Assembly (NCBI RefSeq): GCF_002258315.1
Contig: NZ_NOYD01000038.1
Coordinates: 62,001 to 126,000 of the forward strand
Direction: 5' to 3'
Origin: Rhodococcus sp. 06-462-5
GTDB lineage: Bacteria; Actinomycetota; Actinomycetes; Mycobacteriales; Mycobacteriaceae
Length of the DNA stretch: 64,000 nt
The position numbers were made by a program, and so were the translations under genes. The stretch's first letter is position 1. Every line of letters begins with the position of its first letter. Below the pieces are notes generated by a model. The model made no database searches and was not told the origin of the DNA. It saw only the letters and a list, made by a program, of their open reading frames with translations. Positions 1 to 64,000 of the stretch are shown here, piece after piece.

Positions 1-1
1 C

Positions 2-628
2 GTCGTGTCGGGCTGGCGCGCAGACACGTTCGTCGCCGGCGAACCGGAGCCCCGCCACGACGAGGTCGTCTCGTTGTCGATGCGGCTGCACGCGGCGACC
101 GCGCAACTCGAGCGACCCCGATTTCTGGTTCAGCCTCCCGTGGCCCCGTGGGCCGACGTGGACGTGTTCGTTGCTGCCGACAGAGCTGCCTGGGAAGCGG
201 TTCCGCTGCGCTCTGCTCGCGGCGCCGGGGCACCCGAGCCGTCGTCCAGTGATGGCAAGAGCAGCCTGGAATTGGTCAAACAGCTTGCGACACTACGCAA
301 GCCCGTCGAGTCGCCCGACCAGTTGGTGCACGGTGATCTGTTCGGAACGGTGTTGTTCTCCGGAAGCGACGCTCCCGGGATCAGCGACATCACCCCGTAC
401 TGGCGTCCCGCGCCCTGGGCTGCCGGGGTGGCCGTGGTGGACGCACTGTCCTGGGGTGACGCCGACGACGGTCTGGTCGGCCGCTGGGACGATCTTCCGG
501 AATGGCCGCAGATGTTGCTGCGCGCGTTGATGTTTCGTCTCGCAGTGCACGCACTTCACCCGCGATCGACGTCGGAGGCCTTTCCCGGCTTGGCGCGAAC
601 AGCCGATCTGGTGCGCCTCATTCTGTGA
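2..628 (+). CDS. TIGR02569 family protein, 5'-truncated by window edge
   Basis: The frame is open from base 2, so the start lies outside the window and about 208 C-terminal residues are visible. I recognise the actinobacterial TIGR02569 family (about 270 residues when complete; M. tuberculosis Rv3205c is the homologue I recall). It is distantly related to aminoglycoside-phosphotransferase folds. A catalytic-loop-like segment VHGDLFGTVLF sits near visible residues 108-118 and is followed by DITPYWRPAPWA, which suggests a kinase-like but possibly degenerate site. No substrate is known. The last 11 bases overlap the 3' end of the convergent GntR gene. Family call fairly firm, function unknown. 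Confidence 0.75.
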   Translation, partial: VVSGWRADTFVAGEPEPRHDEVVSLSMRLHAATAQLERPRFLVQPPVAPWADVDVFVAADRAAWEAVPLRSARGAGAPEPSSSDGKSSLELVKQLATLRKPVESPDQLVHGDLFGTVLFSGSDAPGISDITPYWRPAPWAAGVAVVDALSWGDADDGLVGRWDDLPEWPQMLLRALMFRLAVHALHPRSTSEAFPGLARTADLVRLIL

Positions 629-1328
629 ATTCCGCTGCGCGAGCTGGGAGATCCGTTGCGCGAGCCGGGGATTCGGAGAGTTCGTGGAACAGTGACCTGG
701 CCGCCTGCATCGCACGGGCGGCGTCACCTCCGATGACCGCTGCCACGAGTGCGGTGTGTTCTTCGATGTAATCGTCGTCGTGCTGGGTGGCATGGTGGCG
801 CATGGCATCGTGGATCACCGGTAACAGCGAATCGTAGAACTCCAGATAGATGGCGTTGTGGCTGGCCGCGACGATGGCGCGGTGCAGGCGTGCGTCGATC
901 CGAACGGCATCGGCCAGCGGAGTCTCGTCGGACCATGCCGCATTGCGATCGGCCAGCGCGGCCAGCATGGCACGGATGTCGGCGTCGTCGCGTCGGTCGG
1001 CCGCAAGTGCCGCTGCAGTGACTTCCAGGGTTTCGCGTAGCTCGGTGACGTCGCGGTGCCGGGCGTCCGAGAAGTACTTGCCCAGGGTTCCGCCGACGTC
1101 GGAGCACGTCATGACGAATGTGCCCGAGCCCTGCCTGCGTTCGACCATGCCTGCATGAACGAGTGCCTGCACTGCTTCGCGCACGGTGTTGCGCCCGGTA
1201 CCGGTCATCTCGCACAGTTCGGCTTCGGTGGGAATGCGGGTACCCACCGGCCATCGCTGCGACGTGATCTCCGCGCGCAGCGCAGCCGTTACCTGGGAAA
1301 TCAGGCTCGATCGCTGGACCTGCCGCAC
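618..1328 (-). CDS. GntR family regulator, FadR/FCD subfamily
   Basis: 236 residues from a GTG start. An N-terminal winged helix-turn-helix (about residues 10-75) contains IPTEAELCEMTGTGRNTVRE and ends in the typical wing RRQGSGTFV. An all-helical FCD ligand domain follows (about 90-225), with Asp/His positions such as RIDARLHRAIVAASHN that usually bind a metal and a small acid. It is divergent from an MFS exporter whose promoter carries a near-palindrome between -35 and -10 (1374-1403). It is therefore likely the local repressor of that transporter and possibly of itself. The effector cannot be told from sequence. Confidence 0.9.
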   Translation of the reverse strand: MRQVQRSSLISQVTAALRAEITSQRWPVGTRIPTEAELCEMTGTGRNTVREAVQALVHAGMVERRQGSGTFVMTCSDVGGTLGKYFSDARHRDVTELRETLEVTAAALAADRRDDADIRAMLAALADRNAAWSDETPLADAVRIDARLHRAIVAASHNAIYLEFYDSLLPVIHDAMRHHATQHDDDYIEEHTALVAAVIGGDAARAMQAARSLFHELSESPARATDLPARAAEFTE

Positions 1329-1373
1329 GTGGGCTCCTCATGCCGGGGATGGTGCAGCGTCGATAGTAATACT

Positions 1374-1403
1374 TTGCACCCAATGATCCGGTCATCCTAT
1401 GAT
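1374..1403 (+). promoter_or_regulatory. Promoter of MFS gene with embedded GntR-type operator
   Basis: A -35 element TTGCAC (1374-1379), an 18-base spacer and a -10 element TATGAT (1398-1403) sit 6 bases before the GTG at 1410, so the transcript is probably leaderless. Inside the spacer lies ATGATCCGGTCAT (1383-1395), an inverted repeat with arms ATGA/TCAT. A bound repressor there would block RNA polymerase. Assignment to the adjacent GntR protein is inference. Confidence 0.6.
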
Positions 1404-1409
1404 TGCGCG

Positions 1410-2651
1410 GTGAGTGCGCCCACCGTCCCCGCCGGCCGAATTGTCGGTACCTCGCTCCTGCGCGGGCGGATTCTGGTCTTCTCCGCCATCGTTCTGTCCG
1501 CATTGACTCTGCGCGCTGCCGTGACCTCGATCAGCCCGCTGTTCGGCAGAATCGGCACCGACCTCGAATTCGGTGCCACGGTGATCGGCATCGTGGGCAT
1601 GTTGCCTCCCGCGATGTTCGCAGTGTTCGGTTTGGCAACGCCGTTTCTTGCCAAGCGCACGGGGCTCGAGCGGGCCGCATTGCTGGCCATGGCACTGACC
1701 ACCATCGGTATGGCCACCCGCGCGTTCGCGCCGAACACCACGGCGTTGTTGGCGCTGTCCGCGATCGCCCTCGCCGGCATGGGCATCGGCAACGTCGTCA
1801 TCCCGCCGCTGGTCAAACGCTACTTCTCCGACCGACTCGCCGTGGTGAGCACCATCTACATCTGCGCCCTGCAGGTCAGCACCATGGTGCCGCCTCTGCT
1901 GGCGGTCCCCGTCGCCGACGCCAACGGGTGGCGGCTGTCCATCGGAATCTGGGCGGTCGTCGGCCTGGCAGCAGCACTGCCGTGGCTCGGTGTCGTGGTG
2001 GCCCGACGCGGCCACGACGAGAAGGATGTGACGGCCGAGGCCGGATCGGACGCGGTGCACGTGGAGCCGAGCGGCCGAATCCACCGGTCCTCGCTGGCGT
2101 GGGGGATGGTGCTGATGTTCGCGATGACGTCCACGATCACCTATGCGATGTTGACGTGGCTGCCGACGCTGTTGATCGATGCGGGTATCGGCGAAGCCCT
2201 GGCGGGTGCGTCGGTGGCCGCATTCGGGGCGATGGGCCTGATCACGTCGCTCGCCGCGCCGACTCTCTGTGCGCGGGTGCGTAATCCGTACGGCATCGTG
2301 GTGGTCGCGGCGGCGTGCTATCTCGGCGGCTTCGCGGGCCTGCACTGGTCGCCGACGGCCGGTACGGTCGTGTGGGTGTGTCTGGTCGGGCTGGGCACGA
2401 TGACCTTCCCGATGTCGCTGACGCTGATCAACCTCAGGACGCGCACTGCGGTGGGATCGTCCTCGCTCTCGGGATTCACCCAGGGGTTGGGCTACGTGGT
2501 GTCCTCGACCGGTCCGATTCTGTTCGGGCTGCTGCACACGCGGTCCGGCGGCTGGGGACTCCCGTTGATGCTGCTGACCGGTTGCGTGGCGGTTCTGCTG
2601 GTCGGAGGGTTCCTGTGCTGCCGACCGAGGATGCTCGAAGACACCTGGTGA
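1410..2651 (+). CDS. MFS transporter, CynX/NimT-like
   Basis: 413 residues, 12 predicted membrane segments, no soluble extra domain. The N-terminus (LRGRILVFSAIVLSALTLRA, then AVTSISPLFGRI) and the loop after TM2 resemble the cyanate/nitroimidazole (CynX/NimT) branch of the major facilitator superfamily. GTG 1410 is chosen because a good -10 box ends 6 bases upstream. An in-frame ATG at 1383 lies inside the promoter/operator and is less likely. Divergently paired with the GntR regulator, which suggests ligand-induced export or import. Substrate unknown. Confidence 0.85.
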   Translation: MSAPTVPAGRIVGTSLLRGRILVFSAIVLSALTLRAAVTSISPLFGRIGTDLEFGATVIGIVGMLPPAMFAVFGLATPFLAKRTGLERAALLAMALTTIGMATRAFAPNTTALLALSAIALAGMGIGNVVIPPLVKRYFSDRLAVVSTIYICALQVSTMVPPLLAVPVADANGWRLSIGIWAVVGLAAALPWLGVVVARRGHDEKDVTAEAGSDAVHVEPSGRIHRSSLAWGMVLMFAMTSTITYAMLTWLPTLLIDAGIGEALAGASVAAFGAMGLITSLAAPTLCARVRNPYGIVVVAAACYLGGFAGLHWSPTAGTVVWVCLVGLGTMTFPMSLTLINLRTRTAVGSSSLSGFTQGLGYVVSSTGPILFGLLHTRSGGWGLPLMLLTGCVAVLLVGGFLCCRPRMLEDTW

Positions 2652-2793
2652 CGCAGAGCGACTGTCGACGCTTCATCTCACGACGGTGTGGGTGAGCGCG
2701 TGAGACCAAGTTAATCTTCCGAGTCACCGCACGCAGCGCCGCTGCAACATGGCTTTCCTATCTTCGGTTCACACACCGATCAGGAGGCCACAC

Positions 2794-4281
2794 GTGACCA
2801 GCCTTTCTCGCAGCGCTTCGGCAGACGCCGGCTCAGCCACCACGGCGACCGTTCCACCCGGAACGGTTCCCGTCTCCGTGAACCATCACATCGCGCACTG
2901 GAATTCCGAGGACGTCGAGGCCTGGGAGGCCGGGGGCAAGCAGATCGCCAAGCGCAACCTGATCTGGTCGGTCATCGCCGAGCACGTCGGATTCTCGATC
3001 TGGTCGATCTGGTCGGTGATGGTGCTGTTCATGCCGTTGTCGGTCTACGGCATCGACGCGGCGGGCAAGTTCTTCCTCGTGGCCGTCCCCACGCTCGTCG
3101 GCGCAATTCTGCGGATTCCGTACACTTTTGCCACGGCCAAGTTCGGCGGGCGGAACTGGACCATCTTCAGTGCGCTGGTGCTCCTGATTCCCACCGTGCT
3201 GACGATGTACTTCATGCTCAACCCGGCGTCGTACACCACGTACATCATCGTTGCGGCGTTCGCCGGACTCGGCGGAGGTAACTTCGCATCCTCGATGACG
3301 AACATCAACGCGTTCTATCCTCAACGCGAGAAGGGATGGGCGCTCGGCCTGAATGCGGGCGGCGGCAACATCGGTGTACCCGTCATCCAGCTCATCGGCT
3401 TGCTCGTCATCGCCACCATCGGCAACACCGCTCCCGAGATCGTCTGCGCCGTCTATCTCGTGTTCATCGCAGTGGCCGCCGTCGGTGCCGCGTTGTACAT
3501 GGACAACCTCGACAACCAGAAGACCAACGGGCGCTCCATGATCGACGTGTTGAAGTTCTCGGACTCGTGGTGGATCGCCTTCCTGTACATCGGCACGTTC
3601 GGATCGTTCATCGGCTTCAGCTTCGCGTTCGGCCAGGTACTGCAGATCAACTTCCTCGCCGGACTCACCGACGGCGGACCCTCGACTCCCGCTCTGCAGG
3701 CGCAGGCATCGCTGCAGGCCGCTCAGATCGCCTTCATCGGACCGTTGCTGGGATCGCTGTCGCGTCCGTTCGGCGGCAAGCTCGCCGACAAGATCGGTGG
3801 CGGCAAGATCACCCTGTACACGTTCGTGGCCATGACGTTCGCCACCGGAATTCTGGTCGCGGCCAGTACCTGGGACGATTCGACGCCGGGGGCGGCCAGC
3901 GGCACGGTGATGGTGCTCTTCGTCGTCGGATTCATCGCACTCTTCCTGCTCTCCGGTATCGGAAACGGATCGGTCTACAAGATGATCCCCGCAATCTTCG
4001 CCGCGAAATCGGTTGCGCTGCAGGGCATGACCGTCGACGAGCAGCAGCACTGGTCGCGCAAGATGTCCGGGGCACTCATCGGCATCGCCGGTGCGATCGG
4101 CGCTCTCGGCGGAGTGGGAATCAACCTGGTGCTGAGGGCGTCGTACTCGGGCACCGCGAAGTCCGCGACGACGGCGTTCTGGGTGTTCCTCGCCTTCTAC
4201 GTCGTGTGCGCCCTCGTCACCTGGGCGGTCTACCTGCGCAAGACGAATTCCGCCGATGCCGACGCCCCGGTCGCCGTCTGA
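2794..4281 (+). CDS. narK: Nitrate/nitrite transporter NarK (MFS)
   Basis: 495 residues from GTG 2794, chosen because AGGAGG (2782-2787) lies 6 bases upstream. An in-frame ATG at 2749 lacks such a site. It has twelve membrane helices and the nitrate-porter signature segments GLGGGNFASSMTNIN and, later, GNGSVYKMIPAIF, which line the substrate path in NarK/NasA proteins. It imports nitrate and/or exports nitrite at the cytoplasmic membrane. It is the first gene of the narK-nirB-nirD-siroheme cluster, as in M. tuberculosis where narK3 sits near nirBD. About 40 hydrophilic residues precede the first helix. Confidence 0.93.
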   Translation: MTSLSRSASADAGSATTATVPPGTVPVSVNHHIAHWNSEDVEAWEAGGKQIAKRNLIWSVIAEHVGFSIWSIWSVMVLFMPLSVYGIDAAGKFFLVAVPTLVGAILRIPYTFATAKFGGRNWTIFSALVLLIPTVLTMYFMLNPASYTTYIIVAAFAGLGGGNFASSMTNINAFYPQREKGWALGLNAGGGNIGVPVIQLIGLLVIATIGNTAPEIVCAVYLVFIAVAAVGAALYMDNLDNQKTNGRSMIDVLKFSDSWWIAFLYIGTFGSFIGFSFAFGQVLQINFLAGLTDGGPSTPALQAQASLQAAQIAFIGPLLGSLSRPFGGKLADKIGGGKITLYTFVAMTFATGILVAASTWDDSTPGAASGTVMVLFVVGFIALFLLSGIGNGSVYKMIPAIFAAKSVALQGMTVDEQQHWSRKMSGALIGIAGAIGALGGVGINLVLRASYSGTAKSATTAFWVFLAFYVVCALVTWAVYLRKTNSADADAPVAV

Positions 4282-4342
4282 GGGTCCATCACCGGATACA
4301 ACGAAACACACTGCACGGCAACGTAGATCGGAAGGACCCGCA

Positions 4343-6838
4343 ATGAAGAACGCGGTAGTGGTAGGTCACGGGATGGTCGGACACCGATTCGTCGAAGCAT
4401 TGCGTGCGCGGGACGAGGCGGCCGAGTGGAAGATCACGGTCCTGTGCGAGGAGGCACTGGCGGCGTACGACAGGGTGGGACTGTCGTCCTACGTCGGTGC
4501 CTGGGACCACAAGGAACTCGCTCTGGCGGGCAACGACTATCCCGGTGATGCACTCGTCGAGATGCGCACCGGAGTACGGGCCGATCGCATCGACCGCGAC
4601 CACCGCACAGTCCTGACCTCGGCGGGAGACACGGTCGACTACGACGCTCTCGTCCTCGCCACCGGTTCCTACCCGTTCGTGCCGCCGATCACCGGACACG
4701 ACCTGCCCGCGTGCTTCGTCTACCGCACCCTCGACGACCTGGACAGGATCCGTGCCCGGGCCGACGCCGCGGGACCGGGAGCCGTCGGCGTGGTTGTCGG
4801 CGGTGGCCTCCTCGGCCTCGAAGCGGCGAATGCGCTGAAGAAGATGGGTATGACCCCGCACGTCATCGAGTTCGCTCCACGGTTGATGCCGCTGCAGGTG
4901 GACGAGGGCGGCGGCGCGCTGTTGGCTCGCCTCGTCACCGAACTCGGGTTGAACGTGCATGTGGGAGTGGGCACGTCGTCGATCTCCGAGAACGACAGCG
5001 CAGGCCTGACGGTCGAACTGAGCGACGGCAGCACCATCGACGCTGCGCTGTTGGTGTTCTCCGCCGGTGTACGTCCGCAGGACCGACTGGCACGCGAGAG
5101 CGGTCTCGAGGTCGGTGAGCGCGGCGGCATCATGGTCGACATCGGTTGCAGCACCTCCGATCCTGCCGTCTACGCGATCGGCGAATGTGCCGCAGTGGAG
5201 GGTCGCTGCTACGGCCTGGTCGCCCCCGGATATTCGACGGCGGAGGTCGTGGCCGACCGATTGCTCGGCGGCGCAGCGCAATTCCCGGGTGCCGACATGT
5301 CCACCAAGCTCAAGCTGATGGGCGTCGACGTCGCGAGTTTCGGCGACGCGATGGCGGCCACACCGGGTGCACTCGAGGTGGTGTTCAGCGACGCGCCCAA
5401 GGGCACGTACGCCAAGCTCGTCGTGACCGACGACGCGAAGACCCTCCTCGGCGGCATCCTCGTCGGCGACGCCTCCGCGTACTCGCTGCTGCGGCCGCTC
5501 GTCGGACGCGAGTTGCCCGGCGACCCGGGTGCCCTGATCTCACCGGCAGCCGAACAGGTCGGTATCGGTGCGCTGCCCGACGACGCCGAGATCTGCTCGT
5601 GCAACGGCGTGAGCAAGGGTGCGATCTGCTCGGCGATCGCCGACGGGGCGTGCGATCTGGCGGCCGTGAAGAGCTGCACCACTGCGGGCACCACCTGCGG
5701 CGGATGCCTGCCGTCCATCAAGTCGTTGCTGGCGGCATCCGGGGTGGTGCTGTCGAAGTCGTTGTGCGAGCACTTCGCTCAGTCCAGGGCCGAGCTGTTC
5801 GAGATCGTTCGGGCCACGAACACCCGCACCTTCTCGTCGCTGATCGCCAAGTACGGCACGGGAACCGGCTGCGACATCTGCAAGCCCGTCGTGGCATCGA
5901 TTCTCGCGTCGACGTCCTCGGATCACATTCTCGACGGCGAGCAGGCGTCGCTGCAGGACACCAACGACCACTTCCTGGCCAACATCCAGAAGAACGGCAC
6001 CTACTCGGTGGTGCCCCGCATGCCAGGAGGCGAGTGCACGCCCGAGCAGCTCATCGTCATCGGTGAGGTCGCTCGCGATTTCGGGCTGTACACCAAGGTG
6101 ACCGGAGGCCAGCGCATCGACATGTTCGGTGCCCGCGTCGAGCAGCTGCCGGCGATCTGGAAGCGGCTCGTCGACGCCGGCATGGAATCGGGCCAGGCGT
6201 ACGGGAAGTCACTGCGGACGGTCAAGAGTTGCGTGGGGTCCACCTGGTGCCGCTACGGCGTCCAGGACTCGGTGGGGATGGCGGTCGATCTCGAGAACCG
6301 CTACCGCGGTCTGCGGTCGCCGCACAAGATCAAGTTCGGCGTCTCGGGTTGCGCGCGAGAATGCGCCGAGGCCCGCGGCAAGGACGTCGGGATCATTGCG
6401 ACGGAAGGCGGCTGGAACCTGTACGTGGGCGGTAACGGCGGTCAGTCGCCCAAGCATGCTCAATTGCTCGCCTCGAACCTCGACGATGCCACCCTGGTCA
6501 GCTACATCGACCGCTACCTGATGTTCTACGTGCGTACCGCCGACCGGCTGCAGCGCACGGCACCGTGGCTCGAATCGCTCGACGGGGGACTCGATCACCT
6601 CAGAGCCGTCGTGTGCGAGGACAGTCTCGGGATCGGCGCGGAGCTGGAGGCCGACATGGAACGCCACGTCGCCGGGTACAAGGACGAGTGGGCCGGCGTG
6701 CTCGAAGACGACGAGAAGCTCGGTCGATTCGTCTCCTTCGTCAACGCTCCGGACGAGGCCGACCCCACCATCGCGTTCGACGAGTCCGGGGCGCGCAAGG
6801 TACCCGTGCTGATGGGAATGCCACGTATCGGCGCGTGA
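4343..6838 (+). CDS. nirB: Assimilatory nitrite reductase [NAD(P)H], large subunit
   Basis: 831 residues, normal for NirB. The start is ATG 4343 after GGAAGGA (4330-4336). Order of domains: FAD/NAD(P)H oxidoreductase (about 1-390; VVVGHGMVGHRF and VVVGGGLLGLEAANALK are the two nucleotide-binding folds); BFD-like [2Fe-2S] module starting with CSCNGV at about residue 418; ferredoxin-like and catalytic sulfite/nitrite reductase domain, with siroheme/[4Fe-4S] ligands in CVGSTWC (from 630) and CARECAE (670-674). With NirD it reduces nitrite to ammonium in the cytoplasm. 61 bases after narK, probably co-transcribed. Confidence 0.96.
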   Translation: MKNAVVVGHGMVGHRFVEALRARDEAAEWKITVLCEEALAAYDRVGLSSYVGAWDHKELALAGNDYPGDALVEMRTGVRADRIDRDHRTVLTSAGDTVDYDALVLATGSYPFVPPITGHDLPACFVYRTLDDLDRIRARADAAGPGAVGVVVGGGLLGLEAANALKKMGMTPHVIEFAPRLMPLQVDEGGGALLARLVTELGLNVHVGVGTSSISENDSAGLTVELSDGSTIDAALLVFSAGVRPQDRLARESGLEVGERGGIMVDIGCSTSDPAVYAIGECAAVEGRCYGLVAPGYSTAEVVADRLLGGAAQFPGADMSTKLKLMGVDVASFGDAMAATPGALEVVFSDAPKGTYAKLVVTDDAKTLLGGILVGDASAYSLLRPLVGRELPGDPGALISPAAEQVGIGALPDDAEICSCNGVSKGAICSAIADGACDLAAVKSCTTAGTTCGGCLPSIKSLLAASGVVLSKSLCEHFAQSRAELFEIVRATNTRTFSSLIAKYGTGTGCDICKPVVASILASTSSDHILDGEQASLQDTNDHFLANIQKNGTYSVVPRMPGGECTPEQLIVIGEVARDFGLYTKVTGGQRIDMFGARVEQLPAIWKRLVDAGMESGQAYGKSLRTVKSCVGSTWCRYGVQDSVGMAVDLENRYRGLRSPHKIKFGVSGCARECAEARGKDVGIIATEGGWNLYVGGNGGQSPKHAQLLASNLDDATLVSYIDRYLMFYVRTADRLQRTAPWLESLDGGLDHLRAVVCEDSLGIGAELEADMERHVAGYKDEWAGVLEDDEKLGRFVSFVNAPDEADPTIAFDESGARKVPVLMGMPRIGA

Positions 6839-6907
6839 GCCGACGCGGGAGCTGACAACCGGCAGGTCACGAAACTGAGTGCATGTGCACAGACGAGTAA
6901 TCGCGAC

Positions 6908-6923
6908 TTAACGGGTCAGAAAC
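6908..6923 (+). promoter_or_regulatory. Candidate GlnR-type box upstream of nirD
   Basis: TTAAC, six bases, then GAAAC. This is one mismatch from the actinobacterial GlnR a/b-site pattern GTNAC-N6-GAAAC. It lies in the 121-base nirB-nirD gap, 37 bases before the nirD start. GlnR control of nitrite reductase genes is known in actinobacteria. Use of this site here is inference. Confidence 0.35.
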
Positions 6924-6959
6924 ACTAGCAACGTGGAATAGCTGATCAGGAGGTGCGCC

Positions 6960-7352
6960 ATGACTGTCATCGATTCATCAACAGTGAAGTCACCAACAGC
7001 GGTACCGAACGGCATCGCTCGTGATTGGACCCCGGCCTGCACGCTCGACGCGCTGATTCCGGGGCGCGGAGTGGCGGTGCTCCTGCGAGGCGGCACCCAG
7101 GCGGCGCTGTTCCTGCTCGACGACGGACGACTGTTCGCGGTGGGCAACATCGATCCGTACGGGCACGCAGCAGTGATGTCACGCGGACTGGTGGGAGACC
7201 GTGGAGGCGAACCCACCGTCGCATCGCCGTTGCTCAAGCAGGTCTTCTCCCTGGCCGACGGGCGCTGCCTCGACGACCCGCAGGTCACCCTCGGATCGTT
7301 CGAGGTCTCCTGCGTCGAGGGTGTCGTGCTCGTCCGCGGCGGATCTACGTGA
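6960..7352 (+). CDS. nirD: Nitrite reductase [NAD(P)H], small subunit
   Basis: 130 residues. ATG after AGGAGG (6949-6954); the ten bases GATCAGGAGG also precede narK. The NirD family has a Rieske-like beta fold that usually lacks the Fe-S ligands, and none are seen here. Core segments are [20 protein letters not shown] and AVGNIDPYGHAAVMSRGLVG. It partners NirB in the cytoplasmic NAD(P)H-nitrite reductase. There is a 121-base gap after nirB with a possible GlnR site, so it may have its own promoter. It overlaps the next gene by 4 bases (GTGA), so translation is probably coupled. Confidence 0.93.
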   Translation: MTVIDSSTVKSPTAVPNGIARDWTPACTLDALIPGRGVAVLLRGGTQAALFLLDDGRLFAVGNIDPYGHAAVMSRGLVGDRGGEPTVASPLLKQVFSLADGRCLDDPQVTLGSFEVSCVEGVVLVRGGST

Positions 7353-8560
7353 GCGAAATCGCCGGGGCAGCAACGCCTCTGGCCGGGTTCACGGTCGGAA
7401 TCACAGCGTCGCGTCGAGCCGAGGAGTTCGCGACTCTGCTCGAGCGGCGCGGTGCCACCGTGATGCATGCACCCGCAATCCGCATCATCCCACTGGCCGA
7501 CGACGCCGAACTCGAACGCGTCACCGCCGCCGTCATCGCCGATCCGCCCGAGATAACCGTGGCCACAACAGGAATCGGATTCCGTGGCTGGATCGAGGCA
7601 GCGGACGGGTGGGGGCAGGCAGAAGAACTGGGACGCGCACTGGGCGCGTCCCGCCTGCTGGCTCGCGGACCGAAGGCGAAGGGAGCCATTCGAGCGGCCG
7701 ATCTGCGCGAGGAATGGTCGCCCGCCTCGGAGTCCTCGGCCGAGGTACTCGAACATCTGCTCGCCGAAGGGGTGGAGGGCAAACGCGTCGCGGTGCAGCT
7801 GCACGGTGCGACCACCGAATGGGAGCCCGTCCCCGACTTCTGCGAGGTGTTGCGCTGCGCGGGCGCCGAAGTGGTTCCGGTGCCGGTGTACCGCTGGACT
7901 GCACCCGACGACCAGAGCCCGATGGACCGGATGATCGAAGCCGTCGTCGTCGGCGATCTGGACGCCCTCAGCTTCACCTCGGCACCGGCGGTGGCGTCGA
8001 TGCTGATGCGCGCCGACGAGAACGGCGTGCTCGAACCGCTGCTGCAATCGATGCGATCGAGAGTGCTGCCGGCCTGCGTCGGGCCGGTCACGGCCGCACC
8101 CCTCGAACAACTGAATGTGGCCACCACCCAGCCCGCACGGGCGCGTCTGGGGGCACTGGCACGGCACATCGCCGAGGAGCTGCCGAGGCGATCCGGCCGG
8201 CTTCATGCGGGTGGGCACGTGGTCAGTGTGCGCGGAAAGTGCGTGGTGGTCGACGGTGAGGTTCGACCGGTGTCCCCGGCAGGCATGGCGCTGATGAAGA
8301 CATTGGCGCGCAATCCCGGACGCGTCGTCTCCCGCGAGGACCTGTTGGCGTCGCTGCCCGGCGGAGGCGGCGACACCCATGCGGTGGAAACCGCGATGAC
8401 CAGACTCAGGTCCTCGCTCGGCGCGCCGAAAGCAATCCAGACCGTGGTCAAGCGCGGCTATCGCATCGCACTCGATCACATCGAGACCGAACCGGACTGC
8501 GATTCCGACGAGCCCGCCGTGCACGCGCGTGCGGCCGTCGTCGAAGGAGGAAAGTACTGA
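7349..8560 (+). CDS. Uroporphyrinogen-III synthase fused to winged-helix DNA-binding domain
   Basis: 403 residues from GTG 7349, which overlaps the nirD stop. Residues about 8-265 form a HEM4/HemD domain (PLAGFTVGITASRRAEEFAT at the start, LSFTSAPAVASML near its end), expected to cyclise hydroxymethylbilane to uroporphyrinogen III, the siroheme precursor. Residues about 297-374 form an OmpR-type trans_reg_C winged helix (SREDLLASLPGG, TAMTRLRSSLGAP, TVVKRGYRI). I recall the same fusion in M. tuberculosis Rv0260c next to the chelatase gene. It may be an enzyme, a porphyrin-sensing regulator, or both. Confidence 0.88.
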   Translation: MSEIAGAATPLAGFTVGITASRRAEEFATLLERRGATVMHAPAIRIIPLADDAELERVTAAVIADPPEITVATTGIGFRGWIEAADGWGQAEELGRALGASRLLARGPKAKGAIRAADLREEWSPASESSAEVLEHLLAEGVEGKRVAVQLHGATTEWEPVPDFCEVLRCAGAEVVPVPVYRWTAPDDQSPMDRMIEAVVVGDLDALSFTSAPAVASMLMRADENGVLEPLLQSMRSRVLPACVGPVTAAPLEQLNVATTQPARARLGALARHIAEELPRRSGRLHAGGHVVSVRGKCVVVDGEVRPVSPAGMALMKTLARNPGRVVSREDLLASLPGGGGDTHAVETAMTRLRSSLGAPKAIQTVVKRGYRIALDHIETEPDCDSDEPAVHARAAVVEGGKY

Positions 8561-9288
8561 TGACACCGACTCTGGTGTTGGTTGCACACGGCACCCGAAA
8601 CCCCCGTGGTGTCGAGATGATCGCCGCACTCGCCGATGCCGTGTCGACGCAGATCGGTACCACGCGAGTGGCGTTCGTCGACGTCCTCGGGCCATCCCCG
8701 GCCGAGGTGCTGCGCGACACCGCCGAGTCGGCGGTGGTGGTTCCGGCTTTTCTCGCATCGGGCTATCACGTGCACACCGATGTGCCGCGAGAGATCGCAG
8801 ACAGCGCCCACACCTCGGTTGCCGTCACCCGCGCTCTCGGACCCGACCTCGTGCTGGCCGAGGTCATGCTCGACCGACTGCGCGATGCCGGATGGCAGTC
8901 GGGTGACTGCATCGTGCTCGCTGCCGCAGGATCTTCCGACACTCGCGCGTTGGAAGAACACCGGCGCGCCGCGGCGATGTTGGCCGACATCGCACGGGTC
9001 CCGGTACGGATCGGGTACGTCGCCACCAGTACCCCCACCGTGTCCGACGCGGTGTCGACCCTACGAGAGGACGGGCACCCCCGTGTGTTCGTGGCGTCGT
9101 ATCTGTTGGCGCGCGGGCTCTTTCACACTCGTTTGAGTGCCGCCGGTGCCGACGGCGTCGGTGAACCGCTCGGAGTGCATGCCGCGATCGTCGATCTCGT
9201 GGTCGCGCGCTACCACGAGGGTGTTCGCGCTCTCGGTGAATCTAGCGGTGCGGCAACGGAAGAATTGTCACCGGCTCGTCGGCGCTGA
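8560..9288 (+). CDS. Sirohydrochlorin chelatase, CbiX/SirB type
   Basis: 242 residues, two tandem CbiX-like halves as in the long form. The first strand and metal/catalytic histidine are LVLVAHGTRNPRG (His10); SGYHVHTDVP holds further conserved histidines. It likely inserts Fe2+ into sirohydrochlorin to make siroheme for NirB. The ATG overlaps the previous stop (TGATG) and has AGGAGGAAAG upstream, so it is translationally coupled to the HemD fusion. The last 47 bases overlap the 3' end of the convergent MobA-MoeA gene. A cobalt chelatase role for cobalamin cannot be excluded. Confidence 0.88.
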   Translation: MTPTLVLVAHGTRNPRGVEMIAALADAVSTQIGTTRVAFVDVLGPSPAEVLRDTAESAVVVPAFLASGYHVHTDVPREIADSAHTSVAVTRALGPDLVLAEVMLDRLRDAGWQSGDCIVLAAAGSSDTRALEEHRRAAAMLADIARVPVRIGYVATSTPTVSDAVSTLREDGHPRVFVASYLLARGLFHTRLSAAGADGVGEPLGVHAAIVDLVVARYHEGVRALGESSGAATEELSPARRR

Positions 9289-11026
9289 CCTCGGCCGGAA
9301 TCACTGCCAGTGCATCGCGGCCGACGAGGTGAGCCAGGTGCGCCGTGCGGACCTGGGTGTCTGCTCGCCACCGCGTGCCGTCCGCGGTGACCGGGACGAT
9401 GCGAGGAGTGGTGGATCGAACCTCGGCGGCATTGGACAACAGGCCGATTCGTGGGGGGCGCACCGTTCGACCGGTCAGGGCATCGACGATGGCGGGCGCG
9501 GTGAGCATCGCGGTGCCGACGGCCGCCAGCGGGTTCCCCGGTAGGCCGAGCACCACCGTGCCGTCGGGCAATGCCGCGGTGATCTGAGAACCGCCGGGAC
9601 GCATCCGCATTCGCCCGACGACCGTCTCGGCATCGAGGCCGGCGAGGGTGGCGCGGAGCTGATCGGCGGCCCCGCCTCCGGTTGCCCCGACGACGATGAT
9701 CACGTCCACATCTCGGGTTCGGGTCAGCACGTCTCGAAACCCCGTCGCGGTGTCGTCGAGCAACGTCACATCGACGACGGCGATACCGCAGTGGGCCAGG
9801 TACTCCGGCAACACCGAGCCGAGAACGTCCCTGGTCTCGCCGGGGGCGAGTGGTCCGGTGGATCGAATCTCGTTGCCGCTGATGACCACTCGTCCGCGGA
9901 CCGGACCGCGCACCGCCACCTCGAACACCTCTGCGCTGGCGGCGAGCGACCGTACGGCGGCATCGATCGGGGCGCCTGCGGCGACGAGTTCGGTACCGGG
10001 CAGCCAGTCCTCGCCGCGTCGACGTGTGTCGTCGGACTGCGGGGCCGTCGGCATGCGCCGAGCCGGACCGTCGGGCTCGCGGGTCATGTGCTCGTCTCGA
10101 ACCACCGACGTCGCTCCTGGCGGGAGCGCAGCGCCGGTCGCAATACGCACGGCCGTTCCTTCGGTGAGTCGGGCGATGTCGGAGCTTCCGGCGTACGCGA
10201 TATCGGGCCGCAGCGTCCATGGTTCGGTGCCGCAGACGGCGTAGCCGTCCATCGCGGAGATGTCGACTGCCGGCAACGCGGTCCGGGTCACGAGCGGTTC
10301 CGCGAGGACAGTTCCAGCACTGTCCGGCAGAGGAATTCGCCGGATCGGCAGGACGGAGATCCGGTTCCGAATGCGTTCGAGTGCGTCGCTCACCTCGAGT
10401 GTCTCCGACGGCCGTACGGCGAGGCGGGCGGCGAGAAGATCGGCGCGGGTGTCGCAGTCCTCGACACCGGACACCGCGATCACCAGATGATCGGGCGGAA
10501 GGATCGTGCGCATGGGCGCACCCTCCACCGAATCCAGCTGTGCCAGTGCGGAACGCAGTGCGGATCGTCGCCAGATCCCGAGCAGGAATTGCGTGCGGCC
10601 AGCATTGTCGCGGGCGAAGACGGCGTCGGTCTGCGAGTGCGAGATGGAACCGATCAGCGATTCGACCGCCGCGGCATCGAGAAAGGGCAGATCCGACGCG
10701 ACTACGACAACCAGATCTGCAGTGCCCTCCGAATCTGCACAGTCGTCGAGTGATCGCAGTCCCGCGGCGAGGGCGGCGACGGGCCCACCGCCTGCGGGCG
10801 ACTCGCGAGTCTGCATCACATGCTCGGGCACTCCGGTACGGGTCGGGCCCACCAGAACCGTTCTGCGACAACTCGATACTGCGTCCACGGCGATGTCGAC
10901 CATGCGCCGCCCGCCGACGGTCATGGCAGGCTTGTCGACCTCTTCAGGCGTGGTGGAGTGCTCGGGATCTGCCATCCTCGATCCTCGACCGCCGGCGAGA
11001 ACGATCGCGTCGCAGATCGGCGTCAT
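9242..11026 (-). CDS. MobA-like nucleotidyltransferase fused to MoeA-like molybdotransferase
   Basis: 594 residues from ATG 11026, 13 bases after the upstream thioesterase stop. The N-terminal ~190 residues are MobA-like (IVLAGGRGSRM, then VDKPAM after about 12 extra residues; VVVASDLPFLD for Mg/GTP). They would add GMP to molybdopterin. The remaining ~400 are MoeA-like (ISAMDGYAV; VVISGNEIRSTG; GLPGNPLAAVG), which would insert molybdate. The usual MoeA segment TGGVSVGDYD reads TGGGAADQL here, two residues shorter. Fits the nearby nitrate-assimilation genes, since nitrate reductase needs Mo cofactor. The longer in-frame extension to 11302 would overlap the thioesterase and is rejected. Confidence 0.85.
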   Translation of the reverse strand: MTPICDAIVLAGGRGSRMADPEHSTTPEEVDKPAMTVGGRRMVDIAVDAVSSCRRTVLVGPTRTGVPEHVMQTRESPAGGGPVAALAAGLRSLDDCADSEGTADLVVVVASDLPFLDAAAVESLIGSISHSQTDAVFARDNAGRTQFLLGIWRRSALRSALAQLDSVEGAPMRTILPPDHLVIAVSGVEDCDTRADLLAARLAVRPSETLEVSDALERIRNRISVLPIRRIPLPDSAGTVLAEPLVTRTALPAVDISAMDGYAVCGTEPWTLRPDIAYAGSSDIARLTEGTAVRIATGAALPPGATSVVRDEHMTREPDGPARRMPTAPQSDDTRRRGEDWLPGTELVAAGAPIDAAVRSLAASAEVFEVAVRGPVRGRVVISGNEIRSTGPLAPGETRDVLGSVLPEYLAHCGIAVVDVTLLDDTATGFRDVLTRTRDVDVIIVVGATGGGAADQLRATLAGLDAETVVGRMRMRPGGSQITAALPDGTVVLGLPGNPLAAVGTAMLTAPAIVDALTGRTVRPPRIGLLSNAAEVRSTTPRIVPVTADGTRWRADTQVRTAHLAHLVGRDALAVIPAEVSADEPVTILPLPHR

Positions 11027-11039
11027 GGTGCGAGCGCTG

Positions 11040-11486
11040 TCATGTCGGCAGTGGCACGTTCTGCAGGCGAACCTGCCCACGCGCAATGGTCTTGCCGCTG
11101 TCCGAGGCGGTGATCGTGACCAGCCACAGTTGCTGAACGCGGCCCTGCTGCAACGGTTCTGCGACAACGTCGACGCGTCCGCCCTTGCTGGCGCGCAGAA
11201 AGTCGGTGCCGTTGTGGACGCCGACCGCGAACTCACCGCGATCCTTGACCGCCTCGCTGGCACCGATGCTGGCGGCGCTCTCGACGGCGGTGGAATAGAC
11301 ACCGCCGTGGACCACGCCCCACGGAGTGAAGTGTTCGTCCGTCAGATCGATGTGCCCCGCAACCCTGGTGCCCGAGACCTCGTCGACGACGAGACCGGCG
11401 GAGGCGACGAAGCTGCTCGCCTTCGACAGCGCGTACTTCGCCGTGGGGCGTGGGTCGAACTGCTCGAGTGCGTCCCTGATGTTCAT
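11040..11486 (-). CDS. PaaI-family hotdog-fold thioesterase
   Basis: 148 residues, a single hotdog domain. The active-site helix region is WGVVHGGVYSTAVESAASIG (about residues 56-75), typical of PaaI/YbgC-like acyl-CoA thioesterases acting on aromatic or medium-chain CoA esters in the cytoplasm. Its ATG overlaps the stop of the upstream alkyltransferase-like gene by 4 bases, and the MobA-MoeA gene follows 13 bases downstream, so it is inside a four-gene minus-strand operon. Substrate not predictable. Confidence 0.87.
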   Translation of the reverse strand: MNIRDALEQFDPRPTAKYALSKASSFVASAGLVVDEVSGTRVAGHIDLTDEHFTPWGVVHGGVYSTAVESAASIGASEAVKDRGEFAVGVHNGTDFLRASKGGRVDVVAEPLQQGRVQQLWLVTITASDSGKTIARGQVRLQNVPLPT

Positions 11487-11824
11487 TCTCCGAGATTAGT
11501 GGTCGGCGGCGGTGGCGGTGGGAGCGCCCCGAAGTCGAACCGTATCGAGTTCAGTGGCACGCGCCCGTCGTGTATCGGCACGCCTTCGCCGGCCAGGGTC
11601 TCGAGCTGTCGCGAGGCCAGGTGCGCGGCGGGCTTTCCGCTCGCGCCGAGAACTCGATGCCAGGGCAGATCGGCAGAGTCGGTGCGCATGATCCATCCGA
11701 CGATGCGGGGGCTGGACAGATCTGCGGCAGCCGCGATGTCTCCGTAGGTGGCAACGAACCCCCGGGGGATCGACGCGACCAACGCGCGAACTCTCTCGAC
11801 CTGGGCTTCGGTGATCGGGGCCAT
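11483..11824 (-). CDS. Alkyltransferase-like (ATL) DNA repair protein, MGMT family
   Basis: 113 residues, only the DNA-binding half of an O6-alkylguanine transferase. The active-site motif is LPWHRVL, with Trp at position 55 where methyltransferases have the acceptor Cys of PCHRV. It therefore cannot transfer alkyl groups but should bind and flip O6-alkylguanine and hand the lesion to nucleotide-excision repair, as ATL proteins do. The recognition-helix region SSPRIVGWIMR is present. The C-terminus has a run of prolines. Its start directly abuts the hydrolase stop (TAG-ATG). M. tuberculosis Rv3204 is the equivalent I recall. Confidence 0.88.
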   Translation of the reverse strand: MAPITEAQVERVRALVASIPRGFVATYGDIAAAADLSSPRIVGWIMRTDSADLPWHRVLGASGKPAAHLASRQLETLAGEGVPIHDGRVPLNSIRFDFGALPPPPPPTTNLGE

Positions 11825-12610
11825 CTACAGCAGGGATCGCACCAGTTCGGCGACCTCGACCGGCTTGGCCTGGCCGACCATGTGATCGCAGTCGAGTTCG
11901 ACGGTACGCAGATTCTCGCCCAGCCGGTCTCGCAGAGCCGAGAGGAATTCCTCTGTGACATAGGGAGGTTGGACGCGCATCGCCCGCACCACGACGGTCG
12001 GGATGCTCTCGGCCGGAACGACCAGCGGGCGGGCCAGCTCGCCCCACGTCGCGACGACGGCCGGAATGGACATCCGCCACGCGACTTTCCCGTCGTCGGT
12101 CGGCACCAGATGTTCGGTGATCTCGCGGTCGAGGAGTTCGGTCGGCACGTCGGCCCACGCTCCGTGGATCTTCTCCGAGCGCGCTTCGTCGGCGTCGGTG
12201 TAATCGGGGAACTTCGCGGTCGCCTCGGCCACTTCGAGCAATTCCTCCGGCGGCAACGCGATCGCGGGATCGAGCAGCACCAGGGCGCGTACCGCTTCGG
12301 GGAATTTCTGCGCGAGGTGCACGGCCAGCGCGCCGCCGTACGAGTGCCCGAGAACCACCACCGGTCCATGCGCATGGGCGTCGAGCACGGATTTCAGAGC
12401 GGTGACCTGTGCGTCGATGTCCCAGGGCGGTGTGGATGTCGAATGGCCGTGACCGATGAGGTCCGGTGCCAGAATCCTGGCCTCGGGCAGGTGGTTCTCG
12501 GCGAGATCCCACCACCGGGCACCGTGGCCGGTCACACCGTGGACGGCAAGGATTTGGGGACCGTCTGCGGGTCCGAACGTATGCAGATTCAACTCGGGCA
12601 CGTCGACCAC
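11825..12610 (-). CDS. Alpha/beta hydrolase (LipV-like)
   Basis: 261 residues from GTG 12610 (another in-frame GTG at 12601). Classical alpha/beta-hydrolase with oxyanion-hole stretch ILAVHGVTGHGARWW, nucleophile elbow GHSYGGA and a C-terminal histidine in DCDHMVGQ. Probably an esterase or lipase. M. tuberculosis Rv3203 (lipV) has the same place next to adnA and the ATL gene. The longer frame back to 12754 would run into adnA and has low-complexity arginine-rich sequence, so it is not used. First gene of the minus-strand operon; 91 bases separate it from divergent adnA. Confidence 0.85.
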   Translation of the reverse strand: MVDVPELNLHTFGPADGPQILAVHGVTGHGARWWDLAENHLPEARILAPDLIGHGHSTSTPPWDIDAQVTALKSVLDAHAHGPVVVLGHSYGGALAVHLAQKFPEAVRALVLLDPAIALPPEELLEVAEATAKFPDYTDADEARSEKIHGAWADVPTELLDREITEHLVPTDDGKVAWRMSIPAVVATWGELARPLVVPAESIPTVVVRAMRVQPPYVTEEFLSALRDRLGENLRTVELDCDHMVGQAKPVEVAELVRSLL

Positions 12611-12701
12611 TATGCCGCATGCGCGATCGCGTCTCCGGTTCGACGGGTGTCGACGACTGCCGTGGCCCGGTCTGTCGGTAGCTCGTGATTGCATCTGTGT
12701 C

Positions 12702-15700
12702 ATGAGCTCGGACGGCAGACACGGCGCGACGGTCACTCTCGTCCGTGCACCCAAGGAGGCTCGCCCGGCACGGGAGTGGACCGGCTCGGCAGCTCGGCTG
12801 CTGTGCTCGACACCCGACGCGGCAGCCGAGGCCGCGAAAGGCGCGCCGCGATGGAATCCATGGCAGATCCTGGGTGGCCCCGGCGCGGGTAAGACCTCGC
12901 TCGTCGCGGACTACGCCGTCTCGCGCATCGTCACCGGTGATCCGGAGTCGGTTCTGGTGCTCACGCAGTCCAAACGAGCGGCAACCGCGGTCCGCGAGGT
13001 CATCACCTCGGGTCTGTTCAGCGGCGATCACGCCCTGCGGGCGACGCGTGAACCGTTGGTGCGCACGGTGCACTCCTATGCCTTCGCGGTGCTGCGGCTG
13101 CAGGCCTCGCTGTACGGCAATCCGCCACCCCGATTGCTGACCGGAGCCGAGCAGGACGCCGTGGTGCGCGAGATGCTGCGCGGCGATCTTGAGGACGGGG
13201 CAGGCGACTGGCCGGAGCGACTGCGTCCGGCCCTCGGCACCGCGGGATTCGTCACCGCGGTGCGAGACATGATGCTCAGGTCCGCCGAACGCGGGATCGG
13301 TCCGGAAGATCTCGTCAAACTCGGTCGCAAGCACGGCAGACCCGAGTGGGTTGCCGTCGGGAGGTTCGCGGCCGGATACGAGCAGGCCATGTTGTTGCGA
13401 GGTGCCGTCGGAGTGGAAGCGGCCGGGGCCACTGCACCCGGTCTGGACGCCGCCGAGTTGATCGGTGCCGCGCTCATGGCGTTCGCCACCGATCCCGAAC
13501 TCCTGCGCAGCGAACGCGCCCGCATCCGGCACCTCGTCGTCGACGACGCCCAGCACCTCGATCCGCAAGCGGCACAGCTGGTTCGGCTGATCGGCACCGA
13601 CACCGAATCCACCGTCGTCGCCGGAGACCCCGATCAAGCCGTGTTCACCTTCCGTGGTGCCGACCCCACCTTCGTGGCCGACCTGGTCGAGGCGGATTCG
13701 CCGCGTCGCGTGCTGCTCACACGCAATCACCGCTCCGTGCCCGAGGTCGCCGAGCTGACCGACATCGTGGCGAGAAGATTGCCGGGCCTCGGTCGGCACC
13801 GCTGCCCCGAACCGGTGGGCAGCGCCCGATTCGGAGCGCCAGCAGCGCGGGTGCACGTCGTGTCCTCGCCTGCGAAGGAGGCGGCGATCATCGCCGACGC
13901 CATGCGTCGAGCCCACCTGATCGATGGCATGCCGTGGTCCGAGATGGCGATCGTGGTGCGGTCCGTGCCGCGTACCCTCGCACCGTTGCGCCGGGCTCTG
14001 CACGGCGCAGGGGTTCCGATGATCACCCCGACCTCGGAGCTGCCGCTGCACCGCCAGCACGGGGCCGTGGGTCTCCTGCTGGTACTGCGGGCGATCTCCG
14101 ACCCGAGCTTCGACGGTGAAGACGCACTCGCGTTGCTCTCCGGGCCGATCGGCGGAGCCGACCCGGTGGGTCTGCGCCGATTGCGCCGGGGCGTGCGCAG
14201 GCTCGAGCTCGCATCGGGCGGCGAGCGCGACTCGGCCGAGTTGCTCAGAGTCGTACTCACCGACGACGCTCGGGGGAGTGCCGGGTGGACGAACGGACTC
14301 TCGGACGTGGAGTCCGCCCCGTTGCGCAGAGCCCTCGGTGTCATCCGGAAGGCACGGGCGCTCGCCCGCACGGGCCGCGGTGTCGAGGACGTGTTGTGGG
14401 CGGCGTGGCAGGCTTCGGGACTCGAGCGGCGTTGGGCCGCCGCGTCCGCCTGGGGTGGTTCGGCCGGTGCCCAGGCCGACCGCGACCTGGATGCGGTGGT
14501 GGCACTGTTCGACGCGGCGGCAGCATACGTCGACAGGTTGCCCCGGGCACAGATCGGTGGATTCCTCGATTACATTGCGCAGCAAGAGATTCCCACTCTG
14601 AACACACACCGACCCACGGTCCGGGCCGACGCGGTGACGCTGCTGAGCGCGCATTCTGCCGCGGGTCGGGAATGGGAGCTCGTCGCGGTTGCCGGGGTGC
14701 AGGAAGGGCTGTGGCCGAGTCTGCGGTCACGCGGCAGTCTCCTGGGCACCGACACCCTGGTCGACCTCTCGTCCGGCAAGGTCGATGCCGCCGCGGCGCT
14801 CGACGGGCGACTGTCGAAGTCGGCACCGTTGCTGGCCGAGGAGCGCACCCTGTTTCTGGTGGCGTGCAGTCGCGCTCGATCGACCTTGCTCGTCACCGCC
14901 GTCGATTCCAGTACCGGAGACGCCGATCTGGTCCGGTCGCGATTCGTGGACGAACTACGCGGCGTCGACGGCGGAGAGGAGTCGGATCTCGCACCCGAGC
15001 TCCCCGGGCCGGAGGCTGCACACCGAGTGTTGGCGCTGCCGATGCTGGTGGCCGAACTGCGGAGTGTGGTGTGCGATCCGGTTGTCGCCGAACAGGATCC
15101 GGACAAGCGAGCCCGAGCGGCCCGGCATCTGGCCACTCTCGCCCACGCCGGTGTCCGCGGCGCACATCCCGACGAGTGGTTCGGGGTGGCAGGGCCCAGT
15201 ACCGACGCGCCGCTGTGGCAGCTCGGCGACGGTCCGGTGCCGCTGTCGCCGTCCACGGTGGAACAACTCACCACCTGTCCGCTGCGGTGGATGCTCGAAC
15301 GTCACGGCGGCAACGACGGCACCAACACCCATGCGGTCACCGGCACGCTCGTGCACACTCTCGTCCAGGCAGTGGCCGGTCGGATACCACCGGAGCAACT
15401 CCGTCGCGCTCTCGAAACAGCATGGGATGCAGTGGATCTCGGATCGCAGTGGTACTCACGGCACGAGCTCGATCGAACCGGAGCGATGCTCGAGACCTTC
15501 GAGACCTGGCTGCAGGGCAGTCGAGGCGAGCTCACCGAGGCCGGAGTCGAAGTGCGCGTCGACGGCATACTCGACGCCCGGTCCGAGGACGAACCGGCGG
15601 TGGCGTTGCGCGGCCGCATCGACCGACTCGAGCACGACCCGGACGGACGGCCGGTAATCATCGACGTCAAGACGGCCAAGACCGTGATGTCCAAGGAGGA

Positions 15701-16019
15701 TGCCCAGGGCCACCACCAGCTGGCCACCTACCAGGTCGCCGCAGCAGCCGGTGCCATCGAGGGCGAGCCTGCGGGCGAGCCCGGCGGAGCGCGGCTGGTG
15801 TTCGTGGCCAAGCCTCACAACAAGGACGGGGCGACGCAGCGTGTCCAGGACGTGCCGACACCGGAAAAACTCGAGGAGTGGCGAGACACCGTGCACCAGG
15901 CCGCATCGGCAACGCAGGGACCCATGTTCGAGGCGCGGATCAACGACGGTTGCAGGCACTGCCCGGTCAAGTCCAGTTGCCCGGCACACGAGACGGGTAG
16001 GCAGGTGACCGAGCAATGA
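12702..16019 (+). CDS. adnA: AdnA: helicase-nuclease subunit with Fe-S nuclease domain
   Basis: 1105 residues from ATG 12702 (the frame is open upstream to 12456, but that part overlaps the divergent hydrolase). UvrD-like motor: Walker A GGPGAGKTS (about 58-66), motif II VVDDAQHL (about 278), GDPDQAVFTFRGA (about 306). The C-terminal RecB-type nuclease has GRIDRL, IIDVKTAK (about 987) and QLATYQ. Four cysteines in AddB-like arrangement, LTTCPLRW (about 858) and CRHCPVKSSC (about 1084-1093), should hold a [4Fe-4S] cluster. With AdnB it forms the mycobacterial-type double-strand-break resection motor. ATGA overlap with adnB. Confidence 0.93.
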   Translation: MSSDGRHGATVTLVRAPKEARPAREWTGSAARLLCSTPDAAAEAAKGAPRWNPWQILGGPGAGKTSLVADYAVSRIVTGDPESVLVLTQSKRAATAVREVITSGLFSGDHALRATREPLVRTVHSYAFAVLRLQASLYGNPPPRLLTGAEQDAVVREMLRGDLEDGAGDWPERLRPALGTAGFVTAVRDMMLRSAERGIGPEDLVKLGRKHGRPEWVAVGRFAAGYEQAMLLRGAVGVEAAGATAPGLDAAELIGAALMAFATDPELLRSERARIRHLVVDDAQHLDPQAAQLVRLIGTDTESTVVAGDPDQAVFTFRGADPTFVADLVEADSPRRVLLTRNHRSVPEVAELTDIVARRLPGLGRHRCPEPVGSARFGAPAARVHVVSSPAKEAAIIADAMRRAHLIDGMPWSEMAIVVRSVPRTLAPLRRALHGAGVPMITPTSELPLHRQHGAVGLLLVLRAISDPSFDGEDALALLSGPIGGADPVGLRRLRRGVRRLELASGGERDSAELLRVVLTDDARGSAGWTNGLSDVESAPLRRALGVIRKARALARTGRGVEDVLWAAWQASGLERRWAAASAWGGSAGAQADRDLDAVVALFDAAAAYVDRLPRAQIGGFLDYIAQQEIPTLNTHRPTVRADAVTLLSAHSAAGREWELVAVAGVQEGLWPSLRSRGSLLGTDTLVDLSSGKVDAAAALDGRLSKSAPLLAEERTLFLVACSRARSTLLVTAVDSSTGDADLVRSRFVDELRGVDGGEESDLAPELPGPEAAHRVLALPMLVAELRSVVCDPVVAEQDPDKRARAARHLATLAHAGVRGAHPDEWFGVAGPSTDAPLWQLGDGPVPLSPSTVEQLTTCPLRWMLERHGGNDGTNTHAVTGTLVHTLVQAVAGRIPPEQLRRALETAWDAVDLGSQWYSRHELDRTGAMLETFETWLQGSRGELTEAGVEVRVDGILDARSEDEPAVALRGRIDRLEHDPDGRPVIIDVKTAKTVMSKEDAQGHHQLATYQVAAAAGAIEGEPAGEPGGARLVFVAKPHNKDGATQRVQDVPTPEKLEEWRDTVHQAASATQGPMFEARINDGCRHCPVKSSCPAHETGRQVTEQ

Positions 16020-19000
16020 CGACTGCGACGAAGGCACGGACCGGTTCGGTGCGGGTGTCGCCGGTCGAGCTCGCCCGTGCGCTCGGGCAGAAGCATCCAC
16101 CGACCGACGAACAGGCTGCCGTGATCGCCGCCCCGCCCGGCCCGACGCTCGTCGTCGCGGGAGCAGGTGCGGGCAAGACCGAGACCATGGCGGCCCGCGT
16201 GGTGTGGATGGTGGCCAACGGTTTCGTCGACCCCGACCAGGTTCTGGGTCTGACCTTCACTCGAAAAGCCGCACAGCAGTTGACCTCTCGGATCAGAGCT
16301 CGGCTGGCTCGGCTGGCCGGATCCGATCTGGTGCGCGCACTCGATCCGAGTCTTGCGCTGCGCGAGCGAATTCTCGGTGCCGAGCCGGAAGTGAGCACCT
16401 ACCACTCCTATGCCGGCCGTTTGCTCACCGAGCACGGCTTGCTGTTGCCGATCGAACCGTCCGCGACACTGCTCTCGGAAACCGAACTGTGGCAGCTGGC
16501 CCACCGTGTCGTCAGTACCTGGGACGGCGACCTGGACACCGACCGCAACCCCACGTCGGTGACCGAGGCCGTACTCGCGCTGTCCGGTCAACTGGCCGAG
16601 CATCTGGTAGATGCAGAGGATCTGCGCCACGCGCACGTGGAACTGGAGAAGCTGGTGCACACGCTCGGGCCGGGGCCGCGACAACGCGGCGGCCCCACCA
16701 AGGAGCTGCTGAACATCCTCGACGCACAGCATCAACGAATCGGGTTGCTGCCGTTGGTGGAACGGCTGGCGCAGACCCTGCGGCGCGAGGGCGCACTGGA
16801 CTTCGGCTCGCAGATGTCGATGGCCGCGCGGGTCGCCGCCGAGCATGCCGAGGTCGGAATCGCCGAACGGCAACGATTCCGGCTGGTGTTGCTCGACGAA
16901 TACCAGGACACCGGGCATGCCCAACGCGTCCTGCTGTCGTCCCTGTTCGGTTCCGGCAACGACCCACACTTGGCCCTGACCGCCGTCGGCGACCCGATGC
17001 AGTCGATCTACGGATGGCGCGGCGCATCGGCAGCCAATCTGCCTCGGTTCGCCACCGATTTTCCGAAGGCCGACGGAAGTCCGGCACCTCGGCTCGAATT
17101 GCTCACCAGCTGGCGAAACCCGCCCGAGGCATTGACGCTGGCCAACCTGATCACCGACCCATTGCGCCGCGTCGGTGTGCCGGTGCCGACTCTGCGGGCC
17201 CGCCCTGGTGCGATTCCCGGCGATGTTCGACTGGCCGTCACCGATACCGTTCCGGACGAACGCGAGTGGATCGCGGATCGAATTGCGGGGGAGTACCGAG
17301 CTGCCCTCGAGCAGGATCGCACGCCGCCCACTGCCGCGGTTCTGGTGCGCCGCAACGCCGACGCCGAGCCGATCGCGGAGGTACTGCGCAGCCGCGGATT
17401 ACCGGTGGAGGTCGTCGGGCTCGGTGGATTGCTGCACGTTCCCGAGGTGGCCGACGTCATCGCGATGCTGCGGCTGGTCGCCGACCCCACTGCCGGTAGC
17501 TCGGCGATGCGCATCCTCACCGGTTCCCGGTGGCAGATCGGGCCGACGGATCTGCGGGCACTCTCGCAGCGCGCCCGAGAACTCGAGATCCGCGGCGGGT
17601 ACGGCACCGCGGGTCGCGTCGACGACCCGGAGGCACTCGAGGCGGCGCTCGGTAGCGTCCTGCCCGGCGAGCAGTCGGAGCAGGCCGGTCTTGCCGACGC
17701 GATAGCCGATCCCGGTCCGGCCGAGCGGTACTCGGAGGTGGGGCAACGCCGGATCGTCGCCCTGGCGGGCGAGCTGCACCTGCTGCGCGACCGAATCGGT
17801 CAACCGCTGACGGAGTTGGTCGGCGACATCGAGCGGATCATGGGTATCGGTGTCGAAGCTCAGGCTCGTACGCCGATCAGCACCGACGGCGCGGTCGGTC
17901 GTGAACATCTCGACGAATTTGCCCATGTGGTGGCCGATTACGCTGACAATCCGACCGCAACGGTCACCGGGTTCCTGTCGTTCCTCGCCGCCGCGGAGAC
18001 GGTCGAGGACGGCCTCGCCCCCGGTGAGGTCGACGTTGCCCCTCATCGCGTTCAGGTGCTCACAGTCCATTCCGCGAAAGGCCTCGAATGGGAGGTGGTG
18101 GCGGTGCCGCACGTGGCGAAGGGTGTGTTCCCGTCCTCGAACGCATCCTCGACCTGGCTCGGGGCGATGGCCGAGCTGCCGCCGTCGTTGCGCGGTGACC
18201 GCGCGCTCGACGGCGAAGGCTCGGAAGGGGTTCCGGTCCTCGAACTCGAGGGGCTCCACAATCGCAAGGAACTGGAGGATGCCGTCAAGCGTCACAAGGA
18301 TGCGCTGGCGAGGCGTCGACTCGCCGAGGACCGCCGACTGTTCTACGTGGCACTCACCCGAACCGAACGGGTGCTGCTGGTATCCGCGCATCACTGGGAC
18401 GAGACCTCCACGAAGCCGCGTGGGCCGTCGGAATTCCTCGACGAGTTGCACACTCACATCGAGGAATTCGCCGACATCGCGGTGATCGAGCAGTGGGCCC
18501 CGGCCCCGGAGGACGAGACGTCGAACCCACTCGGGGCCGTGCCGCACACCGCGTCCTGGCCGCGTGATCCACTCGGTCCCCGACGAGGAGCGATCGAGAG
18601 CGGAGCGCAGGAAGTGCTGCGCGCGCTGGCAGACATCTCGGCCACACCGAGCGAAGACGACGGCACCGATGACCGAATTCAGGAGGACCCCGAGAACTGG
18701 GCTGCGGACGTCCACACTCTGCTGGCCGAGCGGGCCGCAAGATCGGTTGCAGGAGTCGACGTCGCTCTTCCCGGCAACCTGTCGGTGACGCAGCTGGTCG
18801 ACCTCGCGGCGGACCCCGATGCCTTGGCCTCACGCCTGCGGAGGCCTCTTCCGTTTCCGCCGAATCCGTTGGCGCGCAGAGGAACTGCCTTTCACGCCTG
18901 GATCGAACGGAGGTTCGGTGCGACCCGACTGCTCGACCTCGACGAACTACCGGGCTCGGCCGACACCGGGGCCTCGGCCGACGTGGACCTCGAAACCCTC

Positions 19001-19429
19001 CAGCAGGCGTTTCTCGAATCGGAGTGGTCGCTTCGTAGCCCCGTCGAAGTGGAAGTGCCGTTCGAGACGTCCGTGGCGGGAACGGTGCTGCGAGGACGCA
19101 TCGACGCGGTGTTCGCGGACCCGGACGGCGGCTGGACCGTCGTCGACTGGAAGACGGGCGCAGAGCCGACGGCGTCGGAGCAGCGGGCGGTAGCGATGCA
19201 GCTCGCGGCCTACCGATTGGCGTGGGCCGAGCTGATGTCGATCGGGCGCGCCGAACCGGTACCGCTCGACCGAGTACGCGCAGCGTTCCACTACGTACGC
19301 AGCGGTCTCACCATTTCGCCCGAGAACCTCCCGGACGCAACAGAATTGGCCCAGCTGCTGGAAGGACCGGCCGGGCCCGAGCAACCGGGGGCTACGGTGC
19401 GTTCCGACGAGCCTTCAGAGCCTCGGTGA
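16016..19429 (+). CDS. adnB: AdnB: helicase-nuclease subunit
   Basis: 1137 residues. UvrD-type motor with VVAGAGAGKTETMAARVVW (about 46-64), DEYQDTGHAQR (about 293), GDPMQSIYGWRGAS, VLTVHSAKGLEWE and FYVALTRTERVLLV. The C-terminal RecB nuclease has GRIDAVF, TVVDWKTGAEP (about 1042) and QLAAYRLAW, without the Fe-S cysteines found in AdnA. In mycobacteria AdnB is the lead motor of the AdnAB heterodimer. The start overlaps the adnA stop by 4 bases (ATGA), giving equal synthesis. Its last 38 bases overlap the convergent DoxX-like gene. Confidence 0.93.
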   Translation: MTTATKARTGSVRVSPVELARALGQKHPPTDEQAAVIAAPPGPTLVVAGAGAGKTETMAARVVWMVANGFVDPDQVLGLTFTRKAAQQLTSRIRARLARLAGSDLVRALDPSLALRERILGAEPEVSTYHSYAGRLLTEHGLLLPIEPSATLLSETELWQLAHRVVSTWDGDLDTDRNPTSVTEAVLALSGQLAEHLVDAEDLRHAHVELEKLVHTLGPGPRQRGGPTKELLNILDAQHQRIGLLPLVERLAQTLRREGALDFGSQMSMAARVAAEHAEVGIAERQRFRLVLLDEYQDTGHAQRVLLSSLFGSGNDPHLALTAVGDPMQSIYGWRGASAANLPRFATDFPKADGSPAPRLELLTSWRNPPEALTLANLITDPLRRVGVPVPTLRARPGAIPGDVRLAVTDTVPDEREWIADRIAGEYRAALEQDRTPPTAAVLVRRNADAEPIAEVLRSRGLPVEVVGLGGLLHVPEVADVIAMLRLVADPTAGSSAMRILTGSRWQIGPTDLRALSQRARELEIRGGYGTAGRVDDPEALEAALGSVLPGEQSEQAGLADAIADPGPAERYSEVGQRRIVALAGELHLLRDRIGQPLTELVGDIERIMGIGVEAQARTPISTDGAVGREHLDEFAHVVADYADNPTATVTGFLSFLAAAETVEDGLAPGEVDVAPHRVQVLTVHSAKGLEWEVVAVPHVAKGVFPSSNASSTWLGAMAELPPSLRGDRALDGEGSEGVPVLELEGLHNRKELEDAVKRHKDALARRRLAEDRRLFYVALTRTERVLLVSAHHWDETSTKPRGPSEFLDELHTHIEEFADIAVIEQWAPAPEDETSNPLGAVPHTASWPRDPLGPRRGAIESGAQEVLRALADISATPSEDDGTDDRIQEDPENWAADVHTLLAERAARSVAGVDVALPGNLSVTQLVDLAADPDALASRLRRPLPFPPNPLARRGTAFHAWIERRFGATRLLDLDELPGSADTGASADVDLETLQQAFLESEWSLRSPVEVEVPFETSVAGTVLRGRIDAVFADPDGGWTVVDWKTGAEPTASEQRAVAMQLAAYRLAWAELMSIGRAEPVPLDRVRAAFHYVRSGLTISPENLPDATELAQLLEGPAGPEQPGATVRSDEPSEPR

Positions 19430-19784
19430 CCAGGGGAATCTGCAGCGGCAGTCGGGCGATCATCGCTGCTTTGAGAGCCGGCGAGGTCTTCGGGCTCTGT
19501 ACGTACTTGTATGCCAGGTTGATGTTGGCGGGGAAGACCACGACGAACAGGGCAGCCGCGAGTGCACCGCCCAGTCGACGGGTCTGCGGTGCGGCAAGCG
19601 TTGCGGCCACGGCAAGTTCGGCGACTCCCGAGACCTGCGTGTAGGTCCGCGCCGAGCCGGGCAGGGCCGTAGGTACCTGTGCATCGAAGAACTTCGGCGT
19701 GGCGAAGTGCAGAACTCCGGCTCCGGCGAGCAGTCCTGCGAGGCGCATTGCGGCTGCCTGACTCGATCTCTGTGTCATGCCCAT
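19392..19784 (-). CDS. DoxX family membrane protein
   Basis: 130 residues from ATG 19784 (ATG 19778 is a near-equivalent alternative). Four hydrophobic segments: LAGLLAGAGVLHFATP, VSGVAELAVAATLAA, LGGALAAALFVVVFPANINL and a weaker fourth. DoxX-like proteins are small membrane proteins, in mycobacteria linked to redox stress through a complex with SseA and SodA. Here there are no such neighbours. The 3' end overlaps adnB by 38 bases tail to tail. Function tentative. Confidence 0.8.
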   Translation of the reverse strand: MGMTQRSSQAAAMRLAGLLAGAGVLHFATPKFFDAQVPTALPGSARTYTQVSGVAELAVAATLAAPQTRRLGGALAAALFVVVFPANINLAYKYVQSPKTSPALKAAMIARLPLQIPLVTEALKARRNAP

Positions 19785-19847
19785 ACCGTGCCACACCCGG
19801 CGTCGTCGGCACAGAAGCCTGGCATGGGGTTACGCTGCGTGCCGTGA

Positions 19848-20951
19848 ATGATCTCGACTTCGGTGGGTACCTCGGCGGACGACGTGGCAGGTAGGTTGCG
19901 AGCGCGCTTGAGTGACAGTGGCGCGCTGACCGACAAGCCCGACTTCGCCCTCGTCGGAGTGCTTCGGGTTCCGGAGCTGGAGTCGAGCCCGTGGCGCGCC
20001 ATCTACAAGCGGGTGCTGATGGCGCTCGGAATCCTGTTCCTCGCGGCATTCGTTGTCTATCTCGATCGAGACGGCTACAGCGACAACCAGAACGGCGAAC
20101 TGTCGTTTCTCGACGCGTTCTACTACGCGACGGTGTCGTTGTCGACCACGGGATACGGTGACATCGCACCGATGAGTCCGTCGGCGCGACTGGTCAACAT
20201 CCTGGTCATCACACCCCTTCGGGTCCTGTTCCTCATTCTGTTGGTCGGTACGACGCTGTCGGTTCTCACCGAGCGGTCCCGGCAGGCATTCAAAATTCAG
20301 CGATGGAGACGCAGCGTGCGCAATCACACCGTGGTCATCGGTTTCGGCACCAAGGGCCGTACCGCAGTCGACGCGATGCTCGGAGACGGCGTGTCGGCGT
20401 CCGACATCGTCGTCGTCGACACCGATCAGACGGTTCTCGACGCCGCATCGGCACTGGGTCTGGTCACCGTGCACGGTTCGGCGACCAAGTCGGACGTGCT
20501 CCGGCTCACCGGGGCGCAGCACGCGTCGGCGATCATCGTGGCGACGAACCGAGACGACACCGCTGTGCTGGTGACTCTGACCGCACGGGAGATCGCTCCC
20601 AAAGCAAAGATCGTCGCGGCTATCAGGGAAGCGGAGAACACGCACCTGCTGCGTCAGTCCGGTGCCGATTCGGTCGTCGTCTCGTCCGAGACCGCGGGCC
20701 GGCTACTCGGGATCGCGACGTCGACTCCGTCCGTTGTGGAGATGATCGAGGATCTGTTGACGCCGGAGGCGGGCTTCGCGATCGCCGAGCGTGAAGTCGA
20801 GCGTGACGAGGTGGGCGGTTCCCCGAGGCACCTGACCGACATCGTTCTCGGAGTGGTGCGGGGCGGCAAACTGTTCCGAGTCGGCACTCCTGAGGTCGAT
20901 GCAGTCGAGGCATCCGATCGCTTGCTCTACATCCGTCGCGTGGGTGACTAG
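19848..20951 (+). CDS. Two-TM potassium channel with RCK (TrkA-N/TrkA-C) domain
   Basis: 367 residues. TM1 (about 53-72, LMALGILFLAAFVVYL), pore loop FYYATVSLSTTGYGDIAP with the TTGYGD selectivity filter (about 100-105), TM2 (about 116-138), then RCK_N (HTVVIGFGTKGRTAVDAML, Rossmann fold binding a nucleotide) and RCK_C to the end. A ligand-gated K+ channel of the plasma membrane, MthK-like; Rv3200c is the M. tuberculosis equivalent I recall. A TACGCT box at 19831-19836 is 11 bases before the ATG, so the message may have little or no leader. Confidence 0.92.
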   Translation: MISTSVGTSADDVAGRLRARLSDSGALTDKPDFALVGVLRVPELESSPWRAIYKRVLMALGILFLAAFVVYLDRDGYSDNQNGELSFLDAFYYATVSLSTTGYGDIAPMSPSARLVNILVITPLRVLFLILLVGTTLSVLTERSRQAFKIQRWRRSVRNHTVVIGFGTKGRTAVDAMLGDGVSASDIVVVDTDQTVLDAASALGLVTVHGSATKSDVLRLTGAQHASAIIVATNRDDTAVLVTLTAREIAPKAKIVAAIREAENTHLLRQSGADSVVVSSETAGRLLGIATSTPSVVEMIEDLLTPEAGFAIAEREVERDEVGGSPRHLTDIVLGVVRGGKLFRVGTPEVDAVEASDRLLYIRRVGD

Positions 20952-20975
20952 GCGAGGCCAAGTAGGGTCGTGCGC

Positions 20976-21878
20976 GTGCCGAACTTCCAACTCGCCCACC
21001 CACCTCGACTGTCCCGATCGCCACTGAACAGGGCAGAGGAACTGCGCCGAGACACCGCAGCGTTGACAGCGGGTTGGCCGACAGCTCGCATCCTGAACGT
21101 GGACGGCAGAGGCAGATTCCCGGTGGACGAGAACGGCCTGGTGCTCGGCTCTGCCGCGGACGTCGGTGCCGAACCGACGGCCGATGCGGTCTTCCTCGGA
21201 ATTCACGGCGATCGACACCTGTGGGCCCGCCGGGTGGAGGTCGTGGCAGGCACGGTCGGTGACCTGCGTACCGACGGAGACCGACTGGACAGCAACGCGT
21301 TGTCGATGGTGACCGGTGCCCTGGCGATCCTCAACTGGCACGCGAGTGCTCAATTCAGTTCACTCGACGGTGCGCCGTCCGTTCCGTCGAGCGCGGGGTG
21401 GTCGCGGACGAGCACGTCCACCGGTCACGAGGAATTCCCGCGTACCGATCCGGCGGTGATATGTCTGGTTCACGACGGCGACGATCGAGTGCTGCTGGCC
21501 AGAGCCCCTGCATGGCCCGAGCGTCGGTTCTCGGTGCTGGCGGGTTTCGTCGAGGCCGGTGAGTCGCTGGAAACCTGTGTGGCACGGGAGATCAGAGAAG
21601 AAGTTGGCCTCGATGTGTCCGAGATCGAATATCTGGGGAGCCAGCCCTGGCCTTTTCCTCGTTCGGTGATGATCGGGTTCTCCGCCGTCGCCGACCCGGA
21701 GCAACCTCTGCACTTTCAGGACGGCGAGATCGCCGAGGCCCATTGGTTCGATCGAGCAGAGGTTCTCGCAGCGCTCGAACTGGGTGACTGGGGATCGGAT
21801 TCGACCTCCCGGTTGCTCCTTCCCGGCTCGATCTCCATCGCCCGTGGAATGCTCGAGGCGTGGGCGGCGACGGCCTGA
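20976..21878 (+). CDS. nudC: NAD(H)/NAD-RNA pyrophosphatase NudC-like, zinc cysteines lost
   Basis: 300 residues from GTG 20976, 7 bases after TAGGGT (20963-20968); GTG 20970 is an alternative. The Nudix box GFVEAGESL...REIREEVGL and the NudC signature SQPWPFPRSVM are intact, so it should hydrolyse NAD(H) or remove NAD caps from RNA. The region that normally forms a four-cysteine zinc ribbon before the Nudix domain reads AQFSSLDGAPSVPSSAG and TSTSTGHEEFPRTDPAV: all four cysteines are replaced by Ser, Asp or Thr while the flanking FPRTDPAV is kept. Rv3199c is the positional homologue. Confidence 0.9.
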   Translation: MPNFQLAHPPRLSRSPLNRAEELRRDTAALTAGWPTARILNVDGRGRFPVDENGLVLGSAADVGAEPTADAVFLGIHGDRHLWARRVEVVAGTVGDLRTDGDRLDSNALSMVTGALAILNWHASAQFSSLDGAPSVPSSAGWSRTSTSTGHEEFPRTDPAVICLVHDGDDRVLLARAPAWPERRFSVLAGFVEAGESLETCVAREIREEVGLDVSEIEYLGSQPWPFPRSVMIGFSAVADPEQPLHFQDGEIAEAHWFDRAEVLAALELGDWGSDSTSRLLLPGSISIARGMLEAWAATA

Positions 21879-21885
21879 CGGTCGG

Positions 21886-22155
21886 TCAGAGCGACAGCGC
21901 GCGCTTGACCTCGGCCAGAGTGGGGTTCGTGGCCGTCGAGCCGTCGGCGAAGAGCACGGTCGGCACCACGTGGTTGCCGTTGTTGACGCTGCCGACGAAG
22001 TCGGCCGACTCCGGGTTCTGCTCGATGTCGATCTCGGCGTACTCGATTCCGGCCTGGTCGAGCTGGGTCTTGAGCCGGCGGCAGTAACCGCACCACGTGG
22101 TGGAGTAGACGGTCAGCGCGGCCGGGGTCTGCGGGGTGTTCTCGGTAGTGGTCAC
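21886..22155 (-). CDS. mrx1: Mycoredoxin (glutaredoxin-like)
   Basis: 89 residues from GTG 22155. Thioredoxin fold with active site WCGYC (Cys22, Cys25) and the cis-proline region [12 protein letters not shown]. Mycoredoxin-1 reduces mycothiol mixed disulfides in the cytoplasm. The frame continues upstream to 22263 and would add a hydrophobic stretch ([12 protein letters not shown]) resembling a signal peptide, but that extension lies in the divergent uvrD2 promoter region and the 89-residue form matches known mycoredoxins. Convergent with nudC, 7 bases between stops. Confidence 0.88.
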
Positions 22156-22262
22156 GCCAACAGTCAACAGGAGTGCCGACGCGATTGTTCCGGCCGACAC
22201 CCGCATCGGCCGTCGGCCACCCGGTTCGGCCCCGAGTGGAACTGTCGGTACGCACTGACACA

Positions 22263-24386
22263 ATGGACCTCATGGCTGACGACGCGATGACCGCCGGACT
22301 CGATCCGGAGCAATCCGCGGCGGTACTGGCTCCCCGCGGCCCGGTCTGCGTCCTTGCCGGTGCGGGCACGGGGAAGACCCGCACGATCACCCGACGCATC
22401 GCGCATCTCGTTTCGGCGGGGCACGTGTCCTCGGGGCAGGTGCTGGCGGTGACGTTCACCGCGCGCGCGGCCGGCGAGATGCGAGGCCGTCTGCGCGAGC
22501 TCGGCGTGGGGGGCGACGGCCCTCCGGTCCAGGCTCGTACGTTTCACGCCGCGGCCATGCGCCAGCTCAAGTATTTCTGGCCGCAGGTGGTCGGTGACAA
22601 CGGATGGCAGCTCCTCGATCGCAAGTTCACCGTCGTCTCGCAGGCGGCCAACCGCGCCGGGGTGTCGACGTCGACCGACGCCATCCGGGATCTCGCGGGA
22701 GAGATCGAATGGGCCAAGGGATCGTTGATCGCACCCGAGGACTATCCGCGCATCGCGGCGAGCAATCGCCGCGACGTTCCGATGGACGCGACCAAGGTCG
22801 CTGCCGTGTACGCCGGCTACGAGGAGCTCAAGTCCCGCGGCGGCGACTCGATGTTGCTCGACTTCGACGACCTTCTGTTGCACACGGCCGCTGCGCTCGA
22901 AGAACATTCGTCGGTGGCCGACGAGTTCCGCGAGCGCTACCGCTGCTTCGTCGTCGACGAGTATCAGGACGTGACGCCGTTGCAGCAACGGGTGCTCGAC
23001 GCCTGGGTGGGCGAGCGTGACGATCTCACCGTCGTCGGCGACGCGAACCAGACCATCTATTCCTTCACCGGCGCATCCCCGCGGTATCTCCTCGACTTCT
23101 CGCGGAAGTACCCCGAGGCCACCGTGGTTCGGCTCGAGCGCGACTACCGTTCGACGCCCGAGGTGGTGTCGCTGGCGAACCGCGTCATCGGAGCTGCCCG
23201 CGGTCGCATCGCCGGCACCCGACTGCAACTGATCGGTCAACGCGAGCCGGGACCCGAGCCGGAGTTCTTCGAGTACGACGACGAGCCTGCGGAAGCCGAC
23301 GGCGTTGCGCGAGCGATCAAGAGGTTGATCTCGAAGGGCGTGGAACCGGCCGAGATCGCGATCCTCTACCGCATCAACGCTCAGTCCGAGGCACACGAGC
23401 AGGCGTTGACCGAGCTGAAGATCCCCTATCAGGTGCGCGGGGGCGAAGGGTTCTTCACCAGACCCGAGGTGCGGCAGGGCGTCAACGCGTTGCGGCAGGC
23501 AGGCGGTCGCGACGATCTGCCCGACGGCGCGCAGTCGGGCGAGGGACTACCGGCTCTGGTGCGAGCGGTGCTGGCTCCGCTCGGCCTGACGGCCACCGAG
23601 CCGACGGGTGCGCAGGCCCGCGAGAAGTGGGCCTCTCTCGGCGGTTTGGTGCAGCTCACCGAAGAGTTGCTGGTGCACGAGCCCGACCTGACTCTCGACA
23701 AACTGCTGGGCGAGCTCGCCGCACGCGCCGAGGCTCGGCATCCGCCGACGGTTCAGGGCGTCACTCTCGCCTCGCTGCACGCGGCGAAGGGACTCGAGTG
23801 GGACGCGGTGTTCATCGTCGGTCTCGCCGACGGCACTCTGCCGATCTCGCACGCGATCGGCAACGACCCCAGTGCCAGCAACGAGGCGGCCGTCGAGGAG
23901 GAACGCAGGCTGCTCTACGTCGGTGTCACGCGTGCCCGTGTGCACCTGCATCTGTCCTGGGCGCTGGCCCGCAACGAGGGCGGACGCAAATCGCGGCGCC
24001 GGTCGAGGTTTCTCAACGGTCTGATCCCCGAGGACTCACCTGCTTCGCGTATCGCCGCGCCTGCCGCCAAGAAGTCCGGTCCGAAGTGCCGGTTGTGCGG
24101 CAAGCCGTTGATCGGCACGTCCGCGACCATGCTCGGTCGATGCGACAGTTGTCCGTCGAACGTCGACATGGCTCTGCTCGATGCGCTGAAGTCGTGGCGA
24201 TTGGACAAGTCCCGTGAACTGAAGGTGCCCGCGTACGTGGTGTTCAGCGACAACACACTGACGGCCATCGCGGAACAGCAACCGCAGGACGAGCGTGGGC
24301 TGGTGGCGATTCCGGGAATCGGAGCCAAGAAGCTGGAGCGGTTCGGCGACGAAGTCCTCACCGTCGTGCGGGCCTCGGACACGTGA
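22263..24386 (+). CDS. uvrD2: ATP-dependent DNA helicase UvrD2
   Basis: 707 residues from ATG 22263 (ATG 22272 also possible; no clear ribosome site for either). Superfamily 1A helicase: [10 protein letters not shown] (about 32-41), [50 protein letters not shown]-terminal features typical of UvrD2: a tetracysteine segment CRLC...CDSC (about residues 610-631) and an HRDC domain (about 640-707, [20 protein letters not shown]). 3'-5' DNA unwinding in repair; essential in M. tuberculosis (Rv3198c). Divergent from mrx1. Confidence 0.95.
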
Positions 24387-24421
24387 CGCGGGTATGGAAA
24401 TTCTCGCGAAACCGCAGGTAG

Positions 24422-24459
24422 AAAATAACTTGTGCAGATATCGGCAGGGGGCTTAGTCT
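24422..24459 (+). promoter_or_regulatory. whiB7 promoter with A/T-rich WhiB7 element
   Basis: AAAATAAC (24422-24429) directly precedes the -35 element TTGTGC (24430-24435). An 18-base spacer leads to TAGTCT (24454-24459). An A/T-rich patch abutting the -35 box is the hallmark of WhiB7-SigA autoregulated promoters, where the AT-hook contacts DNA. Transcription would start near 24466, about 520 bases before whiB7. Confidence 0.65.
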
Positions 24460-24528
24460 GTTTCACGTGCCGCGGGAGACCGCGCACTGTCCAATCCGCC
24501 AACGAGACCAGAACAGGAGCTGAAGAAA

Positions 24529-24834
24529 ATGATCAACACATTGCACGCCGCCGTTGCCCACGCAACCGTCGCGTTCAGCCCTGTCCTCGGTACGGCACCT
24601 TTCGGAGTTGCCCCCCTCGGCACTCATGCCGCCGCCGCAGGCTCTGTTGCGCAGACGTGGATTCGTTGCTCCTCTTTCGCCCCCATGCACGAGTCCGCAT
24701 ACGCGGCCTCGGGGTCGAATTCCCCCCAGGTCGCCCTGGCACCAGGAGCAGAAGCCGTTGCTCAGGCAGCCCGACGTCACCGCGCACCACGTGCGTCCGT
24801 GCTCGACAGCAGACACCGACTTCACTGTCGGTAG
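24529..24834 (+). CDS. Candidate leader ORF (uORF) of whiB7
   Basis: 101 codons, ATG after AGGAGC (24515-24520) at good spacing. No domain is recognised; the product is Ala/Ser/His-rich and low in hydrophobic pattern. Its stop (TAG 24832-24834) falls inside the hairpin ACCGAC...GTCGGT (24815-24832), just before the terminator-like hairpin at 24856-24886. This is the layout expected of a leader peptide that senses ribosome stalling in whiB7 attenuation. Sequence does not show whether the full length matters or only its translation. Confidence 0.5.
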   Translation: MINTLHAAVAHATVAFSPVLGTAPFGVAPLGTHAAAAGSVAQTWIRCSSFAPMHESAYAASGSNSPQVALAPGAEAVAQAARRHRAPRASVLDSRHRLHCR

Positions 24835-24890
24835 ACGCTTCGACAAGCCCCACCAGGCCACGGACCCGCACTCGCGGACCGTGGCCTTTC
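24815..24890 (+). terminator. whiB7 leader attenuator (two hairpins)
   Basis: First hairpin: ACCGAC (24815-24820) pairs with GTCGGT (24827-24832) and overlaps the uORF stop. Second: GGCCACGG (24856-24863) pairs with CCGTGGCC (24879-24886), extended by an inner CCGC/GCGG pair, and is followed by TTTCTCGTTC. The second resembles an intrinsic terminator located about 100 bases before whiB7. Read-through when ribosomes stall on the uORF would turn whiB7 on. Confidence 0.55.
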
Positions 24891-24987
24891 TCGTTCAGGT
24901 AGTTCCTCTATCCGAGCGTGAGGCCGACAGGTTCGCACTACCCCTCGAACCGATAACGACGCCGCACGAAAAGTAGAGGAGACCGAC

Positions 24988-25308
24988 GTGTCAACCGCCA
25001 CGATCCGGACGACATGCCGACCAGAGTCCGAGAGTGCCTACGCTGCACAGTATTCGACCGAATCGGTCGAGCTGGCACTGTCGGTGCCCTGCCGAGCGGC
25101 GAACCCCGACATGTGGTTCGCCGACACCCCTGCCGAACTCGAGCAGGCCAAGGCGCTGTGCGCCGAATGCCCCATCCGGCGTACTTGCCTGAGCGCGGCT
25201 CTCGACCGCGCCGAGCCGTGGGGCGTATGGGGCGGCGAGATCCTCGAGCAGGGTGTCGTCATCGCCCGCAAGCGTCCCCGCGGACGGCCGCGGAAGAACG
25301 CAGCATGA
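24988..25308 (+). CDS. whiB7: WhiB7, antibiotic-responsive transcription factor
   Basis: 106 residues, GTG after GAGGAGA. Fe-S ligands Cys35, Cys58, Cys61 and Cys67; the G-W loop EPWGVWGGE (76-84) binds SigA; the C-terminal AT-hook KRPRGRPRK identifies the WhiB7 subgroup. It activates intrinsic resistance genes when ribosomes are inhibited and activates its own promoter. Downstream of uvrD2 as in mycobacteria (Rv3197A), with a leader of about 500 bases that carries an attenuator. Confidence 0.95.
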   Translation: MSTATIRTTCRPESESAYAAQYSTESVELALSVPCRAANPDMWFADTPAELEQAKALCAECPIRRTCLSAALDRAEPWGVWGGEILEQGVVIARKRPRGRPRKNAA

Positions 25309-25312
25309 TGTC

Positions 25313-25333
25313 CGAGACCGGTGCCCGGTTTCG
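25313..25333. terminator. Possible bidirectional terminator between whiB7 and ABC1 kinase gene
   Basis: CGAGACCGG (25313-25321) pairs with CCGGTTTCG (25325-25333), a 9-base stem with one G-T pair and a 3-base loop, in the 34-base gap between convergent genes. There is no long T run, so its strength is uncertain. Confidence 0.4.
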
Positions 25334-25342
25334 CCGAACGAA

Positions 25343-26653
25343 TCAGTCGGCGAAGCCGGGCAGCCACTCGGTGAGAATGGCCATGTACGGCGCGTAGGCG
25401 TCCAGCTGCGCGCAGATACCGACCAGCCCGCCGAGCACTCGGAAGATCATCACGTACTCGGCAGGCATGTTCAACGCGCGAACGGTGCGGAACTGCGCAC
25501 TGTTGAAATCCGCGGCGGTGCCCGCAGCCTTCTGCAACCAGGCCCTGGTGAAGTGGAACGATTCGGTGTGAATCGGATCGGTGAACGGACGTAGATAGTC
25601 CTCGATCTCCTTCTGCGTCACCGTTCGGCCCGGCACCACGAAGCCGCTCTCGGTGAACAACACCACGAGTTCGTCGAATTTCTCGTCACGCGCGAGCGAG
25701 ACCATTCTGCCGAGAACCGGAGGGAGGCCGTCGGGCATCGGAGCGCAGGCACCGAAATCGATGACGCCCATGCGTCCGTCGTCGAGCATCATGAAATTGC
25801 CCGGATGGGGATCGGCGTGCAACAACTTCGCCCGCGCCGGAGACACGAATGCGAACAGTGCGAGCAGTTCGCCCGCCCGATTGCGTTCCTCGGCCGTTCC
25901 GTTCGCGATCACATCGGCCAGCGGCCGACCGGTCATCCATTCGCTGACAACCACTTTGGGTGCACTGGCGACGATCTTGGGAATGGCGAACTGTGGATCG
26001 CCCGCAAATTCCTTGCTGAAGGCACGTTGATTCGCCGCCTCGATGCGGTAGTCGAGCTCGTCCTCGGTACGGGCCGTCAATTCCTCGAGCACCGGCTTGA
26101 CGTCCGTGCCCGCGAGCACCGTGCTGAACAGGTTCGCGAACCTGTTCAGCGTCTTGAGGTCGGAGCGCAATGCGTCGTCCGCGCCGGGGTACTGGATCTT
26201 CACCGCGACATCGCGTCCATCCGACCACGTAGCTCGGTGCACCTGTCCGATGCTGGCCGAGGCGATCGCAGTGTCGTCGAAATCGAGAAAACGTGACCGC
26301 CACGCAGTTCCGAGCTGTTGGTCCAACACCCGATGCACGGTCTTCGCGGGCATCGGCGGTCCCTGCGCCTGCAGCTTGGTCAGCGCCTCGCGGTACGGCT
26401 CCGAAAACTCCTCAGGAACGGCCGCTTCCATCACCGAGAGCATCTGCCCGAGCTTCATGGCACCGCCCTTGAGTTCCCCGAGGACGGAGAAGAGCTGTTC
26501 TGCTGCTTTGGCGGCCATGTCCGCATCGATTTCGTCGCGATTGCCGCCGGCGAGCTTCTTGCCGAACCCTACGGCAGCACGACCGGCCATTCCGAGGGGA
26601 ATGCTGGCCAGTTTTGCAGTACGAGTCGATCCACGGCGCGGTATGTCAGACAC
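25343..26653 (-). CDS. ABC1/UbiB-family atypical kinase
   Basis: 436 residues from GTG 26653 with GGAG just upstream. ABC1 (AarF/UbiB/COQ8) hallmarks: KLGQ (67-70) of the KxGQ motif, alanine-rich loop ASASIGQVHR (131-140), VAVKIQYPG with Lys152, catalytic-loop LLHADPHPGNFM and metal-binding IDFGA. The family has ATPase activity and supports quinone or lipid-linked metabolism at membranes. In M. tuberculosis Rv3197 (also called MABP-1) lies beside whiB7. It follows the cyclodehydratase-like gene on the same strand by 92 bases. The substrate is unknown. Confidence 0.92.
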   Translation of the reverse strand: MSDIPRRGSTRTAKLASIPLGMAGRAAVGFGKKLAGGNRDEIDADMAAKAAEQLFSVLGELKGGAMKLGQMLSVMEAAVPEEFSEPYREALTKLQAQGPPMPAKTVHRVLDQQLGTAWRSRFLDFDDTAIASASIGQVHRATWSDGRDVAVKIQYPGADDALRSDLKTLNRFANLFSTVLAGTDVKPVLEELTARTEDELDYRIEAANQRAFSKEFAGDPQFAIPKIVASAPKVVVSEWMTGRPLADVIANGTAEERNRAGELLALFAFVSPARAKLLHADPHPGNFMMLDDGRMGVIDFGACAPMPDGLPPVLGRMVSLARDEKFDELVVLFTESGFVVPGRTVTQKEIEDYLRPFTDPIHTESFHFTRAWLQKAAGTAADFNSAQFRTVRALNMPAEYVMIFRVLGGLVGICAQLDAYAPYMAILTEWLPGFAD

Positions 26654-26745
26654 AGCTCCATCATGGCTGAACCTTCCGACAATTGCTCGGACCGCCCCGC
26701 ACCGACCGCTGTCGGTCGAGGTGAACTCGCGTTCGGTGCGTTTCG

Positions 26746-27642
26746 TCAGTGCCAGCAATCGCAGTGCGGATGCTTGGACCACAGCCGTTTGTGCACGGTG
26801 GTTCCGGCTGCCGCGAAGTCCAGCTCCATGGTGCAGTCGGCGGTCTCGGGGAGCGCGGCGTCGGAACGGCCGATGAGGTTCTCCAACTGAGCGAACGCGA
26901 ACGCTGCCGTGGCCAACACCGTGGCGCTGCTCGCTTGGCCGACCGTGCCGAGCAGTTGGGCGGACAGATGCGGCCACTCGGGCTCGAAGTCACAGCGCGT
27001 CAGATCTGCGCACCGCAGGCAACTCGTGCGGCCGGGCACCACGAAAGGACCGACTATGCCCTTGCCGTCTCGTAACCGCACCTGCAGATGTGAGATGCGC
27101 AGACGCACCAGATCGGTCACCAGTCGAGGTTCGGCAACCAGATCGTCGGCCAACACCACGACGTCGTAGTTCCACGACCTCACCACCGAGTGCGGGTAGC
27201 GCGTCGGAGTAAGGCTGGTCCTGCTCACCGTGACACCGGTTCGACTCAGACCGGAGGCCAACGCGTCGGAGATCGGACCCCGCCCCACGAGGTGGACGGT
27301 CTTGACCGCTCTCGGCCCGGCCTGCGAGGCCCGAAGCGAATTGTCGGGCTGCTGCACCGGTTCGCTGGTGCCGTGCATCAGCAACCCGGAATCTTCCAGT
27401 TCACCGAGCATCGACGATGTCCGATTGGCGGACAGCCCCAATGTCATTGCGTGACAGACGATGTGAGGCCTGGAGTGACCCGCGGCGAGGAGTCGGAGAA
27501 TTTCGAGTATCGAGCCCGGCTCGGCACCGGGAGGTGGAGTGACGACGACGCTGGTCTCGGGATTCCAACCCAACTGAACGGTGCCGTCTCGACGCGGCAA
27601 TATTGCCACCGCAGGATCGAGTCGAACGGTCGGTGTGATCAT
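26746..27642 (-). CDS. Cyclodehydratase/ThiF-related protein (TOMM leader-binding-like)
   Basis: 298 residues from ATG 27642 (GTG 27651 also in frame). Resembles the bacteriocin cyclodehydratase domain family (TIGR03882), the E1/ThiF-related partner that binds leader peptides in thiazole/oxazole-modified peptide pathways. Residues about 110-240 form a Rossmann-like core (KTVHLVGRGPISDALASGL). Two Cys pairs, SCLRC (near 208-211) and HCDCWH at the C-terminus, look like the structural zinc site. No YcaO partner or precursor peptide is seen nearby. Rv3196 is the positional homologue I recall. Real biochemical role unknown. Confidence 0.75.
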   Translation of the reverse strand: MITPTVRLDPAVAILPRRDGTVQLGWNPETSVVVTPPPGAEPGSILEILRLLAAGHSRPHIVCHAMTLGLSANRTSSMLGELEDSGLLMHGTSEPVQQPDNSLRASQAGPRAVKTVHLVGRGPISDALASGLSRTGVTVSRTSLTPTRYPHSVVRSWNYDVVVLADDLVAEPRLVTDLVRLRISHLQVRLRDGKGIVGPFVVPGRTSCLRCADLTRCDFEPEWPHLSAQLLGTVGQASSATVLATAAFAFAQLENLIGRSDAALPETADCTMELDFAAAGTTVHKRLWSKHPHCDCWH

Positions 27643-27692
27643 GGAACACACTCTGACAGCGCCGACAGCGAAGAACGCCCGCTCGGGGCACG

Positions 27693-27780
27693 TTATCCAC
27701 AGGGTGGAAGGGCCTCCGAGCAGGCGTTCGACGATTTCGATCGAAGTGGTGCGAAACCGGCCGGGTCAGGTTGTGGATGA
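27693..27780. promoter_or_regulatory. Two DnaA-box-like sequences
   Basis: TTATCCACA (27693-27701) is a perfect DnaA box. TGTGGATGA (27772-27780) is an inverted box with one mismatch, at the 3' end of the DUF2342 gene. Both lie in or next to the 123-base gap between two minus-strand genes. No AT-rich unwinding element is nearby, so this is not the origin. It could be a DnaA-titrating or DnaA-regulated site. Confidence 0.35.
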
Positions 27781-29163
27781 ACCCTTCTCGGGATCACCGT
27801 CGGTGCCCTTGTCGTCGTTGTCCGCGGCGCGCTCGGCGCGCTCTTCGGCTTCCTTGGCCTCCATCGCTTCGAGCTGCGCGATCGGGTCGTCGAAGCTCGA
27901 CGTTCCACCGCCGACGACTCGGTCGATGAACGCCGCGGGGTTGTCCAGATCCGACGAGTCGGGCAGCAGATCGGGGTGTGCCCACACACCGTCGCGTCCC
28001 TCGATGTCGGCTGCGGCGAGGAGCTGACGCCACAGATCGGCTGCCTCGCGGACCTTGCGGGGTCGCAGTTCGAGGCCGACCAGCGTCGCGAAGGTCTGTT
28101 CGGCAGGGCCTCCCGACGCTCGGCGTCGCCGGATCGTTTCGCCGAGCGCGACGGCACCGGGCAGGCGGTCGCCCAGAGCGGCCGCAACCACCGTCTCGAC
28201 CCATCCTTCGACCAGGGCCAGCAGTGTCTCGAGACGCTCGAGTGCGTGCTTCTGCTCCGGCGTCGTCTGTGGCTCGAAGGCACCCTGTTGCAGGATCGCC
28301 TCGATCTTCGACGGATCGGTCAGCGCGGACGGATCGAGTCCCGCGGCGGCTTCCTCGATGGCCGAGAAGTCCATTCGGATTCCGCGTGCGTACTCCTCGA
28401 CAGTGGCCAGAACCCGCTGCCGCAGCCACGGGACGTGGCTGTATAGCCGCTGATGGGCGGCCTCACGTGCGGCGAGGAACACCAACACCTCACGGTCGGG
28501 CTGCTCGAGTCCCTCACTGAACGACGCGATGGCCGACGGCAGCAGCGCCGCCGTTCCCGACGGTCCGAGGGGCAGGCCGATATCGGTGGACGTCAGAACC
28601 TCCTTGGACAGCTGGCCGAGAGCTTGGCCGAGCTGCGAGCCGAACGCCATCCCGCCCATCTGCGTCAGCATCCCCATCATCGGCCCGGCCATCTGCTGGG
28701 CCTCGGCGGGCAGGCCCGAGGTCCACATGCCCGAAATCTGCTCGGCGACGGGGTCGCACAGGCGCTTCCAGGTGTCCATCGTGTTGTCGAGCCAGTCGAC
28801 CGGTGTCCACGCGACGGTCTTCGTGGCACCGGCGGGCAGCGTCGTCGCCCCGTCCAGCCACAACTCGGCCAGGTGCGCTGCGTCGGTGACGGCCTCTCGT
28901 TCGCCCGCCGACACCGGGCTGAAGTCGCCCATCTGCTGACGTGCCAGCTGCTTGGCCAGGTCGTAGTTCACCGGTCCCGAACCGGTCCCGCCTGCCGCTC
29001 CCATTCCGCTGAGCATCTGGCCGAACTGGGTGAGCATCTGGCCCAGCTGGGCGGGGTCGAAGCCCTCGCCGCCGAAACCGAAACCGGCGGGGTTGCCCGA
29101 GCCGTCCGGATCCTTCTTCTTGTCCGGGTCGTCGTCGGAGGCACCGAAACCAAAATTGCTCAT
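27766..29163 (-). CDS. DUF2342 / zincin-like metallopeptidase-type protein
   Basis: 465 residues. A Gly/Phe-rich disordered N-terminus (NPAGFGFGGEGFDP) and a Met/Gln/Gly-rich stretch precede the DUF2342 core (about 90-430). The family is described as zincin-like with an HExxH motif; here the segment is LAAREAAHQRLYSHVPW, so Arg stands where the first His is expected, while the E-x2-H portion and a downstream Asp/Glu-rich helix remain. The C-terminus is highly charged. Between the Lon-PDZ gene (divergent) and the cyclodehydratase-like gene, as with Rv3195 in M. tuberculosis. Activity uncertain. Confidence 0.82.
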   Translation of the reverse strand: MSNFGFGASDDDPDKKKDPDGSGNPAGFGFGGEGFDPAQLGQMLTQFGQMLSGMGAAGGTGSGPVNYDLAKQLARQQMGDFSPVSAGEREAVTDAAHLAELWLDGATTLPAGATKTVAWTPVDWLDNTMDTWKRLCDPVAEQISGMWTSGLPAEAQQMAGPMMGMLTQMGGMAFGSQLGQALGQLSKEVLTSTDIGLPLGPSGTAALLPSAIASFSEGLEQPDREVLVFLAAREAAHQRLYSHVPWLRQRVLATVEEYARGIRMDFSAIEEAAAGLDPSALTDPSKIEAILQQGAFEPQTTPEQKHALERLETLLALVEGWVETVVAAALGDRLPGAVALGETIRRRRASGGPAEQTFATLVGLELRPRKVREAADLWRQLLAAADIEGRDGVWAHPDLLPDSSDLDNPAAFIDRVVGGGTSSFDDPIAQLEAMEAKEAEERAERAADNDDKGTDGDPEKGSSTT

Positions 29164-29308
29164 GTCTCAACGGTACAAGCCCGGCGAACGGAGAGAGTGG
29201 TGGATCGTCACGCTGACGGCGAACACCGGGACCGTGAGAAGTCGGCACGGACGCACTCGGTAGGGGCGGTCTGCACCGTCGACCGTATTCGGATCTAGTG
29301 TCTACGGA

Positions 29309-30334
29309 GTGAACCGAAGGATCGCCACTCTTGTCGCTGCCCTGGTACCCGTGGTGGTGCTGGGCGTCACCGGCTCGGTCGTCACCGTTCCGTTCGCCGC
29401 CCTCGGCCCCGGCCCGACGTACAACACTCTCGGCGACGTCGACGGGGTGCCCGTGGTGCAGATAGACGGAACCGAGGTCGACCCGACCACGGGTCACCTG
29501 AACATGACGACCGTGGCCGTGCGCGATCAACTCAACCTGTTCGAGGCTCTCGGCTTCTGGGCCAGCGGCAGGCAAGGACTCGTTCCGCGCGAGGAGGTCT
29601 ATCCGCCGGACAAGACGAAAGAAGAAGTGCAGGAAGGCAATCAGGCGGATTTCGAGGAGTCCGAATCGAGCGCCGAACTCGCCGCGCTGCATCACCTGGA
29701 TCTGCCGGTCTCGCTCGCGGTGGCCAGCGTGGCCGACGACGGGCCCGCTGTCGACGTGCTGAACGTGGGGGACACGCTCGTCTCGGTCGGCGGCACCCCC
29801 GTGGCCACGGCGGCCGCGGTTCGTGAGGCGGTCAGCTCCCGGGCTCCGGGTGATTCCGTCGATATCGAGTACGTCCGGGACGGCATCACGCAGACGGGTT
29901 CGGTGGTACTCGGAGCCCGGCCCGACGACGACACCAAGGGCTACCTCGGCGTCACGCCCGAGGAGCAGCCCGATGTGCCGTTCGAAGTGAAGTTCAATCT
30001 CGCCGATGTCGGCGGACCCTCGGCCGGACTGATGTTCAGCCTGGCGGTGGTCGACAAGCTCAGTCCGGGTGAGCTGAGCAACGGAGAGTTCGTCGCGGGG
30101 ACGGGAACCATCGACGCCGAAGGCACAGTCGGCCCCATCGGCGGCATTCCGTACAAGCTGATCGCCGCCCGCGAAGCCGGAGCCACCACGTTCCTGGTGC
30201 CGGACGCCAACTGCGGTGAGGCGCAACAGAACGTCCCCGACGGCCTCAGATTGGTGCGTGTCGAATCGCTGGACAGTGCTGTCGACTCGCTGCAGGCGAT
30301 CGGCTCCGGCGGCGACGCGCCGTCCTGCAGCTGA
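29309..30334 (+). CDS. PDZ-domain, membrane-anchored Lon-like serine protease (YlbL type)
   Basis: 341 residues, GTG start. The N-terminal hydrophobic segment (about 7-30, ATLVAALVPVVVLGVTGSVV) is a signal anchor; the rest is extracytoplasmic. PDZ domain at about 130-205 (GDTLVSVGGTPV). Lon-type proteolytic domain with catalytic Ser238 in GGPSAGLMFSLA and Lys283 in GGIPYKLIAARE; no ATPase module. Likely degrades or processes exported proteins. Divergent from the DUF2342 gene across a 145-base gap. Rv3194c is the equivalent I recall. Confidence 0.92.
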   Translation: MNRRIATLVAALVPVVVLGVTGSVVTVPFAALGPGPTYNTLGDVDGVPVVQIDGTEVDPTTGHLNMTTVAVRDQLNLFEALGFWASGRQGLVPREEVYPPDKTKEEVQEGNQADFEESESSAELAALHHLDLPVSLAVASVADDGPAVDVLNVGDTLVSVGGTPVATAAAVREAVSSRAPGDSVDIEYVRDGITQTGSVVLGARPDDDTKGYLGVTPEEQPDVPFEVKFNLADVGGPSAGLMFSLAVVDKLSPGELSNGEFVAGTGTIDAEGTVGPIGGIPYKLIAAREAGATTFLVPDANCGEAQQNVPDGLRLVRVESLDSAVDSLQAIGSGGDAPSCS

Positions 30335-30347
30335 CCGGACCCTGCGG

Positions 30348-31004
30348 TTAGTCGTCGTCGACGACGTCGAACGTCGCGTAGAGGCCGTGTACGACGTTGG
30401 GGGCCAGGTCCTCCGCGATGCGAAGGTCGATGGGTGCGAAGGGGTCGGCGTCCTCGTCCGGGTGCAACTGCAGCAGAGTCAAGGACGGACCGTCCTTGAG
30501 GACGGCGACGATCAATCGAGCATCGCGTTTCTCGGGATGGTTCTCGGCAGCCGAGCGCGCGGCCTCGTCGGCCGCATCGGGATCGGCGAGCAACGGCATC
30601 AAGGCGTCGTCGAGGGTCGATTCGGCGGCGGGGGGAAGCACGACGATCTCTTGCACCAAAGCGCATCCGACGACACCCTCGGGCCACGTGGAGGTGGCCA
30701 GGAACTCGTCCAGCGCAGGGGAGCCGCCGGTGATGTCCTCGGGCAGCGAGTGCTGTTGGATCGGAGTCAGAGCAGCGCCGTCGGCGAGATCGTCGAGCAG
30801 GCCGGGTTCGGCCGCGGCGAGCGCAGCCGTGGGCACAAGCGCGAACATCTGCGGGGCCTGGTGCCAACCGCCCGCATCGACGAAATCCGCCACCTCTCGG
30901 GCACATCGGGCCAGAGCCTCGGCCACGTCCTGCCCACCCGACTCGGGGTCGAACTCGCTTCCGAAATCGTCTCGGCCGGGCAGTCCGTTGCTGTCGTTGC
31001 TCAC
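30348..31004 (-). CDS. PPA1309-family protein of unknown function
   Basis: 218 residues from a GTG start. An acidic, soluble, single-domain protein: ALARCAREVADFVDAGGWHQ near the N-terminus, FALVPTAALAAAEPGLLDDL, LVQEIVVLPP and a C-terminal acidic tail. I recognise an actinobacterial family named after Cutibacterium PPA1309; members usually sit next to the Lon-PDZ and UPF0182 genes. No catalytic motif visible. Convergent with the Lon-PDZ gene (13 bases apart) and divergent from the UPF0182 gene. Confidence 0.75.
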   Translation of the reverse strand: MSNDSNGLPGRDDFGSEFDPESGGQDVAEALARCAREVADFVDAGGWHQAPQMFALVPTAALAAAEPGLLDDLADGAALTPIQQHSLPEDITGGSPALDEFLATSTWPEGVVGCALVQEIVVLPPAAESTLDDALMPLLADPDAADEAARSAAENHPEKRDARLIVAVLKDGPSLTLLQLHPDEDADPFAPIDLRIAEDLAPNVVHGLYATFDVVDDD

Positions 31005-31203
31005 CGCACTATCCTCGCATTCCGATGGTTCCGTCGGACGCGACGCTCCTGACCTGCGGTCGGCGGAGGCCGCAGTACGGTTGTCGCAGCCGTAGGATCA
31101 ACGTACGTACAGTAGGGCGAAACGGACATGCGGTGCACACTGAGTGCATCGCGGAAGTCATCTGCGGCGCCGATCGGCGCCGCCCGAAGTTGGAGTGTGG
31201 CAC

Positions 31204-34164
31204 GTGGGCATGAGGCCCCCCACCGGTATGCCGTCCTTGTCGCGGCGCAGCCGGATCTTGCTCGTATTGGCCTTGGTGGCAGCAGGTTTGCTACTGATCG
31301 GTCCCCGTCTGATCGACATCTACACCAACTGGTTGTGGTTCGGAGAAGTCGACTTCCGCGGCGTGTACACCACTACTCTGCTGACGCGGTTGGTGATCTT
31401 CCTCGTCGTTGCCCTTGTCGTCGGACTCATCGTGTTCGCGGCTCTGGCGGTGGCGTACCGCAACCGGCCGGTGTTCGTTCCCGTCGCCGGGCCCAACGAT
31501 CCGATCGCTCGGTACCGCACCACGGTGATGAGCCGGTTGCGCCTGTTCGGCATCGGGATCCCGGTGGTGTTCGGGTTCCTGTCCGGCATGATCGCCCAGA
31601 CCAACTGGGCGACGGTGCAGTTGTTCCTCAACGGCGGCGACTTCGGGATAACCGACCCGCAGTTCAACCTGGACGTCGGGTTCTACTCGTTCGATCTGCC
31701 GTTCTACCGCTTCGTTCTCAATTGGCTGTTCGTCGCCATCCTGGTTGCGTTCTTCGCGAACCTGGTGACGCAGTACGTGTTCGGCGGGATTCGACTGGCC
31801 GGACGCGAGGGTGCGTTGACCCGCGCCGCACGCATCCAGCTCGCCGTTCTGGCCGGTACCTTCGTCCTGCTCAAGGCCGTCGCATACTGGTTCGACCGGT
31901 ACACCCTGCTGTCGAGCAGTCGTAAGGAACCCACGTTCACCGGTGCCAGCTTCACCGATATCAACGCGGTGCTCCCGGCCAAACTGATCCTGCTGGCGAT
32001 CGCGGTGATCTGCGCGATCGCCTTCTTCGCGGCGATATTCCTGCGTGATCTCCGGATCCCGGCGTTGGCCACGGCTCTGCTGGTGCTCTCGTCGATCCTC
32101 ATCGGGGCCGTCTGGCCGCTGGTGATGGAACAGTTCTCGGTGCGCCCGAACGCGGCGGACAAGGAGAGCACGTACATCGAGCGGAACATCGCGGCAACCA
32201 GAGATGCGTACGGGTTGAACGACGACGTGGTGACCTACCGGAACTACTCCGGTGAGGCGGCGCTGAGCCCAGGTGAGGTGGCTTCGGAGTCGGCCACGAT
32301 GTCCAACATCCGCCTCCTCGATCCGAACATCCTCGCGCCCACGTTCACCCAGCAGCGTCAGATCCGTAACTTCTACGGGTTCCCCGACACTCTGGCCGTC
32401 GACCGCTACCCCGATGCGGACGGCAACCTGCGCGACTACGTGGTTGCAGCCCGTGAGATCTCACCGCAGACGCTCGACGCGAACCAGCGTGACTGGATCA
32501 ACCGCCACACCGTGTTCACACACGGCAACGGCTTCGTCGCAGCACCGGCCAACTCCGTCGACGAGGCCGTCGCCGACGAATCCAGCGGTGGGCGCGGCGG
32601 ATACCCGAACTACCAGGTCAACTGGATCGAGAACGATTCCGAGGGCACCATCCGCAAGGACGGCCCCGGCGACCTGGACCAGCCGCGCATCTACTTCGGC
32701 CCGGTCATCGCCAACTCCGATGCGGACTACTCGATCGTCGGTTCCACCGGCGAGCCTCGGGAGTACGACACCGACAGCAAGAGCTACACCTACACCGGTG
32801 CGGCGGGCGTCGACGTCGGCAACTTCTTCAACCGGCTCGTCTTCGCCAGCAAGTACGCCGAGCGCAACATCCTGTTTTCGAGCGTGATCGGCGACGAGTC
32901 GAAGATCCTGTTCAACCGTGACCCCCGCGACCGCGTGCAGAAGGTCGCACCGTGGTTGACGACGGACGGATCGACCTACCCGGCGATCGTCGAGGGCAAG
33001 CTCGTCTGGATCATCGACGGGTACACCACGCTGGACAACTTCCCGTACGCCCAGCGGATGTCGCTCGAGGACGCCACGGCCGACAGCATCGAGTCGACGA
33101 CGACTCGTGCGCTGCCGAGCCGAGAGGTGTCGTACATCCGAAACTCGGTGAAGGCCACCGTCGATGCGTACGACGGCACAGTCAAGCTCTACGAGCAGGA
33201 CGAAAACGATCCCGTGCTCAAGGCATGGGAAGGCGTGTTCCCGGGAACCGTCATTCCGAAGGACCAGGTGTCCGACGAGCTTCGTGATCACTTCCGTTAC
33301 CCGGAAGATCTGTTCAAGGTCCAGCGTGAACTGTTGACCAAGTACCACGTCAACGATCCGCGAGAGTTCTTCACCAACAACGCGTTCTGGGAAGTTCCGA
33401 CCGACCCGACCGCCGAGAACACCGCGGCCAAGCAGCCTCCGTACTACGTCGTCGCATCCGACATCTCCAACGAGGAGAATCAGGCGTCGTTCCAGTTGAC
33501 CAGCGCGCTGGTCGGATATCGCCGAGAGGTGCTGGGCGCGTACGTCAGTGCGGATTCGGACCCGGAGAACTACGGCAAGATCACCGTGTTGCGATTGCCG
33601 ACCGATACGTCGACTCAGGGTCCGAATCAGGTGCAGAACCAGATGACGACCACGACGGACGTGTCCGAGAGTCTCGGCATCGTGCGCCGTGAGAACACCG
33701 TGGAGTTCGGCAACCTGCTGACACTTCCGGTCGGCAACGGCGGATTGATCTACGTGGAGCCGGTGTACGCCTCTCGTACCAACGAGGCGTCCGCTTATCC
33801 GCAGTTGATTCGTGTGTTGGTCTCGTACGAGGGCCGCGTCGGGTACGCCGCGACACTGCCCGAGGCCATCGAGCAGGTGTTCGGAGCGGGTGCCGGACGA
33901 ACTGTCACCGCACCCGGTGAGACCGACGGAACCACGCAGCCGGGCGCTGTTCCCGAGACCGCGCCGTCCGACGGTGGCACGCCTGCGGCAACTCCTGCCC
34001 CCGCCACCGGCGGTTCGGCGACGAGGGATGCTGCCGTCACCGGTCTGAACGCTGCACTGTCTGCTGTGCGCACTGCGCAGCAGAGCGGAAATCTGGCGGA
34101 ACTGGGCACTGCGCTCGAGAACCTGCAGACCGCGGTCGACACGTACAACCGGGCCGGCAACTGA
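31204..34164 (+). CDS. UPF0182 family large membrane protein
   Basis: 986 residues from GTG 31204 (ATG 31210 alternative; GGAG lies 7 bases before the GTG). About seven membrane segments in the first ~310 residues ([19 protein letters not shown], then [20 protein letters not shown], and more), then a long extracytoplasmic domain rich in [12 protein letters not shown]- and DPREFFTNN-type segments. The C-terminus is Pro/Thr/Ala-rich (about 900-945), followed by a short helical repeat region ([20 protein letters not shown]). Conserved across actinobacteria (Rv3193c), function unknown. A strong terminator follows. Confidence 0.9.
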
Positions 34165-34166
34165 TC

Positions 34167-34246
34167 GGTTCGGGTCAGGTCCGCTGACCTGAACCGGTCG
34201 ATACGAGCGGAAGGGCCGCCTCACCGAATGGTGAGGCGGCCCTTCC
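34167..34246. terminator. Bidirectional intrinsic terminator after the UPF0182 gene and rpf
   Basis: Two hairpins lie between convergent genes. GGTTCGGGTCAG (34167-34178) pairs with CTGACCTGAACC (34184-34195), one G-T pair. GGAAGGGCCGCCTCACC (34209-34225) pairs perfectly over 17 bases with 34230-34246 around a GAAT loop. T-tracts are weak, as is usual in high-GC actinobacteria. Confidence 0.8.
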
Positions 34247-34316
34247 GTCGTTCGTCACCTACTCGCGCGTGAGACACGAGGCAAGGTGAGAGGCAGTTCG
34301 AGGAACTGCCGGGTGA

Positions 34317-35084
<768 letters not shown>

Positions 35085-35222
35085 TTAGGGCCGTCCGTGA
35101 AGGTAGTCGAGGATCTGCTCACCGTCACTGAGCCGAAATGGGACGGCAGGCGTCCACATGTTGGGATAGAAAAGGGTATTTACGCAGCTCAACCCATCTC
35201 GTGGCGCTATTGTTTCAAGTCT

Positions 35223-35243
35223 GTAACCCGACCGTTATGTGAC
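35223..35243. promoter_or_regulatory. GTAAC-like pentamer repeats, possible MtrA site
   Basis: GTAAC (35223-35227), six bases, GTTAT (35234-35238), then GTGAC (35239-35243). MtrA, the actinobacterial cell-wall response regulator, binds loosely conserved GTNAC direct repeats near rpf and peptidoglycan-hydrolase genes. The match is partial. Confidence 0.25.
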
Positions 35244-35409
35244 TCGAAACACGCAACAAAAGAGACGCGGAGCACTATTTTGGACCACCTTCGACGTGAT
35301 AAACGCGCGCCGTGACGGGTCGCAGTGCACTCGTTCGGGTGCGCGAGTGCGCCGAGAAGTCACGTGATTTGCATTGGCCGTACGCACGGTAGTAACTTCG
35401 TAGATGCAA

Positions 35410-35483
35410 CGCGGGGTGGAGCAGCTCGGTAGCTCGCTGGGCTCATAACCCAGAGGTCGCAGGTTCAAATCCTGTCCCCGCTA
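35410..35483 (+). tRNA. Initiator tRNA-Met (CAT)
   Basis: 74 bases. Acceptor CGCGGGG pairs with CCCCGCT, leaving the unpaired first position (C1 against T72) that marks initiator tRNA. Anticodon CAT at 35444-35446 in the loop CTCATAA, flanked by the three G-C pairs (GGG/CCC) required for initiation. T-loop GTTCAAATC. Discriminator A73; CCA is not encoded. A perfect terminator follows. Confidence 0.96.
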
Positions 35484-35490
35484 CTATCGA

Positions 35491-35525
35491 AAAAGACCCA
35501 GGACAGATGTCCTGGGTCTTTTTCT
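35491..35525 (+). terminator. Intrinsic terminator of initiator tRNA
   Basis: AAAA, GACCCAGGAC (35495-35504), loop AGAT, GTCCTGGGTC (35509-35518), then TTTTT. The flanking A and T tracts also pair, so it can act on both strands. Confidence 0.9.
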
Positions 35526-35539
35526 GTTTCCATTGGTGA

Positions 35540-36106
35540 ATGACCGCCGCTCGGGCGACGGGCGAACGCGATACCGCCGAGAGGACGACTCGTTTGATTC
35601 TTCCCGCCGTCCGAGACCCACGCCTCATCACAGTTCAGCGCGGCGGACTGTTGTCCGAGGACGACCATCGGAGCCTCGCGCTCTGGGCGGCCGAGTGTGC
35701 GGAACACGTTCTCCATTTGTTCGAGACGGTCGAACCCGCCGACCCGCGACCACGCGAGGCGATCGAGGCCACCCGCGCGTGGGTGCGCGGCGAACTCGCG
35801 ATGATGGCGACCCGCGCCCTGGGCGGCCACGCCATGGGAGCGGCACGGCCGCTGGACGGTTGCTCTCGCTTCGCCGCATACGCCGCGGGTCAGGCAGCCT
35901 GCGTGGCTCATGTACCCGAACACGACCTCGGAGCGGCCGCCTACGCCATCAAGGCAGCTCGGGCGGCGGCACCTGCCGGTCGAGAGACGAGTGCAGGTAG
36001 GGAAGAGCTCGAGTGGCAGCGCGACCGGCTTCCGAACAGCGTTCGGCAGCTGGTGCTGGAAGACCAGAAGAGAAGAAACAGTATCTGTTGGTCCGTGTTC
36101 GACTGA
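35540..36106 (+). CDS. Imm5-like putative immunity protein
   Basis: 188 residues, ATG start. All-helical; the core DPRLITVQRGGLLSEDDHRS, ALWAAECAEHVLHLFE and AIEATRAWVRGE, then AAGQAACVAHVPEHDLGAAA, matches my memory of actinobacterial proteins annotated as putative immunity protein (Imm5-like). No toxin with polymorphic features is next to it, so an immunity role is only a family label. Sits just after the tRNA terminator and is convergent with the GyrB-like gene (6 bases between stops). Confidence 0.6.
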   Translation: MTAARATGERDTAERTTRLILPAVRDPRLITVQRGGLLSEDDHRSLALWAAECAEHVLHLFETVEPADPRPREAIEATRAWVRGELAMMATRALGGHAMGAARPLDGCSRFAAYAAGQAACVAHVPEHDLGAAAYAIKAARAAAPAGRETSAGREELEWQRDRLPNSVRQLVLEDQKRRNSICWSVFD

Positions 36107-36112
36107 TTCCGG

Positions 36113-36508
36113 CTACCGGTTGGTGTGTTCGAGCATCTCGGACAGTGCCGCGACGGTGGACATCCCGCGTCGGGCATGGCCGTCGTCGAGCAGAACGGGT
36201 TGAAGTTCGTCGACGAAACGCACATCTTTCGTGCTGACGACAGGCTTTCGTACCGCGACGCCGTTGTCGAGTCCTCGACCGGTATCGGATACCTCGATCG
36301 TCCCGTCCGAGTGCACAGTCACGGTCGCGTGACCACCGCCCTGGTGCTCGGCTTCGTCCGCCGCGTACGCGAGTACCTCGAGAACGAGGTGCAGGACTCC
36401 GCCGGGCGCGTATTCGCCGGGTCGGGACCTGATGTGCGACAGATGATCCAGATCGACGTCCACCGACCAATCGTGTGTCGTCGTGGTCCAGGTGTGACGA
36501 CTGGACAT
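36113..36508 (-). CDS. Stand-alone GyrB/HATPase-like domain protein
   Basis: 131 residues from ATG 36508. Similar to the first part of the GyrB GHKL ATPase domain: HIRSRPGEYAPGG matches the KRPGMYIG region, LHLVLEVLAYAADEAE (39-54) matches the N-box helix, IEVSDTGRGLD (71-81) the G1 box, and RRGMSTVAALSEML (113-126) the glycine loop and following helix. The N-box Asp and Asn (EVVDN in GyrB) are Ala and Tyr here, so Mg-ATP hydrolysis is doubtful. I recall similar stand-alone proteins in other actinobacteria. Seven bases after the small acidic gene, so probably one operon. Confidence 0.65.
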   Translation of the reverse strand: MSSRHTWTTTTHDWSVDVDLDHLSHIRSRPGEYAPGGVLHLVLEVLAYAADEAEHQGGGHATVTVHSDGTIEVSDTGRGLDNGVAVRKPVVSTKDVRFVDELQPVLLDDGHARRGMSTVAALSEMLEHTNR

Positions 36509-36515
36509 CGGGGGT

Positions 36516-36713
36516 TCAGTCCGAGACCTGCTCGCGGGCATCGTCACTGGTGACCGTTTCGGAACGGGCGGTGTCTTCTGTGTCTTCCGCGTCGTCGTCG
36601 GCATCGGCGGTGAGATCGATCGTGTCCACGCCCTCGAGCGCCGTCAATTCCTGCTCCGCCTCCGCGATGAGGCCCTTCGCGTTCTCTTCCATCTTCTTGA
36701 CCCACTCGGCCAT
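36516..36713 (-). CDS. Small acidic protein of unknown function
   Basis: 65 residues from ATG 36713 (GTG 36722 is in frame upstream). An N-terminal amphipathic helix (MAEWVKKMEENAKGLIAEAE) is followed by a disordered, very acidic tail (DLTADADDDAEDTEDT). No family recognised. Immediately upstream of the GyrB-like gene on the same strand. The acidic, DNA-mimic-like tail next to a gyrase-like domain is suggestive, nothing more. Confidence 0.55.
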   Translation of the reverse strand: MAEWVKKMEENAKGLIAEAEQELTALEGVDTIDLTADADDDAEDTEDTARSETVTSDDAREQVSD

Positions 36714-36782
36714 GACGGTCACACCCTTCGCTCGATCGTGTACCACCGGTCTACCAGACTTCGTCGCCCTAGGATTCACGGT

Positions 36783-37328
36783 GTGCGAACACGAACCTCG
36801 CGTCTCGACCTCGACGAGCCGGTCGGCACCGATCTCGATGCGCTGTACGCGATCTGCAGCGACCCGCAGTCGTGGACCCACTATCCGAGCCTGCGGCACA
36901 CCGATCCCAGAGCAACCGAACGAATGTTGCAAGGCTGGTCGGAGCAGTGGCGGCGGGATGGATTGGCCACCTGGATCATTCGTGAGCGCGGCAGCCGCAC
37001 GGTCAGTGGCTACGGCGGGTGCTCGAAGCGTCGGAACGCCTTCTGGAACCTCGGCTATCGCCTCCATCCCGATGCGCAGGGCAACGGGTATGCCGCGGAG
37101 ATGTGCGAGATCGCAGTCGAGTGCGCACACCGAATCGAGCCCGAACTGCCGATCGTGGCGTATCTGCTCGAACACAACGTCGCGTCGGCCCGGGTGGCCG
37201 AACGCGCCGGCCTGGAGTTGATCACCCGTGGACCCGACATCGGCAATCCAGACGCCGACGCAGTTCGCCTGGTGTACGCAGACCGCGCGTTGACGGCAGA
37301 TCAGGTGGACGTGGTTCTCTCGGCCTGA
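36783..37328 (+). CDS. GNAT family N-acetyltransferase
   Basis: 181 residues from GTG 36783, 7 bases after TAGGAT (36770-36775), so possibly leaderless. RimJ/RimL-type GNAT fold: SRLDLDEPVGTDLDALYAI, GYRLHPDAQGNGYAAEM containing the acetyl-CoA P-loop (here QGNGYA, from the Q/RxxGxG/A pattern) and the beta-bulge strand AYLLEHNVASARVAERAGLE. Likely acetylates an amine or protein N-terminus; substrate unknown. The 3' end overlaps the convergent sigma-factor gene by 28 bases. Confidence 0.85.
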   Translation: MRTRTSRLDLDEPVGTDLDALYAICSDPQSWTHYPSLRHTDPRATERMLQGWSEQWRRDGLATWIIRERGSRTVSGYGGCSKRRNAFWNLGYRLHPDAQGNGYAAEMCEIAVECAHRIEPELPIVAYLLEHNVASARVAERAGLELITRGPDIGNPDADAVRLVYADRALTADQVDVVLSA

Positions 37329-38626
37329 CCGCAGCAGGTTCCCACCTCGGCGAGCCGACGTCGGAGCAGGCGCTTCTCCGGTGCGGTTCGGGCGAAATCC
37401 AACGCTCGGCGATACTCGACCGCGGCCTCGTCGAACCTACCGAGTCGTTGCAGCAGATCGGCTCTCGCCATGGGATACGGATGATAGCGGCGCAACGACG
37501 CCTCGTCGGCAAGCTCGTCCAGCTCTCGAAGTCCTGGTCCGGGGCCGTCGCGCATCGCCAGTGCAACAGCCCTGTTCAGCGCGACGATTGCGCTCGGTGT
37601 CCGTGTCATGAGCAAGTCGTAGAGCGCAACGATCTGGGGCCAGTCCGTGCTGTCGGCGTCCGGCGACTCGTCGTGCAGTGCAGCGATAGCGGCCTGCACG
37701 GCGTACGCGCCGCCCCGGCCGCCGCCGAGGGCCTCGACCACGAGTTCCGTCCCTTCACCGATGAACTCGGCGTTCCAGAGTCGACGGTCTTGATCTGCCA
37801 ACAGCACGATCTCGCCGTCCGGGCCGGTCCGAGCGTCGCGTCTGGCCTCGATCAGCAACATCAACGCCAGCAGCCCTGCCACTTCGGGTTCGGTCGGTAG
37901 TGCGCTGTGGAGAAGTCGTCCCATAACGATGGCTTCGGTGGTGAGATCGACTCGCCCGATGCTCTCACCCGAGGTTGCCGAATAACCCTCGGTGAAGATC
38001 GAATAGACCACCTCGAGCACCATCGGCACCCTGCCTGCCAGCTCGTCCGGGCCCGGGAGGCGAAACGGAATCCGTGCGGCCCGAATCTTGTTCTTGGCTC
38101 GCACTACTCGCTGCGCTGCCGTGGCGGGCGGGATGAGCAGCGCCCGGGCCACCTCGCCGGTGCCGAGGCCGGCCAGGCATCGAAGAGTCAGTGCGAGCCG
38201 GTCACCGGGGGCGAGGGCCGGATGCGCGCACGTGAAGAACAACTGCAGTCGGTCGTCGGGCAGAGCATCGTCGAGCGAATTGCGGCGGTTCGGTTCGCTG
38301 CGATCCGTATCCGCCTGCAGCACTCCTACTTTCGCGGCCAGGCTCTGGTCGCGTCGCAGGCGATCGACCGCCTTCCGGCGGGCAGTGGTGAGCAGCCACG
38401 CACCAGGCCTGACCGGGACGCCATCGACCGGCCAGTGTTTCAGGGCCGATTCGATGGCGTCCGAGGTCACTTCTTCTGCGAGGTCGAGGTCGCGATACCG
38501 CTGCACCAACGAGGCGAGCAGAATCGAGCGCTCGGCTCGGAAGACCGATTCGAGCGCTCGGTGAACCCCGGAATCGTTCACCGACGAATTCAGCGTGTCC
38601 GGACTGCGCCGGTCAGAATTCTGCAA
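37301..38626 (-). CDS. ECF sigma factor with long C-terminal extension (ECF42-like)
   Basis: 441 residues if translation starts at TTG 38626; GTG 38581 is a good alternative. Sigma region 2 (LVQRYRDLDLAEEVTSDAIE, then AWLLTTARRKAVDRLRRD) and region 4 (CLAGLGTGEVARALLIPPAT, RVVRAKNKIRAA). About 240 further residues form a TPR-like/DUF6596 helical domain (YSIFTEGYSATSGESIGR, RYHPYPMARADLLQRLGRFD, EAAVEYRRAL). ECF42 factors have this extension, lack an anti-sigma factor and pair with DGPF proteins, as here. The 5' end overlaps the YCII/DGPF gene by 14 bases. Confidence 0.9.
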   Translation of the reverse strand: MQNSDRRSPDTLNSSVNDSGVHRALESVFRAERSILLASLVQRYRDLDLAEEVTSDAIESALKHWPVDGVPVRPGAWLLTTARRKAVDRLRRDQSLAAKVGVLQADTDRSEPNRRNSLDDALPDDRLQLFFTCAHPALAPGDRLALTLRCLAGLGTGEVARALLIPPATAAQRVVRAKNKIRAARIPFRLPGPDELAGRVPMVLEVVYSIFTEGYSATSGESIGRVDLTTEAIVMGRLLHSALPTEPEVAGLLALMLLIEARRDARTGPDGEIVLLADQDRRLWNAEFIGEGTELVVEALGGGRGGAYAVQAAIAALHDESPDADSTDWPQIVALYDLLMTRTPSAIVALNRAVALAMRDGPGPGLRELDELADEASLRRYHPYPMARADLLQRLGRFDEAAVEYRRALDFARTAPEKRLLRRRLAEVGTCCGQAERTTST

Positions 38627-38957
38627 GGGGTCGCACGATCACCGCGCCGCCGTCCTTGGAACCCGGGCATCTGGCCGCCCACTCGAGTGCCGCGTCCAGG
38701 TCGGGAACGTCGATCACGTCGTAGCCGCCAAGAACCTCGTGAGACTCGGCATACGGTCCGTCGGTGACGGTGCGCTCTCCGGTGGCGGCGTCGACACGCA
38801 CCGCCGTGGCTGTCGTGAGGTCGGCCATCGCGTGACCGGAGACGTGAACGCCTGCCTCCTTCATCTCCTTCTCGTAAGCCATCCAGTCCTCGACACTGCT
38901 GCAACCCGGTGCTGATCCGGGCGTGGTGTCGGCGTTGATCAAGAGGATGTACTTCAT
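38613..38957 (-). CDS. YCII/DGPF-domain protein, ECF partner
   Basis: 114 residues from ATG 38957 with AGGAG at good spacing. Begins MKYILLINAD and contains the motif VTDGPYAESHEVLGGY (64-79), a DGPFAE-type signature with Tyr for Phe. YCII-like dimeric alpha-beta barrel. Such genes co-occur with ECF42 sigma factors and are often their targets. Its stop overlaps the sigma gene start by 14 bases, so the two are co-translated. Biochemical role unknown. Confidence 0.85.
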   Translation of the reverse strand: MKYILLINADTTPGSAPGCSSVEDWMAYEKEMKEAGVHVSGHAMADLTTATAVRVDAATGERTVTDGPYAESHEVLGGYDVIDVPDLDAALEWAARCPGSKDGGAVIVRPLAEF

Positions 38958-39071
38958 GGTGCGCTCCTGGGGTTCGGTACCTCGTTGTCGCGGCGCGAGT
39001 CGCCGTACACGATGACGACGTTCGACAGACCACGATATCGACACCGGTCACGGAAATTTCTTTCTCAACCA

Positions 39072-39105
39072 CGAAAAACGGCACCGGACACATGGTCCGA
39101 TGCCG
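39072..39105 (-). terminator. Intrinsic terminator of the fadE24-fadE23 operon
   Basis: On the minus strand CGGCATCGGAC pairs with GTCCGGTGCCG (one mismatch, 5-base loop) and is followed by TTTTTCG. It lies about 40 bases after the fadE23 stop and also separates that operon from the YCII gene. Confidence 0.75.
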
Positions 39106-39144
39106 TTTCGCGGTAATTCCTCGGCTCGACTACGAGCCAGGTGG

Positions 39145-40365
39145 TCACTTCAGTTCTGCGGACGACTTTCCGAGCACACGACGAGCAACGATCAGCTGCT
39201 GAATCTGCTGCGTTCCCTCGAAGATGTCGAGAATCTTGGAGTCGCGGCTCCACTTCTCGAGCAGCGGGCGCTCGGAGTAGCCGTACGTGCCGGCCAGCTC
39301 CACTGCCTTGAGGGTGATGTCGACCGCCGAACGACCAGCCTTGGCCTTGGACATCGAGGCCTGGAGGGAGTTCGGCTCCTTGTTGTCGGCCATCCACGCT
39401 GCCCGCAGTGCGAGCAGATGCGCTGCCTCCCAGTCCGCTTCGAGGCGCAGGAACTCCGCGGCCGCCGCGTGCTGGTTGTAGGCAGGGGTCTCGTACGAGA
39501 TCTCGACTCCGGCCTCCACCAGGATGGACCTCAGCTCTTCGAGTGATGCCCGTGCCACGCCGATCGCCATGCCTGCCACCAACGGGCGGGTGTTGTCGAA
39601 GGTCTGCATGACGCCGGCGAAGCCTTTTTCGACGTTCACCTCGGCGGTGCCGAGCAGGTTGTCCTTCGGGATGCGGCAATCCTCGAGCAGCAGGGCTGCG
39701 GTGTCGGACGCCTTGATGCCCAGCTTGTGCTCGAGGCGCGCAACCGACAGGCCCGGAGCGTCACGCGGGACGACGAACGACTTGATGGCCGCGCGGCCGA
39801 GAGACTTGTCGACCGTTGCCCATACGACGATGTGGGTGGAACGTTCACCGGCGGTGACGTAGATCTTCTCGCCGTTGAGAACCCACTCGTCGCCGTCGAG
39901 GACAGCGGTGGTGGTCACGGCTGCGGAGTCCGAGCCGAAGCTGGGCTCGGTGATGGCCATCGAAGCCCACACCTTGCCGAAGCGCTCGAGCTGCTCGTCG
40001 GTGGATACCGCTGCGATGGCTGAGTTGCCGAGTCCCTGGTAGGGGATCGACAGCGTGAGGCCGACATCGCCCCAGCAGGTCTCGATCACGTTCACCAAGG
40101 CGGACATGTTGCCGCCGTTGGCGTTCGCGGTCTTGCTGGGCTTGGCCGACTCGCTGTCCTTCTCGCGGCCACCGGCGGCTCCACCGATTTCGCCGCCGGC
40201 GTCGGACATGCCTTCGACCATGGACGCCATGGTGTCGAGCTCCACCGGGTACTCGTGCTCGGCGAGGTCGTACTTGCGGGAAATCGGGCGGAAGATCTCG
40301 GCAGCGACCTGGTGAGCCTGATTCGCCTGCGCCCGAAGCTTCTTGGGAAGTTCAAGATTGATCAT
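39145..40365 (-). CDS. fadE23: Acyl-CoA dehydrogenase FadE23
   Basis: 406 residues from ATG 40365. Acyl-CoA dehydrogenase fold: helical N-domain, FAD/substrate segment SMAITEPSFGSDSAAVTTTA, middle beta domain (GEKIYVTAGERSTHIVVWAT), and C-domain with EGTQQIQQLIVARRVLG, where Glu of the EGT region is the usual base/FAD-contact region. M. tuberculosis Rv3140 (fadE23, 401 residues) with Rv3139 (fadE24) is the pair I recall; such pairs form alpha2beta2 enzymes acting on acyl or sterol-derived CoA. 44 bases after fadE24. Physiological substrate not settled. Confidence 0.9.
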   Translation of the reverse strand: MINLELPKKLRAQANQAHQVAAEIFRPISRKYDLAEHEYPVELDTMASMVEGMSDAGGEIGGAAGGREKDSESAKPSKTANANGGNMSALVNVIETCWGDVGLTLSIPYQGLGNSAIAAVSTDEQLERFGKVWASMAITEPSFGSDSAAVTTTAVLDGDEWVLNGEKIYVTAGERSTHIVVWATVDKSLGRAAIKSFVVPRDAPGLSVARLEHKLGIKASDTAALLLEDCRIPKDNLLGTAEVNVEKGFAGVMQTFDNTRPLVAGMAIGVARASLEELRSILVEAGVEISYETPAYNQHAAAAEFLRLEADWEAAHLLALRAAWMADNKEPNSLQASMSKAKAGRSAVDITLKAVELAGTYGYSERPLLEKWSRDSKILDIFEGTQQIQQLIVARRVLGKSSAELK

Positions 40366-40409
40366 CGTGTATGTCCTTGGGTGAGTGCCATGGAATTCGG
40401 GGCGGCGAG

Positions 40410-41813
40410 CTAGATGAGAACGATGCCCTCGGCGACGCCGACGGACCGCAGATCGCGGTACCAACGCTCGACCGGGTGCTCCTTGGTGAAACCGTGACCG
40501 CCGAGCAGCTGCACGCCGTCGGAACCGATCTGCATCCCCTTCTCGGAGGCGAGTCGACGCGCGAGCGCCGATTCACGAGCGAACGACAGTCCTTGCTCGG
40601 CCCGCGAAGCGCCGCGCAGCGTGACCAACCGCATGCCGTCGAGTTCGATGGCGATGTTGGCGACCATGAAGGCCACGGCCTGACGGTTGCTGATCGGCTC
40701 ACCGAAGGCGACACGATCGTTGACGTACGGAATGACGTAGTCCAGTACGGCCTGGCTCGTACCGACGGCCAGTGATGCCCAGCCGAGTCGAGCGAGACCG
40801 ATGGCGGCGCTGTACTCGGCGGCCCGCTGGTCTGCGTCACCGTCACCGAGCAGTGCCGACTCGGGAACTGCGACGTCGGTCAGGATCAGGCGACCGAGAC
40901 CGGCTGCGCGCAGGCCCATGCTCGGGTCGGCTTCCACGACGAGGCCCTTGGAGTCGGACTCGACGATGAAGAATGCCGGACGGCCTTCGAGTTCTGCGGC
41001 GATGACGAACAGCTCGGAACTGCCTGCAGCGGGCACCAGGCTCTTGACGCCGTTGAGCTTGTAGCCGCTGGGGGAGCGAACGGCCTTGGTCTGCAACGCA
41101 TACGGATCGAACAATGCGCGCGGCTCGTTGACGACGACAGCAGCGTTGGGCACCTTCTCACCGACGAACGCGGGAAGATAGGTCTTCTGCTGCGCGTCCG
41201 TACCCCACTGTGTGAGGGCGACGGCTACGCCGCTGGGCGCGAGGATGGGCAATGCCAGGCCCATGTCGCCGTGGGCAAGCGCCTCGGCGACGAGGGAGTT
41301 GGTGACCGCGCCACGCTCGGTGGCTGCGCCGTCGAGCTCTTCGGGAACATTGATCAGGGTGATGCCGAGCTCGGCGGAACGGCGGACCAGATCTTCTGGG
41401 GAGGAAGCGTTGTGGTCTGCATCGAACGCGGCCGGGCGGAGAATCTCCTCGGCGAACTCCTTGACCGTCTCGACGATCATGCGCTGTTCGTCGTCGGGCG
41501 TCAGGTCGAAGTAGCTCAGGTTCTTGGCGGCACCGTCGTCGAGACGCTTGGGCTTGCCGCCACCGGTGACCTTGGCGAACGTGCGATTGGCGGCGCCGAG
41601 GGTCTTGAACCCGGTCTTCGTGCTCTCGTACGTCACCCGGTCGATGGTTTGACGAAGGTTGTACTTCTCCGCCAGTTCCGATCCGGTGATGGCGGTCAGA
41701 ACGCGCATGGCGGTTCCGATCGCATCCCTCTTGAACGGGTTGAGGCCAACCGCTGAAGTATCGCGGGGCACCTTGGGGGCCTTCGCGTCGACCACACTGT
41801 CTTGCTTGCTCAT
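40410..41813 (-). CDS. fadE24: Acyl-CoA dehydrogenase FadE24
   Basis: 467 residues from ATG 41813, behind GAGGA. About 100 N-terminal residues precede the dehydrogenase core, as in M. tuberculosis FadE24 (468 residues). Core: FDLTPDDEQRMIVETVKEFA, GITLINVPEELDGA, AVVVNEP, QLLGGHGFTKEHPVERWYRD near the C-terminus. It lacks the canonical active-site Glu signature seen in many homologues and probably acts as the partner of FadE23. First gene of the operon; the promoter carries two tandem palindromic operators. Confidence 0.9.
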   Translation of the reverse strand: MSKQDSVVDAKAPKVPRDTSAVGLNPFKRDAIGTAMRVLTAITGSELAEKYNLRQTIDRVTYESTKTGFKTLGAANRTFAKVTGGGKPKRLDDGAAKNLSYFDLTPDDEQRMIVETVKEFAEEILRPAAFDADHNASSPEDLVRRSAELGITLINVPEELDGAATERGAVTNSLVAEALAHGDMGLALPILAPSGVAVALTQWGTDAQQKTYLPAFVGEKVPNAAVVVNEPRALFDPYALQTKAVRSPSGYKLNGVKSLVPAAGSSELFVIAAELEGRPAFFIVESDSKGLVVEADPSMGLRAAGLGRLILTDVAVPESALLGDGDADQRAAEYSAAIGLARLGWASLAVGTSQAVLDYVIPYVNDRVAFGEPISNRQAVAFMVANIAIELDGMRLVTLRGASRAEQGLSFARESALARRLASEKGMQIGSDGVQLLGGHGFTKEHPVERWYRDLRSVGVAEGIVLI

Positions 41814-41851
41814 GATCACCAGTTCCTCGGCGTCGGGCACGGACTCCATAG

Positions 41852-41892
41852 ATCTTACTCCCGAGTAAGTTAGCTGTCTACTGTCGAGTAAG
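41852..41892 (-). promoter_or_regulatory. fadE24 promoter with two tandem TetR-type operators
   Basis: On the minus strand: -35 TAGACA (41880-41875), 17-base spacer, -10 TAAGAT (41857-41852). Operator 1 is the palindrome CTTACTCCCGAGTAAG (41854-41869), overlapping the -10. Operator 2, TCTACTGTCGAGTAAG (41877-41892), shares 12 of 16 positions and overlaps the -35. Sites are 23 bases apart. The regulator is not encoded next door. Confidence 0.7.
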
Positions 41893-41961
41893 TTCATTCA
41901 CGGTGTCGGGCGACGGCGCGATGCACCACGCCGGGCGGCCGCACTATGGCACGCTGATCCG

Positions 41962-42330
41962 GTGAATTCGATCGCCCAGGTTTTCGCCGCCCTCGCCGCG
42001 GCCCTGCACGCCGTCATCTTCGTCATGGAAAGCGTGGTGTGGTCCAAGCCTGCCGTGTGGTCGCGCTTCGGCGTCGCCAGTCAACACGACGCCGACGTCG
42101 TCAAACCGATGGCCTTCAATCAGGGCTTCTACAACCTGTTCCTGGGTATCGGCATCGTGGTCGGCCTCGTCGTGGGCGGCTCTGCGGGCGACGCCATCGT
42201 GTACTTCGCCTGTGCGAGCATCGTCGGCGCAGCACTCGTGCTCGCGACGGGCGGCGCGAAGTACTTTCGAGCGGCGTTCGTTCAGGGCATCACACCGCTG
42301 ATCGCGCTGGTTGTGGCTGCAGTTCTCTAG
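41962..42330 (+). CDS. DUF1304 small membrane protein
   Basis: 122 residues from a GTG start, four membrane segments (VFAALAAALHAVIFVMESVVW, LFLGIGIVVGLVVGG, IVYFACASIVGAALVLATG and a C-terminal helix GITPLIALVVAAVL). The loop FNQGFYNLFLGIG is the DUF1304 signature. Function unknown. Divergent from fadE24 and convergent with hisN (7 bases between stops). Confidence 0.85.
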   Translation: MNSIAQVFAALAAALHAVIFVMESVVWSKPAVWSRFGVASQHDADVVKPMAFNQGFYNLFLGIGIVVGLVVGGSAGDAIVYFACASIVGAALVLATGGAKYFRAAFVQGITPLIALVVAAVL

Positions 42331-42337
42331 GCAAGTG

Positions 42338-43129
42338 TCAGGCCCGCGGGGACAGGTGCTCGAGGACCGCGTGCTGCAGTAGGCCGTTGGTGGCCACGGC
42401 ACTGCCGCCGTGTGGGCCCGCGGTGCCGTCGAGCGCGGTGAACTCGCCGCCTGCCTCGCGCACCAGGACATCCAGGGCCGCCAGGTCCCACAGCGAGACC
42501 TCGGGTTCGGCGGCGATGTCGACTGCCCCCTCGGCGACCAGGCAGTACGAGAAGAAGTCGCCGTAGCCGCGCACCCGCCACACGGCGTCGGTCAGGTCGA
42601 GGAACCGATCCCTGGTACCCAGTTCGGCCCAGCCGGACAGGCTGGAGAAGCTCAGACTCGACGACGCCAGCGAATCGACCTTCGAGACCTCGAGCCGGCG
42701 CGGGGTGCCCCCGTCCGATGCAGTCCAGGCCCCCTGATCGAGTGCGGCCCACCAGCGTCGGTTCAAGGCAGGTGCGCTGACGACTCCTACCCGCGGTACT
42801 CCGTCGTCGAGCAGGGCGATCAACGTCGCCCACACCGGAACGCCGCGGACGAAGTTCTTGGTGCCGTCGATGGGATCGACCACCCACTGGCGTCCGCGCA
42901 ACGTCGCCGTGCCGCCGAACTCCTCGCCCAGCAATGCGTCGGCGGGGCGCTGCGCTCCGAGCGAGCTGCGGATCGCCGTCTCGACGGCCAGATCCGCGTC
43001 GGACACCGGTGTGAGATCAGGCTTGGAATCCACCGACAGGTCCAAGGCGAGAAATCGTCGGCGGGTGATGGCGTCGGCGTCGTCGGCGAGCCTGAGGGCG
43101 AGAGAAAGATCCTCGGAGTAGTCGGTCAC
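42338..43129 (-). CDS. hisN: Histidinol-phosphatase HisN (inositol monophosphatase fold)
   Basis: 263 residues. Mg-dependent FIG superfamily motifs: LLGEEFGG (Glu69/Glu70), [15 protein letters not shown] (Asp85, Asp88) and [19 protein letters not shown]. The HisN branch is supported by [11 protein letters not shown] and by the position next to fadE24, as Rv3137 in M. tuberculosis. It removes phosphate from L-histidinol phosphate in histidine synthesis. A generic inositol-phosphatase role is the alternative. Confidence 0.88.
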
Positions 43130-43188
43130 CGGAGAAGACTATCGCCGCGCGTACGGCGTCTCGCATGCGGCGATATGTGTGGCTTGGC

Positions 43189-43680
43189 CTATTCGGTGAC
43201 TTCGTTCAGCTTCCCGGTTGCCACGTCGAAAACGAAGCCTCGAATGGATTCGTGCTTCGTGACGAACGGGCTCTGCTCGATGCGTGCCAGCGATTGGCGA
43301 ACATCACGGTCCAGATCGGTGAACGACTCGGCCGCCCAGTGTGGCTCGATGCCCGTCTCGTCCTGCAGATCTTTCTTGAATTCGTCGTCGGTGAAGGTGA
43401 GCATGCCGCAGTCGGTGTGATGGATCAGGATGATCTCCTTGGTGCCGAGCAGACGCTGACTGATGGCCAGCGAGCGAATCTCGTCATCGGTGATGACACC
43501 GCCCGCATTGCGGATCACGTGTGCTTCGCCGTCGTGGAGACCGAGAATGCGGTAGACGTCGAGTCGAGCGTCCATGCACGCCACCACTGCCACGTGCTTC
43601 GACGGCGGCAACGGTAGGGGACCGTCGAACGTCTCGGCGTATGCCTTGTTGTTCTCGAGGTACTGGTCGGTGACGGTCAT
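43189..43680 (-). CDS. Beta-class carbonic anhydrase
   Basis: 163 residues. Zinc ligands Cys35 and His88/Cys91 (HHTDCGM) with Asp37-Arg39 of the CMDAR dyad. Short beta-CA of the Rv1284 type. Interconverts CO2 and bicarbonate in the cytoplasm. Divergent from prfB across a 224-base gap in which I see only a possible -10 (TAACCT, 43891-43896) for prfB. Confidence 0.93.
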   Translation of the reverse strand: MTVTDQYLENNKAYAETFDGPLPLPPSKHVAVVACMDARLDVYRILGLHDGEAHVIRNAGGVITDDEIRSLAISQRLLGTKEIILIHHTDCGMLTFTDDEFKKDLQDETGIEPHWAAESFTDLDRDVRQSLARIEQSPFVTKHESIRGFVFDVATGKLNEVTE

Positions 43681-43904
43681 GCGACGCTCCTGTGTACTGC
43701 GGGTGTGGCCGGCACCGGGCGGTGGCAGGCATGTCGAGATGCGAATATGTCGATGAGCCGAAAGCTAGCAGTCCACCGATGGCCTGACGAGAGTTGAAAT
43801 CTGCGCGGTTCGAACCCTCGACGTCGGTCTCCGTTCGGCTCGTGGGGGCCGGGGGAATCGGGGGCGGTCGGGTTCGGGTTCGCGTGCCGGTAACCTTGAC
43901 TCTC

Positions 43905-45017
43905 GTGCATCCCGACGTTTCTGCAGACCTGGCCGAGCTCGACACCACTCTGTCCACCGTCGAGTCGGTTCTCGACGTCGAGGAACTGCGGCGACGCATC
44001 GACGAACTCGAGCACCAGGCCGCGTCGCCGGACCTGTGGAACGACCAGGAACACGCGCAGCAGGTGACCAGCCAGCTGTCCCATGCGCAGGCCGAACTCC
44101 GCCGCGTCGAAGAGCTCCGCCAGCGCCTCGAGGACATGCCGGTTCTGTACGAGCTCGCCGAGGGTGAAGAAGGCGAGGCAGCCCAATCCGCCACCGCCGA
44201 CGCCGACGCCGAACGCGCCTCGCTCCGGGAGGACATCGCAGCCATGGAAGTGCGGACCCTGCTGTCCGGCGAGTACGACGCGCGCGACGCGCTGGTCAAC
44301 ATCCGGTCCGGCGCAGGCGGAATCGACGCCGCCGACTGGGCAGAGATGCTCATGCGCATGTACATCCGCTGGGCCGAGAAGCACGGCTACGGCGTCGAGG
44401 TCTACGACACCTCCTACGCCGAAGAAGCAGGCATCAAGAGCGCCACGTTCGCAGTCAAGGCTCCGTACACGTACGGCACGTTGTCCGTGGAACAGGGCAC
44501 GCACCGACTCGTCCGGATCAGTCCGTTCGACAACCAGGGTCGGCGCCAGACCTCGTTCGCGGAGGTGGAGGTGCTTCCGGTCGTCGAGACCACCGACCAC
44601 ATCGAGATCCCCGAGAACGACATTCGTGTGGACGTGTACCGCTCGTCCGGGCCGGGTGGGCAGTCGGTCAACACCACCGACTCCGCCGTCCGGTTGACGC
44701 ACATCCCGACGGGGATCGTGGTGACCTGCCAGAACGAGAAGTCTCAGCTGCAGAACAAGGTGTCGGCCATGCGAGTGCTGCAGGCCAAGCTGCTCGAGGT
44801 CAAGCGCAAGGAAGAGCGCGCAGAGATGGACGCGCTCAAGGGTGACGGCGGTAGCTCGTGGGGTAACCAGATGCGCTCGTACGTGTTGCACCCGTACCAG
44901 ATGGTCAAGGATCTGCGTACCGAGTACGAAGTCAACAATCCGTCTACAGTTCTCGACGGGGACATCGACGGATTCCTGGAATCGGGAATTCGTTGGCGAA
45001 TGCGAGGGGAGCAGTAG
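43905..45017 (+). CDS. prfB: Peptide chain release factor 2
   Basis: 370 residues from GTG 43905; TAACCT 8 bases upstream suggests a leaderless start. Domains: coiled helical N-domain, then the SPF tripeptide (about 206-208, RISPFDNQ) that reads UGA, and the GGQ peptide-release motif at about 250 ([16 protein letters not shown]). There is no in-frame TGA and therefore no programmed frameshift, unlike E. coli prfB. Followed at once by a 13-codon mini-ORF and mscS. Confidence 0.96.
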
Positions 45018-45059
45018 ATGACCGGTCATTGCGCAGGATCCACTCCGTCGATCCGATGA
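45018..45059 (+). CDS. 13-codon mini-ORF between prfB and mscS
   Basis: ATG directly abuts the prfB TAG and has GAGGGGAG (45004-45011) six bases upstream, a better ribosome site than mscS has. It encodes MTGHCAGSTPSIR and its TGA overlaps the mscS ATG (ATGA). Most likely a translational coupling device for mscS; a functional peptide is less likely. Confidence 0.45.
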   Translation: MTGHCAGSTPSIR

Positions 45060-45955
45060 CGAGCTGGCTGAACCCGACGCTCGACCTGAAGCTGAACGCC
45101 CTCGGGATCGTGCTGTACATCCTGGGCGGAATGCTGGCGGCGCGGTTCGTCACCTGGACCGGGTCCCGCATCACGGCCCGGATCGACCAGAACTACCAGC
45201 ACAGCGATGCCCTCGTGCGGTCCGAGGCCGCCAAGCACCGGCATGCGCTCGCCCAGGTGATCACCTGGGTCGTGGTCACCCTCATCTACATCCTCGTCAC
45301 CATCGAAGTGCTGCGTCGCTTCGGATTCGGCGTCGGCGGGCTGGTGGCACCCGCCACGGTCATCGGCGCAGCACTCGGCTTCGGAGCTCAGCGCGTGGTC
45401 CAGGACATCCTGGCCGGGTTCTTCATCATCACCGAACGTCAGTACGGATTCGGTGACGTCGTGCAGATCGCCGTCAACGGTTCTGCGGAGGACGCCGAGG
45501 GCACGGTCGAGGACGTGACACTGCGCGTGACTCGGGTCCGCAGCGTCGACGGTGAGGTCATCACCGTGCCGAACGGGCAGATCGTCAAGGCGATCAACCT
45601 GTCGAAGGACTGGGCGCGCGCCGTCGTCGACGTTCCCGTGCCGAGCACCGCAGATCTCACCCAGGTCAACGCGCTGCTCCGATCGGTCGGCCGCGACGCG
45701 TTCGCGGACACTCGGTTGCGTCCCCTGCTCCTCGACGAACCGACGGTGATGGGCGTGGAGAGCATCGAGGTGGGGCAGGTCAACGTTCGCCTGGTGGCGC
45801 GTACGTTGCCGGGCAAACAGTTTCAGGTGGGACGAGAACTGCGAGTCCGGGTGGCTGCCGCGCTGCGGCCCGAGGGGATCAGCGTTGCTCCCGACGTCAG
45901 TACGGCCGGGGTCGCGCCGGAATCGTCGGGACGAGATCGGACGGAGGATCGATGA
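45056..45955 (+). CDS. Small-conductance mechanosensitive channel family (MscS)
   Basis: 299 residues from ATG 45056. Three membrane segments (ALGIVLYILGGMLAARFV, ALAQVITWVVVTLIYILVTI and the pore helix LVAPATVIGAALGFGAQRVV) followed by the beta domain (YGFGDVVQIAVNGSAEDAEG; VITVPNGQIVKAINLS) typical of MscS. Releases solutes under hypo-osmotic shock. No good ribosome site; probably coupled to the preceding mini-ORF. Overlaps the next gene by 4 bases (ATGA). Confidence 0.9.
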   Translation: MTSWLNPTLDLKLNALGIVLYILGGMLAARFVTWTGSRITARIDQNYQHSDALVRSEAAKHRHALAQVITWVVVTLIYILVTIEVLRRFGFGVGGLVAPATVIGAALGFGAQRVVQDILAGFFIITERQYGFGDVVQIAVNGSAEDAEGTVEDVTLRVTRVRSVDGEVITVPNGQIVKAINLSKDWARAVVDVPVPSTADLTQVNALLRSVGRDAFADTRLRPLLLDEPTVMGVESIEVGQVNVRLVARTLPGKQFQVGRELRVRVAAALRPEGISVAPDVSTAGVAPESSGRDRTEDR

Positions 45956-46395
45956 ATACGCCCGATACCGGAACCGAACGCCCGCAGCGGAGCTGGCGAC
46001 AGTGGCGCATTCCGGCCAAGATCTACGGTCGCGTGCGGACGTCCACCGTCGCGTTCGGAATCTGCTTCGTGCTCACCGGACTGTGGTACGGCCAGGTCAG
46101 TGCAGAGATCGCCGAGCGAGACAGCGAACAGGTTCAGGGCCCGGTCGCTGTGGATCCAGGCCAACTCACCCCCTACACCCAGCCGCAGACCTCGGAACCG
46201 ACCTACTCGAGTACCACGGTCACACCCACTCCGACCGCTACCACCGATCCGGATGGATCGGGAAGCGTCGACGAATCCGGGCAGCCGGCGACGACGACCC
46301 TGCCGTCGACGACCACCGCGCCGTTCGGTGTCCCGCTGCCACCGGTGATTCAGTCGCTGATACCCAGCCAGCCAGCGCCGACGTCGTCTCGCTGA
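45952..46395 (+). CDS. Pro/Thr-rich single-pass membrane protein
   Basis: 147 residues. Basic N-terminus (RSWRQWRIPAKIYGRVR), one membrane segment at about 33-48 (TVAFGICFVLTGLWYG), then a Thr/Ser/Pro-rich extracytoplasmic tail. No enzyme motif. Between mscS and ftsE as Rv3103c in M. tuberculosis, so a cell-envelope or division-linked role is plausible but unproven. Confidence 0.8.
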   Translation: MNTPDTGTERPQRSWRQWRIPAKIYGRVRTSTVAFGICFVLTGLWYGQVSAEIAERDSEQVQGPVAVDPGQLTPYTQPQTSEPTYSSTTVTPTPTATTDPDGSGSVDESGQPATTTLPSTTTAPFGVPLPPVIQSLIPSQPAPTSSR

Positions 46396-46467
46396 GTCAC
46401 TCTTTACCGTCCCTCGGGACTCGCCGCGACGCCCGAGCGGTTCCGGCGGTTACCGGCGAGTAAGGAC

Positions 46468-46473
46468 TACACT
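46468..46473 (+). promoter_or_regulatory. -10 element for leaderless ftsE transcript
   Basis: TACACT ends 8 bases before the ftsE GTG. No ribosome site lies between. The -35 region is poor. Confidence 0.5.
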
Positions 46474-46481
46474 GGCGACCC

Positions 46482-47171
46482 GTGATCAGCACCTCGAATG
46501 TCTCCAAGTCCTACAAGACCTCCACCAGGCCTGCCCTGGACAAGGTGACGGTCTCCATCGACAAGGGTGAGTTCGTGTTCCTGATCGGCCCGTCGGGTTC
46601 GGGCAAGTCGACGTTCATGCGGCTGCTCCTCAAGGAGGAGACGCCCACCTCCGGTGACATCCACGTCGCCGACTTCCACGTCAACCGATTGGCGGCCCGA
46701 CGGGTCCCTCGGCTGCGGCAGAGCATGGGCTGCGTGTTCCAGGACTTCCGCCTGTTGCAGCAGAAGACCGTCGTGGAGAACGTGGCGTTCGCCCTCGAGG
46801 TGATCGGTAAGCCGCGCTCGATGATCAAGCGCACCGTTCCGGAAGTTCTCGACCTGGTGGGACTGGGCGGCAAGTCGGATCGTCTGCCCAACGAGCTGTC
46901 CGGTGGAGAACAGCAGCGAGTGGCGATCGCTCGGGCGTTCGTCAATCGTCCACTCGTGCTGCTCGCGGACGAGCCGACCGGAAACCTCGATCCGGACACC
47001 AGCCAGGACATCATGCTGCTGCTCGAGCGCATCAACCGCACCGGAACCACGGTGCTGATGGCCACCCACGACAACCACATCGTCGACTCGATGCGCCGAC
47101 GCGTCGTCGAACTCGACAACGGACGAGTCGTTCGCGACGAGGCCCGCGGGGTCTACGGCGTCGGTCGCTGA
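46482..47171 (+). CDS. ftsE: Cell division ATP-binding protein FtsE
   Basis: 229 residues, GTG start. ABC ATPase: Walker [10 protein letters not shown] (36-44), Q-loop CVFQDFRLL, signature [12 protein letters not shown], Walker [14 protein letters not shown]-loop MATHDNHIV. With FtsX it powers extracytoplasmic peptidoglycan hydrolase activation at the septum. 66 bases before ftsX. Confidence 0.96.
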
Positions 47172-47237
47172 CGCCGCCACCGACTCAGGACCGCACAGAC
47201 GTCACGACCGAACGAATCGAAGGGCTCGGATTCCGCG

Positions 47238-48143
47238 ATGCGCGCAAGTTTCATCTTCAGCGAGGTCTTCACCGGACTTCGCCGCAACATCACCATGACG
47301 ATCGCCATGATCTTGACGACCGCAATTTCCCTGGGCCTGTTCGGCGGTGGCCTGCTCGTGGTCCAGATGGCGGGGAAGACTCAGCAGATCTTCCTCGATC
47401 GGGTGGAGGTGCAGATTTTCCTCACCGACGACATCTCGGCGAGCGACGCCGATTGTGCGCAGGAGACCTGTGCCACCCTGCGATCGGATCTCGAGAACAC
47501 CCCGTCGGTGGTGTCGGTGCAGTACCTCAACCGTGAGGACGCGGTGAAGGACGCCACCGAACGCGTATTCAAGGATCAGCCGGAGTTGGCCGAACTGGTC
47601 AGTGCCGACAGCTTTCCCGCGTCGTTCAAGGTGCGTCTGAGCGATCCCGAACGGTTCGGGGTCATCAACGACAACTTCGAGAATCGACCGGGCGTGCAGA
47701 GCGTGCTCAATCAGCGCGATCTCGTCGAGCGTCTGTTCAGTGTGCTCAACGGCGTGCGCAACGCGGCATTCGCCATCGCCACGGTGCAGGCGATCGCGGC
47801 AATCCTGTTGATTGCCAACATGGTTCAGATCGCAGCGTTCACCAGACGAACCGAGGTGGGCATCATGCGGTTGGTCGGTGCCACTCGGTGGTACACCCAG
47901 CTGCCCTTCTTGCTCGAGGCGGTGGTGGCGGCGTTGATCGGGTCGGCGCTCGCGATCGCCGGCCTGTTCACCGCGAAGAACATGTTCATCGACGACGTTC
48001 TGTCGGATGTGTATCAGGCCAACATTCTGGCCCGAATATCCAACAGCGATGTCCTCCTCGTCTCGCCGTTCCTCGCGCTGGTCGGAGTCGGCATGGCTGC
48101 GGTGACGGCGTACATCACGCTGCGGTTGTACGTGCGCGAATAA
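47238..48143 (+). CDS. ftsX: Cell division protein FtsX
   Basis: 301 residues. One helix at about 22-45, a large extracytoplasmic domain (about 46-165, with a Cys pair in DADCAQETC), then three helices with the FtsX/LolC-type segments [20 protein letters not shown] and [18 protein letters not shown]. Membrane partner of FtsE that activates RipC-type hydrolases in mycobacteria. Start ATG 47238; smpB follows after 83 bases. Confidence 0.96.
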
Positions 48144-48226
48144 ATTCGGTTGCCGTTCGGTTCTATGCTGGAGCGGTTGCCCGTGGAACCGATCCACGCG
48201 GCGCATGCTCGAGAAAGGGCCCTGCA

Positions 48227-48700
48227 GTGAGAGAGAAGGGCCGCAAGGCCATCGCGACCAATCGCAAGGCGCGGCACAACTACTCCATACTCGACGTTCT
48301 CGAGGCCGGAGTCGCCCTCGTCGGTACCGAGGTCAAGAGTCTGCGCGACGGTAAGGCCTCACTGGTCGACGCCTTCGCGACCGTCGACGACGGCGAGATC
48401 TGGCTGCGCGGGCTGCACATCGCCGAATACACGCTCGGGAGCTGGACCAACCATGCGCCGCGGCGAAATCGCAAACTGCTCCTTCATCGCCGCGAGATCG
48501 ACCGCCTGGCAAGCAAGGTCAAAGAGGGAAACCTGACGCTGGTGCCGTTGTCGATGTACTTCTCCGACGGCAAGGTCAAGGTCGAGCTGGCATTGGCCAA
48601 GGGCAAGCAGGACTACGACAAGAGACAGTCGCTGGCCAAGCGCACCGCCGAACGCGAGGTCACTCGCGAGCTCGGTCGTCGCGTGAAGGGAATGCGCTGA
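48227..48700 (+). CDS. smpB: SsrA-binding protein SmpB
   Basis: 157 residues from GTG 48227, with GAAAGGG upstream. SmpB beta-barrel motifs: [50 protein letters not shown] and the C-terminal basic tail ([18 protein letters not shown]). Binds tmRNA and delivers it to stalled ribosomes. The tmRNA gene lies 2.4 kb downstream on the same strand. Confidence 0.96.
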
Positions 48701-49563
48701 CCGCTGTACTGCTCGCCCTGGTAGCCGCCGTCGGCTACGGAGTGAGCGATTTCGTCGGCGGAGTCGCATCCCGCCGAGTCGCCGCCCTCCGGGTGGTCAT
48801 CGTGTCGTACCCCCTGTCGCTGGTGATCGTTCTGCTCGTCGCACCGTTCGTCGGTGGCACCATCGAGCTCCCGGCGATGCTCTGGGGGCTGGCCTCGGGT
48901 GTTGCCGGTGGCGTTGCGGTGTGGTGGTTCTACTTGGCCCTCGCTGCCGGGCCGATGGCCGTGGTCTCACCGGTCACCGCCGTCCTGGTCGCCGGGATCC
49001 CGGTGCTGGTGGGGCTGTCCATGGGTGAGCGTCCCGGAATCATCGCGTTCGTGGGTATCGCCGTCGCACTGGTGGCCGTGGTGCTGGTGAGCAGAGAATC
49101 CCCGGACGAGGTGACCGGCGAGGTGGCCGGCGGACGCGAGATGAAGTTCACCCGAACGGTCGCCTGGTTGACGGTCGGTTCGGGGGTGACCTTCGCTTTC
49201 GCGTTCATCTTTCTGCATCGGATCGGCGACGGCAGCGGGCTGTGGCCGCTCGCGGCATCGCGCGCATCCGCGACCGCGGTGGTCTGGATCGTGGCCCTCG
49301 CTTCCGGTCACTTCGCACCGCCGCACGGCAGCGTGCTCAAACTCGCGGCCTTCGTCAGCGTGCTCGACGTCGTCGCCAACGCTGCGATGATCTACGCCTA
49401 TCAGGGTGGTCTGCTCTCCCTGGTCAGTGTCATCGCATCGCTGTATCCGGCGGCGACTGTACTGCTGGCGATGGTGATGCTCGGCGAGCGAGTGGGAACG
49501 TTGCAGAAGATCGGAATGGCGTTGGCGCTCGGTGCGATCGCGATGATCGCGCTCTCTGGTTGA
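48697..49563 (+). CDS. EamA/DMT family transporter, probable CTG start
   Basis: 288 residues if CTG 48697 is the start, 273 from GTG 48742. The GTG start would cut the first membrane helix ([20 protein letters not shown]). No ATG, GTG or TTG exists at the full-length position, whereas CTG overlaps the smpB stop (CTGA) and has AAGGGA 5-6 bases upstream. Ten membrane helices in two EamA repeats. Metabolite exporter of unknown substrate. Confidence 0.8.
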
Positions 49564-49582
49564 ACCGCATCGCCCGGGGGTA

Positions 49583-51046
49583 ATGACTCCGGTTATGACA
49601 GCTTTCGACTCTGCCTCCGACACCCCCGCGCCCGAGAAGTCGCCGCGCGTCCTCGTCACCGGTGCCACGGGGTACCTGGGCGGTCGGCTGGCCCCGCGAC
49701 TCCTCGACGAGGGGTACACGGTCCGCGTGTTGGCACGAACGCCCGCCAAGCTCGACTCCGTGCCGTGGGCGACCGATGTCGAGGTCGTGCAGGGCGATCT
49801 GAGCGATCGGGAATCGTTGAAGGAAGCGCTCAGCGGAGTCGACGTCATGTACTACCTGGTGCACTCGATGGGCACCGCGGGGCACTCGGATTTCGCCGAC
49901 ACCGAACGCGACAGCGCCGAGAACGTCGCGGCCGTGGCGGCGGAATGCGGTGTGGGGCGCATCGTCTACCTCGGCGGGTTGCATCCGCCGACCGGTGAAC
50001 TCTCGCCGCACCTCAAGTCGCGTGCCGAGGTGGGACGCATTCTGATCGACTCGGGAGTTCCGACGATCGTGCTGCAGGCCGGTGTCGTGATCGGATCCGG
50101 CTCGGCGTCGTTCGAGATGATCCGGCACCTGACCAATCGGCTTCCGGTGATGACCACACCGCGGTGGGTACACAACCGCATCCAGCCCATCGCTGTGCGT
50201 GACGTGTTGCACTACCTGATCGGGGCCGCGAGTGCGCCCATCACCGAATCCAGGACCTTCGACATCGGCGGTCCCGATGTCATGCAGTACGGCGAGATGA
50301 TGAACATCTATGCCGATGTCGCGGGTCTGCGGCAGCGTCGGATCATCGTGCTCCCGGTGCTGACTCCGCGACTGGCCGGCCACTGGATCGGGCTGGTGAC
50401 TCCCATTCCGCGTGGGCTGGCGATGCCGCTCATCGAATCACTGCAATACGACGCCGTCGGCCACGAGATGGACATCGATGCCGTCGTGCCGCGTCCACAG
50501 GACGGCTTGACCGGCTACCGCGATTCCGTGAGATTGGCGCTGCGCAAGATCGACGACGGCGAGGTGGAGACTCGCTGGACCGATGCCACCGGAACCGCGG
50601 CACCGTCGGATCCGTTGCCCTCGGATCCGGCGTGGGCAGGCGAGGTCGTCTACACCGACACCCGGGTCGCTCGCAGTGCAGCGCGGTCGGCCGCGATCAG
50701 GCCTGCGCTCGAACGACTGGCCGATGCCGATGTTCTCACCGGCTGGCATCGCGACGTCACCGGACCCGACGCATCCGCGTCGGGCACCGAGCACACCACT
50801 CGGCTCAAGTCCTCCACTCGACTTCCCGGCGAGGCCTGGCTGGATCTGACGGTCGGCGGAACTGCGAAGCAGCCGACGATCGAGCAGCGGTTGGTGTTCT
50901 TCCCGCGCGGTCTGGCAGGCCGGGCGGTGTGGTACGCCTCGATGCCCGCACGCCTGGTGATGGCGCGTCGGATGCTGCGCACGGTGGTGCAGCGAGTCGA
51001 CGCCGACGCTGCCTCGAATTCTGCGGATCGCCGAGTCGGCCGTTAA
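49583..51046 (+). CDS. SDR/NmrA-type NAD(P)-binding protein with C-terminal domain
   Basis: 487 residues from ATG 49583 (ATG 49595 also possible). The N-terminal Rossmann domain (RVLVTGATGYLGGRLAPRLL, residues about 22-41) is of the atypical SDR class, with VMYYLVHSMG and a Tyr-less active site, so catalysis is uncertain. The C-terminal ~180 residues resemble the DUF2867-like half seen in longer members (RLPGEAWLDLTVGG, RLVFFPRGLAGRAVWYASM). Possibly a quinone or lipid-related oxidoreductase. 19 bases after the EamA gene. Confidence 0.75.
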   Translation: MTPVMTAFDSASDTPAPEKSPRVLVTGATGYLGGRLAPRLLDEGYTVRVLARTPAKLDSVPWATDVEVVQGDLSDRESLKEALSGVDVMYYLVHSMGTAGHSDFADTERDSAENVAAVAAECGVGRIVYLGGLHPPTGELSPHLKSRAEVGRILIDSGVPTIVLQAGVVIGSGSASFEMIRHLTNRLPVMTTPRWVHNRIQPIAVRDVLHYLIGAASAPITESRTFDIGGPDVMQYGEMMNIYADVAGLRQRRIIVLPVLTPRLAGHWIGLVTPIPRGLAMPLIESLQYDAVGHEMDIDAVVPRPQDGLTGYRDSVRLALRKIDDGEVETRWTDATGTAAPSDPLPSDPAWAGEVVYTDTRVARSAARSAAIRPALERLADADVLTGWHRDVTGPDASASGTEHTTRLKSSTRLPGEAWLDLTVGGTAKQPTIEQRLVFFPRGLAGRAVWYASMPARLVMARRMLRTVVQRVDADAASNSADRRVGR

Positions 51047-51050
51047 TGGA

Positions 51051-51079
51051 ATGAATGTGTCCGGGAGAGGCGTTACACT
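51051..51079 (+). promoter_or_regulatory. Candidate ssrA promoter
   Basis: TACACT (51074-51079) as -10, with a poor -35 (ATGAAT, 51051-51056) 17 bases upstream. Transcription near 51086 would leave a ~26-base 5' extension trimmed by RNase P. Confidence 0.45.
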
Positions 51080-51111
51080 GAACAGCCCGGGCACGGTGTT
51101 CGGGAACATAC

Positions 51112-51479
51112 GGGGCTGAACGGTTTCGACTTTGTATGTTGAGTCAGGGGAAGCGTGTCGGTGCAGGCGAGAGACCACCGTAAGCGTCATCGCAACCTTA
51201 TAAGCGCCGATTCCAATCAGCGCGACTACGCACTCGCTGCCTAAGTAGCGACTGCGTGTCTGTCAGTCCGGGCTCGCCCTCGGTCCGGGTACTGGCATCA
51301 GCTAGAGGGCTCACCGATTCATCCGGCCGCGGGATGATGAGGAACATCAAACAGTGGCTGGGATCGTCATCCTGACTTGTTCGCGAGATCGGGAGATCCA
51401 AGTAGAGACATAGCGGACTGCACACGGAGAAGCCCTGGCAATGCAGCAGAGGACCCGGGTTCGATTCCCGGCAGCTCCA
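51112..51479 (+). ncRNA. ssrA: Transfer-messenger RNA (tmRNA)
   Basis: Starts GGGGCTGAACGGTTTCGACT and ends with the T-arm GGTTCGATTCC and acceptor CAGCTCC plus A73; CCA is not encoded. The acceptor has the G3-U70 pair needed for alanine charging. The tag frame begins at GCC 51206 and ends at TAA 51242-51244, giving ADSNQRDYALAA. It rescues stalled ribosomes with SmpB and marks the products for proteolysis. The tag differs at one position (Asn for His) from the mycobacterial tag I recall. Confidence 0.97.
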
Positions 51480-51484
51480 CCGCA

Positions 51485-51530
51485 GAAGACCGGGCCGAGA
51501 GACACACTCTCGGCCCGGTCTTCTTTCTGT
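51485..51530 (+). terminator. tmRNA terminator
   Basis: GAAGACCGGGCCGAGAG (51485-51501) pairs perfectly over 17 bases with 51507-51523 around ACACA, followed by TTTCTG. Confidence 0.92.
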
Positions 51531-51600
51531 GTCGGCCAGGTCACAATCGACTCGACTCGACCCATCCCACCCGAAGCGACCGCGGTGCCGAATAGTGGTC

Positions 51601-52260
51601 ATGAGCAACGAGCCGACTCCAGTTCTGCGCACCGGCAGAAGAGTGTCCGAGCCTGCACTGGTCGTGTTGGTCCTCGGCGGCGGCAAGGACGTGAGCCGGG
51701 CGCGTAGTAGGCCGTGGCACCTGGCCGGTCTGCGAATGTGGCCGTTCACCTGGATGCTTCGGCGCGCGGGCCGTACACGCGGCATATCGGTGCAGCAGCT
51801 GCAGTACCGGTTCCGGGGCTGGAACGCCCCCCGACGCTCTCCGGTCGAGGACGCCCGATGGGCGCTGAACCGAATTCACGACGAGTATCCGGACGTTCAC
51901 GTGGTGGTCGTCGGCCATTCGATGGGTGGCCGCACCGCCGCTGCCCTGATCGACGATCCTTGCGTCGTGGGCGTCGTCGCGCTGGCCCCGTGGTGGCCGG
52001 AAGGTGTGGAGGCCGACGGATTCGGCGCGCATCAGGCGTTGCTCGTCGTACACGGGACTGCCGACAAGTGGACCGATCCGCGAACCTCGCGCCATGCGAC
52101 CGAACGTGCGAAGGCTCGCGCGGCATCTGCTCGCTATCTTTCCGTTCCGGGTGGGCATTTCATGCTGCGCAATCCGCGGGTCTGGTCCAGGGCAACGCGC
52201 GACTTCGTTCTCGGTATCGCTGCCGATGCGCGGGCCGACTGCATGGGCAGGCAATCGTGA
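51601..52260 (+). CDS. Alpha/beta-fold hydrolase
   Basis: 219 residues from ATG 51601 (GTG 51598 adjacent). Nucleophile elbow GHSMGGRTA, strand VHVVVVGHS, C-terminal acid/His region VVHGTADKWTDP and VPGGHFML. A short dienelactone-hydrolase-like enzyme, possibly an esterase. First gene of the overlapped lipid-modification operon; its TGA overlaps the next GTG (GTGA). Confidence 0.75.
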   Translation: MSNEPTPVLRTGRRVSEPALVVLVLGGGKDVSRARSRPWHLAGLRMWPFTWMLRRAGRTRGISVQQLQYRFRGWNAPRRSPVEDARWALNRIHDEYPDVHVVVVGHSMGGRTAAALIDDPCVVGVVALAPWWPEGVEADGFGAHQALLVVHGTADKWTDPRTSRHATERAKARAASARYLSVPGGHFMLRNPRVWSRATRDFVLGIAADARADCMGRQS

Positions 52261-53528
52261 CGCGGCGTCGAGTCGCGGTGGTGGGGAGCGGTGTTGCCGG
52301 TCTGACGGCGGCGTACGCGCTCTCCTCGACGTCGTCGGTGACGTTGTACGAGGCGGACTCCCGCCTCGGCGGCCATGCGGACACCCACTACGTGGACGGA
52401 CCCGACGGTCGCGTCGGCGTCGACACCGGGTTCATCGTGCACAACGACCGGACGTATCCGACGCTGCTTCGACTGTTCGACGAACTGAACGTGCCTACGC
52501 AGGATTCGGACATGAGCATGTCCGTGCGCTGCGACGGGTGCGGCCTCGAGTACTCGGGAGGCCAGGGCATGCGCGGAATTCTCGCGCAACGCACAGCGGT
52601 GTTCAAGCCGCGATTCGTCTCGATGTTGCTCGAAGTCAAGCGTTTTCATCGCCTGGCCAACGAACTGCTGGACAGCGCCGAACCGGTGGAGTCCGAGACG
52701 ACTCTCGCGCAGTTTCTGGCAGAGCATTCGTTCTCCGCGTACTTCGAAGCCCACTTCATGACGCCGCTGGTGTCTGCGGTGTGGTCGTGCGATCCGGACA
52801 CTGCCCTCGCGTACCCCGCTCGCTACCTGTTCACCTTTCTTCGGCACCACGGAATGCTCACCGTCACCGGGTCTCCCACCTGGCGCACCGTCACCGGTGG
52901 ATCCATCGAATACGTTCGCCGGGTTGCACAGCACATCGACGAGGTGTTGCTCGATACCCCCGTGCACGCGGTCTACAGGTCCGAGGACTGCGTACAGATC
53001 CGGGACGCCCGCGACGACCTGCGTACGTTCGACGCGGCCGTGATCGCGGTGCACCCCGGTGCCGCGCTGAAGATGCTCGCGGAACCGACTGCGCTCGAGC
53101 ACAGCATCCTGGGAGCGATGCCGTACTCGACCAATCACACGCAACTGCACACCGATTCGTCTGTACTGCCGAAGAACACGAGAGCACGAGCGTCGTGGAA
53201 CTATCACCTCCCGTCGTGCGCGGCCAAACCCGACCGGGTGCTGGTCAGCTACGACCTGACCAGGTTGCAGCGCCTGGGCGAGACCGATCGAAGAATGCTG
53301 GTCACCCTCGGTGGAGCGGATCGTATCGACTCGGGTCAGGTGCTGGACGAGATGACCTACGAACACCCGCAGTACACCCCGGAATCGGTTGCAGCGCAGC
53401 GTCGACTTCCTGAATTGGATACCGACACAGTGGCCTTCGCCGGTGCCTACCATGGCTGGGGATTTCACGAGGACGGTGCGCTCTCGGGAGCGCGGGCCGC
53501 ACAGCGGGTGGGTGCCACATGGCTCTGA
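52257..53528 (+). CDS. FAD-dependent amine-oxidase-like oxidoreductase
   Basis: 423 residues from GTG 52257. N-terminal FAD fold RRVAVVGSGVAGLTAAYAL with GG-doublet DSRLGGHADT, then VDTGFIVHNDRTYPTLLRLF. C-terminal FAD segment FAGAYHGWGFHEDGALSGA. Family of desaturase/amine-oxidase-type flavoproteins always found with DUF1365 and CFA-type methyltransferases; Rv0449c is the equivalent I recall. Likely acts on a fatty-acyl chain. Overlaps neighbours by 4 and 10 bases. Confidence 0.87.
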   Translation: MTRRRVAVVGSGVAGLTAAYALSSTSSVTLYEADSRLGGHADTHYVDGPDGRVGVDTGFIVHNDRTYPTLLRLFDELNVPTQDSDMSMSVRCDGCGLEYSGGQGMRGILAQRTAVFKPRFVSMLLEVKRFHRLANELLDSAEPVESETTLAQFLAEHSFSAYFEAHFMTPLVSAVWSCDPDTALAYPARYLFTFLRHHGMLTVTGSPTWRTVTGGSIEYVRRVAQHIDEVLLDTPVHAVYRSEDCVQIRDARDDLRTFDAAVIAVHPGAALKMLAEPTALEHSILGAMPYSTNHTQLHTDSSVLPKNTRARASWNYHLPSCAAKPDRVLVSYDLTRLQRLGETDRRMLVTLGGADRIDSGQVLDEMTYEHPQYTPESVAAQRRLPELDTDTVAFAGAYHGWGFHEDGALSGARAAQRVGATWL

Positions 53529-54298
53529 CATCCGTTCTGCCGACCACCCGCGCACACGGGGCGGCGCTGTATCGCACTCGAATCGACCACGTTCGGCGCG
53601 CGCCGATTCGAAACACGTTCTCGTACAAGAGTTACAGCTGGTTCGTCGACCTCGACGCGCTCCCCGAGCTGCCCCGGATACTGCGACCGCTGGCCTCGTT
53701 CGACCCCCGCGACCACCTCGGTGACCCCGACGCCACCCTTCGCGAGAACGTCGATGCGTTCCTGGCGGAGAACGGTATCGACCTCGGCGGCGGACGAATC
53801 ACGATGTTGGCCAGCGCGCGGGTGTTCGGGCACACCTTCAACCCACTGAGCGTGTACTGGTGTCACGACCACGACGGAGAGCTCCGCTGCGTCGTCGCGG
53901 AGGTGCACAACACCTACGGCGAGCGATACCGATATCTGCTGCACACCGATCATCGCGGCGCGGCCCGCACGCCCAAGCAGTTCTACGTCTCGCCGTTCAA
54001 CGACGTCGACGGCGAATACTCCATGCTGCTACCCGAGCCGGACGCCGCACTTCGGCTCTCGATCGTCCTCGAGCGTGCCGGTCGGCCCCCGTTCGTGGCG
54101 ACCGTCGACGGCCGTCGACGAGAGGTGACGACGCGGTCGATTCTTCGCACTGCACTCGAGATCCCGTGTGCGCCGTTGCGGGTGGTGATTCAGATCCGCT
54201 GGCAAGGCATTCGGCTCTGGGCGCGCGGTCTGAAGATCGTGCAGAAACCTGCCCCTCCCGGGGCGCGAGAATTCCAGAAGGAAGGGGCCAACCGATGA
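53519..54298 (+). CDS. DUF1365 domain protein
   Basis: 259 residues. DUF1365 hallmarks: TFSYKSYSWFVDLDALP, MLASARVFGHTFNPLSVYWC, CVVAEVHNTYGERYRYLL and KQFYVSPFNDVDGEY. No known catalytic activity; always in clusters with the flavoprotein and CFA synthase (Rv0448c). Overlaps both neighbours (10 and 4 bases), so expression is coupled. Confidence 0.88.
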   Translation: MALTSVLPTTRAHGAALYRTRIDHVRRAPIRNTFSYKSYSWFVDLDALPELPRILRPLASFDPRDHLGDPDATLRENVDAFLAENGIDLGGGRITMLASARVFGHTFNPLSVYWCHDHDGELRCVVAEVHNTYGERYRYLLHTDHRGAARTPKQFYVSPFNDVDGEYSMLLPEPDAALRLSIVLERAGRPPFVATVDGRRREVTTRSILRTALEIPCAPLRVVIQIRWQGIRLWARGLKIVQKPAPPGAREFQKEGANR

Positions 54299-55608
54299 CA
54301 ACTGTGTCGAAGGCCGATTCTGTGTCGAACCCGTACGGTGGTTCCACTGGCGGTCCGAACCCGCTGGTCGATCCGCAGGTCTGGCCCCAGATCGCCCATG
54401 TTCCCGGTGGTATGAAGGTGGCGGCCGCCGCACCCGTTGCCGACTTCCTCTTCCGCCGCGCGGTCGCGCGACTGCAGGTTCGGGTCGCCATGCCCGACGG
54501 CGAAGTGATCGGAGCCGGCTCGCCCGACGCACCGTTGATGACCGTCTATCGGCCACACGACTTCGCCGCGCGAGTCGGCGACAGCGGACTCATCGGATTC
54601 GGTGAGGCGTACATGGCCGGTGACTGGGATGCCGAGGATCTCACTGCCGTGCTCGAGGTCTTCGCCCGCCGAATGGCGTCCCTGATTCCGAAATCGCTGC
54701 AGCGCCTACGAGGGCTCTATATCCCCAAACCTCCACGGAGCGAGCGCAATACGACGAAGAACACTCGATCCAACATCTCTCGCCACTACGACTTGTCGAA
54801 CGACCTCTTCGAGCTCTTCCTCGACGAGACGATGACCTACTCCAGTGCGTTGTTCGCCGAATCGGGGAGCGGTGACGACAGTGTGGAGCTTGCCGACGCT
54901 CAGCGCCGCAAGATCGATCGACTACTCGACCGTGCGGGCGTCGGCGAGGGAACCAGAGTGCTCGAGATCGGTACCGGATGGGGCGAGCTGGCCATCCGTG
55001 CGGCCGCTCGTGGTGCGACGGTGCGGTCGGTGACACTGTCGACCGAACAGCAGGAGCTGGCGCGTAAGCGCTGCGCCGCTGCGGGCTACGGAGATCGAGT
55101 CCGGATCGATCTCCTCGACTACCGCTTGGTCGACGGCGAGTACGACGCGATCGTGTCGGTCGAGATGATCGAGGCCGTCGGGCATCAGTACTGGGCAACG
55201 TATTTCGAGACGATCGACTCACTGCTCGCACCGGGTGGGCGGGTTGCCCTCCAGGCGATCACGATGCCGCACGATCGCATGCTGGCTACCCGGAACACGT
55301 ACACCTGGGTGCACAAGTACATCTTTCCCGGCGGATTCCTGCCGTCGGTGCGGGCCATCGAGGAGGTGACCGAGCAGAGCACTTCGCTTCGGGTCCGGGA
55401 GAGACTGTCCATGGGCGATCACTATGCGCGAACCCTCGCTCTGTGGGACAGGCGCTTCGGTGAATACCGCAGTGAGGCAGAGCAGCTCGGTTTCGACGAG
55501 GTGTTCGCACGAATGTGGCACTTCTACCTGTGCTATTCGGAGGCGGGATTCCGATCCGGATACCTCGATGTTCAGCAGATCGTGCTCGACCGAAGGGACA
55601 ACCGATGA
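54295..55608 (+). CDS. Cyclopropane-fatty-acyl-phospholipid synthase-like methyltransferase 1
   Basis: 437 residues from ATG 54295, with GAAGGGG upstream. CFA synthase layout: N-terminal lipid-binding domain (about 1-150; GFGEAYMAGDWDAEDLTAVL), then SAM methyltransferase (VLEIGTGWGELAIRAAARGA, about 220-239), SRHYDLSNDLFELFLDETMT and the acyl-pocket helix FPGGFLPSV. Closest to UfaA1-type enzymes (Rv0447c), reported to modify oleate in phospholipids. ATGA overlap on both sides. Confidence 0.9.
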   Translation: MTTVSKADSVSNPYGGSTGGPNPLVDPQVWPQIAHVPGGMKVAAAAPVADFLFRRAVARLQVRVAMPDGEVIGAGSPDAPLMTVYRPHDFAARVGDSGLIGFGEAYMAGDWDAEDLTAVLEVFARRMASLIPKSLQRLRGLYIPKPPRSERNTTKNTRSNISRHYDLSNDLFELFLDETMTYSSALFAESGSGDDSVELADAQRRKIDRLLDRAGVGEGTRVLEIGTGWGELAIRAAARGATVRSVTLSTEQQELARKRCAAAGYGDRVRIDLLDYRLVDGEYDAIVSVEMIEAVGHQYWATYFETIDSLLAPGGRVALQAITMPHDRMLATRNTYTWVHKYIFPGGFLPSVRAIEEVTEQSTSLRVRERLSMGDHYARTLALWDRRFGEYRSEAEQLGFDEVFARMWHFYLCYSEAGFRSGYLDVQQIVLDRRDNR

Positions 55609-56930
55609 CCACCTCGACACTTTCCGCGGGCCGGACCGATCGCAGTGTCGGTGTCGCGCATCGGATTGCCGAGTTGATAGAACCCTTGGTCGGCGGTCCT
55701 CTTCCCGTTCGGCTGCAGGCGTGGGATGGATCCGTCGCAGGCGATGCCTCGGCACCGCGAGTGCTGTTGCGGAGCCCGAGCGCCCTTCGTCGATTGCTGT
55801 GGAGCCCCGGTGAACTCGGCGCTGCGCAGGCGTACGTCACCGGGGAGCTGGACGTCGAGGGCGATCTCGCCGCGGCTCTCGATCACGTCTGGGGTGTGGT
55901 GCGTGAGCGCCGACTCTCGGCGATTCGGCCGGGGCCGGCAGCGCTCCTGCGGTTGGCGAAACTGGCGAAGGATCTCGGAGTGTTCGGTCGCCCGCTACCG
56001 CCGCCCGCGTCGCAGGCCTCGGTGAAGGGGCGGCTGCACTCGATGCTCCGTGACCGCGCTGCGATCAGCCACCACTACGACCTGTCGAACGACTTCTACC
56101 AATTGGTGCTCGATTCGCACATGGCGTATTCGTCGGCGTACTGGACCTCCGATTCGCCGGACTACACCCTCGACGATGCTCAGCGCGACAAACTCGACCT
56201 CGTCTGTCGAAAGATCGGCCTCGACAAGCGCCGAGGGCAACGCTTTCTCGACGTCGGCTGCGGCTGGGGGTCCCTGAGCCTGCACGCGGCTCAGGAGTAC
56301 GGAGCGCAGGTCGTCGGAGTGACCATCTCGCGCGAACAGAAGGCTTTCATCGACAAGCGAATTGCCGACCGAGGACTGCAGGACAAGGTCGAGATCCGAA
56401 TTCAGGATTATCGAGAGATCCCGGACGGGCCCTTCGACGCGGTGGCGTCGATCGAGATGGGCGAGCATGTGGGGGAGGCCAACTACCCGACCTACACCGC
56501 CGCACTGCGTTCGAACGTCAGGCCGGGTGGGCGCGTGCTGATTCAGCAGATGTCGCGGAGGGAGGGCGACAATCCCGGCGGCGGAGCGTTCATCGAATCG
56601 TTCATCGCACCGGACATGTACATGCGCCCGGTCGGGCGGACCGTCGCGATGATCGAGGAGGCCGGACTCGAGGTTCGTGACGTCCACGCCCTTCGGGAGC
56701 ACTACGTGCGAACCGTGGACGTCTGGACGGAGCGTTTCGAAGCGCGCTTCGACGACGTGGTGGCGATGGTAGGGGAAGAGGTCGCTCGTGTGTGGCGGCT
56801 GTACCTGATCGGCGGCGGAATGGCGTTCCGGGACAACAGGATGGGCGTCGACCAAATTCTGGCGGTTCGGTCCGAGAACGGACCGTCCGGGATGGAATCG
56901 GTCCGACCGGTGTGGGTGTGCCCGCGGTGA
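55605..56930 (+). CDS. Cyclopropane-fatty-acyl-phospholipid synthase-like methyltransferase 2
   Basis: 441 residues from ATG 55605. Second, divergent paralogue: AQAYVTGELDVEGDLAAALD, ISHHYDLSNDFYQLVLDSHM, SAM loop FLDVGCGWGSLSLHAAQEYG, and YFNP-like core replaced by APDMYMRPVG. It is more like classical CFA synthases than its neighbour (EHVGEANYP helix). Two enzymes in one operon suggest two sequential or alternative acyl modifications. Overlaps neighbours by 4 bases. Confidence 0.9.
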   Translation: MTTSTLSAGRTDRSVGVAHRIAELIEPLVGGPLPVRLQAWDGSVAGDASAPRVLLRSPSALRRLLWSPGELGAAQAYVTGELDVEGDLAAALDHVWGVVRERRLSAIRPGPAALLRLAKLAKDLGVFGRPLPPPASQASVKGRLHSMLRDRAAISHHYDLSNDFYQLVLDSHMAYSSAYWTSDSPDYTLDDAQRDKLDLVCRKIGLDKRRGQRFLDVGCGWGSLSLHAAQEYGAQVVGVTISREQKAFIDKRIADRGLQDKVEIRIQDYREIPDGPFDAVASIEMGEHVGEANYPTYTAALRSNVRPGGRVLIQQMSRREGDNPGGGAFIESFIAPDMYMRPVGRTVAMIEEAGLEVRDVHALREHYVRTVDVWTERFEARFDDVVAMVGEEVARVWRLYLIGGGMAFRDNRMGVDQILAVRSENGPSGMESVRPVWVCPR

Positions 56931-57718
56931 ACTGGTCCGACTTCCTGACCGTATCGCTGGCGAGCCTCGGCGGGACCGCTGTTCTGATGATCTCCACCGC
57001 CCTCATCGGCGCGCGTATCGGACGCCACAACGTCGTGGACGTGACGTGGGGCGGGGGATTCGTTCTGATCGCGCTGATCTCGGCTGCGACCGGAACAGGT
57101 GACTTGTGGCGTCGAGTACTACTGCTCGTCCTCGTCGGTGTGTGGGGGCTTCGTCTTGCCGTGCACGTCTTTCGACGCTCGCGCGGTCACGGTGAGGATC
57201 CGCGCTACACCGAGCTGCTCGCCAAGGCCACCGGCAACGAAACCCTGTATGCCCTTCGAAAGATCTACCTGACGCAGGAGGCTGCATTGTGGTTCGTGTC
57301 GCTGCCGCTGCAGGTATCCGCTGTCGCACACGGATCCGTTCTGCCGGTGGTCGTACTCGGGGTACTGGTCTGGATTCTCGGATGGACGTTCGAGGCAGTG
57401 GGCGATGCGCAGCTGAAAGCCTTCAAGGCCGATGCGTCGAACAAGGGCAGGATCATGGATCGCGGATTGTGGTCGTGGACCAGGCACCCCAACTACTTCG
57501 GTGACTCGGCAGTGTGGTGGGGATTGTTCCTCGTGTGCGCCTCGGCGTGGCCCGGGGTGTTCACCGTGCTCTCACCCATCGCGATGACGTACTTCCTGGT
57601 GTTCGCCACCGGTGCGCGGTTGCTCGAACGCAGCATGGAGAAGCGGTCCGGCTATCGCGAGTACCAGCAGCGAACCAGCTATTTTCTCCCGCGGCCACCG
57701 AAGCAGCACAGCAAGTAG
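56927..57718 (+). CDS. DUF1295 / steroid 5-alpha-reductase-like membrane protein
   Basis: 263 residues from GTG 56927, which overlaps the previous stop (GTGA); GTG 56918 is also in frame. Seven or so membrane helices; the C-terminal signature [20 protein letters not shown], then [13 protein letters not shown], is the NADPH-binding region of steroid reductase/isoprenylcysteine methyltransferase-like families. In the M. tuberculosis equivalent (Rv0446c) it also ends the operon. May reduce a fatty-acyl intermediate. Last gene of the operon. Confidence 0.87.
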
Positions 57719-57789
57719 CTCGCGGGTGCGGCGGCGGCGCTAGGGTTGGTCGAGAAGTTCGGTTTCGTCGATCAACGAGGAGGCGCATC

Positions 57790-59430
57790 GTGGCGCACGA
57801 GAGAGCTGGAACCACTGCACTGCCGGAGGATCTGGTGGATCTTTCGCAGCTCGTGACCGCGTACTACTCGCGGGTTCCCGATGTGTCGGAACCGAGTCAG
57901 CAGGTGGTGTTCGGCACCTCGGGACATCGAGGGTCCAGTCTGGACTCGGCGTTCAACGAGGCGCACATCGTGGCGACGACGCAGGCGATCGTGGAGTACC
58001 GGTCCTCACAGGGCATCACCGGGCCGCTGTTCATCGGTCGGGACACTCACGCACTGTCCGAACCCGCCTGGACGACGGCGTTGGAAGTGTTGGCGGCCAA
58101 CGATGTCGACGTATTGGTCGACTCGGGCGATCGGTACACGCCCACCCCAGCGGTCAGTCACGCAATTCTTCGCTACAACGAGTCCGGCCCATCGGCGCAG
58201 GCCGACGGCATCGTGGTGACTCCGTCGCACAATCCGCCGCGGGACGGCGGATTCAAATACAACCCTCCGCACGGCGGTCCGGCCGACAGTGATGCCACAT
58301 CGGTCATAGCGGCGCGCGCGAACGAGCTTCTGCGCGATGGTATTTCGGGCATCAAGCGGGTCACTCTCGCACAGGCGCTCGCGGGGAGCGTCTCGCACTA
58401 CGACTTCCTCGGCACCTACGTGGACGACCTGCCGAACGTGCTCGATCTCGACGCGATTCGTGCGGCCGGAGTGCGTATCGGAGCAGATCCGTTGGGCGGT
58501 GCGAGTGTCGATTACTGGGATGCGATCGCCGAGCGGCACAATCTGGACCTGACCGTGGTGAACCCGTTGGTGGACGGCACATTCCGCTTCATGACTCTCG
58601 ATACCGATGGCAAGATCAGGATGGATTGCTCCTCGCCGAACGCGATGGCGTCGCTCATCGCTGCCCGTGATCGGTTCGACATCTCGACGGGCAACGATGC
58701 CGACTCCGACCGACACGGCATCGTCACCCCCGACGGTGGCCTGATGAATCCCAATCACTTCCTCGCCGTCGCCATCGATTATCTGTTCACCCACCGACCC
58801 GATTGGTCACCCACCGCGGCAGTGGGCAAGACGCTGGTGAGCTCGTCGATGATCGACCGGGTCGTCGCAGGTTTGGGCCGTCGCCTGCTCGAGGTGCCGG
58901 TCGGTTTCAAGTGGTTCGTTCCGGGTCTGCTCGCAGGCGAACTCGGATTCGGCGGCGAGGAGAGCGCAGGTGCGTCGTTCCTCCGACACAACGGCCGAGT
59001 CTGGACCACCGACAAGGATGGAATCGTGCTCGCGCTGCTGGCATCGGAGATCACCGCCGTCACCGGATCCACACCATCGCAGCGCTACGGCGAGTTCACC
59101 GCGAAGTTCGGCAATCCGACGTATGCCCGCGTCGATGCACCTGCCACTCGCGAGCAGAAGGCGGTACTCGGCAAGCTGTCGCCCGATCAGATCACCGCCA
59201 CCGAGTTGGCAGGCGAACCGATCACGGCAACGCTGACCGAGGCTCCGGGCAACGGAGCCGCCCTCGGTGGCCTGAAAGTGACGACGGAGAGCGCCTGGTT
59301 CGCTGCGCGCCCGTCCGGAACCGAGGACGTGTACAAGATCTACGCGGAGTCTTTCCGGGGCGAGGAGCATCTGGCCCGGGTTCAAGCCGCAGCACGTGAA
59401 CTGGTGTCCTCTGCACTCGAGAGCTCGTGA
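57790..59430 (+). CDS. pgm: Phosphoglucomutase (alpha-D-glucose-1,6-bisphosphate dependent)
   Basis: 546 residues from GTG 57790 after AGGAGG. Catalytic phosphoserine Ser146 in [16 protein letters not shown]; metal loop [13 protein letters not shown] (DxDxD); sugar-binding GGEESAGAS; phosphate-binding [15 protein letters not shown]. Converts glucose-1-phosphate and glucose-6-phosphate for glycogen and wall polysaccharide precursors. GTGA overlap with the MFS gene. Confidence 0.95.
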
Positions 59431-60665
59431 CCGACTCACTTCCACCCGATCACGACAGTTCGGCTCCCGAGCCCGCATTCCGACCCGGAGGAAAGCTCCC
59501 ACCGGAGATCTGGGTGCTGGTGTCGGCGGCGTTCGTCATCGCGCTCGGATTCGGTATCGTCGCGCCCGCTCTGCCGCAGTTCGCCCGGGAATTCGGCGTC
59601 GGATACACGGCGGCGTCGGCGGTCATCAGTGCCTTCGCGCTCATGCGGTTGCTGTTCGCACCCGCCAGTGGTGCTCTGGTTCAGCGGCTCGGCGAGCGGC
59701 CCGTGTACCTGATCGGACTGCTCATCGTCGCGGTGTCCACGGGTGCGTGTGCTCTGGCCCAGACGTACTGGCAACTGCTGGTGTTTCGCGGGCTCGGCGG
59801 CATCGGCTCGACGATGTTCTCGGTGTCGGCTCTGGGCTTGCTGATCAGGATCAGTCCTCCGACCAGTCGAGGCCGCATCTCCGGCCTGTATGCGACTGCC
59901 TTCCTGTTGGGAACCATCGGCGGCCCGCTCGTCGGCGGCGCACTCGTCGGATTCGGTCTGCGGGTGCCGTTCGTCATCTATGCCGTGGCTCTCGTGATCG
60001 CCGCGGCCGTCGTGTACTTCACCCTCGGCAATTCGGACCTGGTCAAGCCGGAGAAAGGCTCGGCACCGCCGACGATGTCGCTGCTCGCCGCGCTGCGGAT
60101 CCCGTCGTATCAGGCTGCGTTGGCGTCGAATTTCGCCAACGGTTGGGCAGTGTTCGGTGTTCGGGTGGCCTTGGTTCCGTTGTTCGTCGTCGAGGCGATG
60201 CAGCGATCCGAGGTGTTCGTCGGTATCGCGCTGACCGTGTTCGCAGCGGGAAATGCCCTGGTGCTCACCAGTGCCGGTCGGCTGTCCGATGTGCGCGGAC
60301 GCAAGCCCTTCATGGTGGGTGGGCTGGCGGTGTGCGGCCTGGGAACCGTGGTGATGGGGTACGTCCACGATCCTGTGCTGTTCCTCGTGGTGTCTTTGAT
60401 CGCCGGAATCGGATCGGGTCTGATGAGCCCCGCCCAGCAGGCCTCGGTTGCCGACGTGATCGGCTCGAAGGCGCGCGGTGGTCCCGTGCTGGCCGCGTTC
60501 CAGATGGCATCCGATGTCGGCGCGGTCATCGGCCCGATCGTGGCCGGGATGATCGTCGAACAGGTCTCGTTCGGTCCGGCTTTCGCCGTGACGGGGGCGC
60601 TGCTTCTCCTGGCAGGACTCTGGTGGTCGCGAGTTCCGGACACTCTCGGGCGCGAGCGCACCTGA
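59427..60665 (+). CDS. MFS transporter, drug/sugar-efflux type
   Basis: 412 residues from GTG 59427, overlapping the pgm stop. Twelve helices; motif A in loop 2-3 ([16 protein letters not shown]) and a second copy in loop 8-9 ([16 protein letters not shown]); helix 5 ([16 protein letters not shown]) resembles the antiporter motif C (GxxxGPxxGG). This points to a proton-coupled efflux permease of the DHA1 kind. Substrate unknown. Confidence 0.87.
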
Positions 60666-60690
60666 CGGAACCAACCGTAGTATTCGCTGT

Positions 60691-61437
60691 GTGAGCCAGA
60701 AGAAGATATCGAGTACGAAACACACACCCGAGGCAACCTCCAACACGATGACCTACGTATTGGGCGGCATCGCATTCGTCGTAGTGGTGGTTGTCATCGG
60801 AGTGGCGATCATGTGGCAGAGCGGAAGCGATGCTCCACGCAACGACGGCTACGGAGCGGTCAAGAATCCGGCGGTCGAATTGTCGTTGCCGGGTGACGGG
60901 GTGGTGCAGCTGTCGCGTCCGGATGCGTCGCGGGTCATCGATGTCTTCGAGGATCCGATGTGCCCGTTCTGCGGCGACCTCGAAGTGAAACACGGCCAGG
61001 AGTTGGCTCAGAAAATCGACGACGGTGTCGTCTCGGTGAATTACCACCTCGTCAATTTTCTGGATCCACAGTCGGCGTCGGGTGACTATTCGACGCGTGC
61101 GGTCGCGGCGTCGCACTGCGTGGCGGCGACAGAGAACGCGCGGGTCTACTCCGCATTTCATGCTGGGCTGTTCGACCCGGAATTTCGCCCCGAAGAAGGC
61201 AGTGACTCCGACCGGAGCGATGCCGAACTCGCAGAACTCGCCCGCTCCGCAGGGGCGAGCGATCTGGCGACGGACTGCATCTCCAGCGGTGCGCAGCGCG
61301 ACGCAGCAGTAGCGGATGCGAACACCGGACGGGACGCGCTGGCGGCGTCGGGTGCCCGCGGAACACCAGGGGTCCTCGTCGACGGTCAGGTTGTCGATGC
61401 GCTCGGTGACTCGGAATGGCTGGCGTCGATCAACTGA
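60691..61437 (+). CDS. Membrane-anchored DsbA-like thioredoxin-fold protein
   Basis: 248 residues from GTG 60691; TAGTAT (60678-60683) lies 7 bases upstream, so probably leaderless. N-terminal anchor TYVLGGIAFVVVVVVIGVAI (about 21-40), then an extracytoplasmic DsbA/DsbG-type domain with CPFC (Cys91, Cys94, VFEDPMCPFCGDLE) and the cis-proline loop RGTPGVLVDG. Likely oxidises or isomerises disulfides in exported proteins; two further Cys (SHCVAA, TDCISS) may form a structural bond. Confidence 0.9.
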   Translation: MSQKKISSTKHTPEATSNTMTYVLGGIAFVVVVVVIGVAIMWQSGSDAPRNDGYGAVKNPAVELSLPGDGVVQLSRPDASRVIDVFEDPMCPFCGDLEVKHGQELAQKIDDGVVSVNYHLVNFLDPQSASGDYSTRAVAASHCVAATENARVYSAFHAGLFDPEFRPEEGSDSDRSDAELAELARSAGASDLATDCISSGAQRDAAVADANTGRDALAASGARGTPGVLVDGQVVDALGDSEWLASIN

Positions 61438-61564
61438 TCTCGGTGCGTTCGTGCGGCCGGCCATCGAGGATTCGGTACCGGCCGCACCAGGTGATTTGTT
61501 GCTGCTGCGACCGATGGTGTAACTTCGTTCGAGCAACCGCATGAGCGGGAGCACGCAGTAACTC

Positions 61565-61637
61565 GGGGCTATGGCGCAGCTGGTAGCGCACCACACTGGC
61601 AGTGTGGGGGTCAGGGGTTCGAGTCCCCTTAGCTCCA
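61565..61637 (+). tRNA. tRNA-Ala (GGC)
   Basis: 73 bases. Acceptor GGGGCTA/TAGCTCC with the G3-U70 alanine identity pair, anticodon GGC at 61598-61600, T-loop GTTCGAGTC, discriminator A; CCA not encoded. Followed by tandem copies of its own 3' end. Confidence 0.95.
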
Positions 61638-61694
61638 CCGAGAGACGAGCTCCACCGAGAGACAAGCTCCACCGAGAGACGAGCTCCACCGAGA
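61631..61694 (+). repeat. 3.8 tandem copies of a 17-base unit derived from the tRNA-Ala 3' end
   Basis: Unit AGCTCCACCGAGAGACR at 61631, 61648, 61665 and a partial copy at 61682-61694. The first copy starts inside the tRNA acceptor stem. Likely a slippage product; it may supply extra Rho-independent spacing or an integration target. Confidence 0.85.
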
Positions 61695-61700
61695 ATCAGA

Positions 61701-61730
61701 AAAAGCGTCGCCCTCGGGCGACGCTTTTTT
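61701..61730. terminator. Intrinsic terminator after tRNA-Ala
   Basis: AAAA, GCGTCGCCC (61705-61713), a 2-base gap, GGGCGACGC (61716-61724), TTTTTT. The A/T flanks make it usable from both sides, also for lsr2. Confidence 0.9.
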
Positions 61731-61802
61731 GTGTTTCGGTATCACCGACTGCCGAATCGGCATCCGTGCGTAGTGCCCGGAGCCGATTCGGCTGTCGTCG
61801 AC

Positions 61803-62147
61803 TCAGTGTGCGGCGTCGAATGCCTGCTCGACCTCGGCGGGGATTCTGCCTCGCGCCGAGATATTGTGGCCGTTCGCCTTGGCCCATTCTCTGATGGCTT
61901 TGGTCTGATTGGCGTCGCGCTTGGCACCGGTTGCAGGAGTGCTCGACTTCTTCGTTCGCTTTCCACCGACCTTGGTGGAGTGCTCGATGTAATAGTCGAG
62001 CTTGCGGTGAAATTCCTTCGCGTTCTTGTCGCTCAGGTCGATTTCGTAGCTGACTCCGTTGACCGAATAGGTTATGTGTTCGCCACCGGATTCGATCGGT
62101 TTTTCGTCGATGTCATCGACTAGTTGCACATAGACTTTTCTGGCCAT
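61803..62147 (-). CDS. lsr2: Lsr2 nucleoid-associated xenogeneic silencer
   Basis: 114 residues from ATG 62147 with GGAGAG upstream. N-terminal dimerisation domain ([35 protein letters not shown]), a Lys/Thr/Ser-rich linker, and the C-terminal AT-hook-like DNA domain [20 protein letters not shown], in which RGR inserts into the minor groove of AT-rich DNA. A TATAGT box (62212-62207 on the minus strand) is a plausible -10. Confidence 0.95.
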
Positions 62148-62663
62148 GCTGAAGCTCTCCAATGATGCAGGGGATGATGCGGGGATGTCCAGATCGAACT
62201 GAAGCGACTATACGGCTGAACAATGTGTTTATCCATGCGGGTCGGGGGATTGTTACTCGATTCGCAGAATTCCCACAGAAATGACCTCGTCCCTTCGAGG
62301 AAACCGACGAGGTGATTGTCGGAAGCATTCTCTCGGCGGTCCTGTTCATCGTTATCCGTGAGAAAGACGAACTGTCCGGTTTGAATACGCATTGCCGTCC
62401 CCGCGTCGGTTCGAGTTCGATCGAATGGCAATCTGCCGGTATCGGATCGGTGCGCTCCGGCAACGAATCGGTCACGAAACGCAATCGTTTCACTAACGAA
62501 AGATCACTCGGTACGTGTCGAACGCGATATCTGCTTCACTTGAGGCGCAAGTGCCTGTTGTGACGTCTGGTGTCCCGTGATGCGGCGACCCGTTCGGATC
62601 AGCGGTGTCCGAGGGGCCGAGAGGGGAGTTGCGCAGCGAGTTCCACCGCCTGCGCCAGACGAT
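62148..62663. other. 516-base non-coding region between lsr2 and amidase
   Basis: Divergent intergenic region. It is less GC-rich than the rest of the window, especially 62200-62560. I see a possible lsr2 -10 (TATAGT) and no credible gene. Lsr2 autoregulation through this AT-richer DNA is a reasonable guess. Confidence 0.5.
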
Positions 62664-63782
62664 ATGAAATCTGCACCGATGACCAGGTCGGCATTGACGG
62701 CGCTGATGTGTGCCGGAATTCTCGGTGCCGGGGTGCTCGTGTCTGCGCCGGCCATCGCCGCACCGGCCGGCACGGCACCCGCCACAGGTACCGAATTGTC
62801 CGGCAAGACGGTCTTCCTCGATCCGGGCCACCAGGGCACCGGGCATTCGGAGAATCTGCAGCGTCAGGTGAACGACGGGCGGGGCGGCACCAAGGACTGC
62901 CAGACCACCGGCATGACCACCCTGGACGGCGTGCCCGAGCACACCATCAACTGGAAAGTCAGCGAACTCGTCCGATCCAGCCTGGAGAGTCTGGGTGCAA
63001 CGGTGAAGACGAGTCGAGCAGACGACACCGGCTGGGGCGGATGCGTGGACGACAGGGCGCGGGCCGCCAGCGAGTCCGGGGCCGACGTGGCAGTGAGTAT
63101 CCACGCGGACTCCACGAGTACGACCTCCGACGCCGACAAGCACGGGTTCCATCTGATCGTGCCCACGCTGCCGATTCCGAGCGCGGCGGCCGATGCTGCC
63201 CAGTCCGAGGGGGGACGTTCGGCATCGACGCTGATGCGGGACTCCTACGTGCGCGCAGGCTTCGAGCCTGCCAACTACGCAGGAGTCGAGGACGGGATAC
63301 AGGAGCGATCCGATGTCGCCGGGCCTGCACTGACCACGGTTCCCCTCGTGTTCGTCGAAATGGGCAACGGATCGAACCCCGACGATGCAGCGCTCCTCGA
63401 GAGCCCGGACGGTCAGCTGAAGCATGCGATCGCCATCTCGACGGGGCTCATCGACTACCTCCTCGGGGCCGAAACCCCGTCCACGACAGCGGACACCGCC
63501 ACCACGCCTGCCGCCACCACGCCTGCCGCCGCCGCCACGGCCTCGGTTAACCCCGACCCGACTGCGCCGACCGGCACCGCCGCCCCCGCAGCGACGGCAC
63601 CCAGCGGCGCAGGCCCCGCCGCCGAGGGGCGTAGCGCATTGTCCAGGTTGCTCGAGAGCGTCTCCCCGTACGTGAACGCCCTCGGCGTCGACGGCCTGAA
63701 AGGACTCGTGACACCGGACAACGTGAGCAGTGTGTCGACGTTCGCTCGAGGCCTGCTGAAGCAGATTCTCGCCGACCGGTAG
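62664..63782 (+). CDS. Secreted N-acetylmuramoyl-L-alanine amidase (Amidase_3)
   Basis: 372 residues from ATG 62664 (ATG 62679 alternative). Signal peptide ending near APAIAAPA. Amidase_3 domain (about 50-270): zinc ligands in FLDPGHQG, the Glu of VPEHTINW and VSIHAD, catalytic Glu in FVEMGN. Cysteines KDCQTT and GGCVDD may pair. Then a Pro/Thr/Ala-rich linker and a small C-terminal helical region (LSRLLESVSPYVNAL). Resembles Ami1 (Rv3717) with extra C-terminal sequence. Cleaves peptide stems from peptidoglycan. Confidence 0.92.
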   Translation: MKSAPMTRSALTALMCAGILGAGVLVSAPAIAAPAGTAPATGTELSGKTVFLDPGHQGTGHSENLQRQVNDGRGGTKDCQTTGMTTLDGVPEHTINWKVSELVRSSLESLGATVKTSRADDTGWGGCVDDRARAASESGADVAVSIHADSTSTTSDADKHGFHLIVPTLPIPSAAADAAQSEGGRSASTLMRDSYVRAGFEPANYAGVEDGIQERSDVAGPALTTVPLVFVEMGNGSNPDDAALLESPDGQLKHAIAISTGLIDYLLGAETPSTTADTATTPAATTPAAAATASVNPDPTAPTGTAAPAATAPSGAGPAAEGRSALSRLLESVSPYVNALGVDGLKGLVTPDNVSSVSTFARGLLKQILADR

Positions 63783-63793
63783 TCTCGGACGCC

Positions 63794-64000
63794 GTGGCGC
63801 GTCGACGAATTCCGGTGGTGATAGTTGCGGGCTTTCTCGGCGCGGGCAAGACCACGCTCCTGAACCACCTGCTGCGCAACGATTCCGGCATCCGAATAGG
63901 GGTTGTGGTCAACGACTTCGGGGCGATCAACATCGACTCGATGCTCGTGGCGGGCCAGGTCGATTCGATGGTCTCTCTCGGTAACGGCTGTATCTGTTGC
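63794..64000 (+). CDS. CobW/COG0523-family GTPase, 3'-truncated by window edge
   Basis: Only the first 69 codons are visible. GTG start; Walker A GFLGAGKTTLLNHLL, switch region VVNDFGAINID and the metal-binding CxCC motif at the very edge (GNGCICC). COG0523 GTPases insert or traffic metals such as zinc, cobalt or nickel. Target unknown from the visible part. Confidence 0.88.
   Translation, partial: MARRRIPVVIVAGFLGAGKTTLLNHLLRNDSGIRIGVVVNDFGAINIDSMLVAGQVDSMVSLGNGCICC

Follow-up and report, generated by a model that had tools for sequence, protein, structure and literature searches.

The 131-residue open reading frame (ORF) studied here lies in a window of 64,000 nucleotides of Rhodococcus DNA, the whole stretch that was analysed. 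As judged from alignments, it is a broken member of a stand-alone, AY-type GyrB-like family, in which Ala-Tyr takes the place of the Asp-Asn pair of the ATPase site. We hold with good confidence that the ORF is a truncated remnant of this family, and that the family has no fixed partner. The features of the locus are listed in Table 1.

Table 1 Features of the locus, in window positions.
Feature	Positions	Strand	Basis or remark
Truncated GyrB 24K-like (GHKL) ORF, 131 aa	36113..36508	-	profile matches and homologues
N-box LEVLAYAADEAE, residues 43-54	36347..36382	-	Tyr at the Asn position in 52/52 relatives
G1 box DTGRG, residues 75-79	36272..36286	-	ORF translation; D75, G77, R78, G79 in 52/52 relatives
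Site of 12-bp in-frame deletion, TDTR codons directly after GRG	36271..36272	-	DNA alignment
Junction of 198-bp in-frame deletion (AACCG|GTAG), TAG stop retained	36113..36118	-	DNA alignment
Acidic ORF, 65 aa	36516..36713	-	small family, mostly found without GyrB-like gene
Imm5-like protein, convergent neighbour	35540..36106	+	PF21805, E 2.3e-37
GNAT acetyltransferase-like by eye, divergent, beside acidic ORF	36738..37328	+	appearance and synteny

Results

A GyrB-like ORF and its family

The best NCBIfam match of the 131-residue ORF is parE_Gpos (E 9.9e-9, 34 bits), and the gyrB model matches at E 1.8e-7. Both scores are far under the curated cut-offs, and these weak ParE/GyrB matches span residues 20-96. 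Pfam HATPase_c (PF02518) gives E 1.2e-4 and 22.9 bits, just under its gathering cut-off of 26.4. On these profile scores, the likeness of the ORF to GyrB/ParE is beyond chance. The GyrB-like domain that the first-pass annotation had read from the letters is thus borne out by the NCBIfam and Pfam matches. The translation contains both motifs that it had named, LEVLAYAADEAE in place of the N-box (EVVDN..DEA in GyrB) and an intact DTGRG, and the spacing of seven bases between the 131- and 65-residue ORFs is likewise correct (36509-36515). The genome that holds the window also encodes a complete, normal GyrB.

By profile, members of the family resemble the GyrB 24K domain at E of about 1e-24. Matches of family copies to the gyrB model fall inside positions 9-177 of 639, and the transducer, TOPRIM and tail domains are absent. 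Among 13 aligned members compared with Pfam, nine match HATPase_c at E <= 0.01 (best 1.2e-4), and the first member gives no match. With TIGR01059, family copies from nine genomes score 28-66 bits against a cut-off of 882, which GyrB exceeds in 9/9 of these genomes. The family passed no curated cut-off in any of the three comparisons (window against NCBIfam and Pfam, 13 members against Pfam, TIGR01059 on nine genomes). Since none of the PADLOC families matches the 13 members at E <= 0.01, a known anti-phage defence protein was rejected as an identity. In a literature search at the level of titles and abstract openings, none of the papers listed describes the family. We propose that it is a stand-alone variant of the GHKL/GyrB 24K-like domain for which no earlier description was found among them.

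The Mg-binding Asn is replaced by Tyr throughout the family

Residue counts were taken from 52 distinct relatives, the better-scoring ones, with a median pairwise identity of 62%. They come from Rhodococcus, Streptomyces, Nonomuraea, Pseudonocardia, Flexivirga, Fodinicola and others. GyrB residues (E42, D45-N46, E50, D73, R136 and T165) are given in E. coli numbering.

Tyr replaces the Mg-binding Asn (N46) in 52/52 relatives and in the window copy, and Ala replaces the preceding Asp in 51/52. Y48, E44, D75, R118, R137 and T166 (numbering of family member L009) are each found in all 52 relatives. The counterpart of the general-base Glu (E42) is present in every relative and in the window, as are the adenine-binding Asp (D73) and the GxG motif, represented by D75, G77, R78 and G79. 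The counterparts of R136 (R137 in the alignment) and T165 are kept in 52/52 relatives. The phosphate loop GGLHGVG is absent and the loop commonly reads DGHxRRG, with G in 46, H in 41, R118 in 52, R119 in 50 and G120 in 52 of the 52 relatives. The loss of Mg-ATP residues claimed in the first reading therefore applies to D45-N46, which have become A-Y, and does not extend to E42, E50 and D73, whose counterparts are retained.

We compared these residues with GyrB and ParE of nine host genomes: the window's own and eight others that carry a longer copy of the family gene. The host frames, chosen with the N-box pattern and equal in length to the open frames found by the gyrB profile search, carry Asn and the usual E..DN..DE in 16/16 cases. 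The pattern was needed because length alone picks wrong GyrB/ParE frames in several loci. Five further Streptomyces copies, read by eye, all keep the Tyr. Across these alignments, the change from Asn to Tyr is family-wide and old, and is not a sign of decay. The family is probably a pseudo-ATPase: the retained adenine side, the lost Mg ligand and the Arg-containing loop suggest that intact members would bind a ligand but not turn over Mg-ATP.

The window copy is shortened by two in-frame deletions

Intact relatives have 203-236 residues (52 relatives), and past the stop of the window copy they run on with NRR..G.W..RYEHG.P and TGT..RF. Aligned as DNA with the intact copies of five Rhodococcus genomes, the window shows a 12-bp in-frame gap directly after GRG. 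This gap removes TDTR, a near-invariant motif (T in 52, D in 51, T in 51 and R in 50 of 52 relatives). A second in-frame gap of 198 bp accounts for the last 66 codons, which encode four strands and a helix. The counterparts of R136 and T165 are absent from the window copy. The short length of the ORF is due to these two deletions, and the idea of a purpose-built mini domain was not upheld.

The identical 198-bp junction is found in a second genome, G140, where 76/80 bases around it are the same as in the window. An assembly error is for this reason an unlikely cause of the truncation. In G140 a further in-frame loss of 231 nt leaves 54 codons; the aligned start codon is changed, and another in-frame ATG lies upstream. 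By the dS of the flanking genes, the window is nearer to G303, which holds the nearest intact copy, than to G140. The shared deletion thus has to be explained by recombination at the locus, by lineage sorting or by a deletion that arose twice.

In an alignment of 51 relatives, 62 columns are conserved in 95% or more of the sequences. G303 keeps 62/62 of these columns and the window 46/62, with 15 gaps and one substitution, F to V. The arm TTTHDW, the AY N-box and RRGMS are present in the window copy, and the C-terminal RY..G and TGT motifs are missing together with TDTR. The window branch carries 2 synonymous and 3 non-synonymous substitutions and the G303 branch 7 and 3 (Fisher p 0.33); the former are too few for relaxed selection to be demonstrable.

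Broken copies were also seen in Streptomyces. One (L177, genome G940) has lost everything after about residue 112 and has G for A before the Tyr, and in another (L179, G751) the first 45 or so residues are gone. An otherwise intact Streptomyces member (L178, G812) has a GAPGAPG-type low-complexity in-frame insert in the ATP-lid region.

Predicted fold of intact and truncated members

The model of an intact Streptomyces member (mean pLDDT 78.8, pTM 0.80) is predicted to contain the whole GHKL fold. Its top Foldseek hits are GyrB 24K structures, with 6m1j at E 7.3e-17 and a TM score by query of 0.66. Residues 1-15, the region of the TTTHDW arm, have low confidence. By alignment, the window protein stops at residue 136 of this model, and strands 141-147, 156-158, 165-172 and 197-203 as well as helix 183-193 are missing. 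For the window protein, the best model has a pLDDT of 65.0 and the other four 50-38. Because of the absent strands and helix and the low confidence, the models make a soluble, native-like fold of the 131-residue product unlikely.

It could be argued that the truncated protein still functions in this lineage, as a minimal binding module left after loss of the lid motif and of the strands at the C terminus. The window copy has no internal stop and no frameshift, and its stop codon is reused. The frame was kept by all three deletions, two in the window and one in G140, for which the chance is about 1 in 27, and 46/51 conserved columns are retained within the span of the ORF. However, the short form lacks four strands and a helix and is modelled with lower confidence, and both TDTR (each residue in at least 50/52 relatives) and F104 (51/52) are lost. 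In addition, little of the domain is left in G140, which shares the truncation. We regard a functional short form as improbable and favour the reading of the window ORF as a truncated remnant.

The acidic gene mostly occurs separately from the domain

The neighbouring 65-residue protein has 22 Asp and Glu and 5 Lys and Arg. Its acidic tail is as initially described, with 13 Asp and Glu against 2 Lys and Arg in residues 34-65. Homologues share a conserved first half, with a MAEW, MSDW or MSDF start and LEG in the middle, followed by a variable, mostly acidic tail. The protein has no NCBIfam match, and its sole Pfam match is CD1107-like at E 0.3. No pentapeptide repeats of the Qnr/MfpA type were detected in it by NCBIfam or Pfam.

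The first-pass annotation had suggested that the two proteins could work as a pair, binding gyrase, with the tail as a DNA mimic, or sensing nucleotide. The genes do lie on one strand, seven bases apart, and the acidic gene adjoins the domain in the same order in 6/6 carriers of the Rhodococcus clade and in one remnant. Outside Rhodococcus, however, tblastn detected an acidic homologue in none of 46 loci (44 distinct) within the available flanks. Homologues of the acidic protein occur in 28/151 genomes of the window's taxonomic family, a sample that took in few domain-carrying members of the genus. In 26 of these 28, no GyrB-like gene lies at a distance of up to about 1.5 kb; the window itself and G140, with its remnant, are the two exceptions. 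The domain gene of G140 is decaying, but the acidic gene there is still open and, at a dN/dS of 0.09-0.17 in comparisons with six others, still similar. In NCBIfam and Pfam, the acidic protein also matches neither the pentapeptide-repeat nor any other known mimic family.

A further point against the pair comes from five genomes of the same genus, in which the acidic gene adjoins the orthologue of the acyl-CoA dehydrogenase of the window (39145-40464). The distance between the two genes is roughly 100-150 bases in these loci (L083, L085, L089, L091 and L092). This arrangement fits an acidic gene that was at the locus before the domain gene. The stretch between the acidic gene and the dehydrogenase in the window was gained by insertion or, alternatively, has been lost from those five genomes.

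The pair is therefore kept within the Rhodococcus clade and apart elsewhere. Outside this one clade it is not conserved, which is the outcome that the first-pass annotation had itself named as speaking against its reading. We rejected the acidic gene as a partner on its absence elsewhere and its separate occurrence, and find a paired function very hard to credit. On present alignments, the acidic gene looks like a neighbour and not a regular partner.

Gene neighbourhood

Flanks of up to 6 kb were surveyed at 45 loci (44 distinct, one from Rhodococcus), and no neighbour cluster is common to more than 4 loci. A conserved operon or neighbour was rejected on this result, with the reservation that neighbours may have been missed, since the codon-GC filter applied to the ORFs passed the family gene itself in 27/45 loci. 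A looser filter on 24 loci yielded antisense ORFs of the gene and the shared synteny of five Rhodococcus loci. It also returned one small cluster of Rhodococcus ORFs and a Frankiales-side ORF, taken for chance. The MFS neighbours in the locus survey and the GNAT and sigma-like neighbours were named by eye. Among RNA elements, a tRNA alone was found in positions 35000-38000.

In two further genomes, G302 and G305 (L104 and L106), just short pieces match the Imm5-like gene, which thus seems broken or divergent there. At another locus (L207, G324:C1:8516226-8516498), a gyrB fragment covering profile positions 296-386, with one internal stop, lies about 52 kb from the stand-alone gene.

Distribution, selection and phylogeny

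The gene is patchy in Actinomycetes and behaves like an orphan gene that is often gained and lost. A protein search returned 13 loci, 12 of which belong to the GyrB-like family; the thirteenth is a locus of a cyanobacterial MAG that matches over 61 residues at 38%. A single-sequence search that covered 301 genomes from the same taxonomic family as the window found the gene in the window and in G249 only. The same search detected a 24-residue remnant in G140, and most other matches were GyrB. A profile search found the gene in 6/37 genomes of the window's genus, where the other matches were GyrB, and in 8/394 genomes of the class, the window's own genome counted. In a genus taken for Streptomyces, it is carried by 41/343 genomes; loci were obtained for 30 of the 41 carriers, and five more were read by eye.

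Ten of 72,556 plasmid records carry the gene, nine from Streptomyces and one from Pseudonocardia. These copies are annotated as ATP-binding protein, DNA gyrase, hypothetical protein or not at all. An eleventh plasmid match is the gyrB of Acaryochloris. A scan of viral_contigs with two peptide patterns confirmed no relative. In the phage collection 43 records matched, all below 60% identity; the 10 listed of the 43 are at 28-33% and two of these are annotated gyrB, so that they were taken for ordinary gyrB/parE. A phage or viral origin of the gene was rejected on these two results.

Among the five intact Rhodococcus copies (10 pairs), dN/dS is 0.16-0.23, the same range as in the flanking genes. 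Such low values indicate that the intact Rhodococcus copies are under purifying selection. A phylogeny built from 9 GyrB, 7 ParE and 16 members of the family has several weakly supported inner nodes, and two of its groupings were relied on. All family members group together with support 100, and the branch that leads to them is long, at 3.4 substitutions per site. The host ParE proteins form a clade (support 98) that excludes the family; a grouping of the family with ParE against GyrB has a support of 38.

Discussion

Taken together, we consider it likely that the window holds a truncated, probably non-functional copy of a gene whose intact members may have a non-catalytic pocket and/or mimic GyrB. 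The specific mechanism of the intact members is put forward tentatively. They would not turn over Mg-ATP, and their pocket would hold an adenine-like ligand or another small molecule. In addition or instead, they would mimic GyrB, with the N-terminal arm TTTHDW docking on gyrase. The arm sits at what is presumably the place of the N-terminal dimer arm of GyrB with its Tyr5. Its conservation at this position and the low model confidence leave room for such docking. A fuller picture, which we think rather unlikely as a whole, is that of single-domain GyrB mimics, probably horizontally moving, with a hydrolysis-dead pocket. These would regulate or shield gyrase by docking on GyrB or by soaking up ligands or antibiotics of the GyrB site, and the gene would be in the course of being lost in the window.

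Another possible role of intact members is that of a decoy for, or sensor of, aminocoumarins and other antibiotics that target GyrB, which they would bind through the retained adenine side of the pocket. Aminocoumarins contact D73, R136, T165 and also N46 in GyrB, and Streptomyces is a genus that produces GyrB-site drugs. The counterparts of D73, R136 and T165 are present in 52/52 relatives, and the gene is patchy in Streptomyces and found on Streptomyces plasmids. An MFS-type cluster, named by eye, lies near the gene in 4/45 loci, and on one Streptomyces plasmid an annotated MFS transporter is directly upstream. However, the N46 contact is a Tyr in this family. The MFS linkage is rare, with the copies at different places, and no paper on such a role was found among those listed, at the level of titles and abstract openings. 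We therefore judge a decoy or sensor role to be quite unlikely.

As for the putative non-catalytic pocket, the invariant change from Asn to Tyr makes the family well suited to asking whether ligand binding can be retained in a GHKL domain once Mg-ATP is no longer turned over. The window copy is also a caution that an apparent 'mini' domain may be the product of deletions.

Comparison with known systems

The section list of a review of gyrase inhibitors and protectors covers Qnr/MfpA, YacG, GyrI, MurI, CcdB and the ParE toxin (PMC10886550). Should intact members prove to act on gyrase or to bind drugs of the GyrB site, they would represent a class absent from this list. Neither GHKL nor GyrB-like occurs as a term in the main text of the review (PMC10886550). 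Members of the family are likewise small proteins, and would join those in the list only if action on gyrase holds. To our knowledge, none of the proteins in that section list is a GyrB-domain look-alike.

In comparison with ParE of topoisomerase IV (TIGR01058, TIGR01055), the family has the same losses as in comparison with GyrB and falls outside the host ParE clade, although parE_Gpos is the best NCBIfam match of the window ORF. The closest likeness in structure is to GyrB 24K (TIGR01059; 6m1j, 5mmo and 7ptf), with which the family shares the fold by model and profile. It keeps the counterparts of E42, E50, D73, R76, G77, R136 and T165 in 52/52 relatives. Unlike GyrB, it is a single domain without transducer or TOPRIM, and has A-Y for D45-N46 and a DGHxRRG-type loop for GGLHGVG. 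The lid is rebuilt with GTDTR, KP and RFFD, and the loop ahead of the N-box helix is shorter than in GyrB.
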